A stretch of DNA of 64,000 nucleotides from Christensenellaceae bacterium Phil10 (GTDB lineage: Bacteria; Bacillota; Clostridia; Christensenellales; CAG-917). This document shows, piece by piece, positions 1-64,000 of the stretch. The notes beneath the pieces were generated by a model. The model saw only the letters and a list, made by a program, of their open reading frames with translations. It was not told the origin of the DNA and made no database searches. A program made the position numbers and the translations under genes. Within the stretch, counting starts at the first letter, position 1. Each line of letters starts with the position of its first letter. The stretch covers positions 1 through 64,000 of the forward strand of contig MSGY01000015.1 in the NCBI GenBank assembly GCA_001940895.1, given 5' to 3'.

Positions 1-102
1 GTAATCGTTCATAAGTTTTTTTGCTTCGATAGGGTTGGAATAGGGTATAATCGGCTCGGGATAAGGTAAATCCGAAACCGCGCTCAGATCTTGAAAATCC
101 AT
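1..102 (-). CDS. Partial protein of unknown function (N-terminus only)
   Basis: A minus-strand reading frame starts with ATG at 102 and runs off the left edge of the window, giving 34 codons. A clear ribosome binding site (GGAGGT on the minus strand, about 106-112) supports the start. The visible N-terminus begins MDFQDLSAVS and is rich in proline and tyrosine, with no signal peptide or membrane segment. I do not recognise the family. It lies just downstream of the permease gene on the same strand (50 bp gap) and could be co-transcribed with it. Confidence 0.55.
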   Translation of the reverse strand, partial: MDFQDLSAVSDLPYPEPIIPYSNPIEAKKLMNDY

Positions 103-152
103 AATTACCTCCGTTTTGTTTCAATATATGACGGAGGAACGGAAAAGGTTAA

Positions 153-1334
153 TTACAGATATACGCAGAGCGCGGATACTCCGAAAAGAACGAGAAGATA
201 TATGAAATTCATTGCAAGAAGTTTCAATACGAAATGTTTTTTCACGTCGTATTTTCTTTCGAGCGACATTACCATATAATTGTTGAGAGGCGCGGTGCCG
301 TATTTTCCCACGTTTATGCCGAACATAAGGCCGACCGTGTCGGAAGAAAACTTGGGAAACACGAGCGCGACGGGATTGTTTGTGAAAAGCTGAGAAGCGA
401 CGACCGAGAGCCAGAGTTCGTTGCCCGATATGACGTCGGTGAGGAAAGCGTTTACTTTCGGCATTCTCATAAAATTTCCGGACATTATAAAAAATGCGAT
501 AAACATTAAGATAACGCCGTAGTTTGCCTTTTTGAAACTTCTCGGATGGACGAAAATCATCGCTACGATTATTACGGGCGTAACGATATAGTAGGGAAGA
601 ACGTCGAATACCGAAATAATGATAAAGACGAACATTATAAAGTAAATCGCGATTCTTATTTTAGGCAGTCGGTATTCGCCGACGGGAGGCGGATTGAGTT
701 TTCCCGGTTTTATCAGCATACAGAGAATAAACGTAAGACCGTAACCCGTAATCGCAAGCGGCCAGAGATTTTTAATAAACCAGAAAAAATCGAAACCGTA
801 GTAGTCGATGAGAAACAGATTCTGCGCGTTGCCGAGAGGAGATACGATGCCCGAAAGCTTTACCGCCATCGTCTGAAGAATAACCACGTAAGGGATAAGG
901 TCGTAAGCATCTGCCGACGAGAGCATTATTATGGCGAACGGTATGAACGTTATCGTCGCTATATCGTTGGTGATGAACAAGGCGAAAAACGCCGGCAGAA
1001 AAACGAGCACGGCCGAAATCGCGCGCCTGTCCGAAATTCTGTCCAGAATTTTGCCCGACATTATTCCGAAAAATCTGCAGTCCTTAAGTCCTCGTACCAC
1101 GAGCATCAGAGACAGCAGACATAAAACGGTTTTGTAACTTATGTAGTCCTTATATCCCGCGTCGGGCGGTACGAAAAAGCAGGTGACCGCCGCACCGACG
1201 ACCGCAATTATTACGACGATATTGTTTTTCAGCAGTTTTTTGAACTTCAGCAGGCGCAGATAAGCGTCGGTCTCGTCGTGGAGATTGCGCGAAAAAAGTT
1301 TTATGGGAGAATTGTGTCTCATAAGTTTTTTCAT
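153..1334 (-). CDS. ArsB/NhaD-superfamily ion or anion permease
   Basis: A polytopic membrane protein of about 393 residues with roughly ten hydrophobic segments. It shows the hallmarks of the ion transporter superfamily that includes ArsB, NhaD and CitMHS: a first conserved hairpin with NDIATITFIPF, then SPLGNAQN, and a second half with the matching SQLFTNNPVALVF. These paired Asn-rich motifs normally line the substrate site. The substrate (Na+/H+, arsenite or a carboxylate) cannot be told from sequence. The start is ATG 1334, but Met5 at 1322 is equally possible because neither has a strong Shine-Dalgarno. A good minus-strand promoter lies about 45 bp upstream, divergent from secG. No arsenic regulator is nearby, so an ars role is not supported. 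Confidence 0.8.
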   Translation of the reverse strand: MKKLMRHNSPIKLFSRNLHDETDAYLRLLKFKKLLKNNIVVIIAVVGAAVTCFFVPPDAGYKDYISYKTVLCLLSLMLVVRGLKDCRFFGIMSGKILDRISDRRAISAVLVFLPAFFALFITNDIATITFIPFAIIMLSSADAYDLIPYVVILQTMAVKLSGIVSPLGNAQNLFLIDYYGFDFFWFIKNLWPLAITGYGLTFILCMLIKPGKLNPPPVGEYRLPKIRIAIYFIMFVFIIISVFDVLPYYIVTPVIIVAMIFVHPRSFKKANYGVILMFIAFFIMSGNFMRMPKVNAFLTDVISGNELWLSVVASQLFTNNPVALVFPKFSSDTVGLMFGINVGKYGTAPLNNYMVMSLERKYDVKKHFVLKLLAMNFIYLLVLFGVSALCVYL

Positions 1335-1375
1335 TGCCGGCTCAAGGGGGTTAGAATAAAAGTATTTAGGTAATT

Positions 1376-1404
1376 ATTATATTGTCAAGCGTGCGTAAAG
1401 TCAA
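1376..1404 (-). promoter_or_regulatory. Sigma-A type promoter of the permease gene
   Basis: Minus strand: TTGACT, a 17-bp spacer, then TATAAT. It fires leftwards into the permease gene and lies back-to-back with the secG promoter. Confidence 0.65.
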
Positions 1405-1455
1405 TACCAAACCGAAAAATCGGTGCTAAAATTTGCATATTGGCGTTAAAAATAC

Positions 1456-1484
1456 TTGTTATTTTAAAATATATATGTTAAAAT
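1456..1484 (+). promoter_or_regulatory. Sigma-A type promoter of secG
   Basis: TTGTTA, a 17-bp spacer, then TAAAAT, about 33 bp upstream of the secG start. The surrounding DNA is AT-rich. Confidence 0.55.
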
Positions 1485-1516
1485 TCACTTTGCACTTAAA
1501 ATTCGGAGGATTTTCG

Positions 1517-1807
1517 ATGTTATACAGTTTGATGCCGCTTCTGTCGGTTATTCAATATGAAGTCGGCCAGAAAGTAGGCTGGGCTATGATGACTTTAATG
1601 GTACTTGCGGGTATCGCTCTCGTGGTTGTGGTGCTGATGCAGAAGAGCACGGGTGAGGATATGAGCGCAATATCGGGATACAATCAGAAAAACGACTCGT
1701 TCTTCGGTAAGAACAAATCTCAGAGTTCAGAGGGCAGGCTCAGGAAAGCAACCGTAATTTTGGCGGTCCTGCTGCTTGTACTGTCGATAATATACTTTGT
1801 GATATAA
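1517..1807 (+). CDS. secG: Protein translocase subunit SecG
   Basis: A 96-residue membrane protein with two hydrophobic helices (about 20-40 and 78-95) separated by a short polar loop. The first helix ends VVVVLMQKSTGED, typical of SecG, where a Leu/Met-Gln-Lys turn is followed by a Gly-rich stretch. SecG is an accessory subunit of the SecYEG channel. An in-frame ATG lies further upstream at 1433, but ATG 1517 has a good GGAGGA at 1505-1510 and gives the usual family length. It is followed by a hairpin terminator and then by rnr; secG-rnr-smpB is a common Bacillota order. Confidence 0.9.
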   Translation: MLYSLMPLLSVIQYEVGQKVGWAMMTLMVLAGIALVVVVLMQKSTGEDMSAISGYNQKNDSFFGKNKSQSSEGRLRKATVILAVLLLVLSIIYFVI

Positions 1808-1835
1808 AGTCTCAGCGGACGCTGACGATAAAACC

Positions 1836-1866
1836 AAGGGCGACAATCAGTCGCCCTTATTTTTAA
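1836..1866 (+). terminator. Intrinsic terminator between secG and rnr
   Basis: A 9-bp stem (AAGGGCGAC / GTCGCCCTT) with loop AATCA is followed by ATTTTTA. It ends 1 bp before the rnr start codon, so it may work as an attenuator in the rnr leader. Confidence 0.75.
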
Positions 1867-1867
1867 T

Positions 1868-3976
1868 ATGGATTTTAAAGAAAGACTCTTAAACGAAATA
1901 AAAGCCCTGAAAGTCGATAATTTTACCGACAGGCTTCTCAATAAAAAACTGGGCATCTATTCGACGTTCGAAAAGAGAGAGGTTACGAAAGCGCTCGATT
2001 CAATGGTTAAAGACGGCGTTCTCGTGTCGGTCGAAAAGGGAAGCTATGCGTTAAAGGAAAAATGCGACGTAATAAGGGGCGTGCTTCGCGGAAACCGTCG
2101 CGGGTTTGCGTTCCTGTTGCGCGAGGACGGCGGGCGCGATTTGTTTATTCCGCACAGGAGTCTTAACGGGGCGCAGCACGGCGATACCGTTTACGCGTTG
2201 CCCGTAAGGAATACCGAAGACGAAGGACGCGTCGTTTCGGTTATCGCAAGGGGAAGGACGAGCATAGTGGGCGAATACGTCTGCGACCGCGCCGGCAGAG
2301 GTTTCGTCGTTCCCGACGACGAAAATTATTATTCGGATATCTATATTCCGTCGGCATGTCGCGGCGGCGCAAAAAATCACGATAAAGTTGTTGCGGATAT
2401 CTACGACTTCGATACGGGAAAGAACCCCGCGGGCGAGATAAAAGAAATTCTCGGAAAGGCAAACAGCGTGAAAGCCGATACCCTGTCGATAATCAGAGAA
2501 CACGGATTTTTCGAAAGATTTCCAGACGAGGCGCTCTACGATGCCGAAAGACTTGACAAGCCCGTCGTAAATAAGGATTTATCAGGTCGCGAAGATTTCA
2601 GAAACCTTCTTACGATAACAATCGACGGAGAGGACGCAAGGGATTTCGACGACGCCGTTACGGTTGAAAAAACGGAAGGCGGGTATATTCTTTACGTGCA
2701 TATTGCGGACGTTTCGCACTACGTTAAGCAGGACAGCGTTCTCGACGCGGAAGCATTGAAGCGCGCGACGAGCGTTTACCTTCCGAATATGGTGCTTCAC
2801 ATGCTGCCTCCGGCGTTATCCAACGGCGCGTGCAGTCTTGTCGAAGGAGAAGACAGACTCACCCTGTCGTGCGTGATGGAAATTGATTTTTCGGGTAAGG
2901 TCGTTGCAGACAGAATTGTCGAAAGCGTTATAAAAAGCAACCACAGAATGACTTATTCGGCCGTACAGAAGATTCTTGACGGCGACGCGGGCCTTATCGA
3001 CGAGTATGCGGACGTATACGAAATGATTAAAAATATGCGCGATCTCGAACGCATTCTCAACGCCAAACGCCGCGCAAGAGGAAGTATAAACTTTATCGGC
3101 GAAGAGCCGAAGTTTACTTTGTCGGAGGACGGCCGCGTTCTCGATATCGCGCCTTATCCTTACGAGGAGAGCAATCTGATAATAGAGGAATTTATGTTGC
3201 TCGCCAACGAGACGGTTGCGGAATTTATGTATCATACCGAACTGCCGTTCGTCTACCGCGTGCACGAGGCGCCCACTAACGAAAAAATTCAGGAATTCAG
3301 ACGATTCGTCGCGTCGTTCAATTATAAATTTATCGCCCATAAAACGGTGCACGCTTCCGAATATCAGAAACTGCTGGACGAAATACACGGGTCGCCCGAG
3401 GAGAGAATTATCAGCAGGGTGATGCTTAGGAGTATGCAAAAGGCAAAATACGCCGTCGATAACGGCGGGCATTTCGGGCTTGCGCTCGACTATTACTGCC
3501 ATTTCACTTCGCCCATCCGCCGTTATCCCGACCTTATGATACACCGCATAATAAAAAGCATGCTGTCGGGAAAACTTACCGGCGCCGAAATAAAGAAAAC
3601 GGAAATGCGCGCGGAAAAGGCGGCGGCCGTATCCAGCGAAAGAGAAATAGCCGCCGAATGCGCCGAGCGGGACGCCGACGATTATTTCAGAATGCTTTTT
3701 ATGGAAGACAAAACCGGCGAGGTTTACGACGGGATAGTGAGCGGAGTTACCGCATACGGCGTTTTCGTACAGTTGAAAAACACCGTTGAGGGATTTATTT
3801 CGCTTGAGAAACTGCCGGCGGGCAGATATAAATTCGACGAAGGCCGCTTCACGTTGTCGTCCGGAAAAAATTCGTTTTCGTTAGGCGACAACATCAGAAT
3901 AGAAGTAGAGGGTATCAACCGCGATTTGCGTCGCGTGAACTTTTTGGTATATGAAGAAAAAAACGGAAGGCGTTAA
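1868..3976 (+). CDS. rnr: Ribonuclease R
   Basis: A 3'-5' exoribonuclease of 702 residues that degrades structured RNA and works with SmpB and tmRNA in clearing stalled mRNAs. Order of parts: an N-terminal winged-helix region (1-62), two cold-shock domains (about 65-220), the RNB catalytic domain with the metal-binding block DGEDARDFDDA near 252-264 and HIADVSHYV near 277-285, and a C-terminal S1 domain (about 616-697). Length and order are standard for the family. The ATG at 1868 has no Shine-Dalgarno and lies 9 nt after a hairpin. The next Met (about residue 47) would delete the helix domain, so the long form is chosen. The 3' end overlaps smpB by 26 nt. Confidence 0.95.
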   Translation: MDFKERLLNEIKALKVDNFTDRLLNKKLGIYSTFEKREVTKALDSMVKDGVLVSVEKGSYALKEKCDVIRGVLRGNRRGFAFLLREDGGRDLFIPHRSLNGAQHGDTVYALPVRNTEDEGRVVSVIARGRTSIVGEYVCDRAGRGFVVPDDENYYSDIYIPSACRGGAKNHDKVVADIYDFDTGKNPAGEIKEILGKANSVKADTLSIIREHGFFERFPDEALYDAERLDKPVVNKDLSGREDFRNLLTITIDGEDARDFDDAVTVEKTEGGYILYVHIADVSHYVKQDSVLDAEALKRATSVYLPNMVLHMLPPALSNGACSLVEGEDRLTLSCVMEIDFSGKVVADRIVESVIKSNHRMTYSAVQKILDGDAGLIDEYADVYEMIKNMRDLERILNAKRRARGSINFIGEEPKFTLSEDGRVLDIAPYPYEESNLIIEEFMLLANETVAEFMYHTELPFVYRVHEAPTNEKIQEFRRFVASFNYKFIAHKTVHASEYQKLLDEIHGSPEERIISRVMLRSMQKAKYAVDNGGHFGLALDYYCHFTSPIRRYPDLMIHRIIKSMLSGKLTGAEIKKTEMRAEKAAAVSSEREIAAECAERDADDYFRMLFMEDKTGEVYDGIVSGVTAYGVFVQLKNTVEGFISLEKLPAGRYKFDEGRFTLSSGKNSFSLGDNIRIEVEGINRDLRRVNFLVYEEKNGRR

Positions 3977-4424
3977 AATAATCGCCACGAACAAAAAAGC
4001 CTATCACGATTATTTTATCGAGGATACTTACGAGGCGGGAATCGCGCTCGAAGGACACGAGGTAAAATCGTTAAGGCTTAACAACGTAAATATGAAGGAC
4101 AGTTTCGCAATCGTGAAGAACGGCGAAATCTGGCTTGTCGGCGTACATATTTCGCCGTATAAGATGGCGACGATGTTTAAAATCGACCCCGTAAGAAACA
4201 GAAGACTTTTGATGCATAAGTCCGAAATCAACAAGCTGAAACAAAAGGTCGAACAGAAGGGTTACACTCTCGTGCCGACGAAAATGTATTTCAGGGAAGC
4301 GCTCGTAAAGGTTGAAATCGGGGTTGCGAGAGGAAAGGAACTTCACGATAAACGGGACGCTATCGCCGAAAAAGAAAACAAAAGAAAAATCGACCGTATT
4401 ATGAAAGAATACGGCGCAAGATAG
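3951..4424 (+). CDS. smpB: SsrA-binding protein SmpB
   Basis: A 157-residue basic protein that binds tmRNA and brings it to stalled ribosomes. The OB-fold core contains the family signature EAGIALEGHEVKSLR near residues 28-42 and the NxxY/F-type RNA-binding positions. The C-terminal tail is Lys/Arg-rich (EKENKRKIDRIMKEYG), the part that lies in the empty mRNA channel. It overlaps the end of rnr by 26 nt, which implies coupled translation. Its partner ssrA lies 2.3 kb downstream, beyond two methionine genes. Confidence 0.97.
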   Translation: MKKKTEGVKIIATNKKAYHDYFIEDTYEAGIALEGHEVKSLRLNNVNMKDSFAIVKNGEIWLVGVHISPYKMATMFKIDPVRNRRLLMHKSEINKLKQKVEQKGYTLVPTKMYFREALVKVEIGVARGKELHDKRDAIAEKENKRKIDRIMKEYGAR

Positions 4425-4437
4425 AGAGGATACGACT

Positions 4438-5715
4438 ATGGGAAAAAACATCGACACATTATGCGTGCAGTCGGGCTACGAGCCCGAAAACGGCGCTCCC
4501 CGGGTTCTGCCGCTGTACCAGAGCACTACTTACTATTACGAAACGCCCGCAGAAATGGCGCACCTTTTCGACGTACCGAAGGACGGACATATCTATTCGA
4601 GAATAAGCAATCCTACGGTAGCCGCGTTTGAGGAAAAGATGAGCGCTTTAGAGGGCGGCGTCGGCGCGATGGCGACAAGTTCGGGTATGGCCGCAACGAC
4701 GATGACGGTAATGACGGTTTGCACCGCGGGAGACAATTTATTGTCGTTATCGACGGTTTACGGCGGCACTTTTAATCTATTAAGTCATACTTTGGCGAAA
4801 TACGGCGTAACAACCAGAATGTTTACGCCCGATATGACCGACGATGAAATCGAAAATCTTATCGATGACAAAACCAAACTTATGTTTGCCGAAACCATCG
4901 CCAATCCCGCAATGGTCGTATTCGACTTCGACAGGTATTCGCGCATATGCAAAAAACACGGAATTCTTCTTGTCATCGACAATACCCTTGCTACGCCTTG
5001 TCTCGTAAGGCCCATAGAGCACGGCGCGGATATAGTTATCCACAGCACGACGAAATATCTCGACGGTCAGGCGTCGTGCGTCGGCGGCTGCATTGTCGAC
5101 GCCGGAAATTTCAATTTTGACGGTAATCCCCGCTACGCCGATTTTTATACTCCCGACGAAAGTTATCACGGCACGGTTTACGTCAAGGAAGGCGGAAGGG
5201 CGGCGTTTATTCTGAAAGCTCGTATGCAGTATATGCGCGACATCGGCGCCTGCATGAGTCCGTTCAACGCCTATCTGACTTTCAGAGGGGTCGAAACGCT
5301 TCACCTTCGTATGGCGAGACACAGCGAAAACGGACTTGCTCTTGCCCGCGCGCTCGAAAAACATCCGATGGCGGAATGGGTGAGATACCCCGGTCTCGAA
5401 AACGACAAATATCACGACCTTGCCGACAAGTACTTCAAGGGCGGCTATTCCGGAATGGTAGTATTCGGCGTGAAAGGCGGAAAGGAGAACGCCGTTAAGT
5501 TTATTGAAAATCTTCGTCTGTTCAAACAGGTTACGCATATCGCGGACAGCAGAAGCTGCGTGCTTCATCCCGCCTCGACGACTCACCGCCAGCTTTCCGA
5601 CGAAGACCTTGTGGCTTGCGGAATCACGCAGAATCTCGTGCGACTTTCGTGCGGAATCGAAAGCGAGGAAGACGTCGTAGGGGACGTCGTTCAGGCGCTT
5701 GACAGCATTAAATAA
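4438..5715 (+). CDS. metY: O-acetylhomoserine sulfhydrylase (PLP-dependent)
   Basis: A 425-residue Cys/Met-metabolism PLP enzyme. In this family O-acetyl-L-homoserine plus sulfide (or methanethiol) gives homocysteine (or methionine). Visible marks are SRISNPTV and the substrate/PLP-binding loops, TSSGMAAT near 80, VIDNTLATP for the cofactor-binding Asp, and the Schiff-base lysine K206 in HSTTKYLDGQ. The length fits MetY better than the shorter MetB/MetC. Methionine gamma-lyase is the main alternative, but the adjacent acetyl-type metA favours MetY. It begins 13 bp after smpB with an AGAGAGGA site. No SAM or T-box riboswitch is visible upstream; the genes appear to ride on the rnr-smpB transcript. 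Confidence 0.88.
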   Translation: MGKNIDTLCVQSGYEPENGAPRVLPLYQSTTYYYETPAEMAHLFDVPKDGHIYSRISNPTVAAFEEKMSALEGGVGAMATSSGMAATTMTVMTVCTAGDNLLSLSTVYGGTFNLLSHTLAKYGVTTRMFTPDMTDDEIENLIDDKTKLMFAETIANPAMVVFDFDRYSRICKKHGILLVIDNTLATPCLVRPIEHGADIVIHSTTKYLDGQASCVGGCIVDAGNFNFDGNPRYADFYTPDESYHGTVYVKEGGRAAFILKARMQYMRDIGACMSPFNAYLTFRGVETLHLRMARHSENGLALARALEKHPMAEWVRYPGLENDKYHDLADKYFKGGYSGMVVFGVKGGKENAVKFIENLRLFKQVTHIADSRSCVLHPASTTHRQLSDEDLVACGITQNLVRLSCGIESEEDVVGDVVQALDSIK

Positions 5716-5730
5716 CCGGAGAAAAGCACT

Positions 5731-6645
5731 ATGCCTATCATAATACCGCGCGACCTTCCGGCATTCGACTCGTTAAAGTCCGAAAAGATTTTCGTTATGG
5801 ACGGTACGCGCGCAGTTTCGCAGGATATTCGTCCCATCGAAATCGCAATACTGAATCTTATGCCCACAAAAGAGGTTACCGAGACGCAACTTTTAAGGCT
5901 TCTCGGTAATACTCCCTTGCAGGTAAACGTAACGTTTATAAGAACGACCACTTACAAAGGAAAACATATCAGCGAAAGGTATCTCGACAAGTTTTACAAG
6001 AGTCTGCAGGAAGTCAAAAGAATGAAGTTCGACGGCATGATTATCACCGGCGCGCCCGTGGAAACGTTGCCTTTCGACGAAGTAAAATATTGGAAGGAAC
6101 TGCAGGAAATCTTCGATTTTCTGGACGAAAACGTCACGAGTACAATATTTATATGCTGGGGAGCGCAGGCTGCGTTGTATTATTACTACGGCATAGATAA
6201 ACATATCCTTGACAAAAAACTGTTCGGGGTGTATAACAACAAAAAAGAGATTTCGCACGAGCCTCTGCTTAAAGGAATGGACGACGTTATCAGAATACCT
6301 CATTCGCGCCACACTGCCGTGGACGAAACGAAACTTCGCGCATGTCCCGACCTTCAGGTGCTGGTATCCGGAGAGAAATGCGGTCCGTCCATAATCAAAT
6401 CCAAGGACGACAGACGGATTTTCCTTACGGGCCACAGCGAATACGACAGAGATACTCTTCTTAACGAGTATAACCGCGATAAGGAAAAAGGTCTTGATAT
6501 TCTGCCTCCCGACAACTATTTCGACAAAGAGGGCGAAATCGATATGAGTTGGGCAAGTACCGCAAATCTGTTATACTATAACTGGCTTAACTACTATGTA
6601 TATCAGGTAACGCCGTACGAACTGTACGACGATATACATAAATAA
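5731..6645 (+). CDS. metA: Homoserine O-acetyltransferase, MetA family
   Basis: A 304-residue MetA/HTS-family acyltransferase making the activated homoserine used by the upstream MetY. The catalytic residues are in the standard places: Cys142 (ICWGAQA), His235 and Glu237 (GHSEYD). Residue 111 is Glu (GAPVETLPF). In characterised MetA proteins Glu111 goes with acetyl-CoA use and Gly111 with succinyl-CoA use, so I call it an acetyltransferase in spite of the name homoserine O-succinyltransferase that many databases would give. It follows metY by 15 bp with a GGAGA site, and the pair gives a direct-sulfhydrylation route to homocysteine. Confidence 0.93.
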   Translation: MPIIIPRDLPAFDSLKSEKIFVMDGTRAVSQDIRPIEIAILNLMPTKEVTETQLLRLLGNTPLQVNVTFIRTTTYKGKHISERYLDKFYKSLQEVKRMKFDGMIITGAPVETLPFDEVKYWKELQEIFDFLDENVTSTIFICWGAQAALYYYYGIDKHILDKKLFGVYNNKKEISHEPLLKGMDDVIRIPHSRHTAVDETKLRACPDLQVLVSGEKCGPSIIKSKDDRRIFLTGHSEYDRDTLLNEYNRDKEKGLDILPPDNYFDKEGEIDMSWASTANLLYYNWLNYYVYQVTPYELYDDIHK

Positions 6646-6690
6646 CAAACAAGCGCTTTACAATATAAAATCAGGTTGTAAACTGCCTAT

Positions 6691-6696
6691 TATAAT
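6691..6696 (+). promoter_or_regulatory. Putative -10 box of ssrA
   Basis: TATAAT lies 19 nt before the mature tmRNA 5' end, the right distance for a short leader removed by RNase P. I could not find a convincing -35 at the usual spacing. Confidence 0.4.
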
Positions 6697-6714
6697 ATTT
6701 TCGTTATTTTATTC

Positions 6715-7081
6715 GGGGATGTTTTAGGATTCGACATTTTTGTTCGGACGATAAGAAGCACGTCGCAGGTCCGGCTGCGTTAAAGACGGAAAATTAAAAT
6801 TAAACGCAAAAAATAACGAAAAAGTGAACGCTCCCGCGTTCGCATTCGCCGCTTAATTAACAGCGACACGCCGACCCTGTGCGCCTACTCCGCAGGCAAT
6901 CGGCGTCATACAGGGTAGGGTACGATTCTGCCCACGGCCGTAAGCAGAACCGTATAACGGCCTCTTCAAAGTTGCAGACTGTCGGCGAACTGCAACGAGA
7001 GAACTCAATCACCGACTAAACGTGTAGAAGGTATCGGGCGGGTAAGGATGAACCGGGGTTCAAATCCCCGCATCTCCACCA
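6715..7081 (+). ncRNA. ssrA: Transfer-messenger RNA (tmRNA)
   Basis: A 367-nt tmRNA that rescues stalled ribosomes with SmpB. The 5' end GGGGATG pairs with CATCTCC before the encoded ACCA at the 3' end, forming the alanine-type acceptor stem. The T-arm is CCGGGG-TTCAAAT-CCCCG. The tag frame appears to resume at GAC (6785-6787) after GCGTTAAA and runs 23 codons to TAA at 6854-6856. The peptide begins DGKLKLNAK and ends NAPAFAFAA, with the expected protease-recognition end. Pseudoknot-rich sequence follows (about 6860-6990). The tag is longer than the usual 8-15 residues. The gene ends in a strong terminator. Confidence 0.95.
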
Positions 7082-7131
7082 AAAAAACAAGCCGTGAAAA
7101 CGGCTTGTTTTTTATTGTCCTCGGGGATTTT
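7066..7131 (+). repeat. Direct repeat copy 1: tmRNA 3' end plus terminator
   Basis: This stretch runs from the T-stem of ssrA through CCA and the terminator to CGGGGATTTT. It recurs 176 bp downstream at 7242-7306 with about three differences and one 1-nt deletion in the T-run. The similarity begins in the T-loop (CAAA) and stops sharply after GGGGATTTT. Confidence 0.9.
7082..7114 (+). terminator. ssrA terminator
   Basis: Stem CAAGCCGT / ACGGCTTG with a GAAA loop, extended by flanking A and T runs. It starts directly after the encoded CCA. Confidence 0.9.
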
Positions 7132-7241
7132 ACGCAACGAGGTTGCGGCGCGGCAATGCCGCGGGAACCCCGGTTATCACCGGGCTGACGCTCACGGGAC
7201 GGAAACGTCCGTTCGCTAATACGCTCGTACCTCGCTACAAA
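7132..7241 (+). mobile_element. GC-rich structured non-coding module between the two tmRNA 3' ends
   Basis: About 110 bp with no plausible gene. It contains successive hairpins (GCAAC-GAG-GTTGC; GCGGC-AAT-GCCGC; CCCGG-N6-CCGGG; GGACG-GAAA-CGTCC), the decamer GCTGACGCTC at 7184-7193, TTCGCTA at 7212-7218 and TCGCTA just before the duplicated T-loop. The decamer and heptamer recur in the same orientation in the tRNA-Val repeats at 31.6-31.9 kb. Calling it an element is inference; no mobility gene is present. Confidence 0.5.
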
Positions 7242-7306
7242 CCCCGCATCTCCACCAAAAAGACAAGCCGTGAAAACGGCTTTTTTTTATTGTCCACGGG
7301 GATTTT
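7242..7306 (+). repeat. Direct repeat copy 2: partial tmRNA 3' end plus terminator
   Basis: Second copy of the ssrA 3' end: T-stem half, acceptor 3' strand, CCA (ending 7257) and a hairpin terminator. The 5' part of tmRNA is absent, so it is not a second gene. The layout (RNA gene, short insert, repeated 3' end) is what integration at an RNA gene leaves behind. Confidence 0.85.
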
Positions 7307-7399
7307 CAAATTTTGATTTTTGCTATGTAAAAGGCGGTTTTGTCGAAACGATTTTCACGACGGCAGGACAATTTTGCGGTTTCGTAACGTTTCAAACGA

Positions 7400-7428
7400 T
7401 TTACACGGAATTCGAATTTTGGTATAAT
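7400..7428 (+). promoter_or_regulatory. Strong sigma-A promoter giving a leaderless ABC exporter mRNA
   Basis: TTTACA, an exact 17-bp spacer, and TATAAT. The -10 box ends only 8 nt before the ATG at 7437, so transcription should start at or within 1-2 nt of the start codon. Confidence 0.75.
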
Positions 7429-7436
7429 TTTATATT

Positions 7437-9176
7437 ATGTTTAAACTGCTCAGATACCTTAAACCCGACGCTAAAAACATAATAGCGGTCGTAATGCTTG
7501 CACTCGTGGAGTCGGCGGCAAGTCTTGCGTTGCCGTATCTTATGAGTTTTATCGTAAAAAACGGAATAAACGCTCTCGATATGAGGGTTACGTTATATGC
7601 TGCCGGCGCGATGGTCGTTATGGCGGCAATCGGGCTTGCGGCGGGCATTATTTCGTATAAGATTTCATCGGGCGTATTGAGCAGATATTCGAGGACGCTG
7701 AGAGAAGCGGTTTTCAAAAAGGTAAACACTCTTAATCCCGACCAACTCAATCATTGGGGCACGGGCGCGCTTGTTACGAGAAGTACGAACGACATAGGAC
7801 TTCTCGAAGAGTGCGCGAGTTTTCTTATGCGAGGCGTTATAAGTATCCCCATTCTCGTGTTCGGGGGCGGCGTTCTGGCGTTTCTTGCCGACCCGTGGCT
7901 TGCGCTTATAATGTTCACGTTCGTGCCCGTAGTCGTTGCGGTTTTATATCTGGTGGTAAGAAGGATTATGCCGCTGTGGGAGAAAAGCGACGAGTACATA
8001 GACAAACAGAACAGCATTATCAGAGAACGACTTACGGGAATCCGGGTTATCCGGGCGTTCAACCGCGAGGACAAAGAGTGCGAAAGGGCAAACGAGGCAA
8101 CCCGCATTATGGCCGAAAACATAATTAAGGCCAACGTGAATATGGGAATACTTACGCCGCTTATTCTGTTGGGACTTAATATGGTTACCGTTCTGATTGT
8201 GTTAGTGGGCGCCGAACTTATGCAAAGCGGAAAATCCGCCGTTACCGGCGCGGATATTATAGCGATAGTGCAGTACGTCGGACTTGTTATGAACGGAATA
8301 ATGATGTTTGCGATGATGCTTGCTTTTCTGCCCAAGGTTGTGGTAAACAGCAGGCGTATAAACGAGGTTCTCGAAACCGAAGTCCCAGCCGAGCCTGACG
8401 ACGCGGATACCGCCGATTTTTCGGGCGGACTTAAATTCAACCACGTGAATTTTGCATACGAAGGCGCCGCCGAAAACGCCCTGAGCGATATATGTTTCGA
8501 AATACAACCCGGCGAAAAAGTCGCGTTTATCGGAGGGACGGGCAGCGGAAAAAGCACTATAGTAAGACTTATCATGAAGTTTTTTACGTCTGGCGAGGGT
8601 GAAATATCGTTTGACGGACGGAGCATTAACGATATCAGCGGCAAAAAAGTCAGGGATAACGTAACGTGCGTTTTACAGAATGCCACGATATTTTCGGGGA
8701 CGATTCGCAGTAACGTCAGAATGGCGGCGGCGGACGCGGACGACGCGGCCGTTTACGACGCGCTTACGGTTGCGGAACTGAAAGGTTTCGTGGATAATCT
8801 CGAAAACGGTCTCGATTATGAAATACAGAGCGGAGGAACAAATCTTTCGGGCGGACAGAAACAGAGAATTGCGATAGCCAGAGCTTTGCTTAAAAAGGGC
8901 TCGATTTATCTTTTCGACGACAGTTTTTCTGCTCTCGATTTTCTTACCGAATCAAGAATTAAGGAAAAACTCAATAAAAAACTCGAAGGGCGTACGCGCA
9001 TAATTATGACGCAACGCGCGTCAACGGCGGCGGCCTGCGACCGCATTTTCGTGCTTGAAAACGGAAGAATAGCAGGAAGCGGAAGACACGACGACTTGCT
9101 TGAAAATTGCCGTCAGTATCGCGAAATATACGAATCGCAGACGGGAAGCCGGGCTTCCGAAGGAGGTGTCGGATGA
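7437..9176 (+). CDS. ABC exporter subunit, degenerate-site half (MdlA/BmrC-like)
   Basis: A 579-residue half-transporter: six-helix ABC exporter membrane domain (about 1-310) and a nucleotide-binding domain. Walker A GGTGSGKST is near 366-374, signature LSGGQKQR near 471, Walker B IYLFDD near 489. The catalytic Glu after Walker B is Asp and the switch His is Gln (MTQRAST), the usual pattern of the degenerate site in heterodimeric exporters such as BmrCD or TM287/288. The partner follows at once with an ATGA overlap. No Shine-Dalgarno precedes ATG 7437 and the promoter predicts a leaderless message. The substrate (drug, lipid or peptide) is unknown. Confidence 0.92.
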   Translation: MFKLLRYLKPDAKNIIAVVMLALVESAASLALPYLMSFIVKNGINALDMRVTLYAAGAMVVMAAIGLAAGIISYKISSGVLSRYSRTLREAVFKKVNTLNPDQLNHWGTGALVTRSTNDIGLLEECASFLMRGVISIPILVFGGGVLAFLADPWLALIMFTFVPVVVAVLYLVVRRIMPLWEKSDEYIDKQNSIIRERLTGIRVIRAFNREDKECERANEATRIMAENIIKANVNMGILTPLILLGLNMVTVLIVLVGAELMQSGKSAVTGADIIAIVQYVGLVMNGIMMFAMMLAFLPKVVVNSRRINEVLETEVPAEPDDADTADFSGGLKFNHVNFAYEGAAENALSDICFEIQPGEKVAFIGGTGSGKSTIVRLIMKFFTSGEGEISFDGRSINDISGKKVRDNVTCVLQNATIFSGTIRSNVRMAAADADDAAVYDALTVAELKGFVDNLENGLDYEIQSGGTNLSGGQKQRIAIARALLKKGSIYLFDDSFSALDFLTESRIKEKLNKKLEGRTRIIMTQRASTAAACDRIFVLENGRIAGSGRHDDLLENCRQYREIYESQTGSRASEGGVG

Positions 9177-10969
9177 GACGTTTCCGCAGTCCGGATAAAA
9201 TGACCGGCACCGAAAGAAAAGGAATAATGAAGCGCCTTATGAAAGAAACGGGGCGCATTAAGTGGGGTATGGTCTGGGTGTGCGTGTTGTCTGCCGTCTC
9301 CATGACGGCAAACCTTATAGCGCCGAAATATCTGTCCGATATCCTGGATACGCTCAACGCCTATAACGGAGAAGGAAACCTTCTTTCCGAAATCGGAAAC
9401 GCGCTTATCTTGCTTACCGTCGTATATGCACTGTATTCCGTTATAATGTATTTCAGAATGTTGCTTTCAAACAAGGTGGTAAGCAGGCATTTTACCGCGA
9501 GACTTCGCATGGATATGTCCACCAAAATCAAGTATCTGCCCGTATCTTACGTTGATAAAACCGACGCCGGACAAATGCTTGACCGTATGACTGCTGACGT
9601 ATCTCAGATGGGCAACAGCATACACGCGATAATCGAAACGCTTTTGATGGGTATTTTGCAACTTATCGCGATTACCGTAATAATTTTTACGATAAACTGG
9701 GTTTTAGCGCTGATTGTGATTGCTTTTGTTCCGATGTCCGTCGTGCTGTCCTATATATTTGCAAAACGCAGCGAACCTTATTACGACAAAATGTTCAAAG
9801 CGTCGGGAGATATATATCAGACTGTCGAAGAAACTTACTCGGGCTATCAGACGATAAAAAGCTATAACCTCGAATCGTTGCAGGAACAGAAGCTTAAAAT
9901 GCACAACGACGCAATGTGTTCTTCGCAGACGCGCGCGACGTTCATGTCGTCTATGGTAACGCCTCTCGTAACTTTTTCCAACAATCTCGCGTACGTACTC
10001 ATTTGCCTTATCGGCGCATATTTTGCCATAAAAGGAACGAGCGTGGGAGGAAACGTCGTGTCCGTGGCGGACATAGTCGCTGTCGTGATATATGCCAAAA
10101 TGTTCAGCTCGCCTCTCGAACAGATTGCAAACGCAATCAGCAGTTTGCAAAGAGTCGCTTCAGCAAGCAAAAGAGTTTACGAGGTGCTGGACGAGCCCGA
10201 GATGGACGTTCAGACCGACGTAATGCCCGAAAACGTAAAAGGTGTCGTGGATTTCGAACACGTGGCGTTCAGTTACAATCCCGAAAACCCGTTGCTGAAA
10301 GACGTGAACGTGCACGTTGAGGCCGGAAGCAAGGTGGCGATAGTCGGGCCTACGGGCGCGGGGAAGACGACCGTTGTCAATCTTCTTATGAGATTTTACG
10401 ACCCTCAGTCGGGAAGAATCCTGATTGACGGCACGGATACTAAAACCGTTTCCAGAGAGAGCGTAAGGGACTGTTTTTCGATGGTTTTGCAGGATACGTG
10501 GCTTTTCGGAGGCAGCGTATACGATAATATCGCATACGGAAAAGAAGGAGTAAGCCGTGAGGACGTCGAACGAGCGGCCATAGCGGCGCATGCCGACGCG
10601 TTTATCCGTATGCTGCCCGACGGATACGATACGGTTATAAACGAATCGGTTACCAACATCAGCGGAGGGCAGAAACAGTTGCTCACCATCGCACGCGCGT
10701 TTCTGTCCGATAAGCCCCTTCTGATTCTCGACGAAGCCACAAGTTCGGTCGATACGCGTACGGAGGTTCTTATTCAGAAAGCGATGGACGACCTTATGAA
10801 AAACAAAACCGGTTTTATAATAGCGCATCGACTGTCAACCATCGTAAACGCCGACGTGATACTCGTTATTAAGGACGGAGATATCGTCGAAAGCGGAACG
10901 CATAAGGAGCTTCTCGCAAAAAACGGTTTTTATGCCGAAATTTACAACGCGCAATATAAATTTGCCTGA
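9173..10969 (+). CDS. ABC exporter subunit, catalytic half (MdlB/BmrD-like)
   Basis: A 598-residue half-transporter that pairs with the preceding gene. Membrane domain about 40-350; nucleotide-binding domain with Walker A GPTGAGKTT near 392-400, signature ISGGQKQL near 495, Walker B LLILDEAT near 515 and an intact switch His (IIAHRLST). Unlike its partner it has a full catalytic site. ATG 9173 is chosen because AGGAGG lies at 9161-9166 and it overlaps the upstream stop as ATGA. The frame stays open upstream to 9107, but that would only duplicate the partner's C-terminus. An internal Met (about residue 19) is another possible start. A terminator follows. Confidence 0.93.
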   Translation: MRRFRSPDKMTGTERKGIMKRLMKETGRIKWGMVWVCVLSAVSMTANLIAPKYLSDILDTLNAYNGEGNLLSEIGNALILLTVVYALYSVIMYFRMLLSNKVVSRHFTARLRMDMSTKIKYLPVSYVDKTDAGQMLDRMTADVSQMGNSIHAIIETLLMGILQLIAITVIIFTINWVLALIVIAFVPMSVVLSYIFAKRSEPYYDKMFKASGDIYQTVEETYSGYQTIKSYNLESLQEQKLKMHNDAMCSSQTRATFMSSMVTPLVTFSNNLAYVLICLIGAYFAIKGTSVGGNVVSVADIVAVVIYAKMFSSPLEQIANAISSLQRVASASKRVYEVLDEPEMDVQTDVMPENVKGVVDFEHVAFSYNPENPLLKDVNVHVEAGSKVAIVGPTGAGKTTVVNLLMRFYDPQSGRILIDGTDTKTVSRESVRDCFSMVLQDTWLFGGSVYDNIAYGKEGVSREDVERAAIAAHADAFIRMLPDGYDTVINESVTNISGGQKQLLTIARAFLSDKPLLILDEATSSVDTRTEVLIQKAMDDLMKNKTGFIIAHRLSTIVNADVILVIKDGDIVESGTHKELLAKNGFYAEIYNAQYKFA

Positions 10970-10987
10970 AAAACGGCTTTTAGCAAT

Positions 10988-11018
10988 AAAAGACCGCGGA
11001 AATCCGCGGTCTTTTTTT
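10988..11018 (+). terminator. Terminator after the ABC exporter pair
   Basis: Stem GACCGCGGA / TCCGCGGTC with a 2-nt centre (effectively an AAAT loop), flanked by A and T runs. Confidence 0.9.
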
Positions 11019-11069
11019 AAGCGCGGACGACGTTCAGGAAAGCCCGCCGTATAAAAAACGATAAATCTC

Positions 11070-11098
11070 TTGTTATTTTTCGGAATAGATGTTATTAT
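11070..11098 (+). promoter_or_regulatory. Promoter of the LCAT-like lipoprotein gene
   Basis: TTGTTA, a 17-bp spacer, TATTAT; 45 bp upstream of the ATG. Confidence 0.5.
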
Positions 11099-11142
11099 AG
11101 ATTATGTATAAGGAAATTTATGTCCTTTTTCAGGAGGAAATT

Positions 11143-12819
11143 ATGAAGAAGAAGAAATTTATTTCCGTGCTTCTTGTTTTATCGGTCGTCGTTGCCTGTC
11201 TGTGTGTTTTCACGGCATGCGGCGAAGACAATACGGCAAAAACCGCTCAGCATAAAAAGGCAATCGTAATATGTACGGCATTGTTATCGGGCGGTCTTTA
11301 CGATACCGAAACGGGAGCCGCGATATGGGACCCCGTTGCCGAGGGCGTGTATTTTCAACAAACGTTCCCCGACGGCGATATGATGGGACTTATATTAAGC
11401 GTTCTTTCCGATAAAGACACTTACGGCCTTATTGGCGATATAACGAAGTACAAGGAAGGAAGCGAAAATCTGTTATGGCAGGTTACTCTGAACGAACAGG
11501 GCGTTAGCGTAAACAATCCGAGACTTCGTCCCGCAAACGTCCTGCCTACAACCGCCGACGGCAATTATACTCCGTCCTACTGGAATGAAAACAACGAGAC
11601 GCTCGGCGGATACGGTTCGTATACCTACGGCGAAAAAATACAATACGGCGCGATTGCCGCTTACCGTCAGCAGTGTCTGGACCTTCAGGCAAAATACGGA
11701 GACGACTGGGACGTAACGGTATTCAATTACGACTGGCGTATGGACAACCGCAGAAATTCCGAACTTCTCGAACAGTTTATCGAAACAAACGGATGGCAGG
11801 AAGTTATTCTTACATCGCATAGTATGGGCGGCCCCGTCGTTGCCGGCTACATAGCGAGACTTTATAATAAATATATCGCCGACCCCGAAAACAACAAGCA
11901 TCCCAACGAGCTTATCCGTGCGTACCGTGCGTTTTCTCCCGCGACGGCGGGCTCCGTCGACGCAATTTATTTCCTCGACGACCCCGTCGGTTGCTGCGTT
12001 GACGCGGTAACGGGCGTACTGGGAGACAAACTCGGGAATACGATAACCGGAATACAGGCGCTTTCTGACGGATTGCAACATCTTGCCGCGCCCCTTGTCC
12101 AGAATATGACGTCGGTAATGCAACTTCTTCCCTTCCAGACGTTCCTCGATTCGGAGTATTATGCCGACGACGAAAGCTGCGTCTACGTCGACGGCGAGCC
12201 CGTAAGGGATTTGTACGAATGGTATTGCTCGCGTCCCTGGGCGCATACGAGCGACTGGATAAGCGGAGTGGACGGAATATACGATAAACTCAAACCCGCC
12301 ATGAGAGATTTGCGCGAGTACTGGGATTCGTTCTATCTCGATACCAACGCCGACGGAATTAAGGATACCTTTGCTCCCGACGTGGTTAATACGATATATT
12401 GCCTCGGCCGCGGATACAATACCAAAAAGAGTCTGCAATTCGTAACCAGTGATACGGATACGGTGAAGACCAACAAGATAACATATCACGCATACGATAC
12501 GTTTAATCATAATTACGATACGCCTCTTACTTCCGTCGAATACTATTCGTTCGACCACAACGCCATCATTTACGGCGACGGCGACGGCACAATGCCCACG
12601 AATTCCTGCATAGGAGGGCAGAACTATAACGGCGGCACGTATACTCTCGGAAATCCCCGCCACAATATCGCTGCGGTTAACGGCACCGGAAAACCCATCA
12701 AATTCTATACTGCCGACCACGGCTCTGTCGGAGGATACTGGGATATTCTTAAATACGATTTCTACGAAATGATAGATAAAATCAATGAAGAAGACGCTTT
12801 AAATCCGTTTTTTGCGTAA
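11143..12819 (+). CDS. Lipoprotein, LCAT-like lipase/acyltransferase (alpha/beta hydrolase)
   Basis: A 558-residue surface lipoprotein. The N-terminus is a lipoprotein signal: KKKK, a hydrophobic run, then lipobox FTAC with the modified Cys near residue 26. The body resembles lecithin:cholesterol acyltransferase-family hydrolases: YDWRMDNR before the nucleophile, Ser227 in SHSMGG, a probable acid in GDGDGT (Asp479 or Asp481) and a His in ADHGS (His526). Such enzymes cleave or transfer acyl groups of phospholipids or other lipids. ATG 11143 has AGGAGG at 11132-11137; the upstream in-frame ATG at 11104 lacks one. It is monocistronic, with its own promoter and terminator. The substrate is unknown. 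Confidence 0.85.
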   Translation: MKKKKFISVLLVLSVVVACLCVFTACGEDNTAKTAQHKKAIVICTALLSGGLYDTETGAAIWDPVAEGVYFQQTFPDGDMMGLILSVLSDKDTYGLIGDITKYKEGSENLLWQVTLNEQGVSVNNPRLRPANVLPTTADGNYTPSYWNENNETLGGYGSYTYGEKIQYGAIAAYRQQCLDLQAKYGDDWDVTVFNYDWRMDNRRNSELLEQFIETNGWQEVILTSHSMGGPVVAGYIARLYNKYIADPENNKHPNELIRAYRAFSPATAGSVDAIYFLDDPVGCCVDAVTGVLGDKLGNTITGIQALSDGLQHLAAPLVQNMTSVMQLLPFQTFLDSEYYADDESCVYVDGEPVRDLYEWYCSRPWAHTSDWISGVDGIYDKLKPAMRDLREYWDSFYLDTNADGIKDTFAPDVVNTIYCLGRGYNTKKSLQFVTSDTDTVKTNKITYHAYDTFNHNYDTPLTSVEYYSFDHNAIIYGDGDGTMPTNSCIGGQNYNGGTYTLGNPRHNIAAVNGTGKPIKFYTADHGSVGGYWDILKYDFYEMIDKINEEDALNPFFA

Positions 12820-12845
12820 ACAGTCTGAAAGTTTACTTATAAAAA

Positions 12846-12870
12846 AGGCCTCCGGAAACGGAGGCTTTTG
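12846..12870 (+). terminator. Terminator after the LCAT-like gene
   Basis: Stem GCCTCCG / CGGAGGC, loop GAAA, then TTTTG. Confidence 0.85.
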
Positions 12871-12920
12871 TATTTTACGGAAAAACGGCCGGAATACGCG
12901 GAAATTATGTTTGCGCGGAA

Positions 12921-12949
12921 TTTACGGTTGCGCATTTCAGTATTATAAT
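12921..12949 (+). promoter_or_regulatory. Promoter of the DUF1538 operon
   Basis: TTTACG, a 17-bp spacer, TATAAT. The predicted leader is only about 12 nt and has no Shine-Dalgarno. Confidence 0.6.
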
Positions 12950-12967
12950 GTATAATATTAAAAAGCT

Positions 12968-14548
12968 ATGAAAAAAAGAATCGGAAAAAAACGTGTTATA
13001 CACGACAGAAGAGCGAAGGAATTCGTCAAAAAACGCGCGGTCATAAGCGATAAAATCCGCGAGTCTTTTATTTCCGCCTTACCTATTATTATAATCGTTG
13101 TGTTGCTTTGTCTGACGGTTTCGCCCGTACCGACGGGGCTTTTGCTTTCTTTTCTGTTCGGCGCTTTGCTTATCGTTCTGGGAATGGGAATCTTTACTCT
13201 GGGCGCAGAAACGTCAATGACTCCTATCGGAAACAGAATAGGCACGTCTCTAACTAAATCGCGTCGTCTGCCGCTTATTCTTTTCGTGAGTTTCGTGCTG
13301 GGAGTGGCGATTACGGTTGCCGAACCCGACCTGCAGGTCCTTGCCGAAACGGTGCCTCACATCGACGGCAGGATTCTCGTTATCACGGTCGGCGCGGGCG
13401 TGGGATTTTTCCTTGCGATATGTATGCTGCGAAGTTTTCTCGGTATACGGCTGAAATGGTTGTTGCTGATTTTTTATACGGCAATATTCGTGCTTGCCGC
13501 CTTTTCTGACAAGGAATTCCTTTCCGTCGCTTTCGATTCGGGCGGCGTAACTACCGGCCCCATGACGGTTCCGTTCATACTTGCTCTCGGAATAGGCGTT
13601 GCTAATATCCGAAGCGATAAAAAGGCGGAAGCGGACAGTTTCGGTCTTGTCGCTCTTTGTTCGATAGGCCCCGTGCTTGCCGTGCTTATGCTCGGATTTT
13701 TTTATAAAGGAGGAGGGGACGCAACCGTCGGCGCGGCCGCCGTCCCCGCTACCACCACCGAAATGGGCCTTTCGTATCTGAAAGCCTTTCCCGTTTATAT
13801 GAAAGAAATGGCGATTGCGCTTGCGCCCGTTTTCGTGTTGTTTCTGATTTTTCAGGTTGTTTCTTTCAGAATGACCCGAAACAATTTTTTAAAAATACTT
13901 ATCGGAATTCTATATACATACGTCGGTCTCGTACTGTTTCTTACGGGCGTCAACGTCGGCTTTTCGCCGCTGGGCTCTTTCCTCGGGACGGAACTGAGCT
14001 CCGGCTGGACGCAATATCTGCTTATACCGCTTGCGATGTTGCTCGGGTGGTTTATTATTTCCGCGGAGCCTGCGGTATTCGTACTGGAAAAACAGATTGA
14101 AGAAGTAAGCTCGGGCGCGATACCGGGAAAAGCGATAAAAATCAGCCTTTCGATAGCGGTAGCCTGCGCAATGGGTTTTTCGATGATAAGAGTGCTTACG
14201 GGGATATCGATATTGTGGTTTATCGTGCCGGGCTATCTCGTTGCGTTGGTACTGATGTTTTTCGTTCCCGACATTTTCACGGCGATAGCTTTCGACTCGG
14301 GTGGGGTTGCGTCGGGACCAATGACCGCAACGTTTATGTTGCAGTTCTTCATAGGCGTCTGCGCGGCAAGAGGCGGCAACGTTTTAAGCGACGCGTTCGG
14401 TTGCGTCGCGATGGTTGCAATGATGCCGCTTATTTCAATTCAGATTATGGGCGTCGTTTATAATCGCAAACGGAAACGGAAAGAAGCGGCAGAAAAACCT
14501 GCGGCGATTTACGGCGACTCCGACGTCATCGAACTTTGGGGGGAATAA
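12968..14548 (+). CDS. DUF1538-family membrane protein, two-repeat transporter
   Basis: A 526-residue polytopic protein with a basic N-terminus. It has two homologous halves, each with the loop AFDSGGVxxGPMT: near residues 189-204 (AFDSGGVTTGPMTVPF) and again near 441-456 (AFDSGGVASGPMTATF). Each half also has an early GAETSMTP / SAEPAVFVLEKQ-type segment. This fits the DUF1538 family, presumed transporters of unknown substrate. The inverted or direct repeat with Ser-Gly-Gly loops resembles secondary transporters. It is followed 1 bp later by a PII-like gene, which suggests the transport activity is controlled by a nucleotide-sensing protein. Start ATG 12968 has no clear ribosome binding site. 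Confidence 0.8.
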   Translation: MKKRIGKKRVIHDRRAKEFVKKRAVISDKIRESFISALPIIIIVVLLCLTVSPVPTGLLLSFLFGALLIVLGMGIFTLGAETSMTPIGNRIGTSLTKSRRLPLILFVSFVLGVAITVAEPDLQVLAETVPHIDGRILVITVGAGVGFFLAICMLRSFLGIRLKWLLLIFYTAIFVLAAFSDKEFLSVAFDSGGVTTGPMTVPFILALGIGVANIRSDKKAEADSFGLVALCSIGPVLAVLMLGFFYKGGGDATVGAAAVPATTTEMGLSYLKAFPVYMKEMAIALAPVFVLFLIFQVVSFRMTRNNFLKILIGILYTYVGLVLFLTGVNVGFSPLGSFLGTELSSGWTQYLLIPLAMLLGWFIISAEPAVFVLEKQIEEVSSGAIPGKAIKISLSIAVACAMGFSMIRVLTGISILWFIVPGYLVALVLMFFVPDIFTAIAFDSGGVASGPMTATFMLQFFIGVCAARGGNVLSDAFGCVAMVAMMPLISIQIMGVVYNRKRKRKEAAEKPAAIYGDSDVIELWGE

Positions 14549-14549
14549 T

Positions 14550-15251
14550 ATGAATTTCGTTATTTCGGTAATTAACGCAAACGGATTATCCATTCTCAAC
14601 AATATTTGCGAAAGACTTGAGATACCTCTCGTCCTGTCTCTTATCGGCAAGGGTACGGCAAGTCAGAAAATACGCGATTTATGGGGCATCGAATCAAACG
14701 AAAAAAGAATAGTGATTACGGTTGCGGACGAAAACAAAACCGCATTGCTCATATCCGAACATAAAAGACGTCTTTATATCGACGCGCCGGGAAACGGCAT
14801 TCTGATTGCCGTACCCGTGAAAAGCGTAGGGGGAGGCGGAACTTTCGATTTTTTAAGCGGAGGTAAAAGGGAAATGAAAACACCCGAATTCAATTTCGAT
14901 TACGAACTTATTATCGCGATAGCGAACGAAGGACATACCGACGCGGTCATGGACGCCGCGAGAGAAGCGGGCGCGGGAGGCGGAACGGTAATTCACGCGA
15001 AAGGCACGGGCGCGGCAAACGCGGAAAAATTTTTCAAAGTCTCGATTGCTCAGGAAAAAGAGATTATTCTTATAGTGGCGAAAAAAGAAATAAAAACCGC
15101 AATTATGAAAACCGTAATCGAGAAAGCCGGTCCCGCAACCGACGCGGGCGCAATAGTGTTTTCATTGCCCGTTTCAGATGTTGAAGGTTTCAGAAAAGAA
15201 GACAACGATACGGAGTCTTCGGACGAAATTAAAGAGAAAGAACAATCATAG
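14550..15251 (+). CDS. Double PII-like signalling protein
   Basis: A 233-residue soluble protein made of two tandem ferredoxin-like domains (about 1-105 and 110-208). The second is clearly PII (GlnB/GlnK)-like: a beta strand, helix DAAREAGAGGGTVIHAKGTG, a short T-loop-like region, then EIILIVAKKEIKTAIMKTVIEKAG. The first is more divergent and has DAPGNGILIAVPV. The canonical uridylylated T-loop Tyr is not evident. The C-terminal tail is acidic. It is coupled to the DUF1538 transporter (1 bp gap), so control of that transporter, as GlnK does for AmtB, is the natural inference. The ligand is unknown. Confidence 0.7.
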   Translation: MNFVISVINANGLSILNNICERLEIPLVLSLIGKGTASQKIRDLWGIESNEKRIVITVADENKTALLISEHKRRLYIDAPGNGILIAVPVKSVGGGGTFDFLSGGKREMKTPEFNFDYELIIAIANEGHTDAVMDAAREAGAGGGTVIHAKGTGAANAEKFFKVSIAQEKEIILIVAKKEIKTAIMKTVIEKAGPATDAGAIVFSLPVSDVEGFRKEDNDTESSDEIKEKEQS

Positions 15252-15324
15252 GGTCTTTCCTTCGCGGCATAATTTGATTTTTCAACAACGTAAAATTTTG
15301 TACGGTATGATTTAGGCGGAAGTT

Positions 15325-16113
15325 ATGTTGAATCTCGAAAAACACTTGTCGGACGAGGGAGGATACTTTTTCGGCAAGACGGAGAAAAACCTTAATTTTA
15401 CCCTGCATTGTCAGGACAATTACGAGTTTATTTACTGTTACGAAGGCGTTGTCAACGTTACTGTTACGGACAGAATTTATCGTCTGCGGGAGGGAAAAGG
15501 TATGATAATTCCCCCAATGCAGGTGCATTCCTATTTTACGTCCGATTACTGCGACGTTTATCTGCTTGTATTTTCCAAGGATTACGTTTCCGATTTTTAC
15601 GAAAAGCACAAGGATTATGTGGCGACGTATCCCGTCTTTTCCCTTCCTTCGGGCGATATCGTATGCAAAAAACTGCAATCTTCCGTCGACGTTTTCGAAA
15701 GGAAAAGCCTTTTTTATCAGATAGCGTCTTTGTACGGTAAACATACCGCGTTTATTCCCGTCGACCCCGTTAAAAACGAAATAATAGTAAAAACCGTTGA
15801 CTATATAATGAAAAATTATAAGGAAGATATAAGTCTGACCGCGTTGTCCGGGCATCTGGGACTTTCCTACAACTACGTTTCGGATAAATTCAACGAAACC
15901 TTCGGCACGGGTTTTTCGGAGGCGGTAAACGCATATCGCGTTAACGAGGCCTGCCGGTTGTTGTATACGACCGATATGACGATGGGCGAAATCGCACGGG
16001 AGACGGGTTACGACAGCATCAGAAGTTTCAACCGCAATTTTTTAAAAATTAACGGAAAATCTCCTTCCGAGGCCCGAAAAATAATTAAAGAAGGAGTTTT
16101 TATAGACGTTTAA
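15325..16113 (+). CDS. AraC-family transcriptional regulator
   Basis: A 262-residue regulator with an N-terminal cupin-like sensor (about 20-100, including IIPPMQVHSYF) and a C-terminal double helix-turn-helix (about 158-256, with LSGHLGLSYNYVSDKFNE and IARETGYDSIRSFNRNF). The layout is that of sugar-responsive AraC activators; no ligand can be assigned. It lies 73 bp after the PII-like gene and 132 bp before the M28 peptidase gene. A tandem direct repeat just upstream of that peptidase is a possible target. No SD is seen beyond a weak GGCGG near 15316. Confidence 0.88.
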   Translation: MLNLEKHLSDEGGYFFGKTEKNLNFTLHCQDNYEFIYCYEGVVNVTVTDRIYRLREGKGMIIPPMQVHSYFTSDYCDVYLLVFSKDYVSDFYEKHKDYVATYPVFSLPSGDIVCKKLQSSVDVFERKSLFYQIASLYGKHTAFIPVDPVKNEIIVKTVDYIMKNYKEDISLTALSGHLGLSYNYVSDKFNETFGTGFSEAVNAYRVNEACRLLYTTDMTMGEIARETGYDSIRSFNRNFLKINGKSPSEARKIIKEGVFIDV

Positions 16114-16196
16114 CGCATTCTGTGCGCGAAAAAACTGAATATTTAACGTGGTTTGTCTATAAAAAAAACAAGTGGACGGTTTTTTTCCCAAATTCG

Positions 16197-16217
16197 GTTA
16201 TTATTGTGTTATTATTG
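16197..16217 (+). promoter_or_regulatory. Tandem decamer and extended -10 upstream of the M28 peptidase gene
   Basis: GTTATTATTG occurs twice, one helical turn apart (16197-16206 and 16208-16217). The second copy holds TGTTATTAT, which reads as an extended -10. Direct repeats suit an AraC-type activator, and one is encoded upstream. This is inference. Confidence 0.4.
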
Positions 16218-16245
16218 AAATAACAATGATGTGAAGGAGAAAATT

Positions 16246-17499
16246 ATGGCTGATTTTTCAAAGTTGATTGAAAACAAAGCGGCAGCGGCGCGGTATATGG
16301 TTGACGAAATCACTCATATCTGCAAAGATATGCCCAAACGTACCCCCGGCGAAGAGGGCGAAAGAGTAGCCTGCGAGTATATGGCCGACGTACTTAAGAA
16401 CGATTGCGGGTGCGAACGTTCCGACGTGGAATCGTTTAAGGAAAATCCCGGCAGTTTCTTCGGATGGATTTACATAACGATTACCTGTGTGCTTGCGGGT
16501 CTCGTGTCGTACTTCTTCCTGCCGATTCTGGGCTTTGCGCTTATCGTATTCGGATTTTTCGTAATGATTATGCAGTTCGGACTTTACAGAAAAACATTTG
16601 ATTTTCTTTTCCCCGAAAAAACGGGCACAAACGTTACCGCAATCAAAAAATGCACGGGCGAAGTGAAAGGTCGCGTGTTTTTCAACGGCCATCCCGACGC
16701 GGCGTGGAACTGGCCCGTCAACAACAGATTCGGCGGAAAAGTTTACGAGGCGAATATCGTCGTGGTAGTGCTTGGTGCATTGTTCCTGATGTTCGCAAGC
16801 CTTGCGGCGGCGATAGTTACCGGCTTCAAACCCATGATTCTCACGCCCGAACTTAACTCCGTTATTTTCTGGATAGGAATCGCAAACCTCGTATTCGTTC
16901 CGTTCTATTTCGGAATGTACCGTATGTGGGACCCGAAAACCACGGTTGACGGCGCAAACGACAACCTTACGGCGTGCTATATGGGCATTGCCATTCTGAA
17001 AGCAATGAAAGACCAGGGCATCGAACTGGAACATACCGAAGTAGGCGTTATTCTGTCGGGCTCGGAAGAGGCGGGTCTTCGCGGAGCGAAGGCGTGGTGC
17101 GAACAGCATAAAGGCGAATTCGACGACGTACCCACCTGGATATATTCTTTCGATACCATTCACGACCCCAAATTCCTCGGTGTAAACTATCGCGACCTTA
17201 ACGGTCTCGTAAAGGCGGATAAAGAGGTTTCCGACAGCTTTATGAAAGCTGCCGAACAGGTTGGCGTAAAATGCAACAAGACGCTCGTGCCTCCTTTCGG
17301 AGGAGCAACGGACAGCGCGGCGTTTGCGCAGGCCGGTTTCAAAGCAACGGGCGTTACGGCGCTGAACCACGTTCTCGAAGATTACTATCATACTTTGAAA
17401 GACAGCTACGACAATCTCAACGAGGCTTGCCTTGCGGATTGCTATGCGATAGCCGTAAAAGCGCTTGAAAATTTCGACAACAGAATATCCTCGAAATAA
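16246..17499 (+). CDS. M28-family zinc peptidase with membrane segments inserted in the catalytic domain
   Basis: A 417-residue metallopeptidase-like protein. Zinc-site residues can be placed: His149 (GHPDAAW), bridging Asp239 (DGANDN), Glu274/Glu275 (SGSEEAGLRG), an Asp in SFDT near 304 and His382 (DYYHT). Two or more hydrophobic helices sit between the N-terminal part and the first zinc ligand (about 77-118), and more (about 173-232) between the first and second ligands. The catalytic fold is therefore interrupted by membrane anchors, unlike soluble aminopeptidases. ATG 16246 has AAGGAGA at 16234-16240. Substrate unknown; an aminopeptidase or amidohydrolase are the alternatives. Confidence 0.82.
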   Translation: MADFSKLIENKAAAARYMVDEITHICKDMPKRTPGEEGERVACEYMADVLKNDCGCERSDVESFKENPGSFFGWIYITITCVLAGLVSYFFLPILGFALIVFGFFVMIMQFGLYRKTFDFLFPEKTGTNVTAIKKCTGEVKGRVFFNGHPDAAWNWPVNNRFGGKVYEANIVVVVLGALFLMFASLAAAIVTGFKPMILTPELNSVIFWIGIANLVFVPFYFGMYRMWDPKTTVDGANDNLTACYMGIAILKAMKDQGIELEHTEVGVILSGSEEAGLRGAKAWCEQHKGEFDDVPTWIYSFDTIHDPKFLGVNYRDLNGLVKADKEVSDSFMKAAEQVGVKCNKTLVPPFGGATDSAAFAQAGFKATGVTALNHVLEDYYHTLKDSYDNLNEACLADCYAIAVKALENFDNRISSK

Positions 17500-17510
17500 A
17501 ACGAATAAGA

Positions 17511-17538
17511 AAACCCCGCGAAAGCGGGGTTTATTTTT
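17511..17538 (+). terminator. Terminator after the M28 peptidase gene
   Basis: Stem AAACCCCGC / GCGGGGTTT, loop GAAA, then ATTTTT. Confidence 0.9.
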
Positions 17539-17643
17539 GGCTAAGACGTGCGCCGCGAAATTCTTATAATCACGCATTGTTGACAAAACGGCGTATATAA
17601 TGTAATAATATTAATACTACTTATTTTTCTTACAGTGTGATTT

Positions 17644-20112
17644 ATGGTGGCAGAAAACTCGGAAACACGGATTGCGGAGGATATTTCTGAAAGAGGCCTT
17701 ACTTCGGCCGAGGTGGCCGAGCGCGTTAAGGAAGGGAAGGTCAACGGCGAACAGACCATCCGTACCAAAAGCGTCGGCAGGATAATCTTCGACAATACTT
17801 TTACGTTCTTTAACTTCATATTTTTCGTGATGGCCGTTATACTTGCCTTTTTCGCGTCGTTCGATAAAGACGGCATAGGAAATTACGGTTTCGTCATGCT
17901 GTGCGTTTTCAATACGCTCGTCGGTATTATACAGGAACTTCGCGCAAAGCACACGATGGATAAACTGTCGCTTATATCCGCGCCGAAAGTTATCGTGTTG
18001 AGAGACGGAACGGAAAGCGAGATTAAAGTCAGGGACATCGTGCTGGGCGACGTGATGATTTTGTCCGCCGGACAGCAGATTTGCGCCGATTCCGTGGTTA
18101 CGGACGGCAGTATAGAGGTTAACGAAAGTTTAATTACGGGCGAACCCGACGCTATCCGCAAAAACGCGGGCGATAAACTTATGTCGGGCAGTTTCGTTGT
18201 ATCGGGGCGCGCAAAGGCACGCGTCGAACACGTCGGTATGGACAATTTCGCAATGAAAATCAGCGCCGGCGCGAAATATATCAAAAAACCGGTTTCGGTT
18301 ATCAGAAACAGCCTTAACAAAATCGTCAAAACGATGTCGGTTATCATCGTTCCTCTCGGAATAGCGTTGTTCTGCGTGAAATATCTCGTGCAGGGCAACG
18401 GACTCGACGATACGGTTATTACAACGATAGGTTCGCTTGTCGGTATGATACCCAGCGGGCTCGTGATGCTGTCGTCGGCGGTGTTCTGCCTTAGCGTAAT
18501 CAGGATTGCGAAACACCATACGCTTGCGCAGGATATGTACTGCGTCGAAACTCTTGCCCGCGTCGACGTGCTTTGTCTCGATAAGACGGGTACGATTACC
18601 GAAGGCAGTATGGAAATACAGGGAATTAAAACCGTCGACGTGTCGGAGGACGAGTTCAAGGTGCATCTGAAAAGCCTTATGAACGCTCTTCCCGACGATA
18701 ACGCAACCGCGACGGCCGTACGCAATTATGTTGAAGAAGTGTGCGCGGGGGACGAAGCGGAATCGACGGTGCCTTTTTCGTCGGTAAGAAAATGGAGCGC
18801 CGCAAGGATAAACGGCGTAACGTACGTTCTGGGCGCGCCCGAATTCGTTTTTCCCGACGAATCGGACGAAATGGTTGCGATAACGCGGGAAAAGGCGGAG
18901 GAAGGTCTTCGCGTAATAGTATTCGCGTCAACCGCATGCAACCTCGAAGGCGATACACTTCCCGATAATCTGAAACCCGAAGGGTTTATTTTCATCGCCG
19001 ACAAAATACGTAAAGAAGCGCCCGATACATTGCGCTTTTTCAGGGAGCAGGGCGTTAACGTAAAAATAATATCGGGGGACAATCCCGTTACGGTGCGGGC
19101 CGTTGCGAAGCGCGCCGGTCTTGACGACTGCGATAATATCATCGATATGTCCACTCTCAAAACCGATGAAGAAGTAATGGAAGCCGCCGATAAATATACG
19201 GTGTTCGGAAGAGTGCTGCCCGATCAGAAACTGCTGCTCGTCAAAGCTCTGAAAGCTAAAGGACATACCGTTGCGATGACGGGCGACGGCGTAAACGACG
19301 TTCTCGCATTAAAAGAGGCCGATTGTTCGGTCGCTATGGCGTCGGGGTCGGACGCGGCGAAAAACGTAAGCAGCCTCGTCCTTCTGGACAGCAACTTCGC
19401 GTCGATGCCGAAAGTCGTTGCGGAAGGAAGACGCTCGATAAACAATCTCGAAAGGTCCGCTTCGCTGTTTCTGGTAAAAACCGGCTATAATCTGCTTATA
19501 GCGCTTCTTTTCCTTATCGTTCCGTCGGTATTGCCTTTCGAGCCCAGACAACTTACTTTGCTCGGCGGCGTAACGATTGGCATTCCTTCTACCATTCTTG
19601 CGCTCGAAAAGAACAATAAGAGGGTTGAAGGGCGTTTTCTACCGAAAGTTATTATGAAAGCAGTGCCGGGAATAATTACGGTTATGACGGGAATTATCTC
19701 AATCGTAATCGTGACGCAGTGCATATTTACGGGGCTTTCGCAGGAAGAACAGCAGAGTCTGTATTTCCTTGCAACGGTATTTGCCGGCTACCTGTTTGTG
19801 TTTAAATCCTGTTGTCCTTTCAATATTCTGCACGCCGCGGTATTCGTGTTCGTGATACTTTTGCTTGTATTGTGTTATTTCGTCAATCTGTCGTTTATCG
19901 ACATTCAGGCCTTTTTCGGATTATATCGCAATATGACGCCCGATATGTGGAAAGCGATTGCCGTAGTGTGGGCAATTCTGATTCCCGTATTTGCGTTGAG
20001 CTGGTGGCTGGACTCGAGGTATAACGAGACCTTTCAGGATAAAGTGGGCGCGCTCGGAGACAGAATAGAGTCGTTGCGCAAAAGTAAAAAAAGAAAAAAC
20101 GCGCAAGCTTAA
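17644..20112 (+). CDS. Cation-transporting P-type ATPase (CtpE-like)
   Basis: An 822-residue P-type ATPase. It has the actuator loop ITGEP, the phosphorylated Asp313 in DKTGTITEG, the nucleotide-binding domain and the hinge TGDGVNDVLAL, with about ten membrane helices. The helix-4 ion-binding motif is IPSGL where Ca2+ and many related pumps have PEGL, so the usual carboxylate is absent. Overall similarity is to the CtpE-type branch rather than heavy-metal pumps, and no N-terminal metal-binding domain is present. The cation is uncertain (Ca2+ or Mg2+ are candidates). The ATG at 17644 has no obvious Shine-Dalgarno. A TTGACA lies at 17580-17585, with AT-rich sequence after it. It stands alone, closed by a terminator. 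Confidence 0.88.
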   Translation: MVAENSETRIAEDISERGLTSAEVAERVKEGKVNGEQTIRTKSVGRIIFDNTFTFFNFIFFVMAVILAFFASFDKDGIGNYGFVMLCVFNTLVGIIQELRAKHTMDKLSLISAPKVIVLRDGTESEIKVRDIVLGDVMILSAGQQICADSVVTDGSIEVNESLITGEPDAIRKNAGDKLMSGSFVVSGRAKARVEHVGMDNFAMKISAGAKYIKKPVSVIRNSLNKIVKTMSVIIVPLGIALFCVKYLVQGNGLDDTVITTIGSLVGMIPSGLVMLSSAVFCLSVIRIAKHHTLAQDMYCVETLARVDVLCLDKTGTITEGSMEIQGIKTVDVSEDEFKVHLKSLMNALPDDNATATAVRNYVEEVCAGDEAESTVPFSSVRKWSAARINGVTYVLGAPEFVFPDESDEMVAITREKAEEGLRVIVFASTACNLEGDTLPDNLKPEGFIFIADKIRKEAPDTLRFFREQGVNVKIISGDNPVTVRAVAKRAGLDDCDNIIDMSTLKTDEEVMEAADKYTVFGRVLPDQKLLLVKALKAKGHTVAMTGDGVNDVLALKEADCSVAMASGSDAAKNVSSLVLLDSNFASMPKVVAEGRRSINNLERSASLFLVKTGYNLLIALLFLIVPSVLPFEPRQLTLLGGVTIGIPSTILALEKNNKRVEGRFLPKVIMKAVPGIITVMTGIISIVIVTQCIFTGLSQEEQQSLYFLATVFAGYLFVFKSCCPFNILHAAVFVFVILLLVLCYFVNLSFIDIQAFFGLYRNMTPDMWKAIAVVWAILIPVFALSWWLDSRYNETFQDKVGALGDRIESLRKSKKRKNAQA

Positions 20113-20116
20113 TATA

Positions 20117-20146
20117 AAAAAGTCGGGTTAAGACCCGACTTTTTTA
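20117..20146 (+). terminator. Terminator after the P-type ATPase gene
   Basis: Stem AGTCGGGT / ACCCGACT, loop TAAG, with flanking A and T runs; can work in both directions. Confidence 0.85.
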
Positions 20147-20221
20147 TTCCTCGTTAAGGTTTTTTACGAGATTGATATCGCGTTCTGCTTACAATCCGAC
20201 AATTTTCTGAAATCATTTATC

Positions 20222-20246
20222 AACCCCGTCTCAAGCGGGTTTTTTA
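20222..20246 (+). terminator. Second plus-strand terminator abutting the convergent permease gene
   Basis: AACCCCG, a 7-nt loop, CGGGTT and a run of T to 20246, directly next to the stop codon of the minus-strand gene. It would stop plus-strand readthrough from the ATPase gene. Confidence 0.5.
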
Positions 20247-21026
20247 TCAGAAAAATACGTGCAGAACAAGCATTGTTATCCCGAGAATCACCAGGACCGC
20301 GCCGACGGTAATATTCAGCGTTTTCGGTTTTACCCGTGTTGCAATCGCCGCGGCAATCTGTGCCGAAATCAACGTACTCAATATGCATACGAACATAGCG
20401 GTCGTATCGGGTATTCCGCCTATCCCGAAGTGTGCGACTGCGCCCGTAAGCGCCGTAAAAGTCATGATAAAAACGCTTGTTCCGACGGCTTTTTTCAGTT
20501 CGAATCCCAAAAACGACGTCAGGACGAGCAGCATCATCATACCGCCGCCCGCGCCGACAAAACCGCAAATCATACCTATTCCCGACGAAAACGCGACGGT
20601 CTGAATAACGGCCGTGGTTTTATCGCGGCACAGATTTTCTTTCAGCGGGTCTTTTTTGTTTACGGGACGCAAAATAAATTTCAGGCCGAGAAGGGATGTG
20701 GCAAAAATCGAGAAACTTCCCATCATATGATTATCGACGAGAGATGCAAGATAACTGCCTATCATCGTGAAGCACAGTATGATTGCCAGCATAAAGGCCC
20801 CTTTTTTGAAGTCGACGTTTTTATCGACCGCGTATGCGGTGGTTGAAACCGCAGACGCAAGCACGTCGGAAACAAGCGCTATTCCTACGGCGTCGTATGC
20901 GGGGAAATCGAGAAAGGCAACGAGCATCGGCGCAATAAACGCGGCCGCCGACAACCCCGCGAAACCCGTGCCGAGTCCCGCGCCTATTCCCGCGAATATA
21001 TAAACGATTATTCTGGTCCAGTCCAT
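20247..21026 (-). CDS. Sulfite exporter TauE/SafE-family permease
   Basis: A 259-residue membrane protein with about eight helices. The two family-typical Gly-rich stretches are present (IGAGLGTGFAGLSAAAFIAPML near the N-terminus and GFVGAGGGMMMLLVL in the middle), matching the TauE/SafE (DUF81) repeat. Known members move sulfite, sulfoacetate or other organosulfur anions; the substrate here is not determined. ATG 21026 is chosen for its AAGGAT site; the frame continues 12 codons further to 21062. A minus-strand promoter lies just upstream, divergent from the phosphatase gene. Confidence 0.85.
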   Translation of the reverse strand: MDWTRIIVYIFAGIGAGLGTGFAGLSAAAFIAPMLVAFLDFPAYDAVGIALVSDVLASAVSTTAYAVDKNVDFKKGAFMLAIILCFTMIGSYLASLVDNHMMGSFSIFATSLLGLKFILRPVNKKDPLKENLCRDKTTAVIQTVAFSSGIGMICGFVGAGGGMMMLLVLTSFLGFELKKAVGTSVFIMTFTALTGAVAHFGIGGIPDTTAMFVCILSTLISAQIAAAIATRVKPKTLNITVGAVLVILGITMLVLHVFF

Positions 21027-21047
21027 ATAAATCCTTAAAACCAGATT

Positions 21048-21075
21048 ATTATACCACCGCATGCCTTAAAGTCAA
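21048..21075 (-). promoter_or_regulatory. Promoter of the TauE/SafE permease gene
   Basis: Minus strand: TTGACT, a 16-bp spacer, TATAAT. Confidence 0.6.
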
Positions 21076-21086
21076 TTAAAAGCGGA

Positions 21087-21115
21087 TTGACTTTATTTAC
21101 GGTAAGTGATAATAT
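21087..21115 (+). promoter_or_regulatory. Promoter of the phosphatase-mrp operon (leaderless)
   Basis: TTGACT, a 17-bp spacer, TAATAT. The -10 box ends 7 nt before the ATG at 21123, so the message should start at the start codon itself. Confidence 0.6.
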
Positions 21116-21122
21116 TATCTCT

Positions 21123-21584
21123 ATGAAAATAATGTTCGTATGCCTTGGAAATATCTGCAGAAGTCCTATGGCCGAATTCGTTTTTAATTACGAAGCGAAG
21201 AATCGCGGCGTCTTAGAAAAATACGAGGTTGCGTCCGCAGGTACGTGCGAAGAGGAAGAGGGTAGTCCCGTTCATTACGGTACGGTAGCCGAATTAAAAA
21301 GACGCGGCGTTCCTTTTCGGGAAAGACGCGCCGTATTGCTTCGCGCCGCCGATTACGACCGATACGATTTGTTTATCGGTATGGACGAATCGAACGTACG
21401 CTGTATGAAACGGCTTTTTAACGGAGACCCTTATAATAAAGTAAAACTCCTTAACGATTACACGGGAAATCCGCGCGACGTCGCCGACCCGTGGTACACC
21501 GGTAATTTCGTTAAAACTTACGACGATATCAGAACGGGCATAGAATGCTTATTGGATAATCTTGAACAGGAAGTGAATGTATGA
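21123..21584 (+). CDS. Low-molecular-weight protein-tyrosine phosphatase
   Basis: A 153-residue LMW-PTP. The P-loop CLGNICRS places the nucleophile at Cys7 and the binding Arg at residue 13. The general-acid loop is present as ADPWYTG near the C-terminus. These enzymes dephosphorylate Tyr-phosphorylated proteins, often linked to exopolysaccharide control, and some related proteins are arginine phosphatases. No tyrosine kinase or capsule genes are in the window. The frame is open upstream to 21087, but ATG 21123 matches the family N-terminus exactly. There is no Shine-Dalgarno. The stop overlaps the mrp start as ATGA. Confidence 0.93.
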   Translation: MKIMFVCLGNICRSPMAEFVFNYEAKNRGVLEKYEVASAGTCEEEEGSPVHYGTVAELKRRGVPFRERRAVLLRAADYDRYDLFIGMDESNVRCMKRLFNGDPYNKVKLLNDYTGNPRDVADPWYTGNFVKTYDDIRTGIECLLDNLEQEVNV

Positions 21585-22405
21585 GCGATTGCACACACGA
21601 TTGCGAAAGTTGCAAAAGCAAGGGAACTTGCGGCGAAAAGAACGATTTTTCGCTTGACGTAAACGAGTTGTCGAAAGTCGGACACGTTATAGGCGTCGTA
21701 TCGGGTAAAGGCGGCGTAGGCAAATCTCTGGTTACGGGTCTTATGGCGTCCGAAACGGCAAAACAAGGGTTTAAAACGGCAATTCTCGACGCTGATATTA
21801 CGGGTCCGTCAATTCCCAGAATGTTTGGGGTCAAAGGTCCGGTTGACAGCGACGGCAAATATTTTTATCCCGTCACCTCTGAAACAGGAATAAAAATAAT
21901 GTCAGCGAATCTTTTGCTCGAAAACGAGGACGACCCCGTTATCTGGCGCGGACCCGTGATTGCGGGTATGGTAAAACAGTTCTGGACGGACTGTGTATGG
22001 AACGACGTGGATTATATGTACGTCGATATGCCTCCCGGAACGGGCGACGTGCCGCTTACCGCGTTTCAGAGTCTGCACGTTGAAGGCATTATCGTTGTAA
22101 CGAGTCCGCAGGAACTTGTATCTATGATTGTTGCGAAGGCCGTAAAAATGGCAAATATGATGCATATTCCCGTTCTCGGCGTAGTTGAAAATATGAGTTA
22201 CGTCAAATGTCCCGATTGCGGAAAAGAGTTTTCGGTTTTCGGTGAAAGTAAGGTTGACGAGGTAGCGACAAATTTCGACTTGAAACTTCTCGGGCGAATT
22301 CCTTTTGACGTCGACATTGCGAAAGCGTGCGACAGAGGCGATATAGAAAGCGTGGACGCTCGTTGGCTTGAAAGCGCGGTTGAGGCCGTAAAGAGACTGA
22401 AATGA
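21581..22405 (+). CDS. mrp: Mrp/NBP35-family iron-sulfur carrier ATPase
   Basis: A 274-residue P-loop NTPase that binds and delivers Fe-S clusters. The N-terminal Cys cluster (Cys4, 8, 11 and 17) resembles the NBP35 extension. The deviant Walker A is SGKGGVGKS (41-49). Then come the switch region DADITGPSIPRMF, MPPGTGD, and the C-terminal bridging motif CPDC (Cys210 and Cys213), which holds a cluster at the dimer interface. The gene overlaps the upstream phosphatase stop by 4 nt, so the two are translationally coupled although no functional link is known. A terminator follows. Confidence 0.92.
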   Translation: MSDCTHDCESCKSKGTCGEKNDFSLDVNELSKVGHVIGVVSGKGGVGKSLVTGLMASETAKQGFKTAILDADITGPSIPRMFGVKGPVDSDGKYFYPVTSETGIKIMSANLLLENEDDPVIWRGPVIAGMVKQFWTDCVWNDVDYMYVDMPPGTGDVPLTAFQSLHVEGIIVVTSPQELVSMIVAKAVKMANMMHIPVLGVVENMSYVKCPDCGKEFSVFGESKVDEVATNFDLKLLGRIPFDVDIAKACDRGDIESVDARWLESAVEAVKRLK

Positions 22406-22415
22406 TTTTAAAAAA

Positions 22416-22448
22416 TAAAATCCCGCAAAACTGCGGGATTTTGTTTTT
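22416..22448. terminator. Bidirectional terminator between mrp and the convergent acyltransferase-like gene
   Basis: Stem AAATCCCGCA / TGCGGGATTT with an AAAC loop, flanked by A-rich and T-rich runs on the two sides. Confidence 0.85.
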
Positions 22449-22461
22449 CGCTAAACGCTTT

Positions 22462-23751
22462 TTATTTGGCGGGGGTGTTTATAAAATCTTCGATATTTCG
22501 TTCGATAAGGTCGAAAAATACCTCGACTTTTTCCTTATCCGCTTCGTTTCCTTTTATGGCGATTGTCATCGTGAGTTCGTCGTTCAGCGTAGTCATCGCA
22601 AGTTGCATAAAAGGTTTGTATTTGACGGCGCCCGTCATAAATCCGTCGACGGGTTTTGCGTTTCCGAAAGTCAAAAGTTCTTCGGGAAGCAGTCCGATAT
22701 TGCTCATTCCGATAAGCGGGTTGTTATAACCTATTTTTATCGCGAATTCCGATATCGAGAAGGGAAGAATGGTATAAGCGAGCTTTAAGAGGGGAAGACT
22801 GTAAAGCCCCATAAACTTATCGCGTTTGCTGGACTTCGTGGAACGCATCACGTTAATAAGGGTGTCGTTTATCGTTTCGCCTTTTCCGTGTACGGTGCAA
22901 AGCATAAATCCGGTATGATTTGCAAGCCCGCCCGCGTTTTCTCCGCCTTCGATATGTCTTCTCAAATCCACCATACAGGGAATTGACAGAGTCTCGTCGT
23001 CGCGCATTCCGATAATCTCGTACAGAGCGCGGACGTACGCCGCAAGCATAACGTCGTTTACGGTTACTCCGAGACGCTTGCCGGTATTCTTCATCTCTGT
23101 GAAAACGGGCCTTTCGATTTTTCTTACGTTAATCATCGTGCGGTCGTCGTCCGACGCGGGCGTAAGGGGAAATACGTGTTTATCCTTTACGTCGCTGATG
23201 TTTTTATAGAGCCCTTTGGCGATTTTTTTATCGGAAGCGTTCAGTTTCGTATAAACTTGTTCGGCGCTTCTCGTGCCGCTTTTGAGGTCTGTGGGGTTTT
23301 CGCCCGAAAGCATAGCGTTGTAATTCTTGGCCAGTTTTTTCAGGAAATATTTGAAATCCCCGCCGTCGAAACACATATGATTGACAATCATCGCAAGCGT
23401 CGAACGGCCGTCCTTGTTCAGCAGAAGAATTTTAAACTGAACGTTTGATGTTACGGGTATGCTCTGACACAAAAAGTCGTAAGAATCTTTGTACGGGTCG
23501 TCGCTGTCGGCAACCGTCAGGATATCGTCCACGGTATATTTTTCGACCGACCAGTACGGATTTACCGGGTTTTCGTGAAAACTGCTGTGCAGGACGGGCG
23601 CTTTCTCCGCCATAATTACGATAACGTTTTTAAGGATTTCGGGGTCGATAAGATTATCGAAATGCAATACGGCGTGCACCATTCTGTCGTAATAATTTCT
23701 GAACAGATATTGCATCTTATCCCACATTTCGGCTTTGATAATTTTACTCAT
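22462..23751 (-). CDS. Stand-alone condensation/acyltransferase-fold protein
   Basis: A 429-residue protein of the chloramphenicol-acetyltransferase-like/condensation superfamily. The catalytic HxxxDG motif is NHMCFDGG (His125, Asp129, Gly130). The C-terminal half has the structural blocks VNDVMLAAYVRAL and GMSNIGLL expected for alcohol acetyltransferase or PapA-type members. There is no carrier protein, adenylation domain or polyketide gene near it, so a peptide-synthetase role is unlikely; acyl transfer to an alcohol, amine or sugar is more plausible. It lies 42 bp downstream of the PadR/membrane-protein pair on the same strand and may belong to that operon, though an AT-rich patch in the gap could hold its own promoter. 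Confidence 0.75.
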   Translation of the reverse strand: MSKIIKAEMWDKMQYLFRNYYDRMVHAVLHFDNLIDPEILKNVIVIMAEKAPVLHSSFHENPVNPYWSVEKYTVDDILTVADSDDPYKDSYDFLCQSIPVTSNVQFKILLLNKDGRSTLAMIVNHMCFDGGDFKYFLKKLAKNYNAMLSGENPTDLKSGTRSAEQVYTKLNASDKKIAKGLYKNISDVKDKHVFPLTPASDDDRTMINVRKIERPVFTEMKNTGKRLGVTVNDVMLAAYVRALYEIIGMRDDETLSIPCMVDLRRHIEGGENAGGLANHTGFMLCTVHGKGETINDTLINVMRSTKSSKRDKFMGLYSLPLLKLAYTILPFSISEFAIKIGYNNPLIGMSNIGLLPEELLTFGNAKPVDGFMTGAVKYKPFMQLAMTTLNDELTMTIAIKGNEADKEKVEVFFDLIERNIEDFINTPAK

Positions 23752-23793
23752 ATAGCTAAAACCTTTTATATTGTAAACCGATGATTTAAAGCT

Positions 23794-24642
23794 TTATTTG
23801 TTTTCGTCGTTCCACATCGTGTAGTATGCTTCGTCCACGCGGGATTTCTTTTCCTCGGTCGCTTTTTTCTTCTTTTTTGCAAAACGGCTTATCGCGACGA
23901 TAAGAATAATCACGTCCAGAAGAGCGGCTATTACGGGAATAAGCCAGTAGGGGTGCCACGCAACCACTCCCGCGATTCCGAGTATAACGTACACGAGGAC
24001 GGCGGTAACTTCAACCGTAGCGAGCAAATCGAAAAGGCGGGATTTACTGCCGTACGAATAAGCCTCGACCGTGTCGGTAACGAGCATTGCGATTACCATA
24101 ATCAGAAATACGAAATAGCAGTTGGGAAGATTGCTTAATATTTCGAGGAAAAGGAAAAGCATAGTAAACGCAGCCACTATAATTACGTGCGACAATCCTC
24201 TTACCGCAAGACGTTTTTTGCGTTTTGCGAATTTAACTATTCCGTATAACGCGCAGGCAATGACGCCGGTGAAAACGCCCGCGATAAATATGAGCCACGT
24301 CTTGTCCCACGCCTTGGTTGCAAAACTTACCGTAAGATAGGCAATTACCACGAACAGCGAAAACGCAACCGCACAGAGGGCGATAATCCCCGCCTTCGAA
24401 AGCGCGCGTTTTACGTTGTCGAGTCTGCTTTCGAAATCTTTGAGAGTAGAGGCGAAGTCGCCGAGACTGTCGATGCAGAGATCATAAATAGCGTTTTCGT
24501 CAGTCATACCTTTGATTCGGTATTCCTGCGCGCGGTCAAGCAGATTTCTCAACACTTCTTCGCGATATTCCATTGCCTCTCTTGTGGGAGATATGGTACG
24601 GAATTGTTGTTCGAGATACTTTTTAAAGCGTTCGGTCAGCAT
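23794..24642 (-). CDS. Membrane protein with N-terminal permease-prefix-like domain, PadR-linked
   Basis: A 282-residue protein. The N-terminal 70 residues are soluble and helical (YLEQQFRTISPTREAMEYREEVLRN is split here as YLEQQFR, then REEVLRNLL) and resemble the domain found in DUF1700/permease-prefix proteins next to PadR regulators. About six membrane helices follow from about 85 to 262, and the tail is Lys/Glu-rich. Its start overlaps the padR-like gene by 20 nt, the classic arrangement for these pairs. It is thought to help membrane stress or export responses in other Bacillota, but the function is not established. Confidence 0.72.
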   Translation of the reverse strand: MLTERFKKYLEQQFRTISPTREAMEYREEVLRNLLDRAQEYRIKGMTDENAIYDLCIDSLGDFASTLKDFESRLDNVKRALSKAGIIALCAVAFSLFVVIAYLTVSFATKAWDKTWLIFIAGVFTGVIACALYGIVKFAKRKKRLAVRGLSHVIIVAAFTMLFLFLEILSNLPNCYFVFLIMVIAMLVTDTVEAYSYGSKSRLFDLLATVEVTAVLVYVILGIAGVVAWHPYWLIPVIAALLDVIILIVAISRFAKKKKKATEEKKSRVDEAYYTMWNDENK

Positions 24643-24976
24643 TCTTTTTTCCTCCGAGAATTAAATTTTTTAATATTTCCGCTGTTTCAAACCAGTTGGT
24701 TTTATTGTTTTCGTAAAAGTTGCGTCCCGCGTCGGTAATGCGGTAATATCTGCGTCGCGCCCCCGCGTCGCCGTCGCCCCAGTAACTTTCTATAAGGCCG
24801 CTTTGTTCCATACGGCGAAAGGCGGTGTATAACGTAGCGTCCTTGAGCACGAGTTGTCCCATACTCAAAGTTTCGATTGCTTTGCTTATTTCATATCCGT
24901 AATTATCGCCGTTTTTAAGTTGCGCGAGAATTATGGTTTCCGTATGACCTCTTAAAAGGTCGTTGCTGATAGCCAT
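24623..24976 (-). CDS. PadR-family transcriptional repressor
   Basis: A 117-residue winged-helix regulator. The fold signature is plain: DLLRGHTETIILAQLKNGDNYGYEISKAI, then LYTAFRRMEQSGLIESYW and the wing RRRYYRITDAG, followed by a short C-terminal dimerisation helix. ATG 24976 is preceded by GGAGGAG. A perfect 21-bp palindrome between its -10 box and its ribosome binding site is the likely operator, so the operon is probably autorepressed. PadR proteins often sense membrane-active compounds or phenolics; the inducer is unknown. Confidence 0.93.
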   Translation of the reverse strand: MAISNDLLRGHTETIILAQLKNGDNYGYEISKAIETLSMGQLVLKDATLYTAFRRMEQSGLIESYWGDGDAGARRRYYRITDAGRNFYENNKTNWFETAEILKNLILGGKKNADRTL

Positions 24977-24987
24977 CGTGCTCCTCC

Positions 24988-25008
24988 ATATATCGTCTGA
25001 CGATATAT
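24988..25008. promoter_or_regulatory. Perfect palindrome, likely PadR operator
   Basis: Half-site ATATATCGTC, one central base, and its exact reverse complement. It lies just downstream of the -10 box of the padR-like operon, where bound repressor would block transcription. Confidence 0.75.
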
Positions 25009-25036
25009 ATCATATCACAACGGGAGAGTTTGTCAA
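25009..25036 (-). promoter_or_regulatory. Promoter of the padR-like operon
   Basis: Minus strand: TTGACA, a 16-bp spacer, TATGAT. The palindrome starts at the next base. Confidence 0.7.
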
Positions 25037-25085
25037 GCGTTTAACGAAAAAATCCTCAGTGAATTAAAATTTCTTAAATTCGCTG

Positions 25086-25115
25086 TTTACATCGCACGTG
25101 CGCATATGCTATCAT
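25086..25115 (+). promoter_or_regulatory. Promoter of the PI-PLC-like gene
   Basis: TTTACA, an 18-bp spacer ending in TGC, then TATCAT (TG-type extended -10). Confidence 0.45.
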
Positions 25116-25146
25116 TAGAATATAAAACAACCACAGGGGATATTTT

Positions 25147-26373
25147 ATGGCTGACGATAAGAAAGAGAGCTCAAAAAAAGAAAAATCACGCGCCGCCAAA
25201 TGGGTGCTTGCGCTTTTCGTATGGGGATTTTCGGCTTATTTTCTGATATGTCTTTCCGCGTTTATTCCGACGACGATAGAAGCGCATCATGCCGAGGAAA
25301 CGTGGCGGGAATGGCAGAAGGGCTATATAGATTTTCTCGAGACGTCGTACGCCGCCGATTCGGATTTTTCGAAAGTAAACGAAGAAAATTTTATAACCGG
25401 CGCGACTGTCGCGGACGTTTATTCGGCACGGCTGAACGAAATCCGCTATCTCGCGTCGCACAACAGTTATAAAGTGGGGCTTACGCAGGGGACGGAATAT
25501 CTCTATCACGGACCTTTTGCCGCGTTTATGGGAAAGCAGTTCGATTACGTTTACGATACGATAACCGAACAGCTCAATATGGGGATAAGAAGTATCGAAC
25601 TCGACGCAAATAAAGTCGCCACCGCGGACGGCGGTTTCGAAATCCGGTGTCTGCACAGCAGTTTGCTCGAAAGCAAAAGCACGGCTGTCGATTTTAAAAA
25701 AGGATTGCACGAAATCGATATGTGGCTTGAAAGAAATCCGGATTCGTTGCCTTTAATCGTGCTTGTCGAGCCGAAGGGAAGTAAAAAATTCGACGAGGAG
25801 GCATTCGACGCGCTTGACGGAATGCTCTTCGACGTATTCGGAGATAAACTTCTGACCCCGAAAAAGCTTCTCGGAGAATACGATAATTTCGACGACTTCC
25901 GCGCAGACAACGCCTACCCTACCGTTGAAACGCTTAAAGGGAAAATTATTTTCCTGCTGCACGAAAAAGCCAGCCTCGATACGTACATAGCGAGGGACCC
26001 CGATATGCAGAAAAGCGCGATGAATATCGCGCTCGAATACAAAACGGTAATGAAGAAGGGCGAAAAATACTCGAAATATGCTTTCACCGTTATTATAAAC
26101 AGAGCTTCCAAACATAAAGACCGCATAGAAAAAGCCATAAACGAAGGAAATTTTATGGTGCGCACGCGACTCGATAAATATGCCGTCGTCAAAGAAAAAC
26201 AATATAAGGACGGAATTGCGTCGGGCGCAAACATTTTAAGCACCGATTACGTGCCTTACGTCGAAACCCGTTTATACGAATATCCGGACGGTGAAAGAAG
26301 TGCCGAAACGTATTTTGCGCTTCTCGGAAACGAATACGGAAAAACGGTTACTTTGCGCGGCGTTGATTTGTGA
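25147..26373 (+). CDS. Membrane-anchored PI-PLC-like phosphodiesterase
   Basis: A 408-residue extracellular protein with a charged N-terminus (DDKKESSKKEK) and a single membrane helix at about 18-40. The catalytic barrel follows: first His in ASHNSY (His105), IRSIELD with metal or acid positions, and second His in RCLHSS (His170), then VLVEPKG and a C-terminal barrel half. This fits the PLC-like phosphodiesterase superfamily, close to calcium-dependent PI-PLC types. Likely substrates are phosphoinositides or related glycerophosphoryl compounds. It has its own promoter and terminator. Specificity cannot be set from sequence. Confidence 0.82.
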   Translation: MADDKKESSKKEKSRAAKWVLALFVWGFSAYFLICLSAFIPTTIEAHHAEETWREWQKGYIDFLETSYAADSDFSKVNEENFITGATVADVYSARLNEIRYLASHNSYKVGLTQGTEYLYHGPFAAFMGKQFDYVYDTITEQLNMGIRSIELDANKVATADGGFEIRCLHSSLLESKSTAVDFKKGLHEIDMWLERNPDSLPLIVLVEPKGSKKFDEEAFDALDGMLFDVFGDKLLTPKKLLGEYDNFDDFRADNAYPTVETLKGKIIFLLHEKASLDTYIARDPDMQKSAMNIALEYKTVMKKGEKYSKYAFTVIINRASKHKDRIEKAINEGNFMVRTRLDKYAVVKEKQYKDGIASGANILSTDYVPYVETRLYEYPDGERSAETYFALLGNEYGKTVTLRGVDL

Positions 26374-26404
26374 CGAAGCGAGGATATAGGCGAAAAAGAA
26401 TTGC

Positions 26405-26440
26405 AACCGTCCGGATCAAAAACGTCCGGACGGTTTTTTA
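26405..26440 (+). terminator. Terminator after the PI-PLC-like gene
   Basis: An 11-bp stem (AACCGTCCGGA and complement) with a 9-nt loop and a T6 run. Confidence 0.9.
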
Positions 26441-26476
26441 CGCCGGGCGGCATATCGGAAATATTTGTTCTTAATT

Positions 26477-26560
26477 GAAAATTTTTGTTAATAATATGCT
26501 TTTCCGAAAAAAATTTTGTTACAACACGCTTTTACCGTAAAATTTTTGGAAAAAATATCG
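26477..26560 (+). repeat. Phased A/T-tract repeats upstream of the Lrp-family gene
   Basis: Two and a half tandem copies of about 30 bp: GAAAATTTTTGTTA...GCTTTTCC (26477-26505), GAAAAAAATTTTGTTA...GCTTTTACC (26506-26536) and a partial third (26537-26560). The spacing of about three helical turns phases the A-tracts. They end 8 bp before the -35 box. Confidence 0.7.
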
Positions 26561-26568
26561 TTATAGTG

Positions 26569-26596
26569 TTTACATATCATACCGCTCCGTTATAAA
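26569..26596 (+). promoter_or_regulatory. Promoter of the Lrp-family gene
   Basis: TTTACA, a 16-bp spacer, TATAAA. Confidence 0.6.
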
Positions 26597-26625
26597 ATGT
26601 ATGCGTAAGGATAAGGAGGCTTCTA

Positions 26626-27087
26626 TTGGATAATATCGACGCAAAAATCCTGCAATGTCTCGTTAAAAACGCAAGAGCGAATTCCTCCGATATCGCCGAA
26701 AAAGTTAAGCTTTCCACCTCGGCGGTAATCGAACGTATCAGGAAACTCGAAAGTTCGGGAGTAATCAAAGGTTATACCGCAATGGTAAATCCCGAAAAAC
26801 TGGGCAAAGACGTCATAGCGTTGATAAGCGTTGCAATAGACCATCCTAAATTCAACGACGGATTCGTTACGGCGGCGAAGAGCAATCATCACGTAACGGA
26901 ATGTCTGTATATCGCGGGCGAATTCGATTATTTTCTTAAGGTAGTTACCGACAATACGAAAACGCTTGAAAACGTTCTTAACGAAATAAAGAGTATTCCG
27001 GGCGTGTCGAAAACTCAGACCAGCATAGTTCTCAGCAGTCCGAAAAACGACTATAACTGCGCAATCAGACCTAAGAAAGACAAATAA
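26626..27087 (+). CDS. Lrp/AsnC-family transcriptional regulator (TTG start)
   Basis: A 153-residue regulator. It has an N-terminal helix-turn-helix (about 3-50; DAKILQCLVKNAR, then STSAVIERIRKLESSG) and a C-terminal ligand-binding RAM domain (about 65-145). The start is TTG at 26626: AAGGAGG lies 6 nt upstream and MDNIDAKIL is the exact family N-terminus. Members sense amino acids and often control their own gene; the phased A-tract repeats upstream are a natural binding site. The transhydrogenase genes follow 71 bp later on the same strand and may be under its control. Confidence 0.93.
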   Translation: MDNIDAKILQCLVKNARANSSDIAEKVKLSTSAVIERIRKLESSGVIKGYTAMVNPEKLGKDVIALISVAIDHPKFNDGFVTAAKSNHHVTECLYIAGEFDYFLKVVTDNTKTLENVLNEIKSIPGVSKTQTSIVLSSPKNDYNCAIRPKKDK

Positions 27088-27158
27088 GGATTATGCGTGC
27101 GTATATGCGCGCGTGAGAATAAAAAATAAACGGCGAAAGCCTAATAAAGGAGAAAAGT

Positions 27159-28325
27159 ATGATAGTAGGTATTCCCAAGGAAATTATGCACGACGAAGCT
27201 CGTGTGGCGGCAATTCCCGACACCGTTAAAAAGATGGTAGCCGACGGCGCAACCGTTCTGTTTGAAAAAGGAGCGGGCGAAGGCTCTTATTATCCCGACG
27301 CCGATTACGTTGCCGCAGGTGCAAAAATAGTTGAAGATTGCGAGGAAATCTTTAAACAGGCCGACGTTATCCTTAAAGTCAAGGAACCTCTTTTCAACGA
27401 GGCTAAAGGCAAACACGAAATCGATATGATGCACAAAGGACAGTACATCATCACCTTTATTCACCCCGCTTCTCCCGTCAACCACGAAATGGTAAAGGCG
27501 ATGGCGAAACAGGGCGTCATCGGTCTTACCCTCGACGGCGTTCCCCGTATTTCCCGCGCACAGTCGATGGACGCGTTGTCCTCGATGAGTACCTGCGCAG
27601 GTTATAAAGGTATGCTTATGGGCGCCAGCGATATTCCCAAATTCATGCCCCTTATCGGCTCGGCCGTAGGCGTAATTCAGCCCAGTAACGTTCTCGTACT
27701 CGGCACGGGCGTTGCGGGTCTGCGCGCAGTCGCGACGGCAAAAGGACTCGGCGCAAAAGTATATTCCGCCGATATCCGTCCTTCCGCTAACGAGCAGGCA
27801 ATGTCTCTCGGCGCGAAAATCGTTCCCACGGGAGTTCCCGAGGAAATCGCAGTCCGCCGCGTAGGCGTCGTCGAATATGCAAAACGTCTGCCCGAAGAAT
27901 GGCTCGAAAAAGAACGCGAGGCTCTTGCTGACGCCGTTAAAAACGCCGATATTATTTTCTGCTCGGCACTTCTGCAGGGTCAGCTCGCTCCCACGCTCCT
28001 TACGGACGAAATGGTTGCAAGCATGAAACCCGGTTCCGCAATCGTCGATATCTCCATCGACCAGGGCGGTAACTGCGCTATCACCACTCCCGGCATCCGC
28101 GACGTCAAACACGGCGTAGTCATCGAAGGTATCAAAAATATCCCCGGTCAGCTGCCCACAAGTTCGACCTGGATGTTCGCATATAACATTTACAACCTTT
28201 TGAAATTCCTTGCCAAGGACGGCGAAGTCAAACTCGACATGAACGACGAAATCGTCCAGAGCATTCTCGTAACCCTGAACGGCGAAATCGTTCATAAGGG
28301 TGCGCGCGAGGCAATGGGTCTGTAA
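27159..28325 (+). CDS. pntA: NAD(P) transhydrogenase, NAD-binding subunit alpha-1
   Basis: A 388-residue protein corresponding to domain I of proton-translocating transhydrogenase, homologous to alanine dehydrogenase. It opens MIVGIPKEI, contains the dinucleotide fold VLVLGTGVAGLRAVATAKGLGA near 180-200 and the mobile-loop region after SADIRPSANEQ. It has no membrane part, so it is the separate alpha-1 (PntAA) type. It reduces NAD+ or oxidises NADH while the membrane partner handles NADP(H) and protons. It begins 16-18 nt after AAGGAG (27148-27153). A strong hairpin separates it from the membrane subunit. Confidence 0.94.
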   Translation: MIVGIPKEIMHDEARVAAIPDTVKKMVADGATVLFEKGAGEGSYYPDADYVAAGAKIVEDCEEIFKQADVILKVKEPLFNEAKGKHEIDMMHKGQYIITFIHPASPVNHEMVKAMAKQGVIGLTLDGVPRISRAQSMDALSSMSTCAGYKGMLMGASDIPKFMPLIGSAVGVIQPSNVLVLGTGVAGLRAVATAKGLGAKVYSADIRPSANEQAMSLGAKIVPTGVPEEIAVRRVGVVEYAKRLPEEWLEKEREALADAVKNADIIFCSALLQGQLAPTLLTDEMVASMKPGSAIVDISIDQGGNCAITTPGIRDVKHGVVIEGIKNIPGQLPTSSTWMFAYNIYNLLKFLAKDGEVKLDMNDEIVQSILVTLNGEIVHKGAREAMGL

Positions 28326-28352
28326 AATATCCTTGAACTTAAAAAGGAAGGC

Positions 28353-28387
28353 AATTCTCCTGCCTTATACGGGCAGGAGAATTTTTT
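28353..28387 (+). terminator. Hairpin between pntA and pntB (terminator or attenuator)
   Basis: A perfect 12-bp stem (AATTCTCCTGCC and complement) with a 7-nt loop, then T-rich sequence. It lies inside the operon, so expression of the membrane subunit probably depends on readthrough, or the hairpin stabilises the pntA message. Confidence 0.75.
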
Positions 28388-28413
28388 AAAAACAAATCAG
28401 GCAGGTGCTAATT

Positions 28414-30975
28414 ATGATTTCGATTTTAAATTCTTTTTTGGCGCGGTCGCTGGCGCTCGGTAATTTCGGCCTTGAAAAAGCCATTTACTTCCAGTTGATT
28501 TTACTCGGCGTATTTTTCGTTGCGACTATCGTGGGGTATAAACTTATTTCCAACGTGCCGACGCTTCTGCATACTCCTCTGATGTCGGGTATGAACGCCT
28601 TATCGGGCGTTACCGTTCTCGGCGCGCTTACGGCGGCGGCCGTCCTTCTGAACGGTTACGGCACTGCCGGTATCGTTATATCGGCAATATGCGGTTCGAT
28701 AGCAATCGCGCTCGCTATGGTAAACGTTGTGGGCGGATTTATGGTAACCGACAGGATGCTTGGTATGATTGCAAAGAAGAAAGCCCCGCGTCAGGCCGTA
28801 GTCTATACGGTTGCGTGCGTTCTGGGAGCGGGGCTTATTGCAGCAATCGGTTGCATGAGTCTTTACGGCAACGCAAAAGATTGGGTATATCTTGCGCTGG
28901 CGGTAGTGCTTTCGGGCGGCGTGCTTGGCGGTATCGCAATGATGGGCAACGTCGTTTACAGCCGTATCGGCAACAGAGTGAGCGCCATCTGCATGCTTAT
29001 CGCGATAGTTCTTACCATAGTTTACAATAACATCGGCGGCGCATGGACGATGTATATCGGTCTCGCCCTCGGCGCGGCCGTCGGCGTCGTACTTGCGAAG
29101 AAAGTCAAGATGATTGAAATGCCGCAGATGGTTGCGCTGCTGAACGGTCTCGGAGGAGCCGCGTCGGCAATAGTCGGCGCGTTTGCGATATTCGGAGTAG
29201 GTACGGGATTCGACGGATTTTCGACCACGACTTCTGCGCTGGCTCTTGCGGTAGGTATGATTACGCTGACGGGAAGTCTTGTCGCAGCAGGAAAACTTCA
29301 TAAGATTCTTCCTCAAAAACCCGTCGTTTACAAAGGCCATCAGGCTATGACGGTAGGAAGTCTTGTCCTTACCGTCGCGGGCATCGTAATTTTTGCCGTA
29401 ATCGCCGCTCTCGGCGCTTCGGGCGTCATACGTCTCGGAATCTCCGTCAGGGCGTTCGGAGGCATTATGGCGGCGCTGATTTTCCTGCTTGCAGGATTCT
29501 TCGGTTATATTTTCGCCATCCGCGTGGGCGGTGCGGATATGCCCATCACTATATCTTTGCTTAACAGCCTTTCGGGCGTTGCAGGCGCGATAGCCGGTCT
29601 TGCAATCAACGATTTGTTGCTTGTTGCGGTAGGCGGTATCGTGGGCGCTTCGGGATTATTGCTTACGCAGATTATGTGCAAAGCGATGAACAGAAAACTG
29701 GGCTCGATACTTCTCGGCGCGACTTCCGTCTCGACGGAACATAAGAACGAAACCGATAAAACCGCACCTGCGAAAAACGATAACGCAAAAGAAGAAAGCG
29801 TTGCGGTAGTTTCGGAATCCGAAGTTAAAGAAGTCAAATCAGAGGTTAAACCCGAAAAAAATACCGAAATTAATTATGCGGCAAGTCTTAACGGCGCAAA
29901 AGAAGTCATCATCGTGCCCGGATACGGAATGGCAATCGCGCAGGCGCAGCATCTCGTAAAACAGCTTGCGGATAAACTGGTTGCGGGCGGTACGAAAGTC
30001 AAATACGCCATCCACCCCGTTGCGGGTCGTATGCCCGGCCATATGAACGTATTGCTGTGCGAGGCCAACGTCGAATACGAGGATTTGTACGAAATGGACG
30101 ATATCAATCCCGAATTCAAAACCGCGGACGCCACAATCGTAATAGGAGCCAACGACGTTCTCAATCCTGCGGCTAATACCGCCGAAGGAACGCCCATTTA
30201 CGGCATGCCCGTGCTTGACGTTGCCGACTGCAAAAACATTTTCATTTTCAACTATGATACGAAACCCGGATACGCGGGCGTAGACAATCCCATTTATTCC
30301 CGCGAGGAAGGCGTGCATCTGTATCTCGGCAACGCGCAGGAGACTTTGCAGAAATTCATTGCCGATATGGATAAACCCGCCGAAGTCGAGCTGGAAAAAC
30401 CCGCCGCACCCGTTGCGGACGAGAAACCCGCGGAAGAAGAAAAGAAAGAAGAAAACGTACGTCCCGAAAATCCCGCAAAAATACTGGTCGGCGCAAAAGA
30501 AGTCATCATCGTACCCGGATACGGAATGGCAATCGCGCAGGCGCAACATCTCGTAAAACAGCTTGCGGATAAACTGGTTGCGGGCGGCACGAAAGTCAAA
30601 TACGCAATTCATCCCGTTGCGGGTCGTATGCCCGGCCATATGAACGTATTATTGTGCGAAGCCGACGTTGATTATGAGGATTTGTACGAAATGGACGATA
30701 TCAATCCCGAATTCAAAACCGCGGACGCCACAATAGTAATAGGAGCCAACGACGTTCTCAATCCCGCGGCTAATACCGCCGAAGGAACGCCCATTTACGG
30801 CATGCCCGTGCTTGACGTTGCCGAGTGCAAAAACATCTTTATTTTCAACTATGATACAAGACCCGGATACGCGGGCGTAGACAACCCCATATATACACGC
30901 GAGGACGGAGTATATCTGTATCTCGGCAACGCGCAGGAGACTTTGCAGAAATTTATTGCCGATATAGACGCATAA
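28414..30975 (+). CDS. pntB: Transhydrogenase membrane subunit: alpha-2/beta fusion with two NADP-binding domains
   Basis: An 853-residue fusion. Residues 1-110 match the small alpha-2 membrane subunit (LLHTPLMSGMNALSG). Residues 111-435 match the beta-subunit membrane domain (IEMPQMVALLNGLGGAASA). A charged linker (about 440-492, Lys/Glu/Ser/Val-rich) leads to domain III, the NADP(H)-binding domain (494-652: VPGYGMAIAQAQ, PVAGRMPGHMNVLL, IGANDVLNP). After a second Pro/Ala/Glu/Lys linker (653-692) domain III is repeated (693-851) with 8 conservative changes in 159 residues. All nucleotide-binding motifs are intact in both copies. A normal enzyme has one per subunit. ATG 28414 follows GGCAGG; a GTG three codons earlier is a weaker choice. 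Confidence 0.92.
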   Translation: MISILNSFLARSLALGNFGLEKAIYFQLILLGVFFVATIVGYKLISNVPTLLHTPLMSGMNALSGVTVLGALTAAAVLLNGYGTAGIVISAICGSIAIALAMVNVVGGFMVTDRMLGMIAKKKAPRQAVVYTVACVLGAGLIAAIGCMSLYGNAKDWVYLALAVVLSGGVLGGIAMMGNVVYSRIGNRVSAICMLIAIVLTIVYNNIGGAWTMYIGLALGAAVGVVLAKKVKMIEMPQMVALLNGLGGAASAIVGAFAIFGVGTGFDGFSTTTSALALAVGMITLTGSLVAAGKLHKILPQKPVVYKGHQAMTVGSLVLTVAGIVIFAVIAALGASGVIRLGISVRAFGGIMAALIFLLAGFFGYIFAIRVGGADMPITISLLNSLSGVAGAIAGLAINDLLLVAVGGIVGASGLLLTQIMCKAMNRKLGSILLGATSVSTEHKNETDKTAPAKNDNAKEESVAVVSESEVKEVKSEVKPEKNTEINYAASLNGAKEVIIVPGYGMAIAQAQHLVKQLADKLVAGGTKVKYAIHPVAGRMPGHMNVLLCEANVEYEDLYEMDDINPEFKTADATIVIGANDVLNPAANTAEGTPIYGMPVLDVADCKNIFIFNYDTKPGYAGVDNPIYSREEGVHLYLGNAQETLQKFIADMDKPAEVELEKPAAPVADEKPAEEEKKEENVRPENPAKILVGAKEVIIVPGYGMAIAQAQHLVKQLADKLVAGGTKVKYAIHPVAGRMPGHMNVLLCEADVDYEDLYEMDDINPEFKTADATIVIGANDVLNPAANTAEGTPIYGMPVLDVAECKNIFIFNYDTRPGYAGVDNPIYTREDGVYLYLGNAQETLQKFIADIDA
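29893..30369 (+). repeat. Tandem coding repeat, domain III copy 1
   Basis: 477 bp (159 codons) repeated at +597 bp inside pntB. By hand alignment the encoded copies differ at eight residues, all conservative, and synonymous changes are few, so the copies are recent or kept alike by conversion. Confidence 0.95.
30490..30966 (+). repeat. Tandem coding repeat, domain III copy 2
   Basis: Second copy of the 477-bp domain III repeat, ending three codons before the pntB stop. Confidence 0.95.
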
Positions 30976-30989
30976 CCGGTCGTTTTTCA

Positions 30990-31018
30990 GAAAGCCGCGG
31001 TTTTTCCGCGGCTTTTTT
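30990..31018 (+). terminator. Terminator after pntB
   Basis: Stem AAGCCGCGG / CCGCGGCTT with a T5 loop and T7 run. Confidence 0.9.
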
Positions 31019-31093
31019 ATCGGGCTTTTTCTTACGCTGTTATCAAAACGCATATTTTTCGCCGTATGGCAAACACTTTATACGGAGGTAATT

Positions 31094-31510
31094 ATGGAAC
31101 TTTTAAAAGAAGTAATAAAAAATCTGAATGTGGGAGTAAACGCCATCGACGATATTATGTGCAATGTCAGAGATTGCGAACTGAAGGATACGATTTGCTC
31201 TCAAAAAAAGAATATGCTTGACCTTCTGCACAGAGCGACGGAGGAACTCGGCGAACACGCCGCCGAAAAAACCGGCACCGAGCCTGACGGTTTAGAAAAG
31301 ATAATGCTTAAATCGGCGGTAAAAATCAAATCGGGCTTTGACAAATCGTCCACGAATATCGCCGAAATGCTGATAGAGGGCAACAATATGGGAATCAACG
31401 ACGTCGTAAGAGTCTCGCACCGTCTGGACGGAAAGGAAAACACGCCTTTCGTTGGCGAAATGATTGACCTGTACGACGCAAACATCAAGGAATTAAGAAG
31501 ATTTTTATAA
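31094..31510 (+). CDS. Small all-helical protein of unknown function
   Basis: A 138-residue soluble protein, almost certainly helical (long amphipathic runs at about 1-25, 35-60, 66-95 and 118-138). It has three Cys early on (MCNVRDC, then TIC). ATG 31094 has GGAGG 7 nt upstream. The look is that of a four-helix bundle such as the DUF2383/ferritin-like proteins, but the metal-binding Glu/His pattern is not clear, so no function is proposed. It sits alone between the pntB terminator and its own terminator. Confidence 0.7.
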   Translation: MELLKEVIKNLNVGVNAIDDIMCNVRDCELKDTICSQKKNMLDLLHRATEELGEHAAEKTGTEPDGLEKIMLKSAVKIKSGFDKSSTNIAEMLIEGNNMGINDVVRVSHRLDGKENTPFVGEMIDLYDANIKELRRFL

Positions 31511-31522
31511 TTAAGTTATAAA

Positions 31523-31546
31523 ACGCCGATTGCTCGGCGTTTTTTC
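31523..31546 (+). terminator. Terminator after the small helical protein gene
   Basis: Stem ACGCCGA / TCGGCGT, loop TTGC, then T6. Confidence 0.85.
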
Positions 31547-31561
31547 TTTGACGGAACTTGA

Positions 31562-31716
31562 AAAATAGCGAAGCGAGAAAGTAAAACTTTCGGAAGTGGA
31601 GCGTCAGCGCGCAGCGGTTCGGGGCGAAGCCCGGGCAACGGAGTTGCGCAAAGGCCGTAAGTACAAAAAAAGCAACCTTAAAAAGGTTGCGTTTTGGTGG
31701 ACGTTAACGGACTCGA
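31562..31716 (-). repeat. 155-bp repeat unit B downstream of tRNA-Val
   Basis: Outer copy of a tandem 155-bp unit. Read from the tRNA side it consists of the last 22 nt of tRNA-Val including CCA (31695-31716), a hairpin terminator (31664-31690) and a GC-rich core. The core contains GCAAC-TCC-GTTGC, GGGC-TTC-GCCC, the decamer GCTGACGCTC (31599-31608 on the minus strand) and TTCGCTA (31566-31572). Just outside, at 31548-31560, is a decayed third copy of the tRNA end. Confidence 0.9.
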
Positions 31717-31871
31717 GAAATAGCGAAGAGAGAAAGAGGAACTTTCGGAAGCGGAGCGTCAGCGCGCAGCGGTTCGGGGCGAAGCCCGTACAACGGAGTT
31801 GGACAGAGGCCGAAAGTACAAAAAAAACAACCTTAAAAAGGTTGCTTTTTGGTGGACGTTAACGGACTCGA
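31717..31871 (-). repeat. 155-bp repeat unit A, its tRNA end being part of tRNA-Val itself
   Basis: Inner copy of the tandem unit: tRNA-Val 3' end (31850-31871), terminator (31818-31846) and GC-rich core with GCTGACGCTC (31754-31763) and TTCGCTA (31721-31727). ACTTTCGG (31741-31748) and CCGAAAGT (31810-31817) can pair to close the core into one multi-hairpin structure. In unit B this long stem keeps all but one pair. Confidence 0.9.
31818..31846 (-). terminator. tRNA-Val terminator
   Basis: Minus strand: stem CAACCTT / AAGGTTG with a TTT loop and a T8 run, beginning a few bases after the encoded CCA. Unit B has a second one at 31664-31690. Confidence 0.85.
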
Positions 31872-31925
31872 ACCGCTGACTTTCTCCACGTCAAGAAGAC
31901 ACTCTACCAGCTGAGTTAAACGTCC
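31850..31925 (-). tRNA. tRNA-Val, anticodon GAC
   Basis: All arms close: acceptor GGACGTT / AACGTCC, D-stem ACTC / GAGT, anticodon stem TCTTC / GGAGA with loop TTGACGT (anticodon GAC, reading GUC and GUU), five-base variable loop, T-stem AGCGG / CCGTT with loop TTCGAGT, discriminator A and an encoded CCA. The 76-nt length includes the CCA. Its last 22 nt are repeated 155 bp downstream. Confidence 0.95.
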
Positions 31926-31973
31926 ACAGCAGAAGTAATATTAACATACTATTTCCGATTTGTAAACAATTTT

Positions 31974-32432
31974 TCAGCTGTTTTTCGGCGGAAATTCATT
32001 TTGCAGATAATTTTCGATAATCCCGGCTGCGTCGCCGACAAGTTCCACGCAGGGGCGTTTTTTATAATATTCCGCCGTGCGTTTTTCGGGGGAGGGCGAG
32101 GAATCGGGGACGCCTAAAAGTTCGCGACAGATAATACTTCCGTTTTTTTCTTTGAATTCCCCGGCGAGTTTTTGAACGAGAGAATACAGTTTTGCTTTTT
32201 CGTCGGTTGCCTGCGGGTCGGAATAACCGCATTTAAGTCCGGCAACCATAAGCATACCGCTTACGGCGCCGCAGACTTCGCGCATACGACCCATACCTCC
32301 GCCGAAGGGCGAAGAAATCATTTTAAGTGTTTCGGGGTCGAGGCACAGTTCGTCCGAGAAGGCAAGAAGCACCGATTGAGCGCAGTTGTATCCGTTTTTG
32401 AAATTCTGCATCGCAAGTTCGCGTTTAGTCAT
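31974..32432 (-). CDS. C-GCAxxG-C-C family (putative redox) protein
   Basis: A 152-residue protein with the family's spaced cysteines: GYNCAQSV near 14-21, PFGGGMGRMREVCGAVSG (the GCAxxG-like block) near 43-60, KCGY, IICRELLG and PCVELVGDAAG. Such proteins are common in anaerobes and are thought to bind metal or heme-like cofactors or take part in redox reactions; no activity is established. It is monocistronic on the minus strand with a consensus promoter. Confidence 0.87.
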   Translation of the reverse strand: MTKRELAMQNFKNGYNCAQSVLLAFSDELCLDPETLKMISSPFGGGMGRMREVCGAVSGMLMVAGLKCGYSDPQATDEKAKLYSLVQKLAGEFKEKNGSIICRELLGVPDSSPSPEKRTAEYYKKRPCVELVGDAAGIIENYLQNEFPPKNS

Positions 32433-32468
32433 ATTTTCACCGTTTCTTTAATTGTTTCGATACCGAAA

Positions 32469-32497
32469 ATTATATTCTAACGGACGGGCGTTGTCAA
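32469..32497 (-). promoter_or_regulatory. Consensus promoter of the C-GCAxxG-C-C gene
   Basis: Minus strand: TTGACA, a 17-bp spacer, TATAAT; a near-perfect sigma-A promoter. Confidence 0.8.
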
Positions 32498-32558
32498 GGG
32501 CCGAAAGTTTAATAAAAACCGAAAAAATCCTTTAAAAAGCGTCAATTTTTAAAAAACG

Positions 32559-32587
32559 TTGTAAAAACGCTTTTATTATGTTATAAT
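32559..32587 (+). promoter_or_regulatory. Promoter at the head of the P1 peptidase to lacZ gene run
   Basis: TTGTAA, a 17-bp spacer, TATAAT, 41 bp before the ATG. No terminator is seen downstream until 44.3 kb. Confidence 0.65.
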
Positions 32588-32628
32588 AAAATATCTATAC
32601 GCAATAACGGATTTCCAAAGAGGAATAT

Positions 32629-33579
32629 ATGCTGGAAAAATTCAGGATAGGACATTTTACAGATAACGAAAACGGCACTGGCGTTACCGTCGTTCTTTGC
32701 GAGGAAGGCGCAACGGGCGGAGTCAGCGTCAGAGGCGCCGCGCCTGCCACGCGCGAGACGGATTTATTGTCGCCCGAAAAAACCGTGCAGAAGGTCAACG
32801 CGGTTGTTTTGTCGGGAGGCAGTGCATTCGGGCTCGAGGCGTCGTCGGGAGTTATGGATTATCTGCGCGAAAAAGGCGTCGGATTCAACGCGGGAAAGTA
32901 TAAAGTGCCTATTGTAGTCGGTGCGTCGCTTTTCGACCTCGAGTACAAAAATTTCGCTTATCCCGATAAAACTGCGGGATACGAGGCGGCAAAAAACGCA
33001 AAGGAGAACAATTTTGCGTCGGGGAGTATAGGCGCGGGTACGGGCGCGACGGTCGGGAAGATGCTGGGCATCGAATGCGCCGCAAAAGCGGGGCTCGGCG
33101 TTGCGTGCCTTTCGTTGAACGGTATCGAAGTTGCGGTTATTTCGGCCGTTAACGCATTGGGCGACGTGGTTGATAACGGAAAAATTATCGCAGGGATAAA
33201 ATCTCCCGACGGTGGATTTCTGGACAGTCTTAAAGCGTTTACTTCGGGTGCGGAGGGCGTTTTGGGAACAAATACCACGATAGGTTGCGTGCTTACCAAC
33301 GCGGCTCTTACCAAAGTTCAGGCAAACCGTCTTGCCGACCTTGCTCACGACGGACTTGCGCGCGCGATTTCTCCTTCGCATACGAATTTCGACGGCGACG
33401 CGTATTTTGCGCTCGCCTCGGGCGAAAAAAACGCAGAGTTCAACATTCTTACGGCCGTCGTCCCCGAACTTACGCGCAAATCCATACTGTGCGCCGTGAG
33501 CGGCCAAAGCGACGCGACGCAAAAAAAAGCAGACAAACTGCTGTTTTCGATTTTTCAGAAAATGTGGAAACAAAATTAG
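32629..33579 (+). CDS. P1 (DmpA/NylC-type) self-cleaving aminopeptidase or amidase
   Basis: A 316-residue N-terminal-nucleophile hydrolase of the S58/P1 family. Marks are GxGVTVVLCEEGATGGV near the start, VLSGGSAFGLEASSGV near 62-77, the Gly-rich GSIGAGTGATVGK near 127-139 and the self-cleavage region GTNTTIGCVLTN near 214-225, where a Thr becomes the new N-terminus of the beta chain. Members release N-terminal D- or L-amino acids or cleave cyclic amides. It has AGAGGAA upstream and is the first gene of a collinear run; MscS follows after 2 bp. Confidence 0.88.
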   Translation: MLEKFRIGHFTDNENGTGVTVVLCEEGATGGVSVRGAAPATRETDLLSPEKTVQKVNAVVLSGGSAFGLEASSGVMDYLREKGVGFNAGKYKVPIVVGASLFDLEYKNFAYPDKTAGYEAAKNAKENNFASGSIGAGTGATVGKMLGIECAAKAGLGVACLSLNGIEVAVISAVNALGDVVDNGKIIAGIKSPDGGFLDSLKAFTSGAEGVLGTNTTIGCVLTNAALTKVQANRLADLAHDGLARAISPSHTNFDGDAYFALASGEKNAEFNILTAVVPELTRKSILCAVSGQSDATQKKADKLLFSIFQKMWKQN

Positions 33580-33581
33580 AT

Positions 33582-34400
33582 ATGGACGCTTTTAACGAAT
33601 TGCTTTTTAAATTTTTTACAGGTACGGGCATAACGATTGCGAGGACGGTTGCGATATTCATTTTCGGCCTTCTTGCCGTTAAGCTTATAATGCTTATCGC
33701 AAATAAAATTGCGGTGCGCGCGAAAATAGAAAAAACCGTTTCAAGTTTTATTCTGTCGGTGATAAACGTTCTGTTGTATTTCGCGCTTTTATTGTTTACG
33801 GGAAAATCGGCGGGAATTTCCACTGCGAGTTTCGTAGCGCTGATATCGGCCGCCGGTCTTGCCATATCTCTTGCATTGAAAGACAGCTTAAGTAACCTTG
33901 CCAACGGTTTTATCATTTTGGGAAGCAAACCGTTCGTGGTGGGCGATTACGTTGCCGTGAACGGCGTGGAAGGGACTGTGAAGTCGATAGGTTTTTTCAA
34001 TACCAAACTCGTATCGTACGATAATATTATGATAACTCTTCCAAACTCGTCGCTTATCGGAAGCAGCGTTACGAATTATACCGCGAATCCCACGAGAAGA
34101 GTTACCGTCAGCCTTAAGTTTTCCTACGACGTCGATACCGACAAGGTAGGCGAAATAATGACGGAGGTAGGCAAATCCTTTAAGGAGGTCCTTACGTCCC
34201 CGGCACCGAGCGCCGTCGTGGATTCGTTTACCGACAGCGCCGTCGTAATGACGTTGAGATTATGGACGCCTACCGAGATGTACTGGGACGTGCTGTTTAA
34301 AGTCAACGAAAAACTCGTAAGCGAATTACAGAAATCGGGTATTGACGTATCCATGAACAAACTTGACGTAAAGCTTGTAAACGGAGGCCAGAAACAATGA
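33582..34400 (+). CDS. mscS: Small-conductance mechanosensitive channel (MscS family)
   Basis: A 272-residue MscS-core channel: three membrane helices (about 15-37, 55-76 and 80-115), the pore helix Gly/Ala pattern FVALISAAGLAISLALKDSL, then the beta domain (GFIILGSKPFVVGDYV) and a C-terminal alpha/beta domain. These channels release osmolytes under hypo-osmotic stress. The start is ATG 33582, 2 bp after the stop of the peptidase gene (translational coupling); the frame is open upstream to 33285 but that part is a shadow of the peptidase gene. Its stop overlaps the next start as ATGA. Confidence 0.93.
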   Translation: MDAFNELLFKFFTGTGITIARTVAIFIFGLLAVKLIMLIANKIAVRAKIEKTVSSFILSVINVLLYFALLLFTGKSAGISTASFVALISAAGLAISLALKDSLSNLANGFIILGSKPFVVGDYVAVNGVEGTVKSIGFFNTKLVSYDNIMITLPNSSLIGSSVTNYTANPTRRVTVSLKFSYDVDTDKVGEIMTEVGKSFKEVLTSPAPSAVVDSFTDSAVVMTLRLWTPTEMYWDVLFKVNEKLVSELQKSGIDVSMNKLDVKLVNGGQKQ

Positions 34401-34981
34401 AGAAAAGCATTTTATTTGTAATTTTAGTTACGTTAACATTGGTTATTGCGCTTTCCGGAACCGGATTGGCGTTTGCGGAGGAGGTCGGCGCAGACGCTGC
34501 GGATGCCGCTTTTACAAAACAGGACACGATAAAACTCGTGGCGACTTATATTGCTTTCGGCCTTTCAATCGTCGTGGGAATACCTTTGATACGCGCGGTC
34601 AATAAAAGGAAAAAACAGGGTTACGTTGCAAATATAGTCGAGGAAACGGAAGACATCGCGAAACAGGTTTCAGATTTTTATGCAAACCGCGACAAGGCGC
34701 GCACGAAAAAAGAAATCCTTAAATTTTCCCTGAAAATAACGGGAGTTGCCGACCACGCTCTGACAACTTATACCGAAAAACAGATTTCGGGATATTACGA
34801 CGTTTATAACGACCTGAACAAACTGAATTCGATGCTGTCCGACGTCGAGAAATGCCGCGACGATAAAGACAGATTCGAAGCGGAGTATCTTGCTCTCGTA
34901 AAACTTGCTGCGTCGATATCGGACAAGGCAAAGATTTTAAAAGATAACGAGGATATTATAAGAAGGTACAACAATGATTGA
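34397..34981 (+). CDS. Secreted or membrane protein of unknown function
   Basis: A 194-residue protein. It has an N-terminal signal sequence (hydrophobic 4-25, AFA-EE cleavage-like site), a short polar stretch, a second membrane helix (about 46-66, ending in RAVNKRKKQ), and then a long cytoplasmic helical region (about 70-194) with coiled-coil character. I do not recognise the family. It is coupled to mscS by a 4-nt overlap and overlaps the DUF896 gene by 8 nt. Confidence 0.7.
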   Translation: MKKSILFVILVTLTLVIALSGTGLAFAEEVGADAADAAFTKQDTIKLVATYIAFGLSIVVGIPLIRAVNKRKKQGYVANIVEETEDIAKQVSDFYANRDKARTKKEILKFSLKITGVADHALTTYTEKQISGYYDVYNDLNKLNSMLSDVEKCRDDKDRFEAEYLALVKLAASISDKAKILKDNEDIIRRYNND

Positions 34982-35177
34982 TATCGAAAGGCTGAATTAT
35001 CTTGCGAAAAAGTCTCGGACGGAAGGACTCACGGACGAGGAAAAGGCCGAACAACAGGCTATCAGAAGGGAATATATAGACAGCGTCAAGGCGTCGCTGA
35101 AAGCGCAACTCGACAATACCTATATCGTCGACGCAAACGGCGTAAAACATAAAGTCGAACAGAAGAAAAAACAATGA
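34974..35177 (+). CDS. DUF896 (YnzC-family) small protein
   Basis: A 67-residue protein with the family signature: INYLAKKSRTEGLTDEEKAEQQ-like core (here IERLNYLAKKSRTEGLT, then EEKAEQQAIRREYI) forming two helices, and a basic tail. The family is confined largely to Bacillota and its role is poorly known. It overlaps both neighbours by a few nt (ATGA with dgt). Confidence 0.9.
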   Translation: MIDIERLNYLAKKSRTEGLTDEEKAEQQAIRREYIDSVKASLKAQLDNTYIVDANGVKHKVEQKKKQ

Positions 35178-36181
35178 GCACACCCGTAAAAGACGTTATT
35201 TACGAAATCGAGGATAAATACCTCAGTCCCTATGCGTTCAAAAGCCGTGACACGGCGGGAAGACGCGTTTTCGTCGAAGAATGTAAAATCCGCACGGAAT
35301 TTCAGCGCGACCGCGACAGAATTATACATAGCAAAGCGTTCAGAAGATTAAAACATAAAACGCAGGTATTTCTGTCGCCCGAAGGCGACCATTATCGCAC
35401 GAGACTTACGCATACTCTCGAAGTTTCGTCGATTGCCCGCACCGTCGGACGGGCGTTGAGGCTAAACGAGGACCTTATAGAAGCGATAGCGATGGGACAC
35501 GACCTCGGCCATACTCCGTTCGGACACGCAGGAGAGAGAACGCTCTCGTCGCTTACGGGCGGCGCTTTTTCGCATAACGAACAAAGCGTCAGGGTTTGCG
35601 AGGTGCTTGAGAAACTCAATCTTACCGCAGAAGTTCTGGACGGAATACGGGAACACCGTCTTAACGGCAAGCCGAAGACGCTCGAAGGGAGAGTGGTGTG
35701 TTATGCCGACAGAATCGCATACGTGAATCACGATATCGACGACGGAATAAGAGCGGGACTTATCAGCGAGGACAATCTGCCCGAGGAATGCGTATCCGTT
35801 CTCGGCAGGACGCACCGCGACAGGATAAACAATCTCGTTTATAATCTGGTAGAAAACAGCGCCGGCAAACCGTATATTACGCTTAGCGCCGAATTCGAAA
35901 AGGCCCTTGACGGATTGCGCAGATATATGTTTGAACATCTTTACACAAAATCGGAGGCGAAAACCGAAGAAGTTAAGGCGAAAAGGCTTATCGAAAGCCT
36001 GTTTGCTTATTTTGTGAATTCACCGGACGAGTTGCCCGGGTTATATAAAAATATGCTGAAAGATTACGACGTAAAAATAGTGGTATGCGATTACATTGCC
36101 GCAATGAGCGACCGTTACGCCGTAAAGGTTTTTTCGGATATTTTCATACCGAAAGGCTGGCAGAACACAAAAAATATATAA
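35174..36181 (+). CDS. dgt: dNTP triphosphohydrolase (dGTPase-like, HD domain)
   Basis: A 335-residue HD-domain enzyme that splits dNTPs into nucleoside and triphosphate. Metal-binding motifs are H in RLTHTLEVSSIA, HD in GHDLGHTPFGH, and a later Asp in YADRIAYVNHDIDD. It has the Bacillota form that lies just upstream of dnaG and rpoD, where it is often annotated as deoxyguanosinetriphosphate triphosphohydrolase-like. Coupled to the DUF896 gene by a 4-nt overlap. Confidence 0.93.
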   Translation: MSTPVKDVIYEIEDKYLSPYAFKSRDTAGRRVFVEECKIRTEFQRDRDRIIHSKAFRRLKHKTQVFLSPEGDHYRTRLTHTLEVSSIARTVGRALRLNEDLIEAIAMGHDLGHTPFGHAGERTLSSLTGGAFSHNEQSVRVCEVLEKLNLTAEVLDGIREHRLNGKPKTLEGRVVCYADRIAYVNHDIDDGIRAGLISEDNLPEECVSVLGRTHRDRINNLVYNLVENSAGKPYITLSAEFEKALDGLRRYMFEHLYTKSEAKTEEVKAKRLIESLFAYFVNSPDELPGLYKNMLKDYDVKIVVCDYIAAMSDRYAVKVFSDIFIPKGWQNTKNI

Positions 36182-36248
36182 TATATATAATAAAATTTAG
36201 GATTTTTCGTAAAAACGACGAATAATAAAGTGTAAAGTTTGAGGTTAT

Positions 36249-38030
36249 ATGTTGCAGAAAGACGGCTATCCTTTGGACTGGTTGCAGGAACTGAAGGATA
36301 AAAATAATATCGTCGAAGTCGTTTCGAAATACGTTCCGCTTCAACAGAAAGGCAGTAACTTTTGGGGTTGCTGTCCCTTTCATCATGAAAAAACACCTTC
36401 CTTTTCGGTAAAAGAGGACGGGCAGTTTTATCATTGTTTCGGTTGCGGCGAGTCCGGCGACGTGATAACTTTTATACAAAAAACCGAAGGGATGACGTTT
36501 CCCGAGGCGGTGGCTTTCCTTGCCGAGCGCGCGGGAATGGAAATACCGAAAAATCTGTCGGGCGAAAAGGGACGCGACGTCAGAAAAAAACGCGACAGAC
36601 TTTACGAAATTCTTAAAATTACAGCAAATTATTATCACGATACCCTGATGAGCGAAAAGGGCGAAGAGGCAAGAAAGTATCTTGAAGGAAGAGGGATAGG
36701 CAAAAACCTTATGATAAGATTCGGCCTCGGGTTTTCGCCCGATTACAAAGGCGCAATCGATAATCTTAAAAGCAAAGGATACGGAACCGACGAGATTATC
36801 GAAAGCGGAGTCGGCTGGGTCAGCGAGAGAAGTAAGGACAAGCGTCCTTTCGACGCGCTGCAACAACGGATGATTGTGCCCATTATTGACGCGCGCGGGC
36901 GTGTAGTGGCGTTCAGCGGGCGAGCCATATCGAAGGATTATAACGGCGGAAAATACGTCAATTACAAGAATACTTCCGTATTCGAAAAGGGAAAGACGTT
37001 GTACGGGGCAAACTTCGTCAAGAAGGAAAAACAGAAAAACCCCGTTGACAAAGTTATCGTAGTAGAAGGTTATATGGACGTGATATCGCTTGCAAAATAC
37101 GGTTTTAATAACGCCGTGGCGGGTATGGGCACGGCCTTCACGCCGGAGCAGGCGCACGCGATACGCGCCTTGTCCGAAAACGTATGCGTATGCTACGACG
37201 GCGACGCCGCGGGACAACACGCAACCGTCAGAAATCTCGAGGTCCTGAACGCGGAAGGACTTAATCTTAAAGTGGTAACGATACCCGAAGAAGGAATGGA
37301 CCCCGACGATTACGTGAAGAAATTCGGCCGCGACGGTTTTAAAAAACTCATTGACGAAGCGGTGCCGTACGTCGAATACGTTTTGTCGGTCATAGCGGGA
37401 AAACACGACCTTACGACAAATACCGGACGCGCCAGATACGTCAAGGAAGCGCTTGATTTTATCAAGCCCTATAATACGGCAGAAAAAGAAGTTTATCTTG
37501 AAATCGTTCACGATAAAAGCCGTGTTCCGATAAATATTTTACGAGAGGGTTTTGAAAACGACATTTCGCAGGTGGCTTTTTCCGAGCCCGAGAGGCCGAA
37601 AGAATCTTTGCCGGTAAGCCTTGAAGCCGCAAGGTTCGTGCTTAACAAGATGGTGTCAGGAGAAAATTTCGCGCGACCCGACGACGTTGTGTCGAAAGAC
37701 GTCTTCGGCGACAACGAGGTGCACAAGGCGGTTTACGAGTATATCAAACAAAAATACGACGCGGGCGAAAAACCGGCGCCGCATATGCTTTATTCCTTGT
37801 CCCGGGACGAGGAGGTTGCCGCCGTACTCAATTCCGTAAAGGAATTTTCGGACGAAACCAAACTTGTAAAATACTATAAAGACAGCGTCAGACTTATAAA
37901 TACGAATTACGTCAACTATATGATAAAAACGCTGTCTCAGAAATTCGATACGACGTCGGACCCGACCGAAAAAAAGAAAATTTTCGAGGAACTGATGTCG
38001 TATCAGAAAACGCTTAAATCGTTAAAGTAG
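36249..38030 (+). CDS. dnaG: DNA primase
   Basis: A 593-residue primase that makes RNA primers for replication. N-terminal CHC2 zinc ribbon with Cys42, His45, Cys63 and Cys66; the catalytic core with TOPRIM motifs VIVVEGYMDV (near 269-278) and CYDGDAAGQHA (near 316-326); and a C-terminal helicase-binding region after about 430. Length and order are standard. A 67-bp AT-rich gap separates it from dgt and may hold an extra promoter (TATAATATAT around 36177-36195). ATG 36249 follows GAGGT. Confidence 0.97.
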   Translation: MLQKDGYPLDWLQELKDKNNIVEVVSKYVPLQQKGSNFWGCCPFHHEKTPSFSVKEDGQFYHCFGCGESGDVITFIQKTEGMTFPEAVAFLAERAGMEIPKNLSGEKGRDVRKKRDRLYEILKITANYYHDTLMSEKGEEARKYLEGRGIGKNLMIRFGLGFSPDYKGAIDNLKSKGYGTDEIIESGVGWVSERSKDKRPFDALQQRMIVPIIDARGRVVAFSGRAISKDYNGGKYVNYKNTSVFEKGKTLYGANFVKKEKQKNPVDKVIVVEGYMDVISLAKYGFNNAVAGMGTAFTPEQAHAIRALSENVCVCYDGDAAGQHATVRNLEVLNAEGLNLKVVTIPEEGMDPDDYVKKFGRDGFKKLIDEAVPYVEYVLSVIAGKHDLTTNTGRARYVKEALDFIKPYNTAEKEVYLEIVHDKSRVPINILREGFENDISQVAFSEPERPKESLPVSLEAARFVLNKMVSGENFARPDDVVSKDVFGDNEVHKAVYEYIKQKYDAGEKPAPHMLYSLSRDEEVAAVLNSVKEFSDETKLVKYYKDSVRLINTNYVNYMIKTLSQKFDTTSDPTEKKKIFEELMSYQKTLKSLK

Positions 38031-38060
38031 CCTTAAAGGGGTTTACATAAGGAGGTCTTT

Positions 38061-39098
38061 ATGGACAACAGAGCCGCCGTTATGCAGGCGGAAATCGACA
38101 AACTGATTGAAGAAGGCAAGAAAAAGGGCAGTCTCAATCAGGAAGAGATAATGGTAAAACTCGAACACCTTAACGCCACCGCCGAGGAGATGGAGGACGT
38201 ATTCAAGGCAATCGAGGCGGTAGTGCCTATCGGCGAAACCGAAGATAATTTCGACAAAATCCTGTCGGAAGGAAGTCTGGACGATTCGGTCAAGATGTAT
38301 CTTAAGGATATCGGCAGAGTTCCGCTTCTTTCCGCAGAGAGGGAAGTCGAGCTTGCAAAAAGAATGGAGGAAGGCGACGAAGAAGCGAAACGTATTCTCA
38401 GCGAAGCGAATCTCCGCCTTGTCGTTTCGATAGCAAAAAGATACGTCGGCCGCGGAATGCAGTTTCTCGACCTTATTCAGGAAGGCAATCTCGGCCTTAT
38501 GAAAGCGGTCGAAAAATTCGATTACAGAAAAGGATTTAAATTTTCCACGTATGCGACCTGGTGGATAAGACAATCTATAACCCGTGCAATCGCCGACCAG
38601 GCAAGAACGATAAGAATACCCGTCCATATGGTCGAAACAATAAACAAACAGGTGCGGGCAACCCGTCAGCTTATGCAGAAACTCGGCCGTGAACCGACCC
38701 CCGAGGAAATTGCCGAAAACATAGGCAGCACTCCCGAAAGAGTCAGAGAAATTCAGAAAATCGCGCAGGACCCCGTATCTCTTGAAACGCCTATCGGCGA
38801 GGAAGAGGACAGCCATCTCGGCGATTTTATCGAGGACAGCAATGCCGCCGCGCCAGCAGAGGTTGCCGAAACGAATATGCTTAAGGAGCAGCTCGTAAGC
38901 GTTCTGAGCACGCTGACACCGCGCGAAGAAAAGGTATTGCGCCTGAGATACGGCATCGACGACAGCCACCCGAGAACGCTCGAAGAGGTCGGAAAAGAAT
39001 TCAACGTAACGCGTGAGCGTATAAGACAGATAGAGGCGAAGGCTTTAAGAAAACTCCGCCATCCCAACCGCATCAAAAAACTGAAGGACTACACCTGA
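38061..39098 (+). CDS. rpoD: Primary RNA polymerase sigma factor (sigma-70/SigA)
   Basis: A 345-residue group 1 sigma factor. Region 1.2 ([14 protein letters not shown]) is near 74-87, region 2 with the -10-binding helix ([19 protein letters not shown]) near 155-175, region 3 near 190-240 and region 4.2 ([20 protein letters not shown]) near 305-325. Region 1.1 is short and there is no large non-conserved insert, as in other Bacillota. The promoters seen in this window (TTGACA/TATAAT, 16-18 bp) fit it. A perfect AAGGAGG lies 7-13 nt upstream of ATG 38061. Confidence 0.97.
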
Positions 39099-39099
39099 T

Positions 39100-39759
39100 A
39101 TGAGCCTGTCGACAGACGAAAGGCTGAAAGCGGTGCTGGGCGAACTTTGTCCCGGAGATAAGGTTGCCGACGTTGGGTGCGACCACGGAAAAATCGCGAA
39201 TCTGGCCGTGCAAATCACGGGAAACGATGTTTTCGCAATAGACATCAGCGCCGCAAGTCTGAAAAAAACGAAGGACCTTTCGCGGGAGCTTTGTCAGGAG
39301 GAGCGGGTTGTCTGCCTTATCGGCGACGGACTGTTTCCTGTTGATAATACGGACGTGGATACGGCGGTTATTGCCGGATTGGGCGCACACGAAATCGTCA
39401 GAATTCTGGCCTCTGCCCGAAAAAGGTATCGTAAATACGTATTGGTTCCGCATCGGCACCCCGACGTATTAAGGAGATATCTTTCCGATAATTCGTACGG
39501 CGTAAATAAAGACTTCATTATAAAATGCGGCGGAAAGTTTTATCCCGTTATAGTTGCCTGCGGTGAAGGTAACGTTAAGTATACTTCGTTCGAGCTTGCG
39601 TTCGGAAAGACCCGGAACGAGGCAATGAACGAATATATGGCGGAACGCAAAAAAACGCTTACGGCGATTATCGGCAAGGCAAACGGGGAGTCCCTTGAAA
39701 AAGCGGAAGAGGAACTAAGAGAAATCGATAAATATGAAAATAAAAGAAATAATTGCTGA
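39100..39759 (+). CDS. trmK: tRNA (adenine-22 N1)-methyltransferase
   Basis: A 219-residue SAM-dependent methyltransferase. The SAM site VADVGCDHGKIANLAVQ (near 21-37) is characteristic of TrmK, as are AIDISAASLKKT and VIAGLGAHEI. The C-terminal region is helical and charged. It starts at the stop of rpoD (TGATATG), so it is translationally coupled, and it overlaps the next gene by 26 nt; the rpoD-trmK-nif3 order is conserved in Bacillota. Confidence 0.93.
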   Translation: MSLSTDERLKAVLGELCPGDKVADVGCDHGKIANLAVQITGNDVFAIDISAASLKKTKDLSRELCQEERVVCLIGDGLFPVDNTDVDTAVIAGLGAHEIVRILASARKRYRKYVLVPHRHPDVLRRYLSDNSYGVNKDFIIKCGGKFYPVIVACGEGNVKYTSFELAFGKTRNEAMNEYMAERKKTLTAIIGKANGESLEKAEEELREIDKYENKRNNC

Positions 39760-40492
39760 AATCGAAAAAATCGCGCCGCCCGATACGGCTCTGTCTTACG
39801 ATAATCCCGGTCTTCTCGTCGGGGACGACGAAAAAGAATGCACGGGCGTTCTCGTTACGGTGGACGCAACGAAAGACGCCCTTTCGGAGGCGAAGAAAAA
39901 CGGGTGCAATATGATTCTTTCTCATCACCCGATAATTTTTACGCCGAGAAAAAACTTTTTGCCGGGCGATTATAAGTGCGACGTCATAGCCGAAGCGTAC
40001 TTATCGGGTACGGTAATATATGCGGCGCATACCAACATGGACGCCTATAAGGAAAATATGGCGGTGCGAGTGCTGAAAGAATTGGGTGCGAAGAACGTGA
40101 CTACGTTGTTCGAAAACGGTTTCGGCGCGCAGGGCGACGTAAATATGCGGTTTTCCGAAATCAGAAAAAAGCTTAGGAATATTCTGAACGATGACAGCGC
40201 GTTTACCGTCGGGGACGAAAGCAACACGATAAGAAGAATCGCGATGGTCAACGGCGCGGGCGGCGACGACGAATGTTTTTCGAAAGCGAAACAGGTTGCC
40301 GACCTTTACGTCTCTTCCGAATTCAGACACCATATACTGCTGGAAGCAAAGGAAACGAATTATGCTTTAATGTCCGTAGGACATTACGCGAGCGAGAAAA
40401 GCTTTAATGACATTGTATATGACATATTAAAATGTCATTTTGACACACTAAAACTTGTAAAATATTATGAAGGAAATCCGTTTAACGACTGA
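39734..40492 (+). CDS. Nif3-like dinuclear metal-centre protein
   Basis: A 252-residue NIF3/YqfO-family protein. The metal-binding His pair is in ILSHHPIIF, with AAHTNMDAY and the C-terminal VGHYASEKSF completing the site. It lacks the internal PII-like insert of the longer YqfO type (about 370 residues). Its function is unsettled; GTP cyclohydrolase annotations are often wrong. Coupled to trmK by a 26-nt overlap. Confidence 0.92.
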   Translation: MKIKEIIAEIEKIAPPDTALSYDNPGLLVGDDEKECTGVLVTVDATKDALSEAKKNGCNMILSHHPIIFTPRKNFLPGDYKCDVIAEAYLSGTVIYAAHTNMDAYKENMAVRVLKELGAKNVTTLFENGFGAQGDVNMRFSEIRKKLRNILNDDSAFTVGDESNTIRRIAMVNGAGGDDECFSKAKQVADLYVSSEFRHHILLEAKETNYALMSVGHYASEKSFNDIVYDILKCHFDTLKLVKYYEGNPFND

Positions 40493-40511
40493 TTTCCGAT
40501 GAGGTGAATAT

Positions 40512-44338
<3,827 letters not shown>

Positions 44339-44344
44339 AAGAGG

Positions 44345-44370
44345 CCCCGCCGTTTCGGCGGGGTTTTTTA
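44345..44370 (+). terminator. Terminator after lacZ
   Basis: Stem CCCCGCCG / CGGCGGGG with a TTT loop and T7 run. It is the first clear terminator since the promoter at 32.6 kb. Confidence 0.92.
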
Positions 44371-44396
44371 TAACCCCGCGATATGCGTCAAAACGT

Positions 44397-44425
44397 TTGT
44401 CTTTTATATCGATATATGGTAAAAT
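44397..44425 (+). promoter_or_regulatory. Promoter of the small membrane protein/ABC-2 gene group
   Basis: TTGTCT, a 17-bp spacer, TAAAAT, 31 bp before ATG 44456. Confidence 0.5.
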
Positions 44426-44455
44426 ATTCAAAACGTTATTTTTATTAGGAAAGAA

Positions 44456-44926
44456 ATGTTCGGATATTTTACCTTTACCGATATTGTTTCGGACGGGTGG
44501 CTGGTAATTTTTAATATTCTTGTAATGGTTTGCACGGCGGGGGTTTTCCGCGCTCTGGTTTTCGTTACGAAAAAAATGAGCGAATGGTTGCGCGGCACCG
44601 TATTTTTTATGGTGTTGTCGGTTATTTACGTCGCATTTTTCAAAACGTATCTTGCCGATATCGTAAGCGGCATACTTTCCAACGTCGGCGATTTTATTTA
44701 TTATTCGCGACTTTTCTTAAGCAACGTTTTTCTGACTGCTCTTATGGGTTGGGCGTTACATATCGTGCGTCAGACGGCGCCTGCGATTATCCGCATTATT
44801 CTGAAAACCGAAAAGGCGTTATCGGGAGGAGTGAGAACGCGTTGCAATTCCGTAAGAGGATTTTTTAAAGGAAGCGGATTGTCCGCCGTATTCAATACAA
44901 AACCTTGTTTTCATTACATATCCTGA
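44456..44926 (+). CDS. Small membrane protein of unknown function
   Basis: A 156-residue protein with four likely membrane helices (about 13-33, 46-62, 68-83 and 88-112) and a basic, Cys-containing tail. I do not recognise the family. AGGAAAG precedes the ATG. It lies 44 bp upstream of the ABC ATPase on the same strand and could be an accessory of that transporter, but this is only context. Confidence 0.6.
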   Translation: MFGYFTFTDIVSDGWLVIFNILVMVCTAGVFRALVFVTKKMSEWLRGTVFFMVLSVIYVAFFKTYLADIVSGILSNVGDFIYYSRLFLSNVFLTALMGWALHIVRQTAPAIIRIILKTEKALSGGVRTRCNSVRGFFKGSGLSAVFNTKPCFHYIS

Positions 44927-44970
44927 GATTTTATCTTTAATTCGAAAATAAAATTAACGAGGTATTAATT

Positions 44971-45909
44971 ATGGTAAAAATCAAAAAAAATAAAAAAGTA
45001 GAAATCAACGAAGAAATCAACAATGCCGATATCCCCGGAAGAAACGAGGTTTTCGAGGATACCGTATCGGAGGCGATGGAGTTTCTTAACACGCCGTCCA
45101 TATCCGACAACCTTATAGCGGACAAACGTCTTGCCGACGACAGCACCGTCGTGCACGACGCGCCCCCCATGCTTAAAATAGAGCATCTTAAAAAGCGTTA
45201 TCCGAACAGCGAGGTATATTCTGTAAAGGACCTTTCTTTCGAGTTGCGTCCCGGCGAGGTATTCGGTTTTCTGGGTAAAAACGGCGCTGGTAAATCCACG
45301 ACGATTAAGTGTCTTACCGGCATACTTCCCTTCACCGAAGGCAAAATCGAAATATGCGGTTACGATATTGCGAAAGAACCCATGAAAGCCAAAATGAATA
45401 TGGGTTACGTTCCCGACAATCACAGCGTATACGAAAGACTTACCGGCAGGGAATACGTAAACTACGTGGCCGACCTTTACCGCGTGCCGAAAGCCGACCG
45501 CGAGGAAAGACTTAATATGTTTCTCGATTTGTTCAAACTGCGTTTTGCCGTCGACAGACAGATTAAATCCTACAGCCACGGCATGAAACAGAAGATATGC
45601 ATTATCGCCGCGCTTATTTACGAGCCTAAGCTTTGGGTTCTCGACGAGCCTATGATGGGCCTCGACCCGCAATCCACGGCCGAAATATTAAGTTATATGC
45701 GCGAACACGTGAGAAAAGGCAACACCGTGTTTTTCAGCAGCCATAACCTCGATATGGTGGCGAAAGTGTGCAACCGAGTCGCAATAATAAACGACGGCAT
45801 TCTGCATTGCGTGATAGATTTGTCCGATCCCGCAAACCGTGAAACGCTTGAAAAACGCTTCTTTGAAATCTCGTCCACCGAGGAAGAAAGGAGGGCGTGG
45901 AATGTCTGA
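44971..45909 (+). CDS. ABC transporter ATPase with extra N-terminal tail
   Basis: A 312-residue ATP-binding subunit of an ABC-2 type exporter. Walker A is GKNGAGKST near 103-111, signature YSHGMKQK near 200, Walker B LWVLDEPMMGLD near 218-229, and the switch His in SSHN. Before the domain is an unusual 65-residue charged, probably disordered tail (KIKKNKKVEINEE...). It overlaps the permease gene by 8 nt and the two should form the exporter; the protein downstream may be its cargo or partner. Confidence 0.9.
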   Translation: MVKIKKNKKVEINEEINNADIPGRNEVFEDTVSEAMEFLNTPSISDNLIADKRLADDSTVVHDAPPMLKIEHLKKRYPNSEVYSVKDLSFELRPGEVFGFLGKNGAGKSTTIKCLTGILPFTEGKIEICGYDIAKEPMKAKMNMGYVPDNHSVYERLTGREYVNYVADLYRVPKADREERLNMFLDLFKLRFAVDRQIKSYSHGMKQKICIIAALIYEPKLWVLDEPMMGLDPQSTAEILSYMREHVRKGNTVFFSSHNLDMVAKVCNRVAIINDGILHCVIDLSDPANRETLEKRFFEISSTEEERRAWNV

Positions 45910-47620
45910 AAAATTCAATAAAGAGGCGCGTATGGCAAGACGGGATAAAATCGCCGCCGACGCCACCGCGATACGCACTCTTCTGAAAATCGATTTGAAA
46001 TCGCGTTTCGGATACGGTGCGCGTATCGGCGCGGGGAACGTCGGAAAATGGATATTCAATTTCGTCATGACAGCCGGAATGTACGCCGTAATCGTATTTC
46101 TCATATACCTGTTTACGAAAATGTTCGTCCTGCGTCCCGGCCTTCGCGACGGTTTTATAGTAATAGTGTCGATGGCGTCGGTGATACTGCAGTTTTTTAT
46201 CTGTACGGTTACTCTCATCAAGGCGCTTTATTACAGCGGCGACAACGAGATACTTCTGAGATTTCCCGTCAACGGCACGCAGATTTTCATAGCGAAATCC
46301 ATTTTCGTGTTCATAAGCAATTTCGTAATCACCATGGCGATATTGTTGCCGTTTTACATCAGTTACGGCGTTATTCTTCAGAAGGTCGGAGCTTTGAACA
46401 GACCCCCTGAGATTTTTTATCCCGTATCCATTCTGACTACGTTTTTAAGCAGTTTTCTGCCGTTTTTCCTTGCAAACATCGTTGCCATTCCTCTGATGAA
46501 GGTAATGAATCTGGTGAAAAACAATTACGGAATAGTGCTGTTTGTAACTATCGCGGCCGTAATCGGCGTATTCGTGGCGTATATGCAGATTCTGCAATCC
46601 TTGGTAAACTTCTACGTCGAAAAGGATATGGCGCTGTTTAGCCCCGATATGGTCGCAAGGATAGACAGATTCGCTGCAAACGCTTTCCCGTTCAATCTGT
46701 ATGCGAATATGCTTCTCGGCAGGCATCCCTGGATAAACTTCATTTACGTAATGCTGCTTACCGTCGGCGTCGGAATAATAGCCGTCGTTGTGATAAAGAA
46801 ATGGTATTTCAGCACAATTCTCGACGGAATAGAAAATCAGCGCGCGTCGTTTACGAAGCGCACGAGCGACAAACCCCTTCCGCCGTTCATATCGTATATG
46901 AAGCGTGAATTCAACGGAATACTGAGAAGTTTCAATTACAGTTTTCAGTATCTGGTAATGGCGGCGGCCGCGCCCGTTATGGTCTATTACTGCAACGCGC
47001 TTGCGGGTACGGTGGGAAGCGGCAGCGTAGGAAACAATATTCTTCCGGGAATATCGCTTATGGTAATAACCATTTTCGTGACGATTATCGTTTCTTTCTC
47101 GTCGACGGCGATAAGCAGAGAGGGCGGTTGTTTCTATCACACTAAAATAATTCCGTTGCCGTACTGGCAGCAGGTGCTTGCAAAGTTCCTGCTGTATTCC
47201 GGGGTTGCGACGTTGTCGATACTCGTCTGCTGCATCGCGGTTGCAGGCGCGAAATTCGTGTCGTTTACGGACGCGGTGATGATATTCTTTATAACCGAAT
47301 TTTCGAATATCGCGCTTACGAGTCTTTGTATGTGGTTCGATACTACCTCGCCGACTTTCAACTTTATGGGCGACGGCGAACTTGTCGGAGCAAACAAAAA
47401 CGTCGCTCTTGCGCTTGCGCTCGGCCTCGTATTCGCGGTGCTGTACGGCCTTATGACAATGATAGGCGGTTTTCTGCCGACGTTTGCGGGTATTGCCATA
47501 AAACACGGCGCCCGTTCGATAATGGGACTGTTGCTGATTGTGTCAGGCATATTCGCGATACTAGGCGTCGTACTTCTGTTTGTCAGACTGGACAAACGCT
47601 ATAACAAATTATATCAATAG
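45902..47620 (+). CDS. ABC-2 type permease
   Basis: A 572-residue membrane protein with about 12 hydrophobic segments in two halves (about 45-300 and 340-572), which fits a fused-type ABC-2 permease. A basic cytoplasmic N-terminus precedes the first helix. ATG 45902 is preceded by GGAGG and overlaps the ATPase stop; the frame is open upstream to 45839 only as a shadow. The substrate is unknown. Confidence 0.82.
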   Translation: MSEKFNKEARMARRDKIAADATAIRTLLKIDLKSRFGYGARIGAGNVGKWIFNFVMTAGMYAVIVFLIYLFTKMFVLRPGLRDGFIVIVSMASVILQFFICTVTLIKALYYSGDNEILLRFPVNGTQIFIAKSIFVFISNFVITMAILLPFYISYGVILQKVGALNRPPEIFYPVSILTTFLSSFLPFFLANIVAIPLMKVMNLVKNNYGIVLFVTIAAVIGVFVAYMQILQSLVNFYVEKDMALFSPDMVARIDRFAANAFPFNLYANMLLGRHPWINFIYVMLLTVGVGIIAVVVIKKWYFSTILDGIENQRASFTKRTSDKPLPPFISYMKREFNGILRSFNYSFQYLVMAAAAPVMVYYCNALAGTVGSGSVGNNILPGISLMVITIFVTIIVSFSSTAISREGGCFYHTKIIPLPYWQQVLAKFLLYSGVATLSILVCCIAVAGAKFVSFTDAVMIFFITEFSNIALTSLCMWFDTTSPTFNFMGDGELVGANKNVALALALGLVFAVLYGLMTMIGGFLPTFAGIAIKHGARSIMGLLLIVSGIFAILGVVLLFVRLDKRYNKLYQ

Positions 47621-47629
47621 GAGGCAGTT

Positions 47630-50329
47630 ATGAAAAAAGTATTAGTCGGATTGCTTCTTATAATTCCTATTATAATAGTGGCGGCGGTTATGCTGGTAAC
47701 CGAAGTCGTACTGCTTACCCCAGATATATCGGTGGAAAGCGTGTCGATTGTAGACCCCGATTATTATCAGGACGTCCCGTCCGTATCGATTAATTTCGAA
47801 AATCAGGGTATGCAATATCAGCTTGCCGTGCTTATTACGCCGCGTAAAGCAAACAATAAAAAAGTAACCTGGTCCATCGAACATGCCGAATCTTTCGACC
47901 CCGATTTCGAAGGCGACGTCGCAACCGTCGACGGTAACGGTATGGTAACCGTTTATTGGCCCGGTACGTTTGACGTAGTGGTAAGAACGGACGACGGCGG
48001 CAAAGAGGACAGATGTCCTTTTGCAGTCAACAGCGACGTGGCAAGAAGCGCGTTTATCGTCAGAGACGGCAATATACTGAAAGATAATTCAATCGAGCTG
48101 TATACCGACGAGATTATTAAGCTTGACGCGTGCGCCCGTCCCATAGACGTAAATCTTGCTTACGTAAGGTGGGAGTCCGATAACGAAAGCGTATTGCGCG
48201 TGGACGCAAACGGAGTATTGATGCCCGTAAGCGCCGGCAACGCAAACGTCACGATGCGTCTTAAATCCGTCGATTTCGTGCAGGGCGGCGAAGTAAAAAA
48301 GGTTGCCGAAGAAATCGTCAGAAGCGTAAACGTAAACGTAAAACAGGGCGCGTTCAACTGCAATTCCTATAATCTGTGCGTCAAGTCTCCTACGACGGAA
48401 GAGGGCGTGGAACCTGTTGAAATTCCTGCCGAAGTGCTTATAAAAATCGGGGCGACAGCGTCCGATTTCGACGCGGAAAAATCGAAAAACGCGGTTACGT
48501 CCGACGGCAGAATTCTGTTTACGGATAAAACGGGCAGCGCCGTTTTCACGAAAAACGGTAAAAGCATTTCCGTGAACAAATACGACAGCGAAAACGCAAT
48601 CGCATTCGAAAACGCCGATAAAATCGCAAACGGAACGCTGATTATCGGTAAAGTGCCGCTCACTCTCAACTGTATATATCTCAGGGACGGAAGCAGGGTC
48701 GACGGCGTCGAGTATACTTCAAATCATCCCGAAATTGCCGATATTGATAAGAATACCGGGTTAATTACGGCAAAAACGCCTGGTGAAGTGCGATTTACCG
48801 CAAAAGCGCAAAACGGCGAGAACGCAATCGAAATCCTGTTGTACGTCAAAAATCCCGTGATTTACTTTATGCTTGAAAAGGACGCTTTCATCGGCATCGG
48901 AAACGAACGTATATACGGAAATCACCGCTATGACGACTCGTTGACGGTTGTGCCCACAAGACAGATATACGTGATGGCGCCCGATACGCTCGTCGGTCAG
49001 AGCAATCTGTTCAGGTGGAGCGTGACTTCGGACGACAACGTTGCTTCTATCGACGAAAACGGTCTGATTACTTTCAAGGATTTCGAAGGCGAAAAGACCG
49101 TCAAAGTTACTGCCGAGGCTATCGACAGTCCGTATACGTCCGACCTTATCAAACGCAGTTATTCGTTCGTCGTACGGCAGGGCGTGAACGTCAGAAGTCA
49201 GAAGGAAATCGAAGACGCCGCCGCAAAAGCCGAATACGATATTTTTATCCAAAGCGATATCACGTTGTTGTCGAACGCGATTTACGAAAGTACCGACGGA
49301 GGAACAGGCCTTCTGAAAATTCACAGAAATCTGTACGGCAACGGCCACACCGTGGACTGGCGTCCCGCACCCGAAAGTTATAAAAACGAAAAAGAAAAGT
49401 CCGAACTCGAACAAAAAGGTTCGAACATTTTCGAGGTGCTCGGAGCCGAGGACGAGACGAGCAATTATCTTATTTTCCGAAACGTCCGCGTCAGAGGCGC
49501 CGTGCTTCCCGAGGACGGCTCCATTGCCAAAAACACTTTCGACTGTATTCCCGTTTCTTTGAGAGGCAGGGTGCACGCTATGTACTGCATTGCCGAAAAC
49601 GGCAAATACTGTATGCGCGTTTACGGCTTTAACGGCAAATCCGATATGGCCGTAAAGAACACGATTGTGGAGGGCTGTATTTTCAGCAACAGCAGTAAAT
49701 TTACCTTCTTCTCGTGGTGCGATACCGACAATCAGCACGTCGTGCTCAAAAACTGCGTGTTCGGTCAGTCCGCCGCGCCGTCGGTAGGCTTTTCCACCGG
49801 TAACGCCGAAAAACACGCCACGCTCGAATTCGAAGGATTTACCCGCATCTACAACTGGAAACAGAAAGTGGATATGGACCTTATTGGAGATATTACGTCG
49901 AACGCCGCAATTAACGCCGCCGTAAAACGCATAATCGACAACGAATTGTCGAAACCCAAGTATCAACAGTATTTCATAATGGATAACGGCATTCAGTATA
50001 TGCACTGCGGAATGATGTTCAGCGGATTCGAGCATCCCGACAATATATCCATTATCGACAACGGCGTCGAGTGCATGAAAGACGGTACGATTATCGAAGG
50101 CTCGGTCAGCAAAAATAATTTCGGCACCTTCCAGGTAAGTCTTGCCGATATTGCCGGAGACGCGCTGGCGCCGCTTTTCAAGGACTTCTACGATGTAACG
50201 ATTATGGGCTATTACGGTAACGAGGAATTGTTGCCCGTAAGACATACCGAAACGCTGGTGCACAGTCAGAATCTTTATAAAATGCTGAGAGAGGGCGACC
50301 CCCTTTTCGATAACGCGGAAGAAATCTGA
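47630..50329 (+). CDS. Large surface protein with bacterial Ig-like domains and beta-helix-like end
   Basis: An 899-residue protein anchored by one N-terminal helix (about 4-27), with the rest outside the cell. Ig-like group 2 (BIG2) domains recur: KKVTWSIEHAES...GDVATVDGNGMVT near 80-112, VRWESDNESVLRVDANGVL near 180-200, EYTSNHPEIADIDKNTGLITAKTPGEVRFTA (split motif) near 360-390, and WSVTSDDNVASIDENGLITF near 465-482. The C-terminal half (about 520-850) looks like a right-handed beta-helix with repeated VVEGCIFSNSS-type turns. It follows the ABC-2 permease by 9 bp with AGGAGG. A structural or adhesive role is the likely reading; no catalytic motif is seen. Confidence 0.8.
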   Translation: MKKVLVGLLLIIPIIIVAAVMLVTEVVLLTPDISVESVSIVDPDYYQDVPSVSINFENQGMQYQLAVLITPRKANNKKVTWSIEHAESFDPDFEGDVATVDGNGMVTVYWPGTFDVVVRTDDGGKEDRCPFAVNSDVARSAFIVRDGNILKDNSIELYTDEIIKLDACARPIDVNLAYVRWESDNESVLRVDANGVLMPVSAGNANVTMRLKSVDFVQGGEVKKVAEEIVRSVNVNVKQGAFNCNSYNLCVKSPTTEEGVEPVEIPAEVLIKIGATASDFDAEKSKNAVTSDGRILFTDKTGSAVFTKNGKSISVNKYDSENAIAFENADKIANGTLIIGKVPLTLNCIYLRDGSRVDGVEYTSNHPEIADIDKNTGLITAKTPGEVRFTAKAQNGENAIEILLYVKNPVIYFMLEKDAFIGIGNERIYGNHRYDDSLTVVPTRQIYVMAPDTLVGQSNLFRWSVTSDDNVASIDENGLITFKDFEGEKTVKVTAEAIDSPYTSDLIKRSYSFVVRQGVNVRSQKEIEDAAAKAEYDIFIQSDITLLSNAIYESTDGGTGLLKIHRNLYGNGHTVDWRPAPESYKNEKEKSELEQKGSNIFEVLGAEDETSNYLIFRNVRVRGAVLPEDGSIAKNTFDCIPVSLRGRVHAMYCIAENGKYCMRVYGFNGKSDMAVKNTIVEGCIFSNSSKFTFFSWCDTDNQHVVLKNCVFGQSAAPSVGFSTGNAEKHATLEFEGFTRIYNWKQKVDMDLIGDITSNAAINAAVKRIIDNELSKPKYQQYFIMDNGIQYMHCGMMFSGFEHPDNISIIDNGVECMKDGTIIEGSVSKNNFGTFQVSLADIAGDALAPLFKDFYDVTIMGYYGNEELLPVRHTETLVHSQNLYKMLREGDPLFDNAEEI

Positions 50330-50356
50330 CGAACGGTAAATTCCCGACGTATTAAA

Positions 50357-50382
50357 AGAGGTCTCTCACGAGACCTTTTTTA
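50357..50382 (+). terminator. Terminator after the Ig-like surface protein gene
   Basis: Stem AGGTCTC / GAGACCT with a TCAC loop and T6 run. Confidence 0.87.
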
Positions 50383-50405
50383 TTGTCCGGTTTTTTCCGC
50401 TATCC

Positions 50406-50443
50406 TTGACAAGTCGCGCGGAAAATAAGTATAATTATTATAC
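50406..50443 (+). promoter_or_regulatory. Promoter of the patatin-polA-coaE operon with palindromic -10
   Basis: TTGACA (50406-50411), an 18-bp spacer and TATAAT (50430-50435). The -10 lies in the perfect palindrome GTATAATTATTATAC (50429-50443), a possible operator. Confidence 0.65.
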
Positions 50444-50462
50444 ACTTAAAAAGGAGAACAAT

Positions 50463-51677
50463 ATGCGAGGACTTGTACTTGAAGGGGGAGGCGTCAAAGG
50501 CGCGTATCATATCGGTGTTCTGAAAGCGTTGAGGGAAATGGGTCTTGCAGACTTCGACGGATACGTCGGAACAAGTATAGGCGCTGTCAATTCCGCTTTA
50601 CTTTGCGCCGGAGACTGGGACAAAACTCTCGATATGTGGGATAAAATAAACCTGCACAGCGTGTTTGACGTAAACGAGGACAACTTCAAAAACATTTTAT
50701 CCGGTCGTTTCAATATCGAACTTCTCGGAAACGTCGGGAAAATCGTGTCTAATCTCGGCGGCGTAATTGATACGACAACGGATAAAATGCGCGCTTTTTT
50801 AAAAAAATATATCGACGAAAAAGCCATAAGAGAAAGCGGGAAAGACTTCGGCCTCGTTACCTATTCCGTTCCCGATTTTTCGCCGCATTATCTGATGAAG
50901 GAAGATATTCCCAATGGACAGATTTACGATTACGTAATGGCGTCTTCCGCATATCCCGTTTTCAAGTGGCAGAAAATCGAGGGCAACGAAAGCAAATGGT
51001 TTATCGACGGGGGAGTTTACGACAATCTTCCCGTAAAAATGCTTGTAGAAAAGGGCTATGACGAAATAGTGGCGATAAGAACGAATATCAAAAAATATAT
51101 CGGCTATCGGAAAGTCGATACGAAAGGCGCAAAAATCACTTATTTTACGCCGAGCGAGAAACTGGATTACGCAATTAATTTTACGAAGGAAAACGTCGAC
51201 AGATTTATGGAAATGGGTTACTACGAGGCGAAAAGACAGCTTCTCGGTTACCCCAGCCAGAAGTATTGCGTAAAGGGCGCGGACGACCACGTTTTCTGGG
51301 ATTTTCTGAGAAGACTCGACAAATCGGCCGTTGTTTCCGTTATCGAAACCCGCCATATGAAACCGCACAGAACTCACGACGCAAATATCGAAGACCTTCT
51401 CGACGTTATCAGAGAGGCGCTGGGGCTTTCTGCGAAAACGGGCGACCAACAGACATTTATTCGTTTTCTCGAAGCGTTTGCGCTTTACTTCGGCGTGCCG
51501 CGTTTCCGCTATTACGAGATAGAGGAATTCTACAACGCCGTAATGGCCGCCGCACGGACGAAAAGCGAACAGACGGAGGGCGGAATCAACGAGGTTGTGA
51601 AAGCCGAAAAAGGTATCAAATCCGAATTAAAGGAAATATTCATTTTGTTATTTTCCGGTTATAATAACGGTGTATGA
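50463..51677 (+). CDS. Patatin-like phospholipase
   Basis: A 404-residue lipid acyl hydrolase with a Ser-Asp dyad: oxyanion-hole loop EGGGVKGAY (7-15), nucleophile Ser38 in GTSIG, and Asp182 in IDGGVYDN. The C-terminal 120 residues are helical and of unknown role. No signal peptide, so it probably acts on membrane lipid from the cytoplasm. ATG 50463 has AAGGAG at 50451-50456; the longer frame from 50406 runs through the promoter. Its stop overlaps the polA start (ATGATG). Confidence 0.9.
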   Translation: MRGLVLEGGGVKGAYHIGVLKALREMGLADFDGYVGTSIGAVNSALLCAGDWDKTLDMWDKINLHSVFDVNEDNFKNILSGRFNIELLGNVGKIVSNLGGVIDTTTDKMRAFLKKYIDEKAIRESGKDFGLVTYSVPDFSPHYLMKEDIPNGQIYDYVMASSAYPVFKWQKIEGNESKWFIDGGVYDNLPVKMLVEKGYDEIVAIRTNIKKYIGYRKVDTKGAKITYFTPSEKLDYAINFTKENVDRFMEMGYYEAKRQLLGYPSQKYCVKGADDHVFWDFLRRLDKSAVVSVIETRHMKPHRTHDANIEDLLDVIREALGLSAKTGDQQTFIRFLEAFALYFGVPRFRYYEIEEFYNAVMAAARTKSEQTEGGINEVVKAEKGIKSELKEIFILLFSGYNNGV

Positions 51678-54214
51678 TGGAAAAATTATTGCTTCTTGAC
51701 AGTAACAGCCTTTTGCATCGCGCATATTACGCATTGCAAAGCTCAAACCTTACCGACAGTAAGGGAAATCCTACCGGCGCCGTTTACGGTTTCGTATCGA
51801 TGTTCGCAAGGCTTGTCCACGAGGAGAAACCTTCGCACGTTGCCGCCGCGTTCGACCTTAAAGCGCCTACGTTCAGACACAAAATGTACGAAGCTTATAA
51901 AGTCACGAGAAAACCAATGCCCGACGACCTTGCGGCGCAGGTGCCCGTGCTGAAAAAACTCGTTGCGGAACTGGGCGTAAAAATCGTGGAGCTTGAGGGA
52001 TACGAAGCGGACGACATTCTGGGGACGTTGTCGGACAAATTCGACGTGCAGACGGTCATTGTTACGGGCGACAGGGACAGCCTTCAGCTGATTGACGACA
52101 ATACGGTCGTATTATATACCAAACGCGGAATAACCGACGTGGTGCGTTACGACCGGGAAAGGCTGAAAGAAGAAGGCTTCACTCCCGAAAAGATTATTGA
52201 CTATAAAGCGTTGAGAGGCGACGTTTCCGACAATATTCCGGGAATTCCCGGCATAGGCGAGAAGACGGCGTTAAACCTTCTGAACGAGTACGGCACGCTT
52301 GAAAAAGTGCTTGAAAACGCAGAGTCCGTACCCGGAAAGCTGGGCGAAAAAATCAGGGACGGAAAAGACAGCGCAAGACTTTCGTATGAACTCGCAACTA
52401 TAAAAAGAGACGTTCCGATTGCCGTTGAACTTGATGATTTAAGTTTCGGATATCCCCTTCCGGCGGCGGCGAAAAAAGCGCTTGAGACGTTGGAATTTTC
52501 GTCGCTTGTAAAGAGATTTGAATTTGCGGATGTTAACAATAAAGACACTTCCGTTAACAAAATCGAATGCAAAACTATAGAATTGGACGATATCGGCAAG
52601 ATTAAAGCCTTGGTGTCGGAAAACGTCGGCAAGCCGTTTGCCATATACGTCGACGACCTCGTTCGTCTTGCTTTCGGCAATGATACGGAATACGTTATCA
52701 GACAGAATTACGATTTATTCGGCGGGATAACCACGGACGATATTCTTAAGGAAATAGCGCCGCTTTTCAAAAAAGGGCGGGCGATTACGTTTGATTTTAA
52801 AAAGCTTCTGCACGCGTTCGACAATTCGGGAATTGAAATCCCGGATGAGGCAGACGACGTGTTGCTTATGGGGTATCTCGTATTCGGCGGAAGAAATTTT
52901 CCGGATATTGCCGCTCTCGCGAACGCCGTCGGGACAGACGGTAAATCGGTTGCAACGTTCTTCGGTATTAAAGAGATTTTATCGCGCGAGATTAAAAACA
53001 AAGAGATGCAATCTCTGTACGGCGATATCGAACTTCCTCTCGAAAGAGTTCTTTTCGATATGGAACGCACGGGAATTAAAGTCGACAGAAAAGTCCTTGA
53101 CGGTCTTAAAGAAAAATACGAGGACGAAATCGAAAAACTGACGGCGGAAATCTACGGATATGCCGGAGAAAAGTTCAATATCAATTCGCCTAAACAACTT
53201 ACCGTAATTCTGTTTGAAAAACTCGGGCTTAAACCGTCGAAGAAAAACAAGTCCGGGCTTTCGGTAAACGTCGAAGTGCTTGAAAAACTTTACGACGAAC
53301 ATCCTATTATTCCTCTTATTTTAAGATATCGACAGATATCCAAATTGCTTTCCACGTACGTGCTCGGGCTTGAAAAAGCGATATCGTCCGACGGGCGCAT
53401 CCATACCGAATACAAACAGATGCTGACGAATACCGGGAGATTGTCCTCTACCGAACCGAATCTGCAGAACATTCCCACCCGAACGGCGGAGGGAAAGGAA
53501 ATAAGAAGAGCGTTTGTTGCGGACGAGGGAAAAGTGCTGATATCGGCCGATTATTCGCAGATAGAGTTAAGACTTATCGCAAGTATGAGCGGCGACGAAA
53601 ACCTAATAAGAGCGTATAACGAAAGCCGCGATATACACGCAACCACCGCCGCGGAAATCTACGGAGTGGATGAAAAAGACGTAACTCCCGAGATGCGCCG
53701 CAATGCAAAGGCCGTAAACTTCGGCATTATTTACGGTATAAGCGACTTCGGCCTTGCGCAGAACCTGTCAATACGGCCGAAAGAGGCAAAAGCTTATATC
53801 GAAAAATACTTCGAAACCTATCCGAAAGTCAAAAGTTTTATGGACGGTCAGGTTGAATTTGCGTCCGCGAACGGCTTTGTCAGAACGCTTTTCAACCGCA
53901 TCAGAATCATGAGCGAATTGTCGTCGGGGAACTATGCCGTAAGAGAATTCGGGAAAAGGGCGTCGATGAATTTCCCGTTGCAGGGAACAGCCGCCGACAT
54001 CATAAAAATCGCCATGCTCGATACGGCGAAAAATCTTGAAAAAACGGGTGCGAAACTACTTTTGCAGGTGCACGACGAACTTATCGTCGAGGCGAACGAA
54101 AAAAATGCGGAAGAAGTGAAAGACATTCTGAAAAAATCGATGGAAAACGCCGTAAAACTTAAAGTTCCGCTTACCGTCGACGTCGAAAGCGGAAAAAACT
54201 GGTACGAGGCGTGA
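51674..54214 (+). CDS. polA: DNA polymerase I (no active proofreading domain)
   Basis: An 846-residue Pol I for gap filling and primer removal. It has a 5'-3' exonuclease domain (1-290; LDSNSLLHRAYYAL, VTGDRDSLQLI, GDVSDNIPGIPGIGEKTA), a 3'-5' exonuclease-like domain (about 310-465) in which the DxE and other metal-binding acids are missing, and a polymerase domain with DYSQIELRLIA near 620, RRNAKAVNFGIIYG near 675 and the catalytic VHDEL near 798. Loss of proofreading is common in Bacillota Pol I. Two in-frame ATGs (51674 and 51677) overlap the patatin stop; either could serve. Confidence 0.97.
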   Translation: MMEKLLLLDSNSLLHRAYYALQSSNLTDSKGNPTGAVYGFVSMFARLVHEEKPSHVAAAFDLKAPTFRHKMYEAYKVTRKPMPDDLAAQVPVLKKLVAELGVKIVELEGYEADDILGTLSDKFDVQTVIVTGDRDSLQLIDDNTVVLYTKRGITDVVRYDRERLKEEGFTPEKIIDYKALRGDVSDNIPGIPGIGEKTALNLLNEYGTLEKVLENAESVPGKLGEKIRDGKDSARLSYELATIKRDVPIAVELDDLSFGYPLPAAAKKALETLEFSSLVKRFEFADVNNKDTSVNKIECKTIELDDIGKIKALVSENVGKPFAIYVDDLVRLAFGNDTEYVIRQNYDLFGGITTDDILKEIAPLFKKGRAITFDFKKLLHAFDNSGIEIPDEADDVLLMGYLVFGGRNFPDIAALANAVGTDGKSVATFFGIKEILSREIKNKEMQSLYGDIELPLERVLFDMERTGIKVDRKVLDGLKEKYEDEIEKLTAEIYGYAGEKFNINSPKQLTVILFEKLGLKPSKKNKSGLSVNVEVLEKLYDEHPIIPLILRYRQISKLLSTYVLGLEKAISSDGRIHTEYKQMLTNTGRLSSTEPNLQNIPTRTAEGKEIRRAFVADEGKVLISADYSQIELRLIASMSGDENLIRAYNESRDIHATTAAEIYGVDEKDVTPEMRRNAKAVNFGIIYGISDFGLAQNLSIRPKEAKAYIEKYFETYPKVKSFMDGQVEFASANGFVRTLFNRIRIMSELSSGNYAVREFGKRASMNFPLQGTAADIIKIAMLDTAKNLEKTGAKLLLQVHDELIVEANEKNAEEVKDILKKSMENAVKLKVPLTVDVESGKNWYEA

Positions 54215-54215
54215 T

Positions 54216-54797
54216 ATGAAAATTGCGGTAACGGGCGGTATAGGCGCGGGGAAAAGCGAAGTTATGAAAGAAATCGCCCGAAGAGGTTACAGAGTCTGCT
54301 CGGCCGACGAAATAAACGACCGTCTGCAAGAACGTCCGGGCTATATCCGAAAGATTTCAAAGGTTTTTCCCGCTGCCGTAAAGGACGGAAAAATCGATAA
54401 GAACGTTCTTCGCGACATCGTGTTTACGGACGATTCGAAACGCGCCCGGCTGAATGCAATCGCTCATCCCGAAATACGGCGGGAACTCGAAAATACAGAG
54501 GGGGACTTTTTTGCGGAAGTGCCGCTTTTGTTCGAAAGCGGAATGCAGGATTTGTTCGACGCGGTGATTATCGTTACCGCAAACGCGGATACTCGTATCG
54601 ACAGAATAAAAGGAAGAGGGATTAGCGAAGAACGCGCAAAGAGTATTATGGCGGCGCAGTTTTCGGATTCGGACAGAATAAAATTATCGGATAATCATTT
54701 TATTATCGAAAACGACGGCAATATTGAAAACCTGATAAAACAAACTGACGAAATACTTAAAAAAATTCAGGGGGAAAAGTATGGAAACAACGGATAA
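54216..54797 (+). CDS. coaE: Dephospho-CoA kinase
   Basis: A 193-residue kinase for the last step of coenzyme A synthesis. P-loop GGIGAGKS (7-14), substrate region CSADEINDRL and the lid region near RIDRIKGRGIS are recognisable, with VPLLFESGM as the family signature. It starts at the polA stop (TGATATG), the common Bacillota polA-coaE order, and overlaps the next gene by 17 nt. Confidence 0.94.
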   Translation: MKIAVTGGIGAGKSEVMKEIARRGYRVCSADEINDRLQERPGYIRKISKVFPAAVKDGKIDKNVLRDIVFTDDSKRARLNAIAHPEIRRELENTEGDFFAEVPLLFESGMQDLFDAVIIVTANADTRIDRIKGRGISEERAKSIMAAQFSDSDRIKLSDNHFIIENDGNIENLIKQTDEILKKIQGEKYGNNG

Positions 54798-55470
54798 AAT
54801 CGCAGAAATTCTTTCGGGAGTAAAGTATTATGCACACAGAGGTTGTTATAACAGAAAAAGACCCGAGAATTCGGTTGCGGCGATAAAGGTTGCCGCAGAT
54901 AACGGCCTCGGACTGGAAATCGACGTGCATCTTACGAAGGACGGAAGGCTTGTAGTTTTCCACGACCATACGCTTAGGAGAATGTGCAAAAGAAAGGGCG
55001 TTATCGAGGAGATGACGCTTGACGAAATCACGGCGTGCGGTCTTAATGGCACCGAACATAAAATTCCCGCGCTCGAAGAAGTGCTTTATGCGGTTAGCGG
55101 TCGCGTTCCTATTTTAATCGAATTGAAATGTCGGAATAACGAAACGGCACTTTGTGACGCTCTTATCGACGTATTAAGTGCTTATTCGGGTAAATATATG
55201 TACATAGGTTTCAATGAAAAAGCAGCCGCATATCTTAAAAGCAAGGGCTATACGGTTGCATTGTCGTGTTTCAGACCGAAAGTTCCGTCCATGGATTTCA
55301 AACCCGATGTGTTGCTGTGCAACATCGCGGGAATTCCCCGCTCGCAAAAAAGAAGAAACAAATACCCGCCGTTCGTTTCCTGGACGGTCGAGACGGGTAT
55401 AGGTAAAAGAAAATCCGAAAAGGCTTGCGTCGCAACTATTTTCAACGCACGCCGTTTCGGATACAAATAA
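54781..55470 (+). CDS. Glycerophosphodiester phosphodiesterase
   Basis: A 229-residue GDPD-family TIM barrel that releases glycerol-3-phosphate from deacylated phospholipids. Catalytic His19 is in YAHRG, followed by PENS, EIDVHLTKDG with metal-binding acids, and the second catalytic His in VFHDHTL. No signal peptide, so cytoplasmic. It overlaps coaE by 17 nt, and GGGGAAA precedes the ATG. Confidence 0.92.
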   Translation: METTDKIAEILSGVKYYAHRGCYNRKRPENSVAAIKVAADNGLGLEIDVHLTKDGRLVVFHDHTLRRMCKRKGVIEEMTLDEITACGLNGTEHKIPALEEVLYAVSGRVPILIELKCRNNETALCDALIDVLSAYSGKYMYIGFNEKAAAYLKSKGYTVALSCFRPKVPSMDFKPDVLLCNIAGIPRSQKRRNKYPPFVSWTVETGIGKRKSEKACVATIFNARRFGYK

Positions 55471-55500
55471 AAATCCGAAATAAACGATAAGAGGTGGATT

Positions 55501-56364
55501 ATGCAGAAAATCGCAAACGAAGTTCTTGAAGTAAGCGTAAACGAAAACGGCAGCCTGCTGGACAGCGTAAAATTCAAAGGGGAGGAATATCTCTGGCAGG
55601 GAAGCGAAAAATCCTGGAAATCAAAGGATATCGTAATTTTCCCGTTCGTAGCGAGACTGAAAGACGGATGGTATACCGTTGACGGCAAAAAATACGAAAT
55701 GAAAATTCACGGTCTTGCGAGATACAATACTTTCAAAGCCGTTGAGAATACCGGCAATTCTCTTACAATGCGTTTCGAATCGGACGAGGAAACGAAAAAG
55801 CAATATCCTTTCGATTTTCGTTTCGACGTGAAATATACGCTTGAAGGAAGCAGTCTTAAAATAGCGTACGAAGTTGAAAATACGGGCGATAAAGAAATGT
55901 TTTTCGGGTTGGGAACGCACTTCGGCTGGATTATTGACGGCGAAGAGGGGGACGGTTTCTGCGACGTTTCGGGAAATTACGCGCTGATTGATACCGACGC
56001 GCCGATAATGCAATACGAATTCGACGACGATACTCACCTTGTAAAAGGAATTAAGGCTGCGGAATTTACAAACAGGATACCCCTTGATAAAAGCACTTTC
56101 CGACACGACGCGGTTGTTATGAAAAACAGCGCCGAAAAGGTTACTCTTATCAGACGAAACGGCAAAAAAATCGTTTTCGACATAGGAAAAGTTCCCGTAC
56201 TTGCCATATGGTCAAACGCAACGGCGGGCAGATATGCGTGCGTCGAAGCCTGGCAGGGGCTTCCCGATTACGTCGACGCCGACCGTGAACTTAAAAACAA
56301 ACCGATGATAAACGCTCTGCCTTCGGGCAAGAGGTTCGTTTACGAAGTAGGCGTTACTTTTTAG
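55501..56364 (+). CDS. Aldose 1-epimerase-like protein
   Basis: A 287-residue beta-sandwich protein of the galactose mutarotase superfamily, in the branch annotated as aldose 1-epimerase or LacX-like. Visible blocks are KIHGLARYNTF (a conserved His), EVENTGDKEMFFGLGTHFGW near 128-147 and a C-terminal VEAWQGLPDYVD. The substrate may be a sugar other than galactose. It follows the GDPD gene by 30 bp with AAGAGGTGG. A lacZ gene lies 11 kb upstream but is not linked. Confidence 0.85.
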   Translation: MQKIANEVLEVSVNENGSLLDSVKFKGEEYLWQGSEKSWKSKDIVIFPFVARLKDGWYTVDGKKYEMKIHGLARYNTFKAVENTGNSLTMRFESDEETKKQYPFDFRFDVKYTLEGSSLKIAYEVENTGDKEMFFGLGTHFGWIIDGEEGDGFCDVSGNYALIDTDAPIMQYEFDDDTHLVKGIKAAEFTNRIPLDKSTFRHDAVVMKNSAEKVTLIRRNGKKIVFDIGKVPVLAIWSNATAGRYACVEAWQGLPDYVDADRELKNKPMINALPSGKRFVYEVGVTF

Positions 56365-56374
56365 TCGGTAATAA

Positions 56375-56403
56375 TTGCAAAAATATCGGGCGCGTGCTAA
56401 AAT
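56375..56403 (+). promoter_or_regulatory. Promoter of the M3 peptidase gene
   Basis: TTGCAA, a 17-bp spacer, TAAAAT, 47 bp before ATG 56451. Confidence 0.5.
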
Positions 56404-56450
56404 TATGTTTAATCAGCGCGCGCTTTTGCGCATTTTATTCGGAGGTTTAT

Positions 56451-58148
56451 ATGGACAGAACGAAAGTTTCGGATATCCCGTACGAAAGAGTGAAAATCGA
56501 GGACGTAACAGCGGGAATCGACAGGGCGATAGAAAAAATCGGAAAAGCGACGTCGGCGGACGACGTGCTTGCCGCACGAGACCTTTTCAACGATATACTT
56601 TGCGAATTTACGACGGCTAACGCTCTTGCAAACGCAAGGTTTACTCTGAACACGAAAGACGAGTATTATTACGGCGAAAAACAATATTACGACGAAGTCA
56701 CGCCGATTTGCGAGGTTAAAATGCTCGACTATATCGACGCTTTCCTGAACAGCAGATATATCGCCGAAGTAGAAAAAAGAATCAACCCCGTAATTATCCG
56801 GTCGTTCGAGGTCAGGAAAAAAGCCGTAAGCGATAAAATCGTTGCCGAGATGCAACGGGATAACGCGCTTGTCACCGAGTATTCCAAATTCGTATCCGAA
56901 CTTACTTACGAATTCCGCGGCAAGAAAATTACTCTTAACGAATTGCGTAAATATGCGCAGGACAGCGACCGCGCAACCAGAAAAGAGGCCTATTGCGCTC
57001 TCGGCGCGACGCTTGACGAAAATCACGAATTTATCGACGGCGTGTTTGACAGAATGGTCAAAAACCGCGATACTATGGCCAAAAAAATGGGATATAAGAA
57101 TTTCGTCGAACTTGGCTACTACCGCATGGGCAGACTGGATTACGACGCCGATACCGTAAAGGTGTTCCGCGAGAACGTGCTTAAAGACATAGTGCCGGTG
57201 GTTACGCGTCTTAAAAAGAGCGTTGCCGAAAAACTCGGTATCGGACATATGCGTCTTTACGATAACGACACCTATTTCGACGAGGACCCAAAGCCCGTTC
57301 TCGATTCGGTTGGAATTCTGAAAGCGGGGCAGGAAATGTATCGTGAGATGTCCGAAGAAACGGGCGATTTTATGGATATGATGATGGAAACCGACGCTTT
57401 CGACGTTTTCACGCGCGAAGGAAAATGGACGGGCGGTTATATGACGAGTTTCGATAAATATCATCAACCGTTTATTTTTGCGAATTTCAACGGCACCACG
57501 GCCGACGTCGACGTAATCACGCACGAGGCGGGGCACGCTTTCGCATATTATATGAGCGAAGCGACGACGCCTTACGAATTGGGTCTCGGCGGTATGGAAA
57601 CGGCCGAAACTCACAGTATGTCCATGGAGTTTTTTGCATGGAAATATATCGATAAATTCTTCGGTAAAAACGCCGATAAATACAGATATAAACATCTGTT
57701 CGACAGTCTCACGTTCATTCCTTACGGCACGATAGTGGACTATTTCCAGCAGATTGTTTACGAACGTCCCGAAATGACGCCCGAAGAGCGCGACGCCGAA
57801 TGGAAAAAACTGGAGGATACTTTCCGTCCGTGGATGGACGCCGACGACGTTCCTTATCTTTCGAAAGGCACGAGATGGCAGTATCAGAATCATATTTTCG
57901 AATCTCCGTTTTACTACATCGATTACTGCCTTGCCCAGACGATTGCGATTGAGTTTCTTGCAGAGTCGCAAAAGGATTACGACAAAGCGTTCAAAGCATA
58001 TCTCCAACACGCCTCGCGCGGAGGGTCGTACGTCTTTACCGACCTTGTTAAACTTGCGGGTCTGAAATCCCCGTTCGAGAAAGGTGCGTTGAAGGAAGTG
58101 GCCGCAACGGCCGAAAGGTTGCTTAACGAACTTTCGGAAAAACTCTGA
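56451..58148 (+). CDS. M3-family oligoendopeptidase
   Basis: A 565-residue zinc peptidase for short peptides. The zinc site HEAGH is at His358-His362 (ITHEAGHAFAYY), with the third ligand Glu in GGMETAETHSMS. The all-helical body and length match the PepF/M3B oligoendopeptidases. No signal peptide. ATG 56451 follows GGAGG at 56441-56445; the frame stays open to 56394 but without a ribosome binding site. A terminator follows. Confidence 0.93.
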   Translation: MDRTKVSDIPYERVKIEDVTAGIDRAIEKIGKATSADDVLAARDLFNDILCEFTTANALANARFTLNTKDEYYYGEKQYYDEVTPICEVKMLDYIDAFLNSRYIAEVEKRINPVIIRSFEVRKKAVSDKIVAEMQRDNALVTEYSKFVSELTYEFRGKKITLNELRKYAQDSDRATRKEAYCALGATLDENHEFIDGVFDRMVKNRDTMAKKMGYKNFVELGYYRMGRLDYDADTVKVFRENVLKDIVPVVTRLKKSVAEKLGIGHMRLYDNDTYFDEDPKPVLDSVGILKAGQEMYREMSEETGDFMDMMMETDAFDVFTREGKWTGGYMTSFDKYHQPFIFANFNGTTADVDVITHEAGHAFAYYMSEATTPYELGLGGMETAETHSMSMEFFAWKYIDKFFGKNADKYRYKHLFDSLTFIPYGTIVDYFQQIVYERPEMTPEERDAEWKKLEDTFRPWMDADDVPYLSKGTRWQYQNHIFESPFYYIDYCLAQTIAIEFLAESQKDYDKAFKAYLQHASRGGSYVFTDLVKLAGLKSPFEKGALKEVAATAERLLNELSEKL

Positions 58149-58157
58149 AAACGTTTA

Positions 58158-58185
58158 AAACACCCGACGTTATCGGGTGTTTTTG
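58158..58185 (+). terminator. Terminator after the M3 peptidase gene
   Basis: Stem ACACCCGA / TCGGGTGT with a CGTTA loop and T-run; it ends about 20 nt before the next start codon. Confidence 0.87.
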
Positions 58186-58203
58186 ATAAATTGTAAAATC
58201 GGT

Positions 58204-59343
58204 ATGAAAACTTCGAAATCAGTAAAAATTATTTCGCTGATTCTAATAATTGCGATTATCGCCGTTCTCGGCGTGTCCGCGGCATTTGCGGGCATAAGCG
58301 TAAGAAGACGGCTGAACACCGTTCACGGCGACTATACCGCATTGACGGGTCTTGCGGACAAAACGATATTGTTTATCGGCGACGGCATGGGCGAAAACCA
58401 CGTTAAGGCAACCGAAGCATATTACGGCGATAAAACGTATTTTACGTCTTTCGGAGCAAACGGTTTCGTTACTACGTATTCCAACAGTATTACGGGGCCT
58501 ACGGACAGCGCGGCCGCGGCAAGCGCGATGGCAACGGGAATTAAATACGATAACGGCGAGGTGTCCCGCAGGGACGGAAAATTCGTAAGCACCGTATGCG
58601 AATTGGCAAAAGAGAACGGGTACGGCGTCGGAATCGTAACGACGGACAATCTGTACGGCGCTACGCCCGCGGCTTTTTCTTCGCACGCAAAAAACAGGAA
58701 CGATACCGACGAAATAGTGCGCGGACAGATATCGGGCGGTATAGACCTGTATCTCGGAGCAGGAAAGGATGTTTACGATAATTATCGCGCCGATTTCGAA
58801 AACGCAGGATACGAGTTCGTGTCGGATTTAAACGCCGCGTCGGGCGAAAGAATGGTTATCGGCGTTTTTGACGAAGTAGTCGCGTGCGACGGGTCGGACG
58901 AAAAACCTACGCTTGAAATGCTTACGGATTTTGCGACGGACTTTTTCGAAAGGAATTTTCCCGACGGATATTTTCTTATGGTCGAGGGCGCGCATATCGA
59001 TAAGACGAGTCATAAAAACGATATCGAAGGAATGGTGCGCTATCTGAAAAGCTTTGACGAAAGCATAAAAAATACCGCGCGGAAACTCATATCCGAAAAC
59101 GTCGCATTTATAGTTACCGCAGACCACGAAACAGGCGGTCTAAAGTATTCTTCCGAAAGCAGGTACGAAATAGTCGACGGCATGTTTACAAGTAAAAACC
59201 ATACTTCGGCAAACGTGCCGTACTATATAAGGATAACTTCAAAACCCGACGATTATGTTTCGGATTTAATAAATAAAGTGATTGATAATACCGATATTTA
59301 CCGAATATGCAAAGCATTGCTTACGAGAAAAAACGTCGTCTGA
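58204..59343 (+). CDS. Membrane-anchored alkaline phosphatase
   Basis: A 379-residue extracellular phosphomonoesterase. A single N-terminal helix (about 8-30) anchors or exports it. The metal/nucleophile motifs are IGDGMG, then TDSAAAASAMATG with nucleophile Ser102, GAHIDKTSHKND, and ADHETGG with further zinc ligands, all in the order of the PhoA family. It is shorter than E. coli PhoA. ATG 58204 lies only 19 nt after the preceding hairpin T-run; TAAAAT at 58194-58199 could be a -10 but a -35 is unclear, and no Shine-Dalgarno stands out. No PHO box was recognised. Confidence 0.9.
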   Translation: MKTSKSVKIISLILIIAIIAVLGVSAAFAGISVRRRLNTVHGDYTALTGLADKTILFIGDGMGENHVKATEAYYGDKTYFTSFGANGFVTTYSNSITGPTDSAAAASAMATGIKYDNGEVSRRDGKFVSTVCELAKENGYGVGIVTTDNLYGATPAAFSSHAKNRNDTDEIVRGQISGGIDLYLGAGKDVYDNYRADFENAGYEFVSDLNAASGERMVIGVFDEVVACDGSDEKPTLEMLTDFATDFFERNFPDGYFLMVEGAHIDKTSHKNDIEGMVRYLKSFDESIKNTARKLISENVAFIVTADHETGGLKYSSESRYEIVDGMFTSKNHTSANVPYYIRITSKPDDYVSDLINKVIDNTDIYRICKALLTRKNVV

Positions 59344-59373
59344 CGGATTATTGATTTTTTATACGCGATATGA

Positions 59374-59400
59374 AAAACCCGGAAAATTTCCGGGTTTTTC
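59374..59400. terminator. Bidirectional terminator between convergent genes
   Basis: Inverted repeat AAACCCGGAAA / TTTCCGGGTTT, nearly without a loop, ending in T-runs on both strands; it serves the phosphatase gene and the minus-strand ABC operon. Confidence 0.85.
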
Positions 59401-59423
59401 GTTGATATATTTATTGATGATTT

Positions 59424-60110
59424 TCAGCGGTCGGCATTTTTTTCGTCCATAATTATTTCACCGTCGCTTACCGTAACGACCCGCCCGCATTGAGCCGCTA
59501 TATCGGGGTCGTGAGTTATTACTATTACCGTGCGACCTTCTTTATTGATATTCAGAAGTATTTTCATAACGCCGTCCGAATTTTCCTTGTCGAGATTGCC
59601 CGTCGGCTCGTCGGCGAGAATAACGCGCGGATTATTTACGATTGCGCGCGCAATGGAAACCCTCTGTTGTTCTCCGCCGGATAACACCGCGGTTTTTACT
59701 TTAAGGCCGCTGTCGATTCCCACCGAGGCCAGAGCCTCTGCCGCCCGACGGTATCTGTCCTTTTTGTTTTTTCTGTCGTACATCAGCGGAATCACAACGT
59801 TTTCGAGAGGCGTGATATTGTCTATCATAAACGGCGACTGCGTTACCACGCCGAAATAGCCGTTTCTTATTTCCGCCGTTTTAGAAGGGGAAAAGTTCGC
59901 CGTGTTTTCGCCGTCTATCAGGTATTCGCCCGACGAAGGCGTATCCAGGCAGGCGACGATATTCAGAAGAGTCGATTTGCCCGCGCCCGATTTGCCGATT
60001 ATCGCAACGAGTTCGCCGTCGTTTACGTCAAGAGAGACGTTTTTCAAGGCCTTTTTTTCGTTGTTTTTGCCTTCGTTGAAGGTCTTACAGATATTTTGCA
60101 GTTTTATCAC
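59424..60110 (-). CDS. ABC transporter ATPase, MacB/LolD type
   Basis: A 228-residue ATP-binding protein. Walker A is GKSGAGKST near 39-47, Q-loop near VVTQSPFM, signature [15 protein letters not shown] near 143-157, Walker [13 protein letters not shown] near 163-174, and the switch His in ITHD. It belongs to the MacB/FtsE/LolD group that works with FtsX-type permeases. Last gene of a four-gene minus-strand operon; it overlaps the upstream permease by 26 nt. Confidence 0.93.
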
Positions 60111-61224
60111 GTTGCACCTCGTCGATTTTTCTTTGTTTCGACATTGCCGTTAACTGCGTGATTATCGCAATCAGCAAAGGAACGACAATCTGAATCACGA
60201 AAAATATTATAAACCAGTCGGCAAGCGGTTTTGCGATAAAAGCAGTTGCGTCTGTTCTGACGGCCGTAAAATAGTAAATCGCCATCGTAATCGCCGTTAC
60301 GGCGCCGTATCCTATATAGTGGAAAACGCGATATTTGTTTCCGATAAAGAATACCGCCGTCATAATAAGCGCAAAAACGATAAAGCAAATATAATCTTTG
60401 AAAATAAAACCGTCGGTCGACGAGAAATCGAATTTTTTACTTAAACCCGTGTACGATTGCATAACAGACGGAGAAGACCTGCCGATTACCCCGTACGATT
60501 CGTCGCTGACCACGTCTTTTATCGGTTTTTCGGTAAAAGCGTATACGTATTTGTCGGAATCAGGGTAAAGCGTTTTAAAATCGATACCTACTACGCCGAC
60601 AATACTTCTGAAGGCGTTATAGTAAAAACTGCCGGATACGACCGTGCCTATAAGTTTCGAATATTCGAACCTTCCTGCGACAACGACGTCGAAAGGCACC
60701 TCTTCGCCCGTGGAAGAGGGCAGAGTCAGCCTGAAAGTTTCGCCGGCTTTTACGCCGTCCCATTCGTATCCCGCAACGTAAACGGGATAGTATCCCGCGG
60801 GGATTTCCGCGTCGGTATCCTTAACAAAACAGTCTTCGAATTTAAGACGGTTATCGTAAACGAATGCAACGGTAGGTTTGGTTTTTCCTTTCTTTCCGAC
60901 GATACTGCCTTCGAGAGTGGCGTCCTGAGAAACCAGACCGAGATAGGTTTCGTCGGAGGAGGACAACGACACGTCCAAAGCGTCGGCGGAGTTACCTTCT
61001 TTCAGGGAAAGCGGAAGCGCATGGCGAGCGTCGGGCGCGGCTTTGACGGAGTTTTCGATAAAATTCTTACTCGCCTGCGCGAGAGCGCCTTTTGTCAGAT
61101 AAATTCCGCTAAGAACCGCAAGTAATACCGTAACGACCGCAAGTACGCATTGTATAGCGATTATTTTTTTGCCGTTTTTCTTGTCGGCGGATATATTTTT
61201 TGTTTTTCCGAGGGGTTTTTTCAT
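60085..61224 (-). CDS. MacB-like permease or accessory subunit of the ABC operon
   Basis: A 379-residue protein with a Lys-rich N-terminus, helix 1 (about 22-45), a large outside domain (about 50-275) and three C-terminal helices (about 280-300, 306-325 and 338-360). This is the FtsX/MacB topology, but sequence match to known permeases is weak. It lies 2 bp downstream of the next permease and overlaps the ATPase gene. AGGAGG precedes the start. Confidence 0.75.
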   Translation of the reverse strand: MKKPLGKTKNISADKKNGKKIIAIQCVLAVVTVLLAVLSGIYLTKGALAQASKNFIENSVKAAPDARHALPLSLKEGNSADALDVSLSSSDETYLGLVSQDATLEGSIVGKKGKTKPTVAFVYDNRLKFEDCFVKDTDAEIPAGYYPVYVAGYEWDGVKAGETFRLTLPSSTGEEVPFDVVVAGRFEYSKLIGTVVSGSFYYNAFRSIVGVVGIDFKTLYPDSDKYVYAFTEKPIKDVVSDESYGVIGRSSPSVMQSYTGLSKKFDFSSTDGFIFKDYICFIVFALIMTAVFFIGNKYRVFHYIGYGAVTAITMAIYYFTAVRTDATAFIAKPLADWFIIFFVIQIVVPLLIAIITQLTAMSKQRKIDEVQRDKTAKYL

Positions 61225-61226
61225 AA

Positions 61227-62363
61227 TTATTCCTCCTTTATTGTTTTTATTATGTTTCTATCGGCGTAAAGCGCCGACGCAACGCAAATGCAGGTCATAA
61301 TCAGAAATACGCCCGCAAATACGCACAGAAATACGCCGGGCAGAGCTATGAGGCTCGTGTCGGAAAGTTTATCGTAAACGACCGCGTTAATGATGCCGAA
61401 TAAAGCGGCGGACGGTACGAAAACGGTCGCCAGATAACTTAATACTACGGCGAAAATATCTTTTTTCCGCGCGCCGCAAAAATACAACACCGAAAGATTT
61501 TTCCTGTTGTTTCCGATTGTGATAAACGATATCGCCGCAAGGCTTGCCGCGCAGAGCAGAGAGGACAGAACTATGGTCGGGATATATGCGTCGAGCGAGG
61601 TTTTGATTTGCTGTCTGCTTCCGTCCCGCATTTCGCTGAGACTTGCGACGTTTGCAAAGCTTTTCAGGTACGCCGTATTGTCCGCCATTTCGTTTGCGCT
61701 CAGGTTTTCGAAACGATACAGACAGCCCGAGGTTATTTTGTTTTCTTCAACGGCTTCCCGCTCTCCGATAAGGAAAAAATCGCTTTCGCTGTGGTCGCCG
61801 GAATAGCGTTCGAAAAGCATGCTCAGATCGGACGGGTAGGAGAATCTCCCGAAAGCGACGTAAGAAAAGTTTTCGGGAAGAACGCCCGTAATGCGTATGC
61901 GAAGGACGGACGACGGATTTTTCGAAACGATAATCAAATCGCCTACGGAGTATTTATCGTTTTTCGCGATTACGGCGTTTATTTCGCCGTCACGCTTTTC
62001 CGCTTTCGTAAACCAGACTCCTTTTTTAAGACGGACATTCACGTTTTCGGCAAGCAACTCGTCGTAGGCGACGTACTCGAAAACGGAATTATCGCTTATA
62101 AATATTGACGAATACTGTTGTAATTTTAAATAATCTCCTTTTAGTTTCGTTTCGTCGAATTCGGACGCTTTATAATAGCCCGAAAAGTAAACGACGTTGT
62201 CGCCGTCGTCGAATCGTATCGCGTTGAAATTTTCGTATAATCCCGCCGTATAATTGGCAACGAAAGCGACGCCCGTCATACACAGGAACGTTATCAGAAC
62301 GGCGAAAACGTAAGAAAGCGGATTTGTCGCGACAAAAGAGGCGCCTCGTTTTAAGTTAAACAT
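61227..62363 (-). CDS. FtsX-like ABC permease
   Basis: A 378-residue protein with helix 1 (about 15-38), an outside domain (about 40-250) with GEREAVEENK and similar loops, and three C-terminal helices (about 258-280, 303-325 and 343-365). Same FtsX/MacB layout as its neighbours. It overlaps the upstream permease gene by 8 nt and precedes the next by 2 bp, so the operon is tightly coupled. Confidence 0.8.
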   Translation of the reverse strand: MFNLKRGASFVATNPLSYVFAVLITFLCMTGVAFVANYTAGLYENFNAIRFDDGDNVVYFSGYYKASEFDETKLKGDYLKLQQYSSIFISDNSVFEYVAYDELLAENVNVRLKKGVWFTKAEKRDGEINAVIAKNDKYSVGDLIIVSKNPSSVLRIRITGVLPENFSYVAFGRFSYPSDLSMLFERYSGDHSESDFFLIGEREAVEENKITSGCLYRFENLSANEMADNTAYLKSFANVASLSEMRDGSRQQIKTSLDAYIPTIVLSSLLCAASLAAISFITIGNNRKNLSVLYFCGARKKDIFAVVLSYLATVFVPSAALFGIINAVVYDKLSDTSLIALPGVFLCVFAGVFLIMTCICVASALYADRNIIKTIKEE

Positions 62364-63327
62364 ACTTATACCTCACGCTTTTTTTCGAGACGTCGATAAC
62401 GGCGGGAAGAAGCATAACCGCACTCAGGAATATCATCACGGCGTAAACTGTCATATAGTCGCCAAACGACAGCACGACGTTTGACATAAACGCCGTTCCT
62501 TTTACCGCAACGATATGTTCTGCCACGGCAAAAATTCCGCCGCATATCGCAAAACAGGCGGTTATAGCCGATAAAACGAACAATAAAAGCCTTATTATAA
62601 GTTTATCGGCGGGAAAACCTAAAAACAGATAAACGGTTGCAGGCTTATACGTCTTTTTTAAAAGATAGTTGACGCACAGCGAATACGTGCAGACTGACAG
62701 CAATATTATTACAATCGCCAGTATAAATACGGGCGTCGTCGTCAAAGCGTCTATAATGCCTATTTTTTTGGGTATCGAGATATTACAACCCTGAAATGCG
62801 GCGCCTAATTTATCGGCTATTGCGGTGCGCGACGCTTTTACGGACGCGACGAGAACGATTTCGGAAATACCGAAAGTCGAGCAGTCGTTCAGGTCGTAAT
62901 CGATAAGTATTTCATATCCGTTAAGATATGCAAGCCCAACCACGGTGTATTCGTTTTCTCCGTAATGCACGGTCGCACCCGGCGCGCAACCGAGCGAGTC
63001 CGAAGCGATGACTTCGCCCGCATTTAAAGGGCGTCTTCCCTTCGTAATGCCGTAATCGATTTTTCCGAAAGCCACTCCGTTTCCGGCGGAATAAAGTATA
63101 TTGTCGAAATCTTTCGTTCCTACGCTATCGGTTTTGCTTTTTGCGTCGGCGAACGGCATATTATCAGTGTCGACAACGTACGTGCTGTCGAAATTTTAGG
63201 CTGTTACCTTATAGGAAAACGATAATTCGTAAAGTATCACGAAAGTACTAAGCGCAAGACAAATCGTCGCGCATACCGTCAGCGCGATATTGTCGGATAT
63301 TATCGATTTTATCAGGTGCTTAATCAT
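62356..63327 (-). pseudogene. FtsX-like ABC permease interrupted by an in-frame TAA
   Basis: From ATG 63327 the frame encodes MIKHLIKSIISDNIAL, a full first membrane helix (about residues 12-34), then a TAA at codon 44 (63196-63198, plus-strand TTA). The same frame resumes without shift (NFDSTYVVDTDNMPF) and gives the outside domain and three C-terminal helices to the stop at 62356. Only the stop breaks a normal 323-residue permease. An internal ATG at 63159 would give a 267-residue protein without helix 1. Either a nonsense mutation, readthrough, or a sequence error. The downstream genes look intact, so the operon may still be in use. Confidence 0.75.
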
Positions 63328-63477
63328 TTCGTTACTTCACGGACATACGCCCCAAAACAAAATGAAAGAGAGAAGACAAAAATCGTAAAACAGGTCGTTG
63401 ATTATAGGAAATTGATTTCCCCCTTTGCATTTTACGGAAGCCTGATAATCGGCAACCGTGCTTTCCCTATCGTTTTT

Positions 63478-63506
63478 ATTTTACTATATTACTTAACCGC
63501 TGTCAA
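63478..63506 (-). promoter_or_regulatory. Promoter of the MacB-like ABC operon
   Basis: Minus strand: TTGACA, an exact 17-bp spacer, TAAAAT. A leader of about 140 nt follows (63328-63471). It holds a small hairpin (GGAAA-N4-TTTCC, 63407-63420) but no regulatory element I recognise. Confidence 0.75.
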
Positions 63507-63550
63507 TACTCTCCTTAAAATTAATCCTTCGGTAGGGGAACTCGGTGGCG

Positions 63551-63580
63551 CAAAAAATAACCCGAGAAAATTCTCGGGTT
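63551..63580 (-). terminator. Terminator of the GNAT gene
   Basis: Inverted repeat AACCCGAGAA / TTCTCGGGTT, followed on the minus strand by TTATTTTTT. Confidence 0.8.
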
Positions 63581-63604
63581 AATGATAATTATTGAGAAAA
63601 AAGA

Positions 63605-64000
63605 TTAACGGCGTTCTTTTTCGGGAAAAGTTTTGTCGAATTCTTCCGCCTCCGTTTCGTCGACGAAGTACTCCTCGGGGTCTTTATACGTGCCGCTTAC
63701 GCCGTTTAAAAATCCCTTTTCCAACTCGGCGATAAGAAAATATTCTGCGTCGGGGTCGTCAAAGTATCTTATGCCTGCCGTTTTTGCAACCTTGAACCCG
63801 AAGCGTCTGTAAAATCCGAAGTTACCCGTGATTGCAATCGCCTTTGCTCCCGACTCTTTCGCGCGTTGCATGGAAAACTCTATAAGAGCGGTGCCGTATC
63901 CCTTGTTCTGATACGAGGGAAGTATGCTTACGGGGCCGAAAGTTACGACGGGAATCTCCCGCCCGTCGTCGGCCGATATGCGCGATTTTGCGTACATTAT
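63605..64000 (-). CDS. GNAT-family N-acetyltransferase, N-terminus cut by the window edge
   Basis: About 132 codons of a GNAT enzyme. The acetyl-CoA site SYQNKGYGTALIEFSM (the R/Q-x-x-G-x-G/A loop) is present, preceded by the strand VVTFGPVSILP and followed by GFYRRFGFKV. The first visible Met (63997) lies in the middle of the fold (IMYAKSRI before the CoA loop), so the true start lies beyond base 64000. The acidic C-terminal tail is longer than usual. The substrate is unknown. Confidence 0.85.
   Translation of the reverse strand: MMYAKSRISADDGREIPVVTFGPVSILPSYQNKGYGTALIEFSMQRAKESGAKAIAITGNFGFYRRFGFKVAKTAGIRYFDDPDAEYFLIAELEKGFLNGVSGTYKDPEEYFVDETEAEEFDKTFPEKERR

Follow-up and report, generated by a model that had tools for sequence, protein, structure and literature searches.

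Short non-coding units behind tRNA and tmRNA genes of Christensenellales bacteria carry arms that match the T-arm of the host gene

The window analyzed here, 64,000 nucleotides of contig MSGY01000015.1 from Christensenellaceae bacterium Phil10, contains a tmRNA gene and a tRNA-Val gene that are both followed by repeated, hairpin-rich DNA (Table 1). The initial annotation had described a duplication of the tmRNA 3' end, with its terminator and CGGGGATTTT, 176 bp downstream, and this duplication is real: the 50 nt at 7063-7112 are repeated at 7239-7288 with 94% identity and a spacing of 176, and the 24 nt at 7108-7131 are repeated at 7283-7306 with 96% identity. The repeated span runs from the T-loop C56 (7061 and 7238) to CCA (7081 and 7257), the terminator and CGGGGATTTT, and the distal 3' end lacks one T or else has three substitutions. 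A chance origin was ruled out by the identity and length of the copies together with the family data presented below. Between the repeats lie about 107 bp (7132-7237) of non-coding DNA, and its hairpin-rich character, also part of that description, was borne out by the DNA fold of 7113-7306, which reached -41.5 kcal/mol (z = -3.3), a value matched by 0 of 200 shuffles. The description was correct yet incomplete.

Both loci are built from a unit with the order terminator, R', hp1, hp2, L', L, hp4, R. At the tmRNA locus, R' is the reverse complement (CGGGGATTT) of the T-arm 3' strand AAATCCCCG, L' is the reverse complement (GAACCCCGGT) of the T-arm 5' strand ACCGGGGTTC, and a short loop separates L' from L. 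This locus holds one complete unit and the beginning of a second one, followed by unique DNA. The first unit behind tRNA-Val terminates in CGAGTCCGTTAACGTCCACCA, which equals C56-A76 of its host. Besides its terminator and hairpins, every unit includes a copy of the host C56-A76 as its last part; the host thus keeps a complete 3' end, with a second one downstream. The outer arms (R' and R) and the inner arms (L' and L) reconstitute the host T-arm to either side of the T-loop, and the generic hairpins bulge where the T-loop would be.

Table 1. Host genes and parts of the units in the window, with the basis of each assignment.
Feature	Position	Strand	Basis
tmRNA gene (ssrA), tag AKNNEKVNAPAFAFAA	6715..7081	+	ARAGORN; Rfam RF00023, 152.6 bits
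tmRNA T-arm L	7050-7061	+	
tmRNA proximal C56-A76	7061-7081	+	
Terminator hairpin of the tmRNA unit	7082..7113	+	Inverted repeat
R' (CGGGGATTT), inverted copy of T-arm 3' strand	7122..7130	+	Sequence; R' host-specificity
Hairpin hp1	7133..7147	+	DNA fold
Hairpin hp2	7149..7163	+	DNA fold
L' (GAACCCCGGT), inverted copy of T-arm 5' strand	7165..7174	+	Sequence; host-specificity tests
L (ACCGGG), direct copy of T-arm 5' strand	7179..7184	+	Sequence; host-specificity tests
hp4 region, family core CTGACGC...CGCTA	7185..7237	+	Alignment; R2 model match to unit
R, distal direct copy of tmRNA C56-A76, one T missing	7238..7257	+	Repeat; edge analysis
Second terminator and R', start of truncated second unit	7258..7306	+	Direct repeats
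tRNA-Val(gac) gene	31850..31925	-	ARAGORN; Rfam
Complete unit behind tRNA-Val, L' = GAACCGCTG	31695..31849	-	Sequence; R1 and R2 matches
Tandem unit 2 behind tRNA-Val, degenerate at its distal 3' end	31543..31694	-	Sequence; R2; R1 at 31552-31669

The edges of the repeat were then defined by comparing host and distal copy. In 67 units, chosen by a distal 3' end within two bases of the host, so that the agreement at 57-76 partly follows from the choice, position 55 agreed in 4% and position 56 in 97%. Where different DNA came after the repeat (35 units), agreement ended at A76, and 21 of these 35 had no extra matching base. Because the agreement starts sharply at 56 and ends at A76, the repeat corresponds to C56-A76.

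A search of 60 relatives with the window sequence, followed by reading of the loci, showed the same plan in other species behind tmRNA, tRNA-Ala, Arg, Val and Leu genes, several of them in tandem. A covariance model, R1, built on 15 modules from one related genus, gave about 120 matches in 21 of the 43 genomes of the family, where the host was tmRNA or one of at least 18 kinds of tRNA gene. A same-strand tRNA or tmRNA gene precedes 85 of the 122 distinct R1 matches; most of the others run into the end of a contig or overlap the gene, and a few, such as L173 and L181, are apparently true orphans. In the genome of the window, R1 detected the tRNA-Val locus and two further loci, behind tRNA-Val(tac) and tRNA-Arg(acg). 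The second model, R2, found five units there, one at a contig end; it was built with the window unit included, and the scores of the window units are therefore not independent. The two models combined place six units at five loci of this genome, which is 55% complete, and the module is thus multicopy. Over 297 genomes of the order, R2 matched 15 genomes of the family and one outside. Most units measure 131-205 bp, within an overall range of about 130-330 bp, and the second 3' end was identical over 20 nt in 56 of 84 units. Unit number, which the initial annotation had proposed to compare, varies across relatives, from one unit to tandem units, frequently identical to each other, and rearranged arrays.

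Other repeats were seen in the same setting. A second type of element, with the core AGCGTTAAGAAAA...TTTTTAGCG and close variants, follows the same R'...R plan with inverted and direct T-arm ends (L005, L031, L032, L181, L235, L260 and L282); its host genes, for tRNA or tmRNA, belong to this family and to other families of the order. Of 297 genomes, 15 contained the pattern AGCGTTAAGAAAA N6-30 TTTTTAGCG; the reversed pattern, used as a control, was absent from all those listed. Tandem units of 118 bp lie directly behind tRNA-Gln(ctg) in L279 (G033:C27), and tandem repeats of about 75 bp directly behind tRNA-Cys in L243 and L266 (G028:C91 and G033:C33).

The correspondence between arms and host was measured by position in 56 units with a CTG[CA]CGC-type core. 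L, taken as the five bases before the core, was found in positions 45-55 of its own host in 80% of cases, against 6% for other host families. The run matching the own host averaged 7.3 bases for L' and 6.6 bases for R', compared with 4.9 and 4.3 bases for other hosts, and 0 of 5000 host permutations reached the observed value for each of L, L' and R'. When L was read as an 8-nt window, one or more bases too long, the own host scored only 4.0 versus 3.7 of 8. Examples of matched arms are Ser(cga), with host CGTGAGTTC and element CGAACTCACG-TC-CCGTGA; Tyr, with host CGGTGGTTC and element CGAACCACCG-TT-CGGTG; and Leu(gag), with host ACATCCGGG and element CCCGGATG-GA-CATCCG. At L042, behind tRNA-Arg, L matches the host and L' does not, and this unit is perhaps an intermediate. 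Across hosts, hairpins hp1, hp2 and hp4 are homologous; they do not derive from the host, so something must carry them between genes, and from these shared hairpins alone we infer that the units probably dispersed between host genes. The hairpin sequences showed no strong grouping by host gene or by genome, and recent donor-recipient pairs therefore cannot be named. No fresh jump, with the arms of another host inside a new host, was caught among the units examined.

Next, we asked how the module folds. In the R1 alignment of 122 distinct sequences, which was fitted to the model and is hence biased towards structure, both-sided changes occurred in 26 of 29 pairs, 90% of cells paired, compared with 70% in shuffles and 33-40% in slid controls, and the covariation score was 0.359 against 0.124. 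Stems were then picked with a strand-neutral rule and their G.T and A.C mismatches counted, with the terminators, whose stems act as RNA, as the positive control. The terminator stems contained 18 G.T and 5 A.C mismatches (p = 0.01), and the module stems of the same units 10 and 8 (p = 0.81). Without the G.T excess of the terminators, the fold looks DNA-level; the mismatches to count are few, and the result points to a module that folds as DNA rather than RNA. These data bear on the proposal that read-through of the tRNA or tmRNA terminator yields a structured RNA from the module, which would regulate the host tRNA or mimic it. The strong conserved structure agrees with it, as do R' and L', which are antisense to the host T-arm. 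Nevertheless, a strong terminator precedes the module, the G.T excess of the terminators does not occur in the module stems, the module matched no known structured RNA family in Rfam, and it is missing from many related genes and genomes. We regard such an RNA as highly improbable.

Occupancy was compared among relatives and differs even between close species. In G028, G033 and G035, the DNA upstream of tmRNA is 88-96% identical, and the gene is followed by no unit in the first, one in the second and a rearranged array in the third. Occupancy also differs among the three genomes at Ile(gat), Arg(cct), Val(cac) and other genes, with contig ends limiting some of the comparisons. The initial annotation had proposed to look in relatives for an empty site. 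These comparisons, made at shared upstream flanks, give candidates for such a site, and no clean join of both flanks was recovered. L008 and L021 resemble an empty and a filled tmRNA site; their upstream flanks do not align and the downstream flank also occurs behind tRNA-Ala, so the pair counts as suggestive only. At the window tmRNA locus, a unit is also present in another genus (L030) with a shared upstream flank. Its hairpins differ from those of the window and its arms suit a different T-arm, which fits either repeated insertion or long co-evolution. It had been argued that a single-copy module conserved at the same place in all relatives, with a decaying second 3' end, would not be a mobile element. 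The units are not single-copy and their second ends are intact in the majority counted above, but the occupied locus in another genus stands on the other side. Nearly identical downstream sequence was also observed in L003 (G028, tmRNA) and L027 (G026, tRNA-Ala), and in L008 (G024, tmRNA) and L048/L054 (tRNA-Ala), as if larger pieces also move between tmRNA and tRNA-Ala genes.

We then searched for an enzyme. The element carries no integrase, as the initial annotation had stated, and the units are too short to encode one. Nearly all genomes have a match to a Xer-like tyrosine recombinase, read out as a protein of 355-361 aa in three of them (L142, L148 and L134). It is the sole tyrosine recombinase match in G011, G006, G007 and G008, where units or R2 matches are present; several near-complete genomes have no other match of this type, perhaps a sign of a single-enzyme Xer system. 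A phage-type integrase was rejected as the mobilizer since several carriers have only the Xer-like recombinase. Y1 transposases of the REP or IS200-IS605 kind are absent from the carriers G011, G006, G016, G026, G032 and G035, the DEDD recombinase of an IS110 bridge-RNA system was found in 0 of 13 genomes, and a reverse transcriptase does not fit as a general mobilizer, being missing from most or all of the carriers tested. The carrier G011 gave no serine recombinase match. No dedicated recombinase tied to the unit was found in the carrier genomes searched. Just past the end of the window (G000:C15:64394-64528), a tyrosine integrase match lies in an open frame of 118 aa.

Integrative islands do occur at these genes. 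G004 has an integrase remnant beside tmRNA, and in G033 a tyrosine integrase gene adjoins tRNA-Arg(cct) (L166 = G033:C10, L271 = G033:C5), while elsewhere in that genome there is a 3' half of tRNA-Arg(cct), cut near the anticodon loop, with a unit behind it (L166). It seems that an island entered this gene and displaced that unit. Such islands lend some plausibility to the idea that the units are scars or degenerate remnants of larger integrative elements in tRNA and tmRNA genes, which the initial annotation had offered as one possibility. This origin is very unlikely in view of the conserved, covarying hairpin fold in more than 100 copies and the standard size of the units. No gene cassette or other cargo gene was found between or within them, no other 3'-end copy that could be a distant partner appeared in the roughly 6-20 kb surveyed around the hosts, and three strict patterns searched against IMG/VR found no viral carrier.

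The main rival explanation needs no recombinase and no dedicated mobility. Replication slippage and hairpin template switching at tRNA genes would generate the zigzag L R, R' L', L R and keep the arms matched to the adjacent gene, and the generic hairpins would pass from locus to locus by homologous recombination. All arms derive from the adjacent gene, tandem units are often identical, the stems are near-perfect with few G.T or A.C intermediates, as if the arms correct each other, and no enzyme was found, all in agreement with template switching. The T55|C56 and A76 edges, however, are too regular for slippage, and the shared hp1, hp2 and hp4 are not host-derived. We consider this explanation possible but unlikely.

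Our best reading, to which we assign a probability of roughly one half, is that the unit is a small DNA element, non-coding and non-autonomous, that enters tRNA and tmRNA genes at the edge of the T-loop and acts as a folded recombination site resembling attC. In this reading its junction with the host is T55|C56, and its fold imitates the T-arm target. The minimal non-autonomous element suggested in the initial annotation is in this respect supported, not proved, by the multiple copies, the variable occupancy and the sharp edge in the T-loop. When single-stranded or extruded, the module would form a stem that mimics the double-stranded T-arm target; a recombinase acting in trans would join the folded module to the T-arm at T55|C56, much as folded attC sites are recombined by integron integrases, and tandem arrays could then expand or contract via recombination between repeated units. 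Under this reading and its main rival alike, the agreement of the inner arms with the host calls for one of two processes, selection for matching arms or copying of the host sequence, of which the second would be more novel. We tentatively suggest, as a rather doubtful extension, that the element is self-adapting, so that on entering a new gene it copies the T-arm of that gene into its inner and outer arms and leaves its hairpins unchanged. The source of the copy might then be the host gene or, as the repeat is exactly C56 to A76, even a 3' fragment of the mature tRNA.

Integron attC sites are folded, non-coding DNA in which the sequence varies and the structure is maintained. Their boxes, outer and inner, pair around an unpaired middle, and the sites occur in tandem arrays. 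The units resemble attC (e.g. PMC2727003) in folding with such paired boxes and in forming tandem arrays. Unlike attC, they have no gene cassettes or attI, hairpins fill the middle, and the GTTRRRY-type R-box core is absent by inspection, the arms being T-arm sequences (GTTCRANYC). An integron integrase is also unlikely in the carriers G011, G006, G007 and G008, where the only tyrosine recombinase match is Xer-like. With tRNA and tmRNA genomic islands (Islander, PMC4383910), they share a restored target gene and a displaced fragment at the far end; a direct repeat of the target 3' end lies at the far side of the unit and the gene is complete, as in an integrative element. The units differ from such islands in having no integrase or cargo, several copies per genome, conserved hairpins and internal arms matched to the host. 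Insertion in the T-loop with a 20-bp repeat is an established mode of integration, exemplified by the Dehalococcoides ssrA genomic islands with their serine integrase DsiB (PMC3146451). Those islands carry their own genes and an integrase and use only ssrA, whereas the units have no genes, measure about 130-330 bp, and occupy some 20 host genes, with inner arms that copy the T-arm of each. Like MITEs and REP-type repeats, the units are short, non-coding and multicopy, with inverted repeats and hairpins. Unlike MITEs, their ends copy the neighboring gene and are not the fixed terminal repeats of a transposase, and no parent was found; unlike both, they lie almost exclusively behind tRNA and tmRNA genes, and the Y1 transposases of REP-type repeats are missing from many carriers. 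No known family, whether integrative element, attC, MITE, REP, IS110 or Rfam RNA, fully fits when compared feature by feature. Searches of the literature outside subscription journals yielded no description of such elements. To our knowledge, and in the papers searched, no mobile element has ends matched individually to about 20 different host genes.

If the units are mobile, they would represent a new form of target recognition and, outside integrons, a counterpart of attC at the level of DNA. Should the self-adapting proposal hold, target matching would work by copied sequence and not by a fixed protein-DNA code. Even if immobile, they offer a natural system for sequence matching between a gene and the palindrome next to it across dozens of species. 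Mobility of the units would also help to explain the repeat-rich tRNA 3' ends, often found at contig ends, in these gut Clostridia.
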